Positions 1 through 32,821 of a stretch of DNA of 32,821 bases are shown here, one piece after another (the first letter of the stretch is position 1; each line of letters starts with the position of its first letter). A model generated the notes under the pieces. That model worked only from the letters and a program-made list of their open reading frames with translations, was not told the DNA's origin and ran no database searches. The position numbers and the translations under genes are program-made. This DNA comes from an uncultured Clostridia bacterium (GTDB taxonomy: Bacteria; Bacillota; Clostridia; Oscillospirales; Oscillospiraceae): the NCBI GenBank assembly GCA_946061515.1, contig CAMGRL010000021.1:1-32821 (forward strand). Reading direction: 5' to 3'.

Positions 1-2
1 TG

Positions 3-674
3 CTCCTCAGCGACGAGACCAAGTGCTTCGCCTTCCTGGCCGGCCACGAGTCCTTCGCCGCCGCCGAGGGCGCGATCGGCATCGTGAAGAACGCCAACAA
101 GGCCCGCAAGCAGCCCCTGCGCGTTATCCTCAACGGTCTGGGCAAGGACGCTGCTCAGATCATCTCCCGCATCAACGGCTTTACCTATGTGCAGACCCAG
201 TTTGATTATTTCACCGGCGAGCTGAAGGTCGTCCGTGAGATCCGCTACTCTGAGACCGAGCGTGCCGACGTCCGCTGCTACGGCGGCGACGACGTGCGCG
301 AGGGCGTTGCCATCATGCACGCTGAGGGCGTTGACGTGTCCATCACCGGCAACTCCACCAACCCCACCCGCTTCCAGCACCCTGTTGCCGGCACCTACAA
401 GAAGGAGTGCATCGAGCAGGGCAAGAAGTACTTCTCCGTGGCCTCCGGCGGCGGCACCGGCCGCACCCTGCACCCGGACAACATGGCAGCCGGCCCTGCT
501 TCCTACGGCATGACCGACACCATGGGCCGTATGCACAGTGATGCGCAGTTTGCCGGCTCCTCCTCCGTCCCCGCTCACGTGGAGATGATGGGCTTTTTGG
601 GCATGGGCAACAACCCCATGGTCGGCGCTACCGTTGCTGTGGCCGTTGCCGTGAACGAAGCACTGAACAAGTAA
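3..674 (+). CDS. GGGtGRT-family protein, C-terminal part (5' end outside window)
   Basis: The frame is open from base 3 to the TAA at 672-674, giving 223 residues of a protein whose start lies upstream. The diagnostic string GGGTGRTLHPDNMAAGPASY is followed by a Gly/Met-rich stretch (MGFLGMGNNPMVGATVAVAV). This matches the conserved bacterial family named after its GGGtGRT motif (Pfam GGGtGRT, about 330 residues in full), so roughly two thirds is visible. No signal peptide or obvious membrane segment is seen in this part, so it is probably cytosolic. The family has no established biochemical function that I know of, and I do not assign one. A strong terminator follows directly, so this is the last gene of its transcript. 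Confidence 0.85.
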   Translation, partial: LLSDETKCFAFLAGHESFAAAEGAIGIVKNANKARKQPLRVILNGLGKDAAQIISRINGFTYVQTQFDYFTGELKVVREIRYSETERADVRCYGGDDVREGVAIMHAEGVDVSITGNSTNPTRFQHPVAGTYKKECIEQGKKYFSVASGGGTGRTLHPDNMAAGPASYGMTDTMGRMHSDAQFAGSSSVPAHVEMMGFLGMGNNPMVGATVAVAVAVNEALNK

Positions 675-691
675 TTTTCCCATAGTGATTC

Positions 692-727
692 AAAATGAGG
701 TCCCGTTAAAGTGGGGCCTCATTTTTT
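692..727 (+). terminator. Rho-independent terminator after the GGGtGRT gene
   Basis: The stem AAAATGAGGTCCC pairs with GGGGCCTCATTTT around an 8-nt loop (one G-T wobble) and runs into a T-tract. It begins 17 bases after the stop codon. Confidence 0.9.
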
Positions 728-834
728 GTCAGATATGGACAAAAGTACTAAATTTTGAAATAAATTTTTCGCGCCTTATTGCGTTTCCTTCGCGCTTGTT
801 ATAAAATGAAAACCGAGATCCCGGAAGGGAGATA

Positions 835-995
835 ATACTAATTCTTGATGGAAAGATTGAATCAGCAGCGAAGGGATATTGGTGCAAGACAAGGCAGAGG
901 AGCGCCGCCATACTTTGTGTATGGCAAGTGACGATAACGCAGTATTGCGCCAATAGACCAAGCTGATCTTAAAGATTTTTATCAAGAATTAGTAT
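835..995. mobile_element. MITE-like element with 15-bp perfect terminal inverted repeats
   Basis: ATACTAATTCTTGAT at 835-849 is the exact reverse complement of ATCAAGAATTAGTAT at 981-995. The similarity continues inward imperfectly (GGAAAGATTGAATCAGC against the complement of GCTGATCTTAAAGATT). The interior carries a small hairpin, GCCATAC-TTTGT-GTATGGC, near 918-936. TAA occurs at both outer edges (833-835 and 995-997), a possible short target duplication. No transposase is encoded, so this would be a non-autonomous element. Its right end abuts the Shine-Dalgarno of the next gene. Nothing else is recognisable in the 675-1010 gap except the terminator and a weak -10-like TATAAA at 800-805. 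Confidence 0.6.
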
Positions 996-1010
996 AAGGG
1001 AGGAACTACC

Positions 1011-1901
1011 GTGAGCGAAAAGAAGAAAAAGCGCTGGGGAGACCGGCGCGACGGCCGCTGGGTGAGAGAGGCCCCCGGCCTGCAGACCGTTATGGCCCAC
1101 CTGATGCCCAACCGCACAGACTGCGAGGTCTATATCAACGACACCATTGACGCCACCGAGCTTGTAAAATTTCTGGAGAAGAAAAACGCGGAGCACCCCG
1201 AGTACAAAACCACGCTTTTCCACTGCTTTATTCTGGGCATCGCCCGCATGGTAAAGGAGCGCCCACTGATGAACCGCTTCATTCAGGGCAGGCGGATCTA
1301 TGAGCGGGACGAGATCAGCCTGAGCTTTGTCTGCAAGCGCCGCTTTTCCGACAGCGGGGAGGAGGCGCTGATGGTGCTGGTGCCCAAGGACACGGACACC
1401 ATCGACGATGTGAGCCGCAAGATCGTGGGCGATGTAAACGAGACCCGTAAGAGCGAGCACTCCACCGGCGGCGTGGACGCGCTGCTGGACGCCTTTGCCA
1501 AGATCCCCCGCCCGCTGCTGATGCTGCTGATCCGCATCATACGCTGGCTGGATTTCTGGGGGATTGCGCCCAATTTCATCACCGATGGCGACCCCAATTA
1601 CACCACCGTGCTGTGCAGCAATCTGGGCAGCATCAAGTGCAGCTCCGTCTATCACCATCTGAACAATTACGGCACCAACAGCATCATGGTCACTATCGGT
1701 ACCCTGCATAAGGAAGAGCGCATCATGCCCGACGGCAGCAAAGAGGAACGGGACGTGGTGGATATCGGCGCCACGCTGGATGAGCGCATTGCCGACGGCT
1801 TCTATTTTGCCCGCAGTCTCAAGCTGATCAAGCACATTTTCGCAAACCCCGAACTGCTGGACCGGCCCCTCAGCGAGCCCAGCGGCTTTGAGTATCAATA
1901 A
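1011..1901 (+). CDS. 2-oxoacid dehydrogenase E2-type acyltransferase-fold protein, catalytic His replaced
   Basis: This 296-residue protein starts at GTG, preceded by AAGGGAGG at 996-1003. It has the length and C-terminal pattern of the catalytic domain of 2-oxoacid dehydrogenase acyltransferases (chloramphenicol acetyltransferase-like fold), but has no lipoyl or E1/E3-binding domain. The segment LDERIADGFYFAR sits where E2 enzymes carry DHRxxDG, and the continuation KLIKHIFANPELL matches the usual end of the fold. The catalytic His of that motif is Glu258 here, so ordinary CoA-acyl transfer by the E2 mechanism is doubtful. A hydrophobic stretch at about 167-185 (RPLLMLLIRIIRWLDFWGI) could be membrane-associated. 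It appears monocistronic, with a terminator right behind it. The fold is likely; the substrate and activity are unknown. Confidence 0.7.
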   Translation: MSEKKKKRWGDRRDGRWVREAPGLQTVMAHLMPNRTDCEVYINDTIDATELVKFLEKKNAEHPEYKTTLFHCFILGIARMVKERPLMNRFIQGRRIYERDEISLSFVCKRRFSDSGEEALMVLVPKDTDTIDDVSRKIVGDVNETRKSEHSTGGVDALLDAFAKIPRPLLMLLIRIIRWLDFWGIAPNFITDGDPNYTTVLCSNLGSIKCSSVYHHLNNYGTNSIMVTIGTLHKEERIMPDGSKEERDVVDIGATLDERIADGFYFARSLKLIKHIFANPELLDRPLSEPSGFEYQ

Positions 1902-1920
1902 GTGCCGGAAACGACCGGGC

Positions 1921-1949
1921 AAATGCTCCCCTTTCAGGGGAGCATTTTT
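1921..1949 (+). terminator. Rho-independent terminator after the acyltransferase-fold gene
   Basis: A perfect 12-bp stem, AAATGCTCCCCT / AGGGGAGCATTT with a 3-nt loop, ends in TTTTT. It begins 19 bases after the stop codon. Confidence 0.9.
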
Positions 1950-1950
1950 G

Positions 1951-2138
1951 CGGGCCGCCACACAGGGCGGCCCCTACATTATCATCGGCAGTCTGGTGTA
2001 AGACCGTAGGGGCGGCCCTGCGTGGCCGCCCGTGTGTTTGATTCGGTCGGAAGCGCCGGAAGAAGCGGGCGACCGCAAGGGTCGCCCCTACAGTTCTGAT
2101 TGGGAATAGCGGTAGGGTTGGCCCTGCGTGGCCGCCCG
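1951..2138. repeat. Cluster of ~27-bp GC-rich intergenic repeats in both orientations
   Basis: A unit of the form GTAGGGGCGGCCCTGCGTGG + CCGCCCG lies at 2006-2032. A near-identical copy is at 2112-2138 (two mismatches). An inverted copy at 1951-1977 reads CGGGCCGCCACACAGGGCGG + CCCCTAC. A related hairpin, GGGCGACC-GCAAG-GGTCGCCC followed by CTAC, lies at 2067-2091. There is no coding potential. These look like dispersed, REP-like intergenic repeats rather than a gene or CRISPR. Confidence 0.7.
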
Positions 2139-2167
2139 GCTGCGGTTCAGAATGACAGGTTATTTTA

Positions 2168-2344
2168 GTGAAATATTTGCCTGACGGCAAATGTGAAATA
2201 ATGCCCTTCAGGCATTGTGAAATTTGATGCTGTGCATCAAGTGAAATGAAATAAATCCCCTCACGCCCGCAGGCATTTCACATGGCAAAGCCATATTTCA
2301 CACCGCGAAGCGGTATTTCACAAATCCCGCAAGGGATTTATTTC
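2168..2344. repeat. Symmetric array of small hairpins separated by GTGAAAT, then ATTTCAC
   Basis: GTGAAAT occurs at 2168, 2193, 2217 and 2241, with small hairpins between the copies (ATTTGCC/GGCAAAT, AATGCC/GGCATT, TTGATGC/GCATCAA). From 2275 the spacer is its reverse complement, ATTTCAC, at 2275, 2295 and 2315, with hairpins ATGGC/GCCAT, ACCGC/GCGGT and AAATCCC/GGGATTT. An outer 12-bp inverted repeat, GAAATAAATCCC (2248-2259) and GGGATTTATTTC (2333-2344), embraces the right half. The whole is a near-palindrome made of palindromes. It lies immediately downstream (minus sense) of the first CapA-like gene and its terminator. Confidence 0.75.
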
Positions 2345-2348
2345 GTTG

Positions 2349-2376
2349 AAAAAAGCACGCCGAAGCGTGCTTTTTT
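2349..2376 (-). terminator. Bidirectional terminator overlapping the stop of the first CapA-like gene
   Basis: AAAAAAGCACGC-CGAA-GCGTGCTTTTTT is a perfect 12-bp stem with T-tracts on both strands. It overlaps the last base of the minus-strand TGA stop at 2376-2378. Confidence 0.85.
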
Positions 2377-3518
2377 CACGGGTGCGCGTTGTGCCAGGCG
2401 GAGTAATCCGCGTTGCCGTTGGGGCCGTCGAAGCTGCCGTCCAGCTTGCTGATGACCCGGTTATACTCCTCCGTACCCTCCTCGTAGGGCGTGGGCCGGT
2501 AGTCGTTGGACTCCTTGGCCTGGCTGACACAGCAGGGGATAACGGTGATGCCGTCGTTGGTGACGCTGCCGTCCAAATCCCGCTTCAGCGTCACCTGCAC
2601 AATGGCGGTGTCCCAGTCGGAGGGGTTGGTGTTGCCGCCGAAGCTCCAGTTGCCCATGCTGTAAAGGATGACGCCGCCGTTATACTCCTCGATGGGCTGG
2701 AGACAGTGGGGGTGGCTGCCGTAGACCATATCCGCGCCCGCGTCGATACAGGCGTGGGCCAGGTCGATCTGGTACTGCTCCGGCTGGACGTGCAGCTCAA
2801 TACCCCAGTGGAAGGCGCAGATGATGTAATCCGCCCCATCGTTTTTCAGCTGCTCAATGGCCGCAAGGCACTTATCGGTATCCGGGGTGTAGTTGTTGAA
2901 CGCGCAGTAGATGCCCAGCTTCAGGCCGTTGGGCGTGGTGACGATCTGGGCCTGGTCCTCCTTGCCGTAGGGAATATTCACGGCCTCCAGCGCGGCGTAT
3001 GTATCCTCCGTGCCGGTGGTGCCGAAATCCATGCTGTGGTTGTTGGCGGTGGTCACAAAGTCCACGCCGCCCTGGACCAGAATATTGGCCCATTCCGTGG
3101 GCGCGCGGAAAAAGAAGGTCTGGTTGGACCAAAGGGCCTGGTCGGAGAAGGTACACTCCAGATTGCCGATGGTGTATTCGTCGTTTTCAAAATACTGTAC
3201 GGTGTTGGAGAAGGGATAGGCATAATCCCCGTTCATCTTCCGCTCATAATCGGTGGTGTACTGGTGGGAGGCCAGAGTGCAGTCGCCGATATAGGAGATG
3301 GTGAAGTATTCCGGCTCCGGCGTCGGTGTAGGAGTAGGCGTGGGCGTAGGGGTGGGAGTCGGGGTAGGTGTGGGGGCAGGCTCAGCGCTCTCCGCGGGCG
3401 TGGGAGAAGGCTCGGCGGCCGGGCTGTAATTTCCCAGAGACACGCGCAGCATGACCACATAGCCCATGGCGCAGAAGGCGAGAAACAGGCAGATGACACT
3501 GACGATATATTTTTTCAT
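2376..3518 (-). CDS. CapA family protein (PGA_cap metallophosphatase-like), membrane-anchored, copy 1
   Basis: This 380-residue protein begins MKKYIVSVICLFLAFCAMGY, a signal anchor of about 25 residues. A low-complexity Pro/Glu/Ser segment with nine Pro-Thr pairs (about 49-66) follows, a likely wall-spanning stalk. The extracellular domain starts near residue 72 and carries the PGA_cap family motifs in order: GDCTLA (78-83), NLECTFSD, TANNHSMDFG, FHWGIE and YGSHPHCLQ. These resemble the metal ligands of calcineurin-like phosphoesterases. The family is linked to poly-gamma-glutamate capsule handling, but no other capsule gene of that pathway is here, so the substrate is unknown. The ribosome site is TTGAGGTTTG upstream of ATG. 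It is a tandem paralogue of the gene at 3987-5159. Confidence 0.88.
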   Translation of the reverse strand: MKKYIVSVICLFLAFCAMGYVVMLRVSLGNYSPAAEPSPTPAESAEPAPTPTPTPTPTPTPTPTPTPEPEYFTISYIGDCTLASHQYTTDYERKMNGDYAYPFSNTVQYFENDEYTIGNLECTFSDQALWSNQTFFFRAPTEWANILVQGGVDFVTTANNHSMDFGTTGTEDTYAALEAVNIPYGKEDQAQIVTTPNGLKLGIYCAFNNYTPDTDKCLAAIEQLKNDGADYIICAFHWGIELHVQPEQYQIDLAHACIDAGADMVYGSHPHCLQPIEEYNGGVILYSMGNWSFGGNTNPSDWDTAIVQVTLKRDLDGSVTNDGITVIPCCVSQAKESNDYRPTPYEEGTEEYNRVISKLDGSFDGPNGNADYSAWHNAHP

Positions 3519-3552
3519 TCTTCAAACCTCAACAGTAACAGACAGTGTTCCA

Positions 3553-3823
3553 TATTATAATGTCTACTGAATAAACCGAAAATCGGTTTATTCACGCGGC
3601 TTATGCCGCGAAATTCCATAAAAACGGCTCTTTTAACCGTTTTTATGGAATTCAGACATTGTTACAATGCGTATTTTCCTTGGCGTGGCGCACCACGTCA
3701 AGGAAAAGTGCAAGGGTTTTGCGCAATTATGCACAAAACCTTTGCACTTGAACAAAGCCAATTGGCCTTGAAAGCCACTGCTTTCAAGGCTTGCGGCTTT
3801 GTTCAGTACGCATTATTATAATG
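3553..3823. mobile_element. Hairpin-rich inserted element flanked by a 10-bp direct repeat
   Basis: TATTATAATG occurs at 3553-3562 and again at 3814-3823, as expected for a target duplication. The ends are inverted repeats: AATGTCTACTGAATAAACC (3559-3577) against AATGCGTACTGAACAAAGCC read on the other strand from 3814. Inside are long hairpins: 3568-3594 (12-bp stem), 3595-3610 (CGCGGC/GCCGCG), 3612-3652 (16-bp stem), 3674-3707 (15-bp stem), 3708-3747 (18-bp stem) and 3749-3805 (two stacked stems). They form two cloverleaf-like modules closed by AATGTCT/AGACATT and AATGCGTA/TACGCATT. No protein is encoded. It looks like a non-autonomous mobile element. Confidence 0.7.
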
Positions 3824-3843
3824 AAGTTTATCGTATAAAGCAA
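3815..3843 (-). promoter_or_regulatory. Probable ancestral promoter of CapA-like copy 1, displaced by the inserted element
   Basis: On the minus strand TTGCTT (3843-3838), a 17-nt spacer and TATAAT (3820-3815) form a promoter that closely resembles the one of copy 2 (TTGCAT-N17-TACAAT). The duplicated TATAAT on the gene-proximal side (3559-3554) lacks a convincing -35, but lies exactly 35 nt from the ATG, the same distance as in copy 2. Confidence 0.5.
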
Positions 3844-3950
3844 GCATACTTTTCCGGCTGAAGGTAAAATTATGAATTTTAAGAAATGCACAGGGATAGT
3901 ATATGCCCGTATAACTGAATCATGCCGCAGCTGTCCCGGCAAGGGGCCGC

Positions 3951-3979
3951 AAAAAACTCCCGGGCGCAAGGCCCGGGAG
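3951..3979 (-). terminator. Rho-independent terminator of CapA-like copy 2
   Basis: Read on the minus strand, CTCCCGGGCC-TTGC-GCCCGGGAG is followed by TTTTTT. It starts 7 bases after the stop codon at 3987-3989. The stretch 3824-3950 upstream holds no gene that I can support. Confidence 0.9.
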
Positions 3980-3986
3980 ATGTGTT

Positions 3987-5159
3987 TTATCCTCTTTGAT
4001 ACCAGGAGCTGTAATCCACGCTGATATCGCCGCCCTCGTAGCTGCCGTTGAGCTTGGAGATGACCCGCTCATATTCCGCGCTGCCCTCCTCGTAGGGGGT
4101 GGGCTTATAGTCGTTGTAGGCGTATTTCTGGGCGTCGTTGGGGTCAGGCTCCTTGCTGCTGACCCGGCAGGGGATGACGGTGATGCCGTCGTTGGAAATG
4201 CTGCCGTCGGCGTCCCGGCGCAGGGTGATTTGGACGATGGCAGTGTCCGGATCTCTGGGCCTGTCGCTGCCGCCGAAGCTCCAGTTGCCCATGCCGTAAA
4301 GGATCACACTGTCCTTATACTCCTCAATGGGCTGGAGACAGTGGGCGTGGCTGCCGTAGACCAGGTCAGCCCCCGCGTCCACACAGGCGTGGGCCAGGTC
4401 GATCTGCTCCTGCTTGGGGGTGTAGACCACCTCGTCCTTTCCCCAGTGGAACATACAGATGATATAGTCTGCGCCGTCATTTTTCATCTGCGCAATGGCT
4501 TTTGCGGCTTTGCCCGCATCGGGGTAGAAATCGTTGTAGGCGGTGTAGATGCCGAACTTGATGCCGTTTTTGCTTTCAACGATCTGGGCCTGATCCTCAA
4601 TGCCATAGGGCAGGCCCACGGCATCAAGGGAGGCGCAGGTCTCGTCCACGCCCACCTGGAAGAAATCGTAACTGTGGTTGTTGGTGGTGGTCACAAAGTC
4701 CACACCGCCCTGGGTCAGGATATTGGCGTAATCGCTGCCGGCAAGAAAATAGAACATGGCGACAGTGTAGTCATAGGTCAGCTTGCGGTCAGAAAAGGTA
4801 CACTCCAGATTGGCTATGGTAAACTCGTCGTTTTCAAAGTACTGCACGGTGTTGGCAAAAGGGTAGGAAAAATCTCCGTTCACTTTGTTGACAAAGTCAG
4901 CGGAGTTGGGGCGGGGGGCCAGGGTACAGTCGCCGATGGCGGAAAGAGTGAAATATTCCGGCTCGGGCAGCGGCTCCGGCGTTACCTCCACGGAGGTTTC
5001 CACAGGTTCTGCGTCCTGAGAGGGCTGAACATCCTCCGCTGCGGGCTGGTTGGCAATATTCACCGCGTCCACATTCAGAGACATCCGCTGCAGCACAATA
5101 TAAAACATTGCGCAAAACAACAGCAGCGCACAGAGCAGGCACAAAAGATATTTTTTCAT
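3987..5159 (-). CDS. CapA family protein (PGA_cap metallophosphatase-like), membrane-anchored, copy 2
   Basis: The 390-residue protein begins MKKYLLCLLCALLLFCAMFY, a signal anchor. The ATG at 5159 is chosen over one 27 bases upstream because it matches copy 1 and has the same TGAGGTTTG ribosome site before it. The linker is acidic and Pro/Glu/Val-rich rather than Pro-Thr repeats. The domain then shows GDCTLA, NLECTFSD, TTNNHSYDF, MFHWGKDE and YGSHAHCLQ, all at positions equivalent to copy 1, so the metallophosphatase-like site is conserved. The two genes are similar almost throughout (for example QYFENDE and YKPTPYEEGS against YRPTPYEEGT), indicating tandem duplication. Each has its own promoter and terminator. 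The location should be extracytoplasmic; the substrate is unknown. Confidence 0.88.
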   Translation of the reverse strand: MKKYLLCLLCALLLFCAMFYIVLQRMSLNVDAVNIANQPAAEDVQPSQDAEPVETSVEVTPEPLPEPEYFTLSAIGDCTLAPRPNSADFVNKVNGDFSYPFANTVQYFENDEFTIANLECTFSDRKLTYDYTVAMFYFLAGSDYANILTQGGVDFVTTTNNHSYDFFQVGVDETCASLDAVGLPYGIEDQAQIVESKNGIKFGIYTAYNDFYPDAGKAAKAIAQMKNDGADYIICMFHWGKDEVVYTPKQEQIDLAHACVDAGADLVYGSHAHCLQPIEEYKDSVILYGMGNWSFGGSDRPRDPDTAIVQITLRRDADGSISNDGITVIPCRVSSKEPDPNDAQKYAYNDYKPTPYEEGSAEYERVISKLNGSYEGGDISVDYSSWYQRG

Positions 5160-5194
5160 TGACCAAACCTCATAAGAAAAAATCATACTGTTTT

Positions 5195-5223
5195 ATTGTA
5201 TTTTCTTTTTTCCGATAATGCAA
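5195..5223 (-). promoter_or_regulatory. Promoter of CapA-like copy 2
   Basis: On the minus strand TTGCAT (5223-5218), a 17-nt spacer and TACAAT (5200-5195) lie 35 nt before the ATG. The -35 is only a partial consensus match. Confidence 0.45.
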
Positions 5224-5256
5224 TAGTCAATATGTTAAATTTTGATGCAAATTATG

Positions 5257-5285
5257 CCAAAACCCCGGTTTTCCCGGGGTTTTGG
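5257..5285 (-). terminator. Likely terminator downstream of hppA
   Basis: CCAAAACCCCGG / CCGGGGTTTTGG is a perfect 12-bp stem with a 5-nt loop, 32 bases beyond the hppA stop. The trailing T-tract is poor, so termination efficiency is uncertain. Confidence 0.6.
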
Positions 5286-5317
5286 AGAAAAATTAAGAAA
5301 GTTAAGAAATTTAAGAA

Positions 5318-7309
5318 TTACAGGAGCCCGCCGATCTTGATGAACACAGGGGCGAACACCAGGGCCACCACGGTCATCAGCTTGATGAGGATGTTGATGG
5401 AGGGACCGGAGGTGTCCTTGAAGGGGTCGCCCACGGTGTCGCCCACCACGGCGGCCTTGTGGGCCTCGGAGCCTTTGCCGCCGTTGTGGCCCTCTTCGAT
5501 GTACTTTTTGGCGTTATCCCAGGCGCCGCCGGAGTTGGACATGTAGATGGCCAGCAGAACGCCGGTGACCAGAGAACCGGCCAGCAGACCGCCCAGCGCG
5601 GCGGGACCCAGCAGGATGCCCACGGCCAGGGGCACGACCACGGCCATCAGGCCCGGGGCCACCATCTCGCGGAGGGCGGCCCTGGTGGAGATGGAGACGC
5701 AGGAGCTGTAATCCGGCTTACCCTTGCCTTCCAGAATACCGGGGATCTCCCGGAACTGGCGGCGGACTTCCTCGATCATCTTATAGGCCGCTTTCGACAC
5801 GGAGTTCATGGTCATGGCGGAGAAAGCGAAGGGGAGCATACCGCCGATCAGCAGGCCGATGACCACATGGGGGGACAGCAGGTCGATGTTTTCCAGACCC
5901 ACCTCGGTGGCGTAGGAGACGAACAGGGCCAGAGCGGTCAGGGCGGCGGAGCCGATGGCGAAGCCCTTGCCCATGGCGGCGGTGGTGTTGCCCACGGCGT
6001 CCAGCTTGTCGGTGATGTTGCGCACGCTGTGGTCCAGGCCGCTCATCTCCGCGATGCCGCCGGAGTTGTCGGCAATGGGGCCGTATGCGTCCACAGCCAC
6101 GGTGATGCCGGTGGTGGACAGCATGCCCACTGCCGCCAGGGCGATGCCGTACAGATCGTCGGTGACGGCGTAGGATATGTAAATGCCCACGCAGATCAGC
6201 ACAATGGGCACCCAGGTGCTCATCATGCCAACGGCCACGCCGCTGATGATGGTGGTGGCGGAGCCGGTCTCGGACTGAGCGGCAATGCGCTTGACGGAGC
6301 GGTAATCCTCAGAGGTGTAGACCTCCGTCATAAAGCCGATGACCAGACCCACGATCAGTCCGGCGATGATGGCCAGCGCGCAGTAAATGCCGCCGAAGAA
6401 CAAATAGCTCATGATGACGGAGACCACGGCCACAATGCCCGCGGACACATAGGAGCCCATTTTCAGGGCCTTGTGGGGATTAGCGTTCTCCTTGCCCCGG
6501 ACAAAGAAGGTGGCGATCACGGAAGCCAGAATGCCGAAAGCGGCGATGATCAAAGGATAGATGGCGCCGGCGCCCTTGAAAAGACCAGCGGCGGAGACCC
6601 CCAGGGTCAGTGCGGAGACCAGCGCGCCCACATAGGACTCGAACAGGTCGGCGCCCATGCCCGCCACATCGCCCACGTTGTCCCCCACATTGTCGGCGAT
6701 AACGGCGGGGTTGCGGGGATCATCCTCGGGGATGCCCGCCTCCACCTTGCCCACCAGGTCCGCGCCTACGTCGGCAGCCTTGGTGTAAATGCCGCCGCCC
6801 ACACGGGCGAACAGGGCGATGGACGAAGCGCCCAGAGAGAAGCCGAAGAGAATGTTGTAGTTGCCGGTGATGATGTAGATCAGACTACAGCCCAAAAGGC
6901 CCAGGCCCACAACGCACATGCCCATCACCGAGCCGCCGGAGAAGGCGATGGACAGGGCCTTGTTCATGCCGCTCTCCATGGCGGCGTTGGCAGTGCGCAC
7001 ATTGGCCCGGGTAGCCACCTTCATCCCGCAGAAGCCCGCGGCAATGGAGAACAGCGCGCCGATAAGGAAACAGACCGCCGTGCCAATGTTGATGAATACG
7101 GCGATCAGCGCAAAAAGCACCACAATGAAAATGGCAAGGATTTTATATTCGGACATCAGAAAGGCGTTGGCTCCCTCGGCAATGGCGGAGGCAATCTCCT
7201 GCATCCTGGCGTTCCCCGGCGCGGCCTTGGACACATAGTGCGCCTTATAGGCGGCGAACAGCAGCGCAATCAGCGCAAGCACAGGCGTAAGCCAAATGAT
7301 TTTTTCCAT
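5318..7309 (-). CDS. hppA: K+-dependent membrane-bound pyrophosphatase (Na+ or H+ pumping)
   Basis: The 663-residue, highly hydrophobic protein has the normal family length and about 16 membrane segments. It couples hydrolysis of pyrophosphate to ion export across the cytoplasmic membrane. Diagnostic motifs are [19 protein letters not shown] (196-214, substrate and Mg site), [14 protein letters not shown] (409-422) and [20 protein letters not shown] (623-642). [11 protein letters not shown] at 440-450 has Ala and Gly where K+-independent proton pumps have Lys and Thr (GNTTKATTKG), placing it in the K+-dependent class. Many members of that class in anaerobes pump Na+, but the ion cannot be decided by eye. 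AAAGGGAG lies before the ATG and a good promoter lies 40 bases upstream. It is monocistronic. Confidence 0.95.
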
Positions 7310-7351
7310 AAAATGATTCTCCCTTTAGTTTATTTGCCTCTGTGTTTGTAC

Positions 7352-7380
7352 ATTTTAGACTATGAACAGCGTTTTATCAA
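7352..7380 (-). promoter_or_regulatory. Sigma-A-type promoter of hppA
   Basis: On the minus strand TTGATA (7380-7375), exactly 17 nt, then TAAAAT (7357-7352). The -10 lies 42 nt before the hppA ATG. Confidence 0.65.
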
Positions 7381-7401
7381 GGCTGAAAAAGTGGGGCTTC
7401 A

Positions 7402-7562
7402 GGCAAAATGACTAAGTTCGTATGATTCACTGAAATGCAGGAGCGAAAATGCGGCTTCTCCGGCAAAATATACAAAAAATTTACCATCTTATGTAAGCCA
7501 AAATGAGAGATTGCGACACTTCACGGTAAAGTGTATTGACACTTCTTGGGCAAAATGACTAA
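7402..7562 (+). repeat. 14-bp direct repeats in the hppA/dehydratase divergent intergenic region
   Basis: GGCAAAATGACTAA occurs at 7402-7415 and 7549-7562, and a partial GGCAAAAT lies near 7461. The second copy follows a TTGACA at 7536-7541 that has no good -10. The roughly 500-bp gap between hppA and the dehydratase genes (7310-7812) otherwise holds only the hppA promoter and the dehydratase ribosome site. These could be regulator sites. Confidence 0.4.
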
Positions 7563-7812
7563 ATCCATAAATTTAAAGCAAAAATTTAGGCGGGATTCTT
7601 TATCAAAAACACACAAAGAAAACCATAAAATGCAAAACAGCCCGACTCACCGGTGCTTCGACAGGGACCGAAAAAATGCACAAAAACAGCATGCTATTTT
7701 CGTCCAATAAGGAGATATTGGCCGATGCGACGGAAAATGCTTGACGGAAAAAACCGGACCGTCTTATTATTGTTACAGATTAAACGATATTTTAAATAGG
7801 GGGGAACAAGCA

Positions 7813-9012
7813 TTGAGAGACCTAAAGCACCTCATCTTTTTTGAGGACCTTCTGCAGGATGCGAACAACGCCTTAGTTCAGCAAGCCTGCGCCCAGGGCA
7901 AGCTGGCTCTTGCCTACAACTGCTCCTATATCCCGGAAGTTTTGCTGGATGTGGAGGGCTGCTTCGGCGTCCGGCTCAGGGCGCCGCGCTGCACCAGTCC
8001 AGACCTTGCCACCTACTACATGACCAACCGCTCCTGTCCCTATTCCAAGAGTATTCTGGAGCGGGCCTTTGAGGGCGGCTACAATTTTATTGACGCGCTG
8101 CTGGGTCAGGAGTGCTGCACCACCATGAACCGCACCGAGCAGTATTTCGAATACTGCAAGCTCATCCCCAAGGAGAAGTTTTTCGTCAGCTACATCGACA
8201 TGCCCCTGAAAAAGTCGGACTGGCACGCGGGCTATTTCCGCCGCCAGATCGAAAAGAAGATCATCGAGCCCCTGAGCCGCGTCTACGGCGTGGATTTCAG
8301 CGAGGAGAAGCTGAGAGCGGCTGTGGAGCGGCACAATGAGGTCTGCCGGATCATCAGCCAGATCGGCGCGCTGAGAAAGCGGGAAAATCCGCCCATCACC
8401 GGTTATGAATTTCACGTGATCCAACTGGTGAGCCTGACCTGCCCCAAGGAGCTGATCCTGCCCTATCTGCGGGAGACCCTGGAGGAGGTCCTTCAGCGCG
8501 AGCCGGATCCCCAGCCCTTCTACCGGGCCAGGGTCATGGTGGCCGGTTCTGAAATCGACGATCCGGAGTTTACCAAACTGCTGGAGAGCTGCGGCGCTTT
8601 TGTTGCGGCGGACCGCTACTGCTTCGGCTCCATCCCCGGCCGGGATGAAATTGTTCTGGAAGAGGGCAAGGATATCCTCCAGTCCATTGCCGACAGCTAT
8701 CTGTACCACAACCAGTGTCCCCGCACCATGGGCCCTGAGGCCATTGTGGGGCGCAAGCAGTTCCTCTTTGACCTGGCCAGGGAATACGGCGCGGAGGGGA
8801 TCATTTTACAGAATATGAAGTTCTGTGAGTACTGGGGCTACGAACGGGCCCAGGCGGCCATGTGGATGCAGGAGGGCTTTGCCCTGCCGGACACGCTGCC
8901 CGTCTGCCAAATCGAGCGGGACTACACCATCGCCGCCGCCGGGCAGCTGCGCACCCGTTTCCAGGCCTTTGTGGAGTCCCTGGAGATCAAGCGCATCCAG
9001 GCGGGAAAGTGA
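7813..9012 (+). CDS. 2-hydroxyacyl-CoA dehydratase family protein, smaller subunit
   Basis: The protein is 399 residues from TTG at 7813, chosen because AGGGGGG at 7798-7804 sits 8 nt before it. An in-frame TTG at 7741 would add 24 residues but has no ribosome site. It belongs to the HgdB/FldB/HadB-like family, whose members dehydrate (R)-2-hydroxyacyl-CoA through an Fe-S-bound ketyl radical mechanism. Candidate cluster ligands are conserved-looking cysteines in YNCSYIPEVLL, RAPRCTSPDLATYY, NRSCPYS, GQECCTTMN and NQCPRTMG, and the C-terminal FCEYWGYERA stretch fits the family. It is cytosolic. The larger partner starts 17 bases after the stop, so the two are surely cotranscribed. The ATPase activator such enzymes need (HgdC type) is not in the window. 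The substrate is unknown. Confidence 0.82.
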   Translation: MRDLKHLIFFEDLLQDANNALVQQACAQGKLALAYNCSYIPEVLLDVEGCFGVRLRAPRCTSPDLATYYMTNRSCPYSKSILERAFEGGYNFIDALLGQECCTTMNRTEQYFEYCKLIPKEKFFVSYIDMPLKKSDWHAGYFRRQIEKKIIEPLSRVYGVDFSEEKLRAAVERHNEVCRIISQIGALRKRENPPITGYEFHVIQLVSLTCPKELILPYLRETLEEVLQREPDPQPFYRARVMVAGSEIDDPEFTKLLESCGAFVAADRYCFGSIPGRDEIVLEEGKDILQSIADSYLYHNQCPRTMGPEAIVGRKQFLFDLAREYGAEGIILQNMKFCEYWGYERAQAAMWMQEGFALPDTLPVCQIERDYTIAAAGQLRTRFQAFVESLEIKRIQAGK

Positions 9013-9029
9013 GAAAGGGGGAGAGTCCT

Positions 9030-10640
9030 ATGTGGAAAAGAAAAGTAAGCATCAAGGAGCAGTACGGCTCCCTCAAACATTTTCTGAAAGGGGACGAGGA
9101 CTGCCATTACATCGGCCAGCGCTACATAGAGGGCACCAATATCTTTGCCCGCCGGGAGTGGCGGGGCGTGAAGGACACCTCCTACGCCTTTTACCGCTGG
9201 CTTGTGACCTGGGTGAAGATGGGGGGCCTTGTGGCCCGGGACCCGGTGCGCATTGTGAAGGCCTTTTTCCGCTACCGCTGGCTCAGCGCCTATCTCATCG
9301 CGCCGGCCATGATCGACCGCTGGATCGAGGGGGACCGGGGCATGGCCCTGCGCTGTGACCTGGCCGCCGCGGACTGCATGATCAGCGACTCGGTGGACAC
9401 CCTGTGGGCGTCTCTCCGGGCCGACCGGAAGTTAGGGGAGACCGAGTGGACAGACAAAACCGTGGCCTTTGACTACACCCTGCCCAAGCACCTGATCTTC
9501 GGCTTTCCCGGCACCTACGCCATCAACATGCAGCAGCACGCGGCCTTCATGCTGCCTCTGATCCGCAAGGAGCTGGGCTCCTACTATGTGGACCAGGCGG
9601 TGAGCTGCGGCATCCCCGGGGACATGTGTACTCTGCCCCTGGTGGAGACCGGCGTGGCCGTGGTGGGGGAATACCCGGACATCGGCAACTTCTGGATGAC
9701 CACCAACAACCCCTGCGACGCCAACATGATGGACAACAACGCCATGTACCGGGAGCTGTCCGCAAACGGCAAAAAAGCGGTGCACCCGCTGACCACGCCG
9801 CTGATGTACGACGACCCCACCACCAAGGAGCTGGGGGTTCACGAGCTGTACGAGGCCATCGAATTTATGGAGCAGCAGTTCGGCCGCCCCTTTGACTGGG
9901 AGGCTTTCAGGGAGCATCTGCGCGCCACCAACCAGGTGAACCGGGAGGAGCTGGAGCGCTGGGACATCTACGCCAGAACCGACAACGGCTGCCTGAATGC
10001 CGTGCTGCAGGGCCTGTTCCGCATCTACTTCTACCAGCAGGGCGGCACCAAATATTTTGCCAAAACCTCGCCCAAGCTGCTGAAAATGTTCTATGAATGC
10101 GTGGAGAAGGACATTAAGCCCTTCCCCAAGACCCGGCACCGGGCCCTGGCCTGGAGCTGCGGCTCCACCTATTACATTCAGGGCGTCAGCTGGCTGTATA
10201 ACTGCTGGGGCATTCTGTGCGTGATCAACATGGACTCCCTGACCGGACACAACATCATCGACACCGAGGACGAGGAGATCATGATGGAGGACCTGGCCGA
10301 CTGGTACTCCCACACCCCCATGCGCACCCACACCGTGGGCGGCAACCGGCATATCCTGCAGATGTTCGAGACGGCGGAGAAGTTCAACTGCGACACCATC
10401 ATCATGTACGATGATATCGGCTGCAAGGGCATGGCCGGGGCCCAGGGCCTGCTGGAGGAGGAGTTCAACAAATACCGGGACCGTTTCCACATCATCTGGA
10501 TGCCCCACTCCCTGATGGATCCCCGCATCGTCCCGCCGGCCGAGGCCAGACGGGCCGTGAACCAGTATATGACCGACGTTCTGCACGAGGAGCCGCTGGA
10601 CCCCACGCTGGTGGACTTCGACGACTCCATGGGCTGGTAA
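9030..10640 (+). CDS. 2-hydroxyacyl-CoA dehydratase family protein, larger subunit
   Basis: The protein has 536 residues from the ATG at 9030, preceded by AAAGGGGGAG at 9014-9023. An upstream in-frame ATG at 8862 lies deep inside the previous gene and is not used. It pairs with the smaller subunit as the second half of a heterodimeric 2-hydroxyacyl-CoA dehydratase-like enzyme. Cysteines suitable for Fe-S ligation appear in AVSCGIPGDMCTLPLVETG, TNNPCDANMMDNNAMY, LAWSCGSTYYIQG, LYNCWGILCV and MYDDIGCKGMAGAQG, the last near the C-terminus as in HgdA/HadC-type subunits. The N-terminal part, with GQRYIEGTNIFARREW and DPVRIVKAFFRYRWLSAYL, is an extension of this subfamily that I do not recognise functionally. 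No membrane segment is evident. The physiological acid is unknown. Confidence 0.8.
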   Translation: MWKRKVSIKEQYGSLKHFLKGDEDCHYIGQRYIEGTNIFARREWRGVKDTSYAFYRWLVTWVKMGGLVARDPVRIVKAFFRYRWLSAYLIAPAMIDRWIEGDRGMALRCDLAAADCMISDSVDTLWASLRADRKLGETEWTDKTVAFDYTLPKHLIFGFPGTYAINMQQHAAFMLPLIRKELGSYYVDQAVSCGIPGDMCTLPLVETGVAVVGEYPDIGNFWMTTNNPCDANMMDNNAMYRELSANGKKAVHPLTTPLMYDDPTTKELGVHELYEAIEFMEQQFGRPFDWEAFREHLRATNQVNREELERWDIYARTDNGCLNAVLQGLFRIYFYQQGGTKYFAKTSPKLLKMFYECVEKDIKPFPKTRHRALAWSCGSTYYIQGVSWLYNCWGILCVINMDSLTGHNIIDTEDEEIMMEDLADWYSHTPMRTHTVGGNRHILQMFETAEKFNCDTIIMYDDIGCKGMAGAQGLLEEEFNKYRDRFHIIWMPHSLMDPRIVPPAEARRAVNQYMTDVLHEEPLDPTLVDFDDSMGW

Positions 10641-10652
10641 GGAGGAAAACAT

Positions 10653-10811
10653 ATGAAAAAGATTTTGAAGATTTTTGCGGTTTTGTTCGCCCTGCTCTCC
10701 GGGCTTTTCGCGGTGTATTATTTCAATCTGGACATGAAGCTGATGCGCTCTGTGGTGCTGCCCTTTATGGACAAATATTTTGACAAGCAGCAGCCCCAGC
10801 GGATCATCTGA
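10653..10811 (+). CDS. 52-residue single-pass membrane peptide in the dehydratase operon
   Basis: ATG at 10653 is preceded by GGAGG at 10641-10645, directly after the dehydratase stop. The frame ends in TGA at 10809-10811, overlapping the next gene's AGGAGG. The peptide starts MKKILKIFAVLFALLSGLFA, a Lys-rich head and one hydrophobic segment of about 20 residues. A charged tail containing NLDMKLMRSVVLPFMDKYFD and ending QPQRII follows. The position, two good ribosome sites and tight spacing argue that it is a real gene and not chance. It could anchor the enzyme or a partner to the membrane, or be an uncleaved signal peptide. I do not recognise a family. Confidence 0.7.
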   Translation: MKKILKIFAVLFALLSGLFAVYYFNLDMKLMRSVVLPFMDKYFDKQQPQRII

Positions 10812-10822
10812 GGAGGTTTGCC

Positions 10823-11089
10823 ATGCTGAAAAATCCGAAAGTCACGCCCCGGGCGCTGACGACGAAGGAAAAGGCGGACCGGGCCAACGACATCTACGAC
10901 AGCTTTGCCAACTACCTGTGCTTCTGCCCCGGCTGCAATTATGTGGATAAGACCAACATGTACCTGATGCGGGCGGAGATGCGGGTGCAGAAGCTGCGGG
11001 ACGAGGGTGTAAAGTGCCCCAACTGCGGCCGCTGCGGTTGGATCCTGGGCTACCCTCTGGGCAGCACCACCGGCTTTGTGAAATTTTAA
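10823..11089 (+). CDS. 88-residue Cys-rich protein of the dehydratase operon
   Basis: ATG at 10823 has AGGAGG at 10811-10816, 6 nt upstream. The protein contains seven cysteines arranged as CFCPGC (about residues 33-38) and CPNCGRC (about 64-70), the pattern of a small Zn-ribbon or Fe-S binding protein. It ends with GWILGYPLGSTTGFVKF. It has no signal peptide or membrane segment. It is the last gene of the operon, with a terminator 11 bases on. A role in Fe-S cluster handling or electron delivery to the dehydratase is conceivable from context alone. A distant resemblance to Cys-rich DUF2769-like proteins is possible but not established. Confidence 0.75.
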   Translation: MLKNPKVTPRALTTKEKADRANDIYDSFANYLCFCPGCNYVDKTNMYLMRAEMRVQKLRDEGVKCPNCGRCGWILGYPLGSTTGFVKF

Positions 11090-11100
11090 AAGAGTACAGG

Positions 11101-11139
11101 AAAAAGGAAGGGCGCTTTTGAAACGCTCTTCCTTTTTTG
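11101..11139 (+). terminator. Rho-independent terminator of the dehydratase operon
   Basis: AAAAAGGAAGGGCG pairs with CGCTCTTCCTTTTT (one G-T wobble) and ends in TTTTTT. Confidence 0.9.
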
Positions 11140-11400
11140 CCGTGGGCAGACGGAGCAAAACCGATCCCAGCTTCTCCTCTCATTCAGAACCGCGAAGCGG
11201 CGAAGAATCCTGTGAACAGAACGCCGAAGCCCCTGAATACGGGATCCTTCGCTGACGCTCAGGATGACACGGGGTGGGGAGACTTTTTCCAGGTCGCCCA
11301 GGAACGGCGGCAACAGGAGCGAACAAAGAGTGAATAGTGAAGAGTGAAGAGTGAAGAGGTAAACAGGGAGGAAGGAACTGCCGTGAAGTGTAAAAATAGG
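11140..11400. other. Non-coding spacer with repeat-like sequence and a short tandem repeat
   Basis: No gene is supported here. The segment around 11180-11275 (CGCGAAGCGGCGAAGAATCC, then GGATCCTTCGCTGACGCTCA) has the look of dispersed intergenic repeat debris. At 11327-11358 the 7-8-bp unit AGAGTGA(A) is repeated about four times in tandem. Confidence 0.5.
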
Positions 11401-11429
11401 TGGAAATTGAGATACTTATATGGTATAAT
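11401..11429 (+). promoter_or_regulatory. Extended -10 promoter of the polysaccharide export operon
   Basis: TGGTATAAT at 11421-11429 is a perfect extended -10 (TGnTATAAT). The -35 position at 17-bp spacing is TGGAAA, a weak match, as is usual for extended -10 promoters. The first gene starts 39 nt downstream. Confidence 0.65.
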
Positions 11430-11467
11430 GCAACATCGGAAGTATACCCATTTACATGGAGGAAGAA

Positions 11468-12262
11468 ATGAAATCAATCCGCAATATCATATTGTCTCTG
11501 AAAAAATACGGGTTTCTGATCAAACAGCTGGTGTCCAGAGACTTTAAGGTGAAATATAAACGCAGCGTGCTGGGCGTGGCCTGGAGCCTGCTGTACCCGG
11601 TGCTGATGATGGCGGTCATGGCCATTATTTTCTCAAACGTGTTCAAATTCAACGTCCCCGGGGTGAACTATCTGGTCTACCTGCTCACCGGCCTTACCTA
11701 TTTCAACTATTTCAGCGAGGCCTCCAACCTTTCCATGAGCAGCATTATTGCCAACTTCGGCCTGATCAACAAGGTGTATATCCCCAAATACATCTTTCCC
11801 CTGACCAAGTGCCTTTTCGTGGGCATCAACTTTCTGCTGACCCTGATCCCCCTCTACGTGGTGATCTTTGCCACCGGCACCGGGGTGAATATCTACCACC
11901 TGCTGCTGCCCTATTCTTTCCTGTGCCTGCTCATGTTCACCCTGGGCATAGGTTTTCTTCTGTCTGCGGTGGCGGTGTTTTTGCGGGACATGCTGTATAT
12001 CTACGGCATTGTCCTTACGCTCTGGACCTACCTTACCCCGATCATGTATGATCTTTCCATGCTTCAGAACAAATTTTTTGAGACGCTGCTGAAGTTCAAT
12101 CCGCTCTATCAGTACATCAACTTTGCCAGGACCATCATCCTGTATAAGCACTGCCCCACGGTGGGCCAGTTTGCCGCCTGCTTTGTGTCTGCGGCGCTGG
12201 TTCTGCTGCTGGGCGTGGTGGTGTTCAAGAAAAATCAGGACAAGTTTGTCTACTACATTTGA
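11468..12262 (+). CDS. ABC-2 type polysaccharide export permease (Wzm/TagG type)
   Basis: The protein has 264 residues from the ATG at 11468, preferred over the ATG at 11456 because GGAGG at 11458-11462 sits 5 nt before it. The N-terminus LVSRDFKVKYKRSVLGVAWS followed by LLYPVLMM is the typical cytoplasmic-to-TM1 signature of O-antigen and teichoic-acid export permeases. About six membrane segments follow, including YLVYLLTGLTYFNYF and IGFLLSAVAVFLRDMLYIYG. The late NPLYQYINFARTIILY is the family's usual end motif. It forms the membrane channel with the ATPase encoded 15 bases downstream, exporting a lipid-linked polymer made in the cytoplasm. It is the first gene of the cluster, directly behind the promoter. 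Confidence 0.92.
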   Translation: MKSIRNIILSLKKYGFLIKQLVSRDFKVKYKRSVLGVAWSLLYPVLMMAVMAIIFSNVFKFNVPGVNYLVYLLTGLTYFNYFSEASNLSMSSIIANFGLINKVYIPKYIFPLTKCLFVGINFLLTLIPLYVVIFATGTGVNIYHLLLPYSFLCLLMFTLGIGFLLSAVAVFLRDMLYIYGIVLTLWTYLTPIMYDLSMLQNKFFETLLKFNPLYQYINFARTIILYKHCPTVGQFAACFVSAALVLLLGVVVFKKNQDKFVYYI

Positions 12263-12277
12263 GTTGAGGCTTGCAAT

Positions 12278-13039
12278 ATGGACGAAATCATGATAAGAGC
12301 AAAAGACCTGTCGATGATGTTCAATCTGGGCATCGACAAGGGCTTTTCCCTGAAACAGGGCTTCGTGGATCTGTTTGATCCCAAAAAGAAAAAACAGGAC
12401 AAAAGCAAAAATGACTTCTGGGCGCTGCAGGATGTGAGCTTTGAAGTGAAGCGGGGCGAGGTCATCGGCTTTGTGGGCTGCAACGGCGCGGGAAAATCCA
12501 CCCTGCTCAAAATCGTGGCCGGCGTATACAAGCCCACCAAAGGCACGATAGAGACCTTCGGCAATGTCTGCCCCATGATCGAGCTGGGCGCGGGCTTCGA
12601 TATGGACCTGTCCGCCTCCGAAAACGTCTATCTCAACGGCGCCGTCATGGGCTATTCCGAGGAGTTTATCAAAAGCAAATATCAGGAGATCGTGGACTTT
12701 TCCGAACTGCATGACTTTATGGACGTGCCGGTGAAAAACTTCTCCTCCGGTATGAGCGCAAGGCTGGCCTTCTCCGTCGCCACCATTGTGGACCCGGAGA
12801 TTTTGATCGTGGACGAGATCCTGTCCGTGGGCGACGCTGCCTTCCAGAGCAAGAGTGAGGAGAAGATGCTCTCCATGATCAACGGCGGCACTACGGTGCT
12901 GTATGTGTCCCACTCGGTGGAGTCTATTCTGAAGCTCTGCACCGGCGTGATTTGGCTGGATCACGGCCATATTGTGAAGGCGGGCGAGCCGGAGGAAGTG
13001 TGCAGGGAGTATCTCGCCTCTCTGGGGCAGAGCCTGTAA
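12278..13039 (+). CDS. Polysaccharide export ABC transporter ATP-binding protein (Wzt/TagH type, short form)
   Basis: This 253-residue nucleotide-binding subunit pairs with the upstream permease. Walker A is GCNGAGKST, the signature is NFSSGMSARLAF, Walker B is ILIVDEILSVGD, and the switch His is in LYVSHS. The insertion FSLKQGFVDLFDPKKKKQDK, between the first strand and Walker A, is typical of Wzt/TagH proteins. It stops soon after the ATPase domain, so it lacks the C-terminal carbohydrate-binding domain that long Wzt proteins use to recognise a capped chain end. This suggests export without that form of cap reading, although a methyltransferase-containing polymerase is encoded downstream. 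GAGTTGAGG lies before the ATG. Confidence 0.92.
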   Translation: MDEIMIRAKDLSMMFNLGIDKGFSLKQGFVDLFDPKKKKQDKSKNDFWALQDVSFEVKRGEVIGFVGCNGAGKSTLLKIVAGVYKPTKGTIETFGNVCPMIELGAGFDMDLSASENVYLNGAVMGYSEEFIKSKYQEIVDFSELHDFMDVPVKNFSSGMSARLAFSVATIVDPEILIVDEILSVGDAAFQSKSEEKMLSMINGGTTVLYVSHSVESILKLCTGVIWLDHGHIVKAGEPEEVCREYLASLGQSL

Positions 13040-13043
13040 TACC

Positions 13044-14123
13044 ATGAAAAAACTGATTTTCTTCTCCAAGCACATGGGGATCGGCGGGCTGGAAAAATCC
13101 CTGCTGAACCTGCTGAACAGCCTGGATCTTGACCGGTATCAGGTGACGCTGGTACTGGAGGAAAAACAGGGCGAGTTTCTGGAAAAGCTGGACGAGCGGG
13201 TGAAGGTGGAGGAATACCGGCTGAGCCGCTGCCCCTTTGTGCCCCTGAGAAAGCTGATCAACTTTGCAAAGCGCTGGTTCTGGGTGCAAAAAAACCGGAA
13301 TCGGTACGATTTTTCCTGCTCCTACTGCACCTATTCCGTCATTGGCAGCAGGCTCAGTCAGGCGGCGTCAGATAATTCCTGCCTTTATGTACACAACGAT
13401 TACACCCATATCTACCCGGACAGAGAGCAGTTCAGGGCCTTTTTCCACCAGCTGCGGACGGAAAATTTCCGCAAGATCCTTTTTGTCTCCAATGAAAGCC
13501 GGGAGAGCTTCTGCACTGTTTTGCCGGAGCTTGCGGGAAAAACCCAGGTCATCAACAACCTCATCAACGCCGGTGAGATCCGGTCTATGGCCAAAGAGCC
13601 CTGCAAATTTCAGCCCGGGCCGGGGGAGACGGTGTTTGTTTTCGTGGGCCGTCTCAGCGAGCCACACAAGCGGCTGTCCCGGCTGCTGGAGGCCTTTGCT
13701 CTGGCCCTGAAGGACCGGCAGGATATCCGTTTGCTGATCGTGGGCGACGGGCCGGACCGTGCCCTTTGCCGGGAGCTTATCCAAAGCCTTGGCCTCACAC
13801 CATTCGTGGAGATGACGGGGGCCAGCAGCAACCCTTATCCGTATATGGACCGGGCGGACTGCCTGGTGCTCAGCTCGGATTATGAGGGCTTTCCCGTGGT
13901 GTATTATGAAGCGCTGGTGCTGGGAAAAGACATTATCACGACCATCCCGGTCAGCGACGAGCGGATTAACATTGCCGATCATGCCGCCATAACGGATAAG
14001 ACGCCGGAAGCCCTTGCTTCGGCAATAAAAACGTATAAAAAACAGGAACATCCGCCCTTTGACATGGAGGGGACAAACCGCAGCCGTATGGAAGCGCTGT
14101 GCGCGCTGGCTGACGGCAGATAA
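13044..14123 (+). CDS. GT4-family glycosyltransferase (GT-B fold)
   Basis: The 359-residue protein starts 4 bases after the ATPase stop, indicating translational coupling. The N-terminal MKKLIFFSKHMGIGGLEKSL matches the first Rossmann domain of GT4 enzymes (G-G-x-E/K-x2-L loop). The C-terminal domain has VFVFVGRLSEPHKRLSRLLE, LLIVGDGPDR and the EGFPVVYYEAL pair of glutamates (E-x7-E) that bind the sugar-nucleotide. It should be a cytosolic or membrane-peripheral retaining transferase adding a sugar to the lipid-linked chain. The donor and acceptor cannot be read from sequence. Confidence 0.88.
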   Translation: MKKLIFFSKHMGIGGLEKSLLNLLNSLDLDRYQVTLVLEEKQGEFLEKLDERVKVEEYRLSRCPFVPLRKLINFAKRWFWVQKNRNRYDFSCSYCTYSVIGSRLSQAASDNSCLYVHNDYTHIYPDREQFRAFFHQLRTENFRKILFVSNESRESFCTVLPELAGKTQVINNLINAGEIRSMAKEPCKFQPGPGETVFVFVGRLSEPHKRLSRLLEAFALALKDRQDIRLLIVGDGPDRALCRELIQSLGLTPFVEMTGASSNPYPYMDRADCLVLSSDYEGFPVVYYEALVLGKDIITTIPVSDERINIADHAAITDKTPEALASAIKTYKKQEHPPFDMEGTNRSRMEALCALADGR

Positions 14124-14162
14124 AATGGAATAACTTGCATGTTTCCTGACCTGGACAGTTTG

Positions 14163-14201
14163 TTGACACGACTTTATTTGCGTGATAAACTCAAATAAGT
14201 C
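14163..14201 (+). promoter_or_regulatory. Promoter with overlapping inverted repeat upstream of rfbA
   Basis: TTGACA at 14163-14168 is followed after 17 nt by TAAACT (14186-14191). An inverted repeat, GACTTTATTTG (14170-14180) and CAAATAAGTC (14192-14201), brackets the -10 and has the form of an operator. The match of the -10 to consensus is only 4 of 6. Confidence 0.5.
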
Positions 14202-14237
14202 AAAAAATAGAAAAAAACGGATAGATGGAGGTAAAAA

Positions 14238-15116
14238 ATGAAAGGAATCGTTTTAGCCGGAGGAAGCGGCACGCGTCTTTATCCCCTGACAAAGGTGACC
14301 TCAAAACAGCTTTTGCCGATCTACGACAAACCCATGGTCTTTTATCCCCTGTCCACTCTGATGCTGGCGGGCATCCGGGATATCCTGATTATTTCCACGC
14401 CTACCGACCTTCCCAACTTTGAGCGGCTGCTGGGCGACGGCAGCCAGTACGGCATAAGACTTTCCTATAAGGTGCAGCCCTCCCCGGACGGACTGGCCCA
14501 GGCCTTTATTCTGGGCGAGGAGTTCATCGGCGACGACAGGGCCGCCATGATCCTGGGCGACAACATCTTCTACGGCGCCGGCCTGGGCGACCATCTGCGC
14601 CGGGCGGCAAAGCAGGAGGAGGGCGCCACGGTGTTCGGCTATTATGTGGAGGACCCGGAACGCTTCGGCGTGGTGGAGTTTGATAAAAACGGAAAGGCCG
14701 TCTCCATCGAGGAGAAGCCCAAAAATCCCAAGTCCAACTACGCGGTCACCGGCCTGTATTTTTACGATAAAAAGGTCTGCGAAAGGGCAAAGGCCCTGAA
14801 GCCCTCCGCAAGAGGGGAGCTGGAGATCACGGACCTGAACCGCATCTATCTGGAAGAGGACAAGCTGAACGTGATCACCCTGGGCCGGGGCTATGCCTGG
14901 CTGGACACCGGAACCATGGACTCTCTGGCGCAGGCCACGGAATTTGTCCGGGTGGTGGAGTCCCGGGAGGGCATTCAGATCGCCGCCCTGGAGGAGATCG
15001 CCTACAACAGCGGCTGGATCAGCCGGGAGCAGCTCCTTGAAGCGGCAAACGCATACGGAAAATCTCCCTACGGCAAGCACCTGATGAACGTGGCCGAAGG
15101 GAAATACATATATTGA
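14238..15116 (+). CDS. rfbA: Glucose-1-phosphate thymidylyltransferase
   Basis: The 292-residue protein has GGAGG before its ATG. It makes dTDP-glucose from dTTP and glucose-1-phosphate, the first step to dTDP-L-rhamnose. The N-terminal [20 protein letters not shown] is the nucleotide-binding loop of RmlA, followed by [28 protein letters not shown] holds the metal-binding Asp, and [19 protein letters not shown] and [10 protein letters not shown] are further family hallmarks. The length is standard for RmlA. It begins the rfbA-rfbC-rfbB run, transcribed from the promoter just upstream or by read-through from the export operon. Confidence 0.97.
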
Positions 15117-15135
15117 TTTTACGGAGATACAGAAA

Positions 15136-15681
15136 ATGAAGTTTACCAAGACCGCCATTGACGGCGTTGTTGTTGTGGAGCCGGACGTGTTCGGCGACCA
15201 CAGAGGCTTTTTCATGGAGAGCTGGTCCAAACGCAGCTTTGAGGAGGCCGGATTGTTTTACGATTTTGTCCAGGACAACCACTCCTCCTCCACCGTGAAG
15301 GGCACCCTGCGGGGCATCCATTTCCAGCGGGGCGAATGGTCCCAGGCCAAGCTGGTGCGCTGCGCCAGGGGCGCGGTGCTGGACGTGGCGGTGGATCTGC
15401 GGCCAGAAAGCCCTACCTATAAAAAATGGGTGGCGGTGGAGCTGTCGGCGGAGAATAAAAAGCAGCTGCTCATTCCCCGGCGCTTCGGCCATGGCTTTGT
15501 CACCCTCACCGACGATGTGGAATTTCTGTACAAGGCGGACAATTTCTATGCCCCGGCCTACGACGGCGGCATCCGCTGGAACGATCCGGAGCTGAATATC
15601 GACTGGGGCGTGGAAAATCCCGTCCTCTCGGCCAAGGATCAGAACTCTCCCTTCCTCCGGGACGCGGTAACGGATTTTTGA
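15136..15681 (+). CDS. rfbC: dTDP-4-dehydrorhamnose 3,5-epimerase
   Basis: The 181-residue protein is of normal RmlC length. It epimerises C3 and C5 of dTDP-4-keto-6-deoxyglucose. STVKGTLRGIHFQRGEWSQA carries the catalytic His and the following Lys region, VRCARGAVLDVAVDLRPESP is the cupin core, and PRRFGHGFVTL with the later YAPAYDGGIRWNDPEL are typical. It starts 19 bases after rfbA and ends 18 bases before rfbB, clearly one operon. Confidence 0.96.
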   Translation: MKFTKTAIDGVVVVEPDVFGDHRGFFMESWSKRSFEEAGLFYDFVQDNHSSSTVKGTLRGIHFQRGEWSQAKLVRCARGAVLDVAVDLRPESPTYKKWVAVELSAENKKQLLIPRRFGHGFVTLTDDVEFLYKADNFYAPAYDGGIRWNDPELNIDWGVENPVLSAKDQNSPFLRDAVTDF

Positions 15682-15699
15682 GATAAAAGGAGAAAAGAT

Positions 15700-16719
15700 A
15701 TGAAAATGTTTATTACCGGCGGCGCCGGCTTTATCGGAAGCAACTTCATCTTCTATATGCGCAAGACCCACCCGGACTATGATCTGGTGTGTCTGGACAA
15801 GCTGACCTACGCGGGCAATCTGGAAACACTGGCCCCTGTGATGAACGACCCCAAGTTCAAGTTTGTCCGCATTGATATTGCCGACCGCAAGGCGGTGTAC
15901 GACCTGTTCGAGGCGGAGAAGCCCGATGTGGTGGTAAACTTCGCGGCGGAGAGCCATGTGGATCGCTCCATCGAGAACCCCGCCGTCTTCCTGGAGACCA
16001 ACGTTATGGGCACCCAGGTGCTGCTGGACGCCTGCCGCATCTTCGGCGTCAGCCGCTACCACCAGGTCTCCACTGACGAGGTCTACGGCGACCTGCCCCT
16101 GGACCGGCCCGACCTGTTCTTCACCGAGCAGACCCCTATCCACACCTCCAGCCCCTATTCCGCCTCCAAGGCCTCCGCGGACCTGCTGTGCAACGCCTAT
16201 TTCCGCACCTACGGCCTGCCCATCACCATCAGCCGCTGCTCCAATAACTACGGCCCCTATCAGTTCCCGGAGAAGCTCATCCCCCTGATGATCGCCAACT
16301 GCACCGCCAACAAGCCCCTGCCGGTTTACGGCCAGGGTCTGAACGTGCGCGACTGGCTGTATGTGGAGGACCACTGCTCCGCCATCGACCTGATCCTTCA
16401 GGGCGGCAAGGAAGGCCTGGTATACAATATCGGCGGCCATAACGAGATGCGCAACATCGACATCGTCAAGCTCATCGTCCACGCCCTGGACAAGAGCGAG
16501 GATCTGATCACCTATGTGACCGACCGCAAGGGCCACGACATGCGCTACGCCATCGACCCCACCTTTATCCACAACGAGCTGGGCTGGCTGCCGGAGACCA
16601 AGTTTGAAAACGGCATCGTCAAGACCATTCAGTGGTATATGGACAACAAGCCCTGGTGGGAGAACATCATCAACGGCGAATACAAGACCTATTACGAAAG
16701 AATGTACGGCAACAGATGA
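15700..16719 (+). CDS. rfbB: dTDP-glucose 4,6-dehydratase
   Basis: This 339-residue short-chain dehydrogenase-type enzyme converts dTDP-glucose to the 4-keto-6-deoxy sugar. FITGGAGFIGSNF is the NAD-binding loop, NFAAESHVDRSI is the conserved substrate loop, STDEVYGD carries the catalytic Asp-Glu, and SPYSASKASADLL contains the YxxxK pair. AAAGGAGAAAAG precedes the ATG. The stop codon overlaps the ATG of the next glycosyltransferase (ATGA at 16716-16719), so the two are translationally coupled. Confidence 0.97.
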   Translation: MKMFITGGAGFIGSNFIFYMRKTHPDYDLVCLDKLTYAGNLETLAPVMNDPKFKFVRIDIADRKAVYDLFEAEKPDVVVNFAAESHVDRSIENPAVFLETNVMGTQVLLDACRIFGVSRYHQVSTDEVYGDLPLDRPDLFFTEQTPIHTSSPYSASKASADLLCNAYFRTYGLPITISRCSNNYGPYQFPEKLIPLMIANCTANKPLPVYGQGLNVRDWLYVEDHCSAIDLILQGGKEGLVYNIGGHNEMRNIDIVKLIVHALDKSEDLITYVTDRKGHDMRYAIDPTFIHNELGWLPETKFENGIVKTIQWYMDNKPWWENIINGEYKTYYERMYGNR

Positions 16720-18164
16720 GCTCGGCGTTGACAAGGTTCAGAGGCCTGCTTTTCAGAACCGGGCGATATTTCCGGAAAAACGGCGTGCGGATGACCGCAA
16801 AAAAGATCATCCGCCGCATTCTCAAAAATGACTGGCTCCCTCAGGATGAGGACGAGCTGTATGAACAGGAGATGTGGCAGGTCCCGCCGGAGCAGATCTG
16901 GCACATGCCCGAAACCCTTTTGCCCTATGGGGGGAAGATCTCCGCGGTCATCCCCGCATACAACGGCGCCCATGAGCTGCCGCAGCTGCTGGATGCGCTG
17001 AAAGGCCAGAAGGGCGTGGGCGAGCTGGAACTGGTGGTGGTGGATTCAGGCAGCACCGACAAAACTCCCGATCTGGCGGAACAGGCCGGAGCAAAAGTGA
17101 TCCGCATCACCCAGGAGGAATTTTCCCACTCTTATGCCCGCAAGCTGGGGGCGGAAAACGCCTCCGGAGAATACCTGCTCTTCATGACCCAGGACGCCCT
17201 GCCGGACGGGGAAAACTGGCTTCTGCACATGCTGCAGCCGGCTTTGACCTCGGGCGCGGCGGCAGTATCCTGCTACGAAAAGCCCAGACCGGACAGCGAC
17301 CTGATCAGCCGGATCACCGTATGGCAGTGGAGAAGGATCATGTGCGGCGGGGAAGACCGGCTGGCCTCCCTTCCGGAGGATACGGCCTATGAGTCCATCC
17401 GGCCCTGCGCCCAGCTTACGGATAATGCTTGCCTGATCAAAAGGCAGATTTATATGGACATGGGCGGCCACCGGGGCAGCTTCGCCGAGGATCTGGAGCT
17501 TGGCGTGCGGATGCTTTACGCGGGCTATTCGCTGGCCCTGCTGGACTCCGTGTCGGTGATACACTCCCATACAAGAATACCCCTGTACCATTTCAAGCGT
17601 TCCATTGTGGACGTCTGTTTTCTCGACGGGCAGTTTGACGATTTCCGGGGCAGCGAGCTGAGTCTGCAGGAGACGGTCAGCGGGATCGCCGGCGCCTGCT
17701 GCACCATAAAAACCTTCCTGGAAAGTCTGGCCGTCGGGCCGGACAGGCAGGAAAGTCCCCGGGAATTCGGGGAAGGGATACGCAAACAGTTCAATCACAT
17801 TATCCTGGGCCTGAAGGCCATGAGTGAGGCGGAGGTGAGGCGGAGAGTCCTCGCGGACGCCCCGGGATTTGATGAGGATACCCGGCAGTTCACCCTGGAG
17901 CTTCTGGACATGATCCCCGGGGATTACCACTTTTCTCCGGAGCTTTCCATGCTTACCGGCAGGTATATCATGCACACGATCTGCCCCTATCTGGACTCTG
18001 TGGGCCGCATGGCGGATGAAAACCTGTGGGAGGAGCTGCCCGGCCTTATGTGGCAGTATTACGGTCAGCGCGCCGGCTACTATGTGGGCGCCAACCGGAT
18101 CAGCACAAAGGACAAAAACAGCCCGATATTTGAATTTACGGAAAAATACAGTGTGGGCATATAG
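16716..18164 (+). CDS. GT2-family glycosyltransferase, candidate rhamnosyltransferase
   Basis: The protein has 482 residues from the ATG that overlaps the rfbB stop. In-frame sequence further upstream is rfbB coding. A basic, amphipathic N-terminus (SSALTRFRGLLFRTGRYFRK) may associate with the membrane. The GT-A domain begins at about residue 75 with ISAVIPAYNGAHELPQLLDA and ELVVVDSGSTDKT. TQDAL near 158 occupies the DXD position, and AEDLELGVRMLYAGYSLAL is the acceptor-side motif. The C-terminal third (from about 300) is an extension found in rhamnosyltransferase-like GT2 proteins, starting HSHTRIPLYHFKRSIVDVCF. Placement between rfbB and rfbD makes dTDP-rhamnose the likely donor, by context only. 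Confidence 0.85.
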   Translation: MSSALTRFRGLLFRTGRYFRKNGVRMTAKKIIRRILKNDWLPQDEDELYEQEMWQVPPEQIWHMPETLLPYGGKISAVIPAYNGAHELPQLLDALKGQKGVGELELVVVDSGSTDKTPDLAEQAGAKVIRITQEEFSHSYARKLGAENASGEYLLFMTQDALPDGENWLLHMLQPALTSGAAAVSCYEKPRPDSDLISRITVWQWRRIMCGGEDRLASLPEDTAYESIRPCAQLTDNACLIKRQIYMDMGGHRGSFAEDLELGVRMLYAGYSLALLDSVSVIHSHTRIPLYHFKRSIVDVCFLDGQFDDFRGSELSLQETVSGIAGACCTIKTFLESLAVGPDRQESPREFGEGIRKQFNHIILGLKAMSEAEVRRRVLADAPGFDEDTRQFTLELLDMIPGDYHFSPELSMLTGRYIMHTICPYLDSVGRMADENLWEELPGLMWQYYGQRAGYYVGANRISTKDKNSPIFEFTEKYSVGI

Positions 18165-18176
18165 CCCAAAAGAGGT

Positions 18177-18284
18177 ATGGTGTGAAAAAACACACTATCC
18201 AGATCAAGATGGCGTGCCGCTCGCCGCTGAAGCGGCAACCGCGGCACATGCCAAAAATCTCCATCCCGCCGCAGGGGGAGATTT
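18177..18284 (+). other. Structured leader (three hairpins) upstream of rfbD
   Basis: Between the GT2 stop and rfbD there are three successive hairpins. They are ATGGTGTG/CACACTAT (18177-18198), a nested GGC-TGCCGC / GCGGCA-GCC with inner GCCGC/GCGGC (18211-18252), and AAATCTCC with CCC / GGG with GGAGATTT (18255-18284). None ends in a T-tract, so they are not simple terminators. Confidence 0.5.
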
Positions 18285-18330
18285 ACATTGCTGTTTGTGC
18301 TGAAACATCTGCGGCAGAATGGAGAATAAT

Positions 18331-19185
18331 ATGAAAGTTCTGGTCACCGGCGCTACCGGTCAGCTTGGATATGATGTGTGCCGGGTACTCTCTGCCCGGG
18401 GAATAGAGAACATCGGATTGGGCTCAAAGGACTGCGACATCACTTCCGAAACAGAGGTAAAGGCGCTTTTTGAAAAGGAGCGGCCCGACGCCCTGATCCA
18501 CTGCGCCGCGTATACCAAGGTGGACAACGCCGAGGAGGACGCGGAGCGCTGCTGGAGCGTCAACGTGGACGGAACAAGGAATCTGGCCGCGGTCTGCCGG
18601 GAGCAGGGCGTGAAAATGCTGTACATCTCCACGGACTATGTCTTCCCCGGCGACGGAGAGGAATATTACCGCCCGGAAGACGCCTACGGCCCCAAGGGCA
18701 ATTACGGCCGCACCAAGCTGGCCGGAGAGCTGGCGGTCCAGGCCATGCTGGAAAAGTATTTCATCGTCCGCATTTCCTGGGTCTTCGGCATAAACGGCGG
18801 AAATTTTGTCAAAACCATGCTGCGTCTGGCAGAAAATCACGACAGTCTCCGGGTGGTGGCCGACCAGATCGGCAGCCCCACCTATACGGCAGATCTGGCC
18901 CCGCTGCTCTGCGACATGATCGTTTCGGAGAAATACGGCGTGTACCACGCCACCAATGAGGGCGTCTGCTCCTGGGCGGATTTTGCGGAAGCGATCTTTG
19001 CCGCCGCCGGCAAGCAGGTGCAGGTGCAGCGCGTTACCACAGAGGAATACGGCGCGAAAGCCGCCAGACCCAAAAATTCCCGCATGTCCAAGGATAAGCT
19101 TGAACAGCAGGGCTTCCACCGCCTGCCCTCCTGGCAGGACGCCCTGGAAAGATATATCGCTCAGCTTCAGGAAAGCACTTTGTGA
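18331..19185 (+). CDS. rfbD: dTDP-4-dehydrorhamnose reductase
   Basis: The protein has 284 residues from the ATG at 18331, chosen because GGAG at 18321-18324 lies just before it. The ATG at 18319 would leave no ribosome site. It performs the last, NAD(P)H-dependent step to dTDP-L-rhamnose. MKVLVTGATGQLGYDV is the nucleotide loop, HCAAYTKVDNAEEDAE, YISTDYVFPGDG and YGRTKLAGE (YxxxK) are RmlD hallmarks, and DQIGSPTYTADLA is the substrate loop. It completes a full rfbA/C/B/D set. A long terminator structure follows. Confidence 0.96.
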   Translation: MKVLVTGATGQLGYDVCRVLSARGIENIGLGSKDCDITSETEVKALFEKERPDALIHCAAYTKVDNAEEDAERCWSVNVDGTRNLAAVCREQGVKMLYISTDYVFPGDGEEYYRPEDAYGPKGNYGRTKLAGELAVQAMLEKYFIVRISWVFGINGGNFVKTMLRLAENHDSLRVVADQIGSPTYTADLAPLLCDMIVSEKYGVYHATNEGVCSWADFAEAIFAAAGKQVQVQRVTTEEYGAKAARPKNSRMSKDKLEQQGFHRLPSWQDALERYIAQLQESTL

Positions 19186-19215
19186 GCAAACCGCAGAATA
19201 TGTTTCATGAGGCTG

Positions 19216-19314
19216 AAAAAACGCTGCAAAAAATGTTGATCGGATCTGCCGCCGTCTGCGCGGACCATGCACGCCGTGCACGGCGATTCGGCAGGTTTTC
19301 CGGCAGCGTTTTTT
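19216..19314 (+). terminator. Long-stem terminator after rfbD
   Basis: AAAAAACGCTGC (19216-19227) pairs perfectly with GCAGCGTTTTTT (19303-19314). The 75-nt apical part is itself folded (CTGCCG/CGGCAG and a GCACGCCGTGC palindrome). The end runs into TTTTTT. This ends the rfb transcript. Confidence 0.7.
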
Positions 19315-19380
19315 CCGTTTTTCGCCGGAATCACCCTGAAATCATGAAAAATATAACAGGAACGTGCGGAGGAAAAACAG

Positions 19381-19409
19381 TTGATAAAGTAAGTATCATA
19401 TGTTATAAT
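19381..19409 (+). promoter_or_regulatory. Strong sigma-A promoter of the methyltransferase-GT fusion gene
   Basis: TTGATA (19381-19386), exactly 17 nt, then TATAAT (19404-19409), with TG one base upstream of the -10 (extended -10). This is the best promoter match in the window. The start codon is 75 nt downstream. Confidence 0.85.
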
Positions 19410-19483
19410 GGATGATAATGTAAAATTCCTGTGCCCTTTAGCCGGCCCGGGAATTAAGCAAAGCCCAAATGGGAGAAGCAGGC

Positions 19484-22180
19484 ATGAACGAGATCTATAA
19501 CGAGCAATATTACCGTCAGTATGACGTTGACACCGGAAAAATTGATTATATCGAATCAAAAGAGATAAAGGCTTTCCACGAAAACGTGGCGGAGCAGATT
19601 GTCAATGCGCTTCACCCCCGGACCGTTCTGGATGCAGGCTGTGCTTCCGGACATCTGGTGGCCGCTCTGCGGGACAGAGGAGTAGAAGCTTACGGAATTG
19701 ACATCTCCGAATACGCCATTTCCATGGTGCGCGAGGATGTGCGGGAATACTGCGCGGTCTGCTCCCTGACAGATCCGCTGCCGGAAAAGCTGCCGGAAAA
19801 ATTTGATCTTGTGATCAGTATCGAGGTGCTGGAGCATCTGAGCGCGGAAGACGGCCGCAGGGCCATCGCCAATCTGTGCGCCAGAACGGACAGAGTGATC
19901 TTCTCCTCCACCCCCGACGATTTTGAAGACCCCACCCATATCAATGTGCAGCCCCGTGAATACTGGGCAAAAGTCTTTGCCGGACAGGGCTTCCTGGACG
20001 ATCTGAATTACCGTCCTACATACATTGCCAAATATGCCTCTTCCTTCCGCCGCAGCGGCGACTGGCTTTCCCAGCTGGAGGACTACGAGAGCCTCATCGT
20101 GCGCGAAGCGGAAAAACAGGAGCAGCTGCTTTGCTACTGGGAAAAGGTGACGGAGGACAAAGAGCGCCATATCCAAAACCTGACGGCGCTATTGACGGAG
20201 AAGGAAAACCGGGTCCGTAGCCTTGAACTCAGCCTGAAAGAAAGTTCGGAAACTGCCGCAGTTTTGGAGCTTCACTATCGGGAAGCCATCGTGCAGAGGG
20301 ATTATTATCTCAATCAGTACACGCTCTTGCTCAATTCAAGGAGCTGGAAACTGACAAAGCCCCTGCGCAGCTTTACGGCGAAGCTGAAAACCTTCATCCG
20401 CGCCCACCGCTGCACCCGGCTGGCGGCCAAGGGCGTCAAGAGCCTGCTGCGAAACGGCTTTACCGCAACCTGGCAGAGAGTCAGAAGAAAGCTCTCCGGC
20501 AAGCCGAATTTTATCGACATTCCCCGCCCGCTTTATACGGAGAACCAGTTAAAAGCCCAGAAAAAGGAACAGTTTCCACAGAATATCAAATTCAGTATTC
20601 TGGTCCCCCTGTACAACACCCCGGAAAAATATCTGCGGGAGATGATCCAGTCGGTCCTGGACCAGACCTATTCCAACTGGGAGCTGTGTCTGGCAGACGG
20701 CAGCGACCAGGCCCACGGCGATGTGGGCAGGATCTGCGCCCAGTATGCCCGAAAGGACAAGCGCATCCGCTATAAAAAGCTGGAGAAGAACCTGGGCATT
20801 TCCGGCAACACCAATGCCTGCATCGACATGGCCACCGGAGACTATATCTCCCTTTTCGACCATGACGACCTGCTGCATCCCGCGGCCCTGTATGAGAACA
20901 TGAAGGCCATATGCGAGAAGAACGCGGACTTCATCTACACCGATGAAAACACCTTCCGCCTCACACCCTCGGACGCCTATTGCCCCCACTTCAAGCCGGA
21001 TTACGCGCCGGATACCCTGCGGGCAAACAACTATATCTGCCACTTTACCACGTTTAAGAGGAGCCTGCTGGACGCTGCGGGCAAGTTCCGCCCGGAGTGC
21101 GACGGCAGCCAGGACTTTGACATGATGCTCCGGCTGACGGAGAAAGCGGAAAAAATCGTCCACATCCCCAAAATTCTCTACTACTGGCGGGCCCATCCCG
21201 ATTCCGTGGCGGAGAGCGTGGGCGCCAAGCCCTATGTGATCGAGGCGGCAAAGCGCGGCATCCGGGACCATCTTGAGCGCGTGGGCCTGAAGGGCGAGGT
21301 GCTGGACAGCGCCGTCCCCTCCATGTATCGTCTCCGTTACGAGATCGAAGGAGAACCCCTGGTCTCCATCATCATACCCAACTACGAGCATAAAGACGAC
21401 CTGAAAGTGTGCCTGGAGTCCATCTACGACCGGTCGACCTACAGAAACTTTGAGGTCATCATCGTGGAAAACAACAGCACTTCCCCGGAAATCTTTGCCT
21501 ATTACCAGGAGATCCGGGAAAAATGGCCGAATCTCAGGGTTGTCACCTGGGATGGGCCCTTTAACTACTCCGCCATAAACAACTTCGGCGCGAAGTATGC
21601 CGCCGGCGAGCATCTGCTCCTCCTCAATAACGATACGGAGGTCATCTCTCCGGACTGGATCCAGGAGATGCTGATGTATTCCCAGCGCAGCGATGTGGGC
21701 GCGGTGGGAGCAAAGCTGTACTATTCCGACGACACCGTACAGCACGCCGGACTGGGGATCGGGCTTCTGACTCTGGCCGGGCATTACCACCGGGGCTTTG
21801 ACCGCAAGCACCCCGGATATATGGGACGGCTCATCTATGCCCAGGATCTGAGCGGCGTTACCTTTGCCTGCGTAATGATCCCCCGGAAGGTCTGGGATGA
21901 GATGGACGGCCTGGACGAGTCCTTTGCCGTCGCTTTCAATGACGTGGACATGTGCATGCGCATCCGGAAGGCGGGCTATCTGATCGTCTGGACGCCCTTT
22001 GCGGAGCTGTACCATTACGAGTCAAAAAGCCGCGGCCTGGACGATTCGCCGGAGAAGCGCGCCCGCTTTGTGGGCGAGGTAAAGCGGTTCCAGACCCGCT
22101 GGGCGGCGGAGCTTGAAGCAGGAGATCCCTATTATAATCCGAATTTCTCCCTGGATAAGGAAGATTTTTCCCAGAAATAA
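19484..22180 (+). CDS. Trifunctional fusion: SAM methyltransferase - coiled coil - GT2 - GT2
   Basis: The protein has 898 residues from the ATG at 19484, which has GGGAGAAG before it; an ATG at 19469 overlaps that ribosome site. Residues 1-190 are a class I methyltransferase: TVLDAGCASGHLVAAL (SAM loop, near 47-62), YGIDIS and FDLVISIEVLEHL. Residues about 196-275 are Glu/Lys/Leu-rich and probably coiled coil, ending in NSRSWKLTKPLR, common ahead of GT2 domains. The first GT2 runs from about 369 (SILVPLYNTPEKYLREMIQS) with DHDD in SLFDHDDLLHP. The second runs from about 627 (VSIIIPNYEHKDDLKVCLES) with LLLLNNDTEV. This architecture resembles WsaE of the Geobacillus S-layer rhamnan pathway, which polymerises rhamnose and methylates the chain end. 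It is likely a cytosolic, membrane-associated chain polymerase/terminator. Confidence 0.88.
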   Translation: MNEIYNEQYYRQYDVDTGKIDYIESKEIKAFHENVAEQIVNALHPRTVLDAGCASGHLVAALRDRGVEAYGIDISEYAISMVREDVREYCAVCSLTDPLPEKLPEKFDLVISIEVLEHLSAEDGRRAIANLCARTDRVIFSSTPDDFEDPTHINVQPREYWAKVFAGQGFLDDLNYRPTYIAKYASSFRRSGDWLSQLEDYESLIVREAEKQEQLLCYWEKVTEDKERHIQNLTALLTEKENRVRSLELSLKESSETAAVLELHYREAIVQRDYYLNQYTLLLNSRSWKLTKPLRSFTAKLKTFIRAHRCTRLAAKGVKSLLRNGFTATWQRVRRKLSGKPNFIDIPRPLYTENQLKAQKKEQFPQNIKFSILVPLYNTPEKYLREMIQSVLDQTYSNWELCLADGSDQAHGDVGRICAQYARKDKRIRYKKLEKNLGISGNTNACIDMATGDYISLFDHDDLLHPAALYENMKAICEKNADFIYTDENTFRLTPSDAYCPHFKPDYAPDTLRANNYICHFTTFKRSLLDAAGKFRPECDGSQDFDMMLRLTEKAEKIVHIPKILYYWRAHPDSVAESVGAKPYVIEAAKRGIRDHLERVGLKGEVLDSAVPSMYRLRYEIEGEPLVSIIIPNYEHKDDLKVCLESIYDRSTYRNFEVIIVENNSTSPEIFAYYQEIREKWPNLRVVTWDGPFNYSAINNFGAKYAAGEHLLLLNNDTEVISPDWIQEMLMYSQRSDVGAVGAKLYYSDDTVQHAGLGIGLLTLAGHYHRGFDRKHPGYMGRLIYAQDLSGVTFACVMIPRKVWDEMDGLDESFAVAFNDVDMCMRIRKAGYLIVWTPFAELYHYESKSRGLDDSPEKRARFVGEVKRFQTRWAAELEAGDPYYNPNFSLDKEDFSQK

Positions 22181-22221
22181 TTTTCTGATTTCCTGCTTGA
22201 TACTTTTGGGAGAAAGGGCCG

Positions 22222-22242
22222 GCTGTATTTCAGAAATACAGC
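22222..22242 (+). other. Hairpin abutting the ribosome site of the CotH gene
   Basis: GCTGTATTT-CAG-AAATACAGC is a perfect 9-bp stem directly followed by the Shine-Dalgarno AGGTGGGAG at 22243. There is no T-tract, so it is not a good terminator. It could affect translation or mRNA stability. Confidence 0.5.
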
Positions 22243-22252
22243 AGGTGGGAGT

Positions 22253-24379
22253 ATGAGCAAACGCAAGATTGCAATTTTTGCCGCAGCGGCGGCAATGGTT
22301 CTGGCGCTGCTGGCCGGACTGTATATTTACGGCAACAGAACAGAGCCGGAAAAGGAGAGCTTTCACTGCTTCACCTATGATCAGCAGGGGAATGTGCTGG
22401 ACGGTTACCGGTCTGAACAGGACGGAATGTGGACTTTGTTTCTGCCTTCCGACCTGCGGATATCGGAAACTGAAGTTTTCTTCACCGGCGGGATCAGCGC
22501 CGCCTCGGCCGGACAGCTGGATGAGGAGAACAAATGCGTCAGCGGCGCCTTTGAAAAAAGCGGCGACAGGCTGGAGCTGACCGGAGAAGACGGCCAGACA
22601 TACAGCGTTGCCGTCATGCAGTCCCAGCTTCCCAGCCTGTATCTCAGCCTGAAGGACACGTCTCTGGAGGAGATCCACGCCGACAAGGACGTCCGGCATC
22701 CGGGCAACAGCCTTTATCTGCGCAGTGCCGACGGAAAAGAGGATCTGAGTGCGGAAAGCTGTGTTGAAATCAAGGGCCGGGGCAACTCCTCCTGGACCAT
22801 GTTCGGCGACAAGAAGGGCTATCAGCTCAAGTTTGACAGCAAAACCTCCCTTCTGGGGATGAACGAGGCAAAAAAATGGATCCTGATCGCCAACGCCTGT
22901 GACGACAGCATGATCCGAAACCAGCTTGCTTACCATGCGGCCTCCTCCATGGAAATGGGCTTTGTGCCCTCCTTCCGCTATGTGGACCTGTGGATTGACG
23001 GGGACTACCGGGGGACCTACATGCTGGGCGAAAAGGTGGAGATCAGCGAAAACCGGCTGGCGCTGACAGACAGTTTGGGCGTGCTTTTTGAGCACGATGA
23101 GGCTTTTTTTGACGATGAGGATTACTGCTTTTTCAGCGCGATTTTGCAAAAGCACTTTGTGCTGAAGGACACGGTGGAAGCGGACGAGTCCCTGGTTTCC
23201 GCCGGGATCGCGGATTTTGAGACCGCGCTGGACCGGTTTTCCGTCTATCTCTATTCCCATGAACCGGAAGAGATCACGCTGGAAGACCTGTCGGAAATGA
23301 TCGACGTGGACTCTTTTATCAAGTATTATCTCCTCAATGAATATGTGCAGAACCGGGAGGCTTTTGCCAGCAGCTTCTATTGGTATAAGGACGGCCCGGA
23401 AGATGTTCTGCATCTGGGTCCCATATGGGACTTCGATACCTGCATGGGCAGCGACGGCGCGCCCTATACGGAAAATTACGGGATCCGGCATACCGTGTTC
23501 CGCTTTTTGCTGGCGGTCCCCGAATTTTACGAAAGAACCCAGGAGCTTTTTGCCCTGTATAAGGACGAGCTGGAGTCTTTGGCATCCTATGCGGGCGTGC
23601 TGAAGAAAGAAATCGAATCTTCCGCCGGGATGAATTATATCCGCTGGGATGTTCTGGGAATGCCCAACCCGAAGGGGGACGTCTCCTTCCAGAACAGTTT
23701 TGATGAGGCCGTCACCGTGGTTCAGGACTGGCTCAGAGGAAGGGCAGAGGCTTTCCGTCTCCCGGAAGGGGACGAGATCGTGAAAAACGCCCTGGTGACC
23801 AGTACTGTCAGCGACGACTGCCGCAGTATGGAGCTGTATTTCCGGGATGAGGGCCAATATGAGCAGATCCGCTTTGTGGTCTGGAGCCTGAACGACGGGC
23901 AGGACGATCTGGGCCAGTACGCGGCAAAACGGGACAGAAACGGCGTTTGGCACTATACCGTTGATCTGGCTATGCACAGCAGCGTGGGCGTATATGTGAT
24001 CTATGCCTATGCGGACGATTCCGGCGGCCCGATAGCGGGCGGATACAGTTATGTGGAGAGCACGGAGAATCTGCTGTACAAGCTCAGCGCCCAGGTGTCG
24101 GAGGACTGCAAAACCATGGAGATCACCATGGATGACTCCGGCAAGTGTTCAAAGATGGCATTTGCCGTTTGGAGCGACGTCAATGACCAGGACGATATTG
24201 AGTGGATCACCGCAGAGAAAGACAGCGACGGGCTCTGGCACGGCACCGTTGATCTGAGAGAACACCAGAGCGAGGGGATCTATCATATCCACGCCTTTTC
24301 CGTCAAGGGATCGAATCAGCTGAAGGTCGCTGCGGCCTCAGTGAACGTCCCTTTTGCGGTGAAAGGGTTTCTGTCCTGA
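22253..24379 (+). CDS. CotH-kinase family protein with two GBS-Bsp-like repeats, membrane-anchored
   Basis: The 708-residue protein opens with KRK and a single hydrophobic segment (IAIFAAAAAMVLALLAGLYI), a signal anchor, so the body is extracellular. The CotH domain spans about 120-500. It shows KGRGNSSW (about 173), KTSLLGMNEAKKWILIAN, the VDLWIDGDYRGTYMLGEKVE loop and GPIWDFDTCMG (about 388), the acidic motif of the family. CotH proteins are secretory kinase-like enzymes; Bacillus CotH phosphorylates spore-coat proteins. Two C-terminal GBS-Bsp-like repeats follow (about 510-595 and 610-700), each with the FxVWS-N-QDD pattern. The gene starts 72 bases after the methyltransferase-GT fusion with no clear terminator between, so cotranscription is likely. 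The target is unknown. Confidence 0.87.
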   Translation: MSKRKIAIFAAAAAMVLALLAGLYIYGNRTEPEKESFHCFTYDQQGNVLDGYRSEQDGMWTLFLPSDLRISETEVFFTGGISAASAGQLDEENKCVSGAFEKSGDRLELTGEDGQTYSVAVMQSQLPSLYLSLKDTSLEEIHADKDVRHPGNSLYLRSADGKEDLSAESCVEIKGRGNSSWTMFGDKKGYQLKFDSKTSLLGMNEAKKWILIANACDDSMIRNQLAYHAASSMEMGFVPSFRYVDLWIDGDYRGTYMLGEKVEISENRLALTDSLGVLFEHDEAFFDDEDYCFFSAILQKHFVLKDTVEADESLVSAGIADFETALDRFSVYLYSHEPEEITLEDLSEMIDVDSFIKYYLLNEYVQNREAFASSFYWYKDGPEDVLHLGPIWDFDTCMGSDGAPYTENYGIRHTVFRFLLAVPEFYERTQELFALYKDELESLASYAGVLKKEIESSAGMNYIRWDVLGMPNPKGDVSFQNSFDEAVTVVQDWLRGRAEAFRLPEGDEIVKNALVTSTVSDDCRSMELYFRDEGQYEQIRFVVWSLNDGQDDLGQYAAKRDRNGVWHYTVDLAMHSSVGVYVIYAYADDSGGPIAGGYSYVESTENLLYKLSAQVSEDCKTMEITMDDSGKCSKMAFAVWSDVNDQDDIEWITAEKDSDGLWHGTVDLREHQSEGIYHIHAFSVKGSNQLKVAAASVNVPFAVKGFLS

Positions 24380-24487
24380 TTATATCCGCCGGACAGCGCT
24401 TAAAAAAACAGGTTAATACATGCCGGTTGGCATTTATTATAAAATTGTTGGAAAGTAGTAAGAAATTTTTTGAATGGAGGAAAGTGC

Positions 24488-27400
24488 ATGAAAAACGCAG
24501 GGAAAAAGTTGTTGTCGGCAATTCTGGTTGTCGCAATGCTGGTTTCTCTCGCGCCCGCTGTTTATGCCACAGAGGCTGACACGGGTGAAGAAGCTCTGAC
24601 TCAGATCGAAACGACCGTACAGGACACTGCCGGTCAGGAGGAAGTTTCCACTGAGCCGGGCGAAAACGGTACCGACGCCGAGCCCGCAGAGGGCGGCGAG
24701 GACACCGACGCCGAACCCGCAGAGGGCGGCGAGGACACCGACGCCGAACCCGCAGAGGGCGGCGAAGACACCGACGCCGAACCCGCAGAGGGCGGCGAGG
24801 GTACTGACGCCGAACCCGCAGAGGGCGGCGAGGACACCGACGCTGAGCCCGCAGAGGGCGGCGAGGGTACCGACAACGAGACCTCAGAGGGGATCATCGT
24901 TGTTGATGATGAGGAAGTCATTGAGCTCTTTGAGAGCACGGATCAGGGCGCCATGGCTGCGGCTGGGATTTACGCCATTGGCAGGACGGAAAATAACCTG
25001 GCAAAGGGCGCTTCCTATGAAGAACTGATTCTGAAGGATAAAAACAAAAATCAGACTATCGCTTATCTTACTACGATCGATCTGTCAGAAAATTTGAAGC
25101 TGAAAGCAAGCTATACTGGTTACTATACGGCGAACAGTACAGTTGCTGAGCGTGCAGAAAAGGAATTGAGCTGGACATTATCTTCTGTTACCAGCCAGGC
25201 AGCTGACTATGAAACCATTGCGGATCCGGAAGGTACGGTCATTTGGGGAACCAATGGCGACTATTACAACATGCAGACTGGTGCGCCTATCGGCTACCTC
25301 ATTATGGAGGGAAACCTGGTTAAAACCGGAAATGAACCGTATTTTGCAATTCTGGATGACGGGACTGCAGAGATCCGAGACGCTGGGACAGATTATTCGG
25401 ATGTCGTGGAAGCAATCTCCGGCCCGTTCTATCTGATCAAGGACGGCGAGATTGCAGTTGGAAACGACGGCGAACAAATGCCCAGAAACAGTGTGGGTAT
25501 TGATGCCGATGGCAACGTCATTTTCCTGGAAGCGGATGGCCGGCAGGCACCTTATCGCGTTGGCATGAGCTGCTATGAAGTAGCCTGTATCCTGCTGGAT
25601 GCCGGCTGCGTTGATGCGCTTTATCTGGATGGCGGCGGCTCTGCTACTGTTGCGGCTCGTGTGGAAGGTTCCGATGAGCTGAAGGTCGTCAACAGTCCCA
25701 GTGATGGAATTGAACGGACTGTGTCCGACGCGATGCTCCTGATTTCTACAGAAGACAGCGATGGCGTATTTGATCATGCGTCCGTGTCTCCCAAGGGAAT
25801 CCAGTATACGCCCAATTCTACGGTGACTTTTGAGGCTATCGGTGTAGATGTCAGCGGCGGTTCCGCTCCGCTTCCCGAGAGTGGGCTGTCATGGGCGTTG
25901 GCTGCGGACAGCGCGGCTGCCGGTACTATGGATGCTGCTACCGGCGTATTTACTGCAGCGACTAATTATGTTGGTCCTGTCAATGTACAGCTTTCCTACA
26001 ATGGCGCGGTTGTCGGGTCTTCTACCATTACCATCATTGAGCCCGATGAACTCTATTTTGCCAATGAAGCGGTATCTCTGGACTTTGGTGCGGAAACCGA
26101 TCTTGGCCTGACTGTCAAGGGTGCCGAACTGGATGTCGTCTGCAAGGATGGCGACTTTACCTGGACAGTTACCCCCCCGGCAGGCGCTTCCTATGGCGCA
26201 GATGATGTGGGTACCGTTTCCAACAACATCTTTACCGCCGGCCCGAAGACCGGTGCGACTTTGACTGGTACGGTCGAGGTCTCCTATACGAATTTGAGCG
26301 GCGTGACCATCTCGGACACCATCGAAGTAGAGATTGGCAAGATGCCTACGGTGCTGCTGGACTTTGAGGAAACACCCGAGAATGGAATTTTAATGGGCGC
26401 TAACGCTGCCTGGGGTTACCGTTATGCCTTTCCTAACGTACCCTCCGGGCTTTCCGGTGTCAGTACGGAAGGATTTGGCACGGCAGGAACAGCATCGGTT
26501 GACCCCAATGGTGTTACAATTCCTCAGACTCTCGATTTAACCGGACCCAATGGTGCCGGACTTGCTTGCGGAGACTTCATCAACAGCAATCCTGCTTGGC
26601 AATGCAGTTCTGTGATCCCCTATAAATGGGATTGCACGAAGGATCCGGGCATATTGTACAATCAGATGGGCTATAATTACTATTCCGGCGCTATTTCCAG
26701 TGCTGCTGACGGCGTATGGAATACATATGCCAAGCTGGTGAATGCTTCGGAAGGCCCGGTTCGCTTTGGCAATCAGGCGCTGGAATTCCACTATGATTAT
26801 ACCCAAATTACCGGTAAGAACAATACCAATGAGTTCCTGGTTTATTCCGGTGACGAGATTAGCATTGATGGCAGCCCCTCTGCTATCGGCATGTGGGTGT
26901 ACGCACCGGAAGGTACTCCCAACTTCTGGCTGAGCACCTATATCAGCTATTGGAACGGATCCGGATATTCAAGTTATGGTCTGCTCCACTTCAAAACGAC
27001 CACTGTGGATGCAGCTGGCAATACCGTGAATACAACCACCCAGTACACCGGTATCAACTGGGAGGGCTGGAGGTACATGGAAGCTGACCTGTCTCCTGTC
27101 TATACGAAGGCGGCTGAAGTCAGCGCGGAGCATCCGCTGAAGATTATGCCCGGTCAGTACCTGCTGAATATGATCATCATTGAGGGCGGCACTTCCGATG
27201 TGAACGGCAACAAAATTACCTGTGGCGCTCGGGCCAGCGGCAGTATTTATATTGATAATGTGCGCGCGGTTTATGGCACCACCACCGATGACCTGCAGAA
27301 CCCGGTAATTACCTCCGTAAAAGGTGGAGCTGCTTCTTTGTCCACAATGGAGTTGACCAACCTTGAGGAAGATGGTTCAACCGTATTGACTACCAATGAG

Positions 27401-30400
27401 CTCCAGTTCTTTACGGAATACAATGATCCTCACGGAGAAAATTATTCCGGTATTTCCACGGATGATGTTGTAATCAAGATCGACGGCGAAGCAGTTGAAC
27501 GCGTAAGCAATGCGGATCAGGCTGTAACCTACGCTGTTTCTCTGGCCAATGGACGGCACACCATCTCCGTCGAAATTATGGACAATTTCGGCAACAGAGC
27601 AAGCACGACCAGAAGCTTCACTGTGAACAATCCTGACAGTGACCTGCCTACGGTTATTATCGACTATATGCAAGGGGCACCTTTGGGCGGCGACTTCGTT
27701 ATCGATTTTACGACTAACGATATCTCCGGCATTGATTCCATTACAGCCAAGGTCGTTTACGGTAACGTTGACAAATTTGACACAGCGGAAAACGGCGGTC
27801 AGGGACCCCATCAGACCAGTGCGCAAATAAGCTATGGCGATGGTTTCACCGGCAGCTATACCGCAGCCCGCAGCACCACCGCCGAGAAAACGGTAACGAT
27901 CGAAGCAACGTCCAGCGGTTCTGCAACCGGCAGCAACGTTATTCGGTTTGCTCTTCCCGTTGCCTCCAGTTTGACTGCTCTGGACAATTTGCCCCTGAGT
28001 GTTAGCGTCACCTATCAGAGCGGCGAGCATACTTATTCCGTTTCCACCGGAAAACTGACGATTCCCATTGTGGCGTCTTATGTGATTACCAATGATCCTA
28101 TGATTACCGGCGCTGAATCCGGTACGCTTTCCGTCGTTGATATTGCGGGCGAGCCTGCAGCCGGCGTTAAAATCTATGTCCAAAATGACGGCGACGCAAG
28201 CGATACCGAGTTGGGTGTTACTGACGAAAACGGTCAGTGGACAGGCGTATATTTCTGCGAAAAGGAAGCCGGAACGGTATCCGTTATATATGCAGAAAAA
28301 GACGGCGCACTCTCCTTCAAAACGAACATCACCACTTTGAACGCAGGTGGTGAGGAATTGCCCAGCATGATTCAGCTGAATATCAGCGGCTCCGATCAGA
28401 ATACGCAGAATATCAGCTGGATCGCCAACCCCATGAAGAATGAACATACTGCAATTGTGGAGTATGATACCCAGAGCGCCTACACGGAAAATGGCACTTT
28501 GTCGAAACGTGCAGAGGGGACAAGCACAAACTACCCGTTTGCTCTGTCCGGCGACGCGGCTCTGATCAACACTGTGACAGTCACCGGTCTGACTCCTGGC
28601 ACGACTTACAGCTACAGAGTCGGCGACGGCAAGAACTGGTCTGATGTACAGACATTTACTGTTTCCAATCCGGAAGACAATACGACTAATTTCTTCGTAG
28701 TGGCAGATACGCAGTTGGGCGGTAGCGCTGATCCTAACGCGGTCGCACTCATGAACTATGTGGCGGATCATGTAAACAAAACGGATGTGGACTTTGGCAT
28801 CCAGACCGGCGACTTCGTTGACAATGCCGGATACTTGAGCCAGTGGGAAACGATCCTGGATATCTTTACTCAGAATTATCCGGATATTCCGATTGCTCAG
28901 GTAATGGGCAACCATGAGTATTATGGCGACGTATCTGGCTCCGCTGCAGAGCTGATGTGGATGCTCGAAAATGAGCTGTACTACTCGGTGGAATACAACG
29001 ATGTATACATTGCAGTCATGAACTATGCTGCCAATGTACAGGAAGCCGCTGAATGGCTGAAGCAGGACGCGGCGAAGTCTGATTGCACATGGAAGATCCT
29101 TGCCGTTCACCAGCCTCCCTATTATACCAATCCTAAGGGCAGCAGTGAGGCGTTCAATCGCTACATTCCTGCTGCTGCGCAGGAAGCCGGTATTAACATG
29201 GTCTTCTCCGGCCATGATCACAGCTATGCCCGTACCGAAGTCCTGAAAGATGGGCAGGTTGTAGCATCAACGGATGAAAATGGCACGGCAATTGCAACTT
29301 ATGGAGAGGGCATTGTGTACTTTATCTGTGGTGACTTTGGTGAAAAGTCCCGCAGCATTGAATACGCAATTGATAATAATCCTGATTTCCATTTCGCTGT
29401 TGCCACCCAGAATTATACTGCGGCCTATGTGAGTGTCTCTGCCACCGAAAACAGTATGACCGTGACTGCGTATGACATCAAAGAAGATGGCAGTGCAGAT
29501 GTGCTGGACACCTTTACGATGTACAAAGCTGACGGCGCATGTGAAAAGAATGGGCATGTGCTTAATAACCCCGTATATACGAACGGAAAGCTGATTTGTT
29601 CGAGCTGCGGCAAAGCTTTGGATCCTGCTGAAGTGAGCTACACTGGCTGGGCTGTAGACGGAGCCAGCGAACTGCCCATGTTCTTCGTGGCAGGCGAATT
29701 CCAGACCGGCGAGTTCCTCATGGAAGAGACTACTTACTACTTCGATGAAAACGGCGTCGCTCTCGACGGTCCTGTAACCGTGGACGGCGTGGAGATGGAG
29801 TTTGACAGAGGCCTTCTGATCGGCGGTTACACCGGATTTATCAGAAAAGCTGACGGCAACACCTACCACTATATCGACGGTAAGATGACCTATGGCTGGT
29901 TTGAATTTGAAGGCGACTGGTATCACTTCGATGGCAAGACCGGCGTAATGTGCACCGAGAAGCATGTCATGCCCGACGATGAGGCCATCTCCAAGAAGGC
30001 ATATTACGACTTCGGCGAAGACGGCAAGCTGCTGTACGGCTACTTCAACCCCTCCGGTTACTACTACTGGGCTGGCCTGCCCAAGCGTGATTCCTGGGTC
30101 AAGACCGGCGACGATCCCGACTCCTGGTACCGCACCAACAGCTCCGGCCACTTCGTGAAGGACACCACCGGCAATCCCACCGTGGTCATTGAGATCAACG
30201 GCGTGCAGTACACCTTTGACAACACCAACGGCAAGCTGCTGAAGGGCAGCATCGTCAACAGGGAAGGCGTCCTGTACTACTACTGGGCCGGCAGAGCTGT
30301 GAACAACGGCTGGTTCGAGTTTGACGGCGATATCTACTACGCATTCAGTGACGGCAGCCTGGCAACCGGCGAGACCGAAATCAACGGCGTGAAGTACACC

Positions 30401-31213
30401 TTCAGCTCCATCGGCAAGCTCCAGTCTGAGGAGCTGATCCTCAGCATCAGCCTTTCCAAGGATCTGAGCCTGATGACCATCGCAGTGCTCAATGTTGACG
30501 AGGATATGACCGATGTGAGCTTCACCCTCACCAACGACTCCAAGCCCGTCAACGATAAGTTTGCCGCGGAGAGAGTTGACAACAGCCCCTGGACCGTGAC
30601 CGTTCCTCTCTGCCAGTATGACCTTTGCACTTCTTCTCTGTTCCACGTGAAGGTCAACGGCGTTGAGGACGGAAAGGACGTGCTTGTCACAGAGGGTGAG
30701 GTCAATGTGATCGCAGCGCCCACTCACGTGTACACCGACGAGCATGACGCCACCTGCAACAACTGCGGCCGCGTCCGCAAGACCGACCTGAGCACCACAA
30801 AGACCACCCCGATGTACCGTCTCTACAACCCGTTCACCGGCGAGCACTTCTACACCGGCAGCACCGAGGAGAGAGATGCCCTGTCCGCCATCGGCTGGAA
30901 GTATGAAGGTGTGGCCTGGAACGCTCCGGTTTCCGGCGGTATCCCTGTGCACCGTGTATGCAACCCCAACTCCGGCGACCACCACTACACCACCGACATG
31001 TCTGAGGTACTGATGCTCCTGGATGCGGGCTGGCAGTATGAGAACATCTGCTGGAACTCCGCCTTCAGCGACGCAGTGGCCCAGTACAGAATGTGGAACA
31101 AGAACGCCGACCTTGGCTCTCACCACTACACCAGCAGCACCGAAGAGCGCCAGATCCTGGTCGACGCAGGCTGGATCTTTGAGGGCATCGGCTGGTACGG
31201 CTTGACGAAGTAA
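24488..31213 (+). CDS. Giant secreted multidomain protein: NAGPA glycosidase, calcineurin-like phosphoesterase, wall-binding repeats, DUF5648
   Basis: The protein has 2241 residues from the ATG at 24488, with GGAGG before it. A cleavable signal peptide ends at about residue 28 (PAVYATEA). Six 11-residue acidic repeats (TDAEPAEGGED/G) fill 62-127. An NAGPA-type phosphodiester glycosidase domain covers about 160-420 (TNGDYYNMQTGAP, RNSVGIDADG, LYLDGGGSATVAAR, SDAMLLIS). Ig-like and carbohydrate-module-like regions cover about 430-1290. A phosphatase Fn3-like domain starts near 1295, then a metallophosphoesterase at 1400-1680 with VVADTQLGG, GDFVDN, GNHEYYG, HQPPYY and GHDHSYAR. A CxxC pair follows, then aromatic-Gly wall-binding repeats (about 1718-1978, GWFEFEGDWYHFDGKTG), a GBS-Bsp-like module, a CNNCGR linker and a C-terminal DUF5648 (YRLYNPFTGEHFYTGSTEER). 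It is surface-bound. It may remove a sugar and then a phosphate from one substrate. Confidence 0.85.
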   Translation: MKNAGKKLLSAILVVAMLVSLAPAVYATEADTGEEALTQIETTVQDTAGQEEVSTEPGENGTDAEPAEGGEDTDAEPAEGGEDTDAEPAEGGEDTDAEPAEGGEGTDAEPAEGGEDTDAEPAEGGEGTDNETSEGIIVVDDEEVIELFESTDQGAMAAAGIYAIGRTENNLAKGASYEELILKDKNKNQTIAYLTTIDLSENLKLKASYTGYYTANSTVAERAEKELSWTLSSVTSQAADYETIADPEGTVIWGTNGDYYNMQTGAPIGYLIMEGNLVKTGNEPYFAILDDGTAEIRDAGTDYSDVVEAISGPFYLIKDGEIAVGNDGEQMPRNSVGIDADGNVIFLEADGRQAPYRVGMSCYEVACILLDAGCVDALYLDGGGSATVAARVEGSDELKVVNSPSDGIERTVSDAMLLISTEDSDGVFDHASVSPKGIQYTPNSTVTFEAIGVDVSGGSAPLPESGLSWALAADSAAAGTMDAATGVFTAATNYVGPVNVQLSYNGAVVGSSTITIIEPDELYFANEAVSLDFGAETDLGLTVKGAELDVVCKDGDFTWTVTPPAGASYGADDVGTVSNNIFTAGPKTGATLTGTVEVSYTNLSGVTISDTIEVEIGKMPTVLLDFEETPENGILMGANAAWGYRYAFPNVPSGLSGVSTEGFGTAGTASVDPNGVTIPQTLDLTGPNGAGLACGDFINSNPAWQCSSVIPYKWDCTKDPGILYNQMGYNYYSGAISSAADGVWNTYAKLVNASEGPVRFGNQALEFHYDYTQITGKNNTNEFLVYSGDEISIDGSPSAIGMWVYAPEGTPNFWLSTYISYWNGSGYSSYGLLHFKTTTVDAAGNTVNTTTQYTGINWEGWRYMEADLSPVYTKAAEVSAEHPLKIMPGQYLLNMIIIEGGTSDVNGNKITCGARASGSIYIDNVRAVYGTTTDDLQNPVITSVKGGAASLSTMELTNLEEDGSTVLTTNELQFFTEYNDPHGENYSGISTDDVVIKIDGEAVERVSNADQAVTYAVSLANGRHTISVEIMDNFGNRASTTRSFTVNNPDSDLPTVIIDYMQGAPLGGDFVIDFTTNDISGIDSITAKVVYGNVDKFDTAENGGQGPHQTSAQISYGDGFTGSYTAARSTTAEKTVTIEATSSGSATGSNVIRFALPVASSLTALDNLPLSVSVTYQSGEHTYSVSTGKLTIPIVASYVITNDPMITGAESGTLSVVDIAGEPAAGVKIYVQNDGDASDTELGVTDENGQWTGVYFCEKEAGTVSVIYAEKDGALSFKTNITTLNAGGEELPSMIQLNISGSDQNTQNISWIANPMKNEHTAIVEYDTQSAYTENGTLSKRAEGTSTNYPFALSGDAALINTVTVTGLTPGTTYSYRVGDGKNWSDVQTFTVSNPEDNTTNFFVVADTQLGGSADPNAVALMNYVADHVNKTDVDFGIQTGDFVDNAGYLSQWETILDIFTQNYPDIPIAQVMGNHEYYGDVSGSAAELMWMLENELYYSVEYNDVYIAVMNYAANVQEAAEWLKQDAAKSDCTWKILAVHQPPYYTNPKGSSEAFNRYIPAAAQEAGINMVFSGHDHSYARTEVLKDGQVVASTDENGTAIATYGEGIVYFICGDFGEKSRSIEYAIDNNPDFHFAVATQNYTAAYVSVSATENSMTVTAYDIKEDGSADVLDTFTMYKADGACEKNGHVLNNPVYTNGKLICSSCGKALDPAEVSYTGWAVDGASELPMFFVAGEFQTGEFLMEETTYYFDENGVALDGPVTVDGVEMEFDRGLLIGGYTGFIRKADGNTYHYIDGKMTYGWFEFEGDWYHFDGKTGVMCTEKHVMPDDEAISKKAYYDFGEDGKLLYGYFNPSGYYYWAGLPKRDSWVKTGDDPDSWYRTNSSGHFVKDTTGNPTVVIEINGVQYTFDNTNGKLLKGSIVNREGVLYYYWAGRAVNNGWFEFDGDIYYAFSDGSLATGETEINGVKYTFSSIGKLQSEELILSISLSKDLSLMTIAVLNVDEDMTDVSFTLTNDSKPVNDKFAAERVDNSPWTVTVPLCQYDLCTSSLFHVKVNGVEDGKDVLVTEGEVNVIAAPTHVYTDEHDATCNNCGRVRKTDLSTTKTTPMYRLYNPFTGEHFYTGSTEERDALSAIGWKYEGVAWNAPVSGGIPVHRVCNPNSGDHHYTTDMSEVLMLLDAGWQYENICWNSAFSDAVAQYRMWNKNADLGSHHYTSSTEERQILVDAGWIFEGIGWYGLTK
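24671..24868 (+). repeat. Six tandem 33-bp repeats encoding TDAEPAEGGE(D/G)
   Basis: Six nearly identical 33-bp units lie in frame in the giant protein gene, differing mainly at third codon positions and at the last residue (Asp or Gly). They encode a flexible acidic spacer just after the signal peptide. Copy number changes would keep the frame. Confidence 0.95.
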
Positions 31214-31249
31214 TTCAGCTTCCTGCTGTACAGAAGCAAAAAATGAATA

Positions 31250-31282
31250 TACATCCTCTGCCGCATTGCGGCAGAGGATGTA
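31250..31282 (+). other. Perfect hairpin after the giant protein gene
   Basis: TACATCCTCTGCCGC-ATT-GCGGCAGAGGATGTA is a 15-bp perfect stem, 37 bases after the stop. No T-tract follows on either strand, so it may act as a 3'-end stabiliser rather than as a terminator. Confidence 0.6.
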
Positions 31283-31296
31283 CCGAAACAAAAAAC

Positions 31297-31338
31297 GTCA
31301 GGAAATATAAGCAGAAGCTCTTGTTTCCTGACTTTTTT
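31297..31338 (+). terminator. Rho-independent terminator after the giant protein gene
   Basis: GTCAGGAAA (31297-31305) pairs with TTTCCTGAC (31324-31332), followed by TTTTTT. The T-tract runs straight into TATAAT at 31338-31343, a candidate -10 for the next gene. Confidence 0.8.
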
Positions 31339-31389
31339 ATAATCCCAGGTAATAGACAACATGCAATAATCTTTTACTGAGGTGAAAAC

Positions 31390-32821
31390 ATGAAAAAAAC
31401 ATCCAAACGGCTTGTCACCCTTTTGCTGTGCCTTCTGATGCTCGTGTCGCTGCTGCCTGCGGCGGCCTTTGCTGATGAACCGGCGGCGAATGAAAACACG
31501 GCGGAAGCTGCCGACAGCGTTGTACGCGCCAGTGTAAGCTGGTCCAATCCCCTTTACGGCGGGAAGGCAGCCGAAGCGGAGTCCGGGGAAATCAGCGTTT
31601 CTGACAGCGTCACCGTGCCTGTTTACTTAACGGGCGAGGAGGACCTGGACCCCAGCGATTTTCTGGACAGCGATGAAGAAGCAACTGTGCAGCTGCGCGA
31701 AGGCTTCAAAAAACGTTCCGAACTGATTGAAATTTACTGCAAAACCAAGGAAAATGTCGACCAGAAGTATGTTGAGGATAAGATTGACGCCTATGTTGTG
31801 GGCGCTGTGGCCCATACCGGCGATCCCAAAGAGGGCGACTACCTCCTGTACCAGCTGGACAGCTATGAATGCACCGCCTATGCAGCATCAGATGGTGAGT
31901 ATACATACCTTTACTATGAATTCATCATCACTTATTATACCAGCGCCGCCCAGGAGAGCAAAATGGACACTGAAGTGCCCGCAGTGCTGGCCGGCCTGGG
32001 ACTGGATGGCAAGAGCGACTATGAAAAAGTGGCCGCAATTTACAAGTATATCTGCGACAATGTTGAGTACGATTACGCAGGCCTGGCAGACACCAGCAAC
32101 CTGCTGAAATACTCTGCCTACGCGGCGCTGATCAACAAGAGCGCAGTATGCCAGGGCTACGCGGTGCTGTTCTACCGTATGGCGCTGACCGCCGGCGTGG
32201 ATGCGCGCATTATCAGCGGCACCCTGAACGGCGAACCCCACGCCTGGAACATTGTCAAGCTGGACGGCGTCTATTACGCCCTTGACTGCACCCTGGACGC
32301 AGGCAAGAAAGTTGCCATGTACACCTATTTCCTGTGCTCCGAAAAGCATTTTGCCCTGGACCATGTTCGGGATGAATACTATGCCTCTGCCGAGTTCAAC
32401 AGCGCCTACCCCATGGCCAAGGAAGACTACAGCAGCGAAGTCAAGCCTCTTGTTGCCACACTGTCCAAGGATCTGAGCCAGATGCAGATCACGTTCACCT
32501 GTGCGGATGAATATGAAGACATCTTTTTTGCGATCTGGAGTCTCAATATTGGCGTAGACCGGAGTCTTGCCTGGGCTGAAGGTGAGAAGACAGAGGACGG
32601 AAAGTGGGTTGCCACCATTCCCATGTGCGCCTTTGATCTCTGCACCGCTGACGTGTTCCAGGTGGAAGCATACGGCACGGAAAGCGATAAGGATTACTTC
32701 CAGTGCTGCATCCTTGTGGAAATCCCCGCCGCGCCCACCCATGTATACACCAACGAAGCGGACGACACCTGCAACAGCTGCGGCCGGGTCCGGAAGACCG
32801 ACCTGAGCGGCGTGAAGACCA
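31390..32821 (+). CDS. Secreted transglutaminase-like protein (3' end outside window)
   Basis: The frame is open from the ATG at 31390 (GAGGTG just upstream) to the window edge, 477 residues with no stop. It has a signal peptide (MKKTSKRLVTLLLCLLMLVS, cleavage near AFADEP). The transglutaminase-like domain lies at about 205-310. SAVCQGYAVLFYRMAL holds the catalytic Cys, GEPHAWNIVKLDG the His and YYALDCTLD the Asp. Such domains form or cleave amide bonds, often in surface proteins. Next come a GBS-Bsp-like module (LVATLSKDLSQMQITF; FFAIWSLN) and APTHVYTNEADDTCNSCGRV, then RKTDLS, nearly the same as the linker before DUF5648 in the preceding giant protein. The missing C-terminus is therefore probably also DUF5648. 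Confidence 0.85.
   Translation, partial: MKKTSKRLVTLLLCLLMLVSLLPAAAFADEPAANENTAEAADSVVRASVSWSNPLYGGKAAEAESGEISVSDSVTVPVYLTGEEDLDPSDFLDSDEEATVQLREGFKKRSELIEIYCKTKENVDQKYVEDKIDAYVVGAVAHTGDPKEGDYLLYQLDSYECTAYAASDGEYTYLYYEFIITYYTSAAQESKMDTEVPAVLAGLGLDGKSDYEKVAAIYKYICDNVEYDYAGLADTSNLLKYSAYAALINKSAVCQGYAVLFYRMALTAGVDARIISGTLNGEPHAWNIVKLDGVYYALDCTLDAGKKVAMYTYFLCSEKHFALDHVRDEYYASAEFNSAYPMAKEDYSSEVKPLVATLSKDLSQMQITFTCADEYEDIFFAIWSLNIGVDRSLAWAEGEKTEDGKWVATIPMCAFDLCTADVFQVEAYGTESDKDYFQCCILVEIPAAPTHVYTNEADDTCNSCGRVRKTDLSGVKT

Follow-up and report, generated by a model that had tools for sequence, protein, structure and literature searches.

Upstream of a capA-like gene in an uncultured Clostridia bacterium lies a hairpin-rich stretch of DNA that carries the same 10-bp sequence, TATTATAATG, on both of its sides (3553-3562 and 3814-3823 of the window, i.e. 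of the whole 32,821 nt analysed here), with a -10-like box in each copy. This raises the question whether an element has entered the promoter of the gene, what kind of element it is, and what has become of the promoter. An initial annotation made from the letters alone had pointed out the repeat and suggested an insertion into the -10 box with duplication of that box, leaving the element family unnamed.

The insertion site in the capA-like promoter

The capA-like gene concerned (2376-3518, minus strand) encodes a PGA_cap domain (Pfam PF09587, E = 2e-54), as does a paralogue whose promoter lacks the element (3987-5159, minus strand; PF09587, E = 1.3e-45). The gene-proximal TATAAT (3559-3554, minus strand) is located 35 nt ahead of the ATG at 3518-3516, and the TACAAT of the paralogue (5200-5195), part of TTGCAT-N17-TACAAT, is likewise located 35 nt ahead of its ATG (5159-5157). 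Outside the element the minus strand reads TTGCTT (3843-3838)-N17-TATAAT (3820-3815), close to the paralogue's promoter, and the letters agree with the initial annotation in all these points. A simple promoter scan did not call TTGCTT-N17-TATAAT because TTGCTT matches only three of the six consensus bases. The window also contained two adjoining matches to Gut-1 RNA (RF01706) in opposite orientation (2166-2348; 86.5 and 50.7 bits, gathering cut-off 50).

Searching 101 genomes of the genus, we found the empty site that the initial annotation had called for in a close relative, G098, which is about 90% identical over the region and lacks the element at this position. Its empty site reads TATTATAGTG (longer stretch GTTCCATATTATAGTG...) and contains a single TATTATA. 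On the minus strand it forms a TTGCTT-N17-TATAAT promoter for the same capA-like gene, with the same -35-like hexamer and spacing as in the window. The spacer between -35 and -10 differs in several bases between the window and G098, and what is conserved is therefore the two hexamers and their distance. From the empty site and from other copies, the layout of 3553-3820 is TATTATA, a 254-bp element (3560-3813), and TATTATA again. Only the first seven of the ten repeated bases are thus a target duplication, with a gene-proximal copy at 3553-3559 and a distal copy at 3814-3820 (both TATAATA on the minus strand), the latter keeping the ancestral -35. The longer repeat is a coincidence, because the element starts with ATG and the host also continues with ATG (GTG in G098); the ATG after the left TATTATA is the element's own start and that after the right one is host DNA. 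The proposal that an element entered and duplicated the -10 box is borne out by G098 and by the other copies found in relatives, whereas the proposed duplication length of 10 bp is to be corrected to 7 bp. At homologous loci the hairpins are not found in place.

For six further copies we joined the flanks, searched them against 102 genomes of the genus and aligned the matches. Five of the six insertions had empty sites in relatives, three of them with clean single 7-mers. The site of G000:C1 holds one TATTATA in G098 (CATTGTA at a more distant empty site, in G043), that of G098:C155 one TATAATA in G012, and that of G012:C26 TATTATA in G098 and ACATTATA in G000. The empty sites of G012:C38 (TATGATA in G000) and G089:C35 (TAAAAT in G040 and G006, gapped) matched less well, and the joined flanks of G098:C71 gave no empty site among the 102 genomes.

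These sites bear on whether the boxes come from the host at all. TATTATA could be a part of the terminal inverted repeats, so that the element, like a Correia element, would have brought the -10-like boxes with it; TATWATAATG is indeed found at the ends of most copies among the matches listed and resembles part of an end. Because TATAATA and TATTATA are reverse complements, direct identity distinguishes a duplication from a terminal repeat. Among 65 full-length rows (61 unique) the flanking 7-mers were identical as direct repeats in 50, one base off in 10 and further apart in 5, but identical as inverted repeats in only 3. TAAAATA, TATACTA, TACAATA, TACCATA and TATGATA also occur as exact direct repeats, and the empty sites hold one copy of the 7-mer, which refutes this reading for the copies with empty sites. 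Overall we consider it highly improbable. The direct repeats and the empty site likewise overturned the assignment of the 10-bp repeat to the inverted repeats of the element.

Structure and distribution of the element

The element carries terminal inverted repeats ATGTCTACTGAATAAA / ATGCGTACTGAACAAA, and the arms at its ends (3548-3575 and 3798-3825, 28 nt) are 79% complementary. No open reading frame of at least 80 aa inside 3560-3813 was present in the ORF list. The minus strand is predicted to fold with -147 kcal/mol, compared to a mean of -68 for 200 dinucleotide shuffles, none of which was as low (z = -17.6). The inverted ends and the six hairpins described in the initial annotation were recovered.

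Fold and covariation divide the element into two modules. Module A (3560-3659) is closed by ATGTC at 3560-3564 pairing with GACAT at 3655-3659 and encloses the hairpins H1 (3568-3579/3583-3594), H2 (3595-3600/3605-3610) and H3 (3612-3627/3637-3652). Module B (3667-3813), closed by ATGCGT at 3667-3672 and ACGCAT at 3808-3813, encloses H4 (3674-3688/3693-3707), H5 (about 3708-3725/3730-3747) and H6, which has an outer (3749-3759/3795-3805) and an inner helix (about 3765-3775/3780-3790). Sequence and alignments place a palindrome-like CATTGTTACAATG between the modules (3657-3669). This centre resembles a third junction, with the arms ...GACAT and ATGCGTA... around seven bases (TGTTACA), and together with the ends it gives the impression of two joined single-module elements. 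Rfam gave no match at the gathering cut-off within the element, the best weak match being tsr25 (32.8 bits, cut-off 63, E = 2e-5).

In MAFFT alignments of copies from the genus, module A (14 copies) had compensatory changes in 12 of its 36 pairs and module B (12 copies) in 16 of 59, and in neither case did any of 500 shuffles score as high. Across the bacterial family, 40 copies of module A showed compensatory changes in 20 of 36 pairs and 103 cells (shuffles 9.0 and 21.3, 0 of 500 as high; slid controls at most 21 cells), in an alignment made to the model and therefore leaning toward it. The compensatory changes show that the paired hairpins are maintained. Selection on an RNA need not be the cause, since quasi-palindrome correction by template switching could keep the pairing and generate compensatory changes without any function. 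Every helix is a local hairpin of the kind that such correction might repair, but the outer stems that close the modules are also kept (86.5% paired cells in A, 95.5% in B), an argument of little weight given how little these stems vary. We regard this explanation as somewhat unlikely while giving it real weight.

The element matched at 14 places in genome G000, two of them full length, and the covariance model of module A had matches in 11 of 102 genomes of the genus. Among 300 genomes drawn from the family it matched 54, in 35 of 106 genera, with some of these matches belonging to a second hairpin family or being weak. The exact 20-mer of the right end was matched by 72 stretches in the named genome collection, from Flavonifractor, Pseudoflavonifractor phocaeensis, Intestinimonas, Galloscillospira and records of uncultured Oscillospiraceae, Ruminococcaceae or Clostridiales. 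Cultured carriers include Flavonifractor sp. An112 and Pseudoflavonifractor phocaeensis An858. Searches of phages, plasmids and viral contigs, one of them with an exact 20-mer, gave no match. The family that the initial annotation could not name is now delimited as a 254-bp two-module element with the ends ATGnsTRCTGAAYAAA, widespread in one bacterial family. It is short and without coding capacity, has these terminal inverted repeats at both ends, shows target duplications and empty sites, and is present in many mobile copies; we class it as a MITE-like family whose targeting is unusual.

Shorter forms also occur. Single ends such as TATAATAATGTCTACTGAA are located directly ahead of a ribosome site at four places (G000:C5:13049, G000:C28:23973, L236 and L255) and keep the outer -10 box without the rest of the element. 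These putative remnants, recognised from their sequence, fit an insertion followed by erosion. At G000:C22:25045 and G098:C85:65021 (L017, L113) the flanks indicate the same insertion, full length in G098 and shortened in G000, which is an example of erosion. In G162, minimal 44-bp versions were found (C8:58297-58340 and C12:124466-124509; L321, L322), in which two left-type ends face each other with 12 bases in between. A second hairpin element of about 230 nt has the same layout, with three hairpins, a central CATTTCAATG and three further structured stretches, but differs in its sequences and in its ends (TATAATGACYAT...). Visual inspection did not delimit its duplication; the element was seen at L139, L149 and L158 (G101), L140, L150 and L157 (G046), and L141 and L159 (G070).

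Target choice and mobilisation

To what extent the family as a whole enters -10 boxes was assessed from two samples. The first comprised 47 copies with identical repeats, each read in the direction that gives TATAATA or TAAAATA and scored for a -35 box with a matrix entered by hand. The best -35 score averaged 3.27 at 16-18 nt upstream, compared to -1.45 at other offsets and -1.20 in the opposite direction (p = 4e-11). Within the next 200 nt, 43 of the 47 copies had a start codon that comes with a Shine-Dalgarno-like stretch and opens a frame of 50 codons or more, while a few copies of the pattern scan lacked a -35 box or a gene start. Some of the 47 insertions are common to sister genomes, and such cases were dropped from a tree of 42 copies.

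Since 40 of these 47 copies came from a pattern fixing TATWATA at the right end, a second sample was picked by the interior of the element only. It consisted of 40 loci selected with the module A model, their flanks being disregarded; 7 of them share the exact upstream flank with the first sample. Both ends were present in 35 loci, and 5 had no recognisable right end. The repeats of the 35 copies were exact over 7 bp in 26, exact over 6 bp in one and not identical in 8. TATAATA accounted for 15 of the 27 exact repeats, TATTATA for 3, TAAAATA and TATACTA for 2 each, and TATCATA, TACAATA, TACCATA, TATGATA and TATAAA for one each. Upstream, the -35 score reached 2.64, compared to -1.07 in the reversed direction (p = 1.4e-4). 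Downstream, 25 of 27 copies had a gene start, while the opposite side had one in 14 of 27. The target logo further showed TT(G) at -23 to -21 ahead of the box and TG directly before it. Taken together, the empty sites, the 7-bp duplications, the -35 signal and the gene starts indicate that the family enters and duplicates -10 boxes. Insertion into a -10 with duplication, leaving a working-looking promoter outside, is thus supported for the copy in the window and for most copies tested elsewhere.

Whether transcription itself guides the insertion is a separate matter. The transposase might be steered by RNA polymerase at promoters and insert into the melted -10 instead of reading TAnnnTA alone, and several of the above observations would agree with this, namely the coincidence of the duplicated 7 bp with the -10 element, the -35 and extended -10 TG visible in the logo, and the downstream gene starts in the second sample. 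We therefore compared the insertions with element-free TATAATA sequences, of which 507 kb of the 72 loci contained 55, with 31 preceding a gene start. Insertion sites were more often followed by a gene start (43 of 47 against 31 of 55, p = 1e-4), and their -35 scores were better than those of all 55 (p = 0.008) but did not differ from those of the 31 pre-gene sites (p = 0.18). The same excess would arise if selection weeded out insertions in genes, and there are copies off promoters, G098:C71 and G012:C38 being located at stop codons. The promoter excess is sufficiently accounted for by a sequence preference combined with the loss of harmful insertions, and we consider steering by polymerase rather unlikely.

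The targets are also relaxed in one lineage, which again speaks against steering. Genome G162 contained 57 element ends with at most one mismatch (27 + 30; none in a reversed control), most of which pair at 250-260 bp. Together with five copies sharing one common model score this suggests recent spread. Among 19 full-length copies fetched from G162, exact repeats were 7 bp long in 7, 6 bp long in 9 and absent in 3. These repeats are TA-rich (TATTTTA, TAATATA, TACATA, TAGATA and others) and rarely TATAATA, and the -35 signal is weaker (0.56 vs -2.14, p = 0.014). The strict TATAATA habit is therefore not universal, and all lineages seem to have in common a requirement for TA-n(2-3)-TA.

In 36 of the 47 copies of the first sample (32 of 42 after removal of shared sites, binomial p = 9e-4) and in 24 of 27 of the second, the upstream half of the element is module A. 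On the tree of 42 copies this orientation changes 8 times, and 98 of 500 shuffles had as few changes or fewer. As the changes are no fewer than expected, the 7-mer comes from the target and is not carried along with the element. This is relevant to a further possibility, that a site-specific (tyrosine) recombinase moves the element and that the 7 bp are a crossover region common to element and target. Judged from the sequence, joined ends would form a 12-7-12 inverted-repeat site around TATAATA. However, orientation and with it the form of the 7-mer are not inherited on the element tree, the target flanks have no arms resembling the element ends, and both 6-bp and 7-bp repeats occur, which makes a recombinase of this type improbable.

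A transposase, or an autonomous relative with the ends of the element, was not found among the matches listed for the stretches searched. Among insertion sequences, repeats of 6-7 bp are a feature of ISDol1 (ISNCY). End pairs more than 450 bp apart in the 72 pattern-scan loci revealed no autonomous element among the matches listed; the lone long candidate, L201, consists of two separate copies. Of the matches listed, twenty single ends in five other genomes, read for 160 nt from one end each, all resembled copies or remnants, and no transposon bounded by such ends was present in the stretches fetched around unpaired ends of G162. In G000:C19 (L053, 1128-1530) an element end is adjoined by a truncated transposase of the IS1182 family (NF033551, E = 5e-41, which is below its cut-off), and a second fragment of this family (E = 9e-20) lies beside an element end in G162:C29 (L306, 320-1040). 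With the C19 fragment as a query, four of five genomes gave matches. The TAAAATA left of this fragment recurs in the G089 relative (L130) and is therefore IS sequence and not a duplication. IS1182 was rejected as the mobilising partner, as its ends (TCAGTCTGTCGA... in L133, GGGGCTGTCTC... in L306) are unlike ATGnsTRCTGAA, and both fragments are taken as IS1182 insertions into or beside copies of the element.

Proposed history of the locus and comparison with known systems

As the most probable account, in which we have considerable confidence, a 254-bp non-autonomous, MITE-like transposon of Oscillospiraceae-type bacteria entered the -10 box of the capA-like gene and copied 7 bp, so that the promoter would be kept and the hairpins would lead the mRNA. 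What is shown of this account is that the element inserts at TATWATA and duplicates its target, that an intact promoter lies outside, that the family is spread over many genera and that pairing in the hairpins is maintained. The element inserted between the cuts of the two strands around TATTATA, thereby duplicating the 7 bp. The gene presumably keeps its promoter because the upstream repeat restores a -10 box at 17 nt from the old -35. This upstream promoter would drive the capA-like gene, with a start falling in the terminal repeat of the element, and from the sequence all six hairpins would become the first ~260 nt of a putative leader. The transposase might be encoded elsewhere, act in trans and prefer TAnnnTA, a pattern that -10 boxes match. 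The promoter-sparing geometry and selection against other sites could then explain where copies survive.

A bolder version is that the structured element uses transcription for its target choice, inserting as sigma-A RNA polymerase opens the -10, duplicating the box and becoming an obligatory hairpin-capped 5' leader, with the hairpins selected for that role. We regard this as doubtful. The mean unpaired probability of the ribosome site is predicted to be 0.62 both with and without the element, and the idea that the leader hides this site was rejected on this basis. As access would be unchanged, any effect would be more likely to concern mRNA stability. Inside the element there was one weak terminator-like match, compared to 0.6 in shuffles.

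Each insertion into a -10 spares a complete promoter outside and would put the element at the start of the message. If these leaders are made, many unrelated mRNAs of gut Oscillospiraceae would have received one and the same six-hairpin cap from a single family. Nature would thereby have provided an experiment on the stability and translation of mRNAs, for which the empty sites in close relatives are ready controls.

Searches of the open-access literature listed no element of such kind, and no bacterial element family that duplicates a -10 box as its target is known to us. Promoter-sparing insertion is well known in eukaryotic elements that settle beside start sites. RUP and BOX of Streptococcus pneumoniae are small interspersed elements, BOX being modular and structured, and their ends and targets differ from those described here. 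Both are named in the excerpted text of PMC10969869, which also describes QMITE2 of Coxiella burnetii, a MITE whose direct repeats measure 7-9 bp and whose inverted repeats measure 23-29 bp, and which is predicted to fold stably. QMITE2 is similar to our element in these three respects but belongs to another host, and -10 boxes are not mentioned in that excerpt (PMC10969869). In the Bacillus cereus group, bcr1 is RNA-structured. It and the further BCR repeats of this group resemble our element in being interspersed and 100-400 bp long, in their features of mobility and in having a short AT motif, TTTAT, at the site (excerpt of PMC6542083). The BCR repeats differ in host group, motif and site size, and the excerpt of PMC6542083 does not mention a -10 preference.

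The Correia repeat enclosed elements (CREE) of Neisseria are short and non-autonomous, with inverted ends and many copies by genes, affect neighbouring promoters and form structured transcripts, according to excerpts of two papers (PMC2649163, PMC10969869). As far as these excerpts go, our element resembles them in being short and non-autonomous, with inverted ends and many copies beside genes. CREE duplicate a 2-bp TA target, compared with 7 bp here, and a comparison of the descriptions showed no sequence relation between the two. They differ in the origin of the promoter: CREE carry promoter sequences of their own, whereas the -10 box of our element is host DNA duplicated on insertion.
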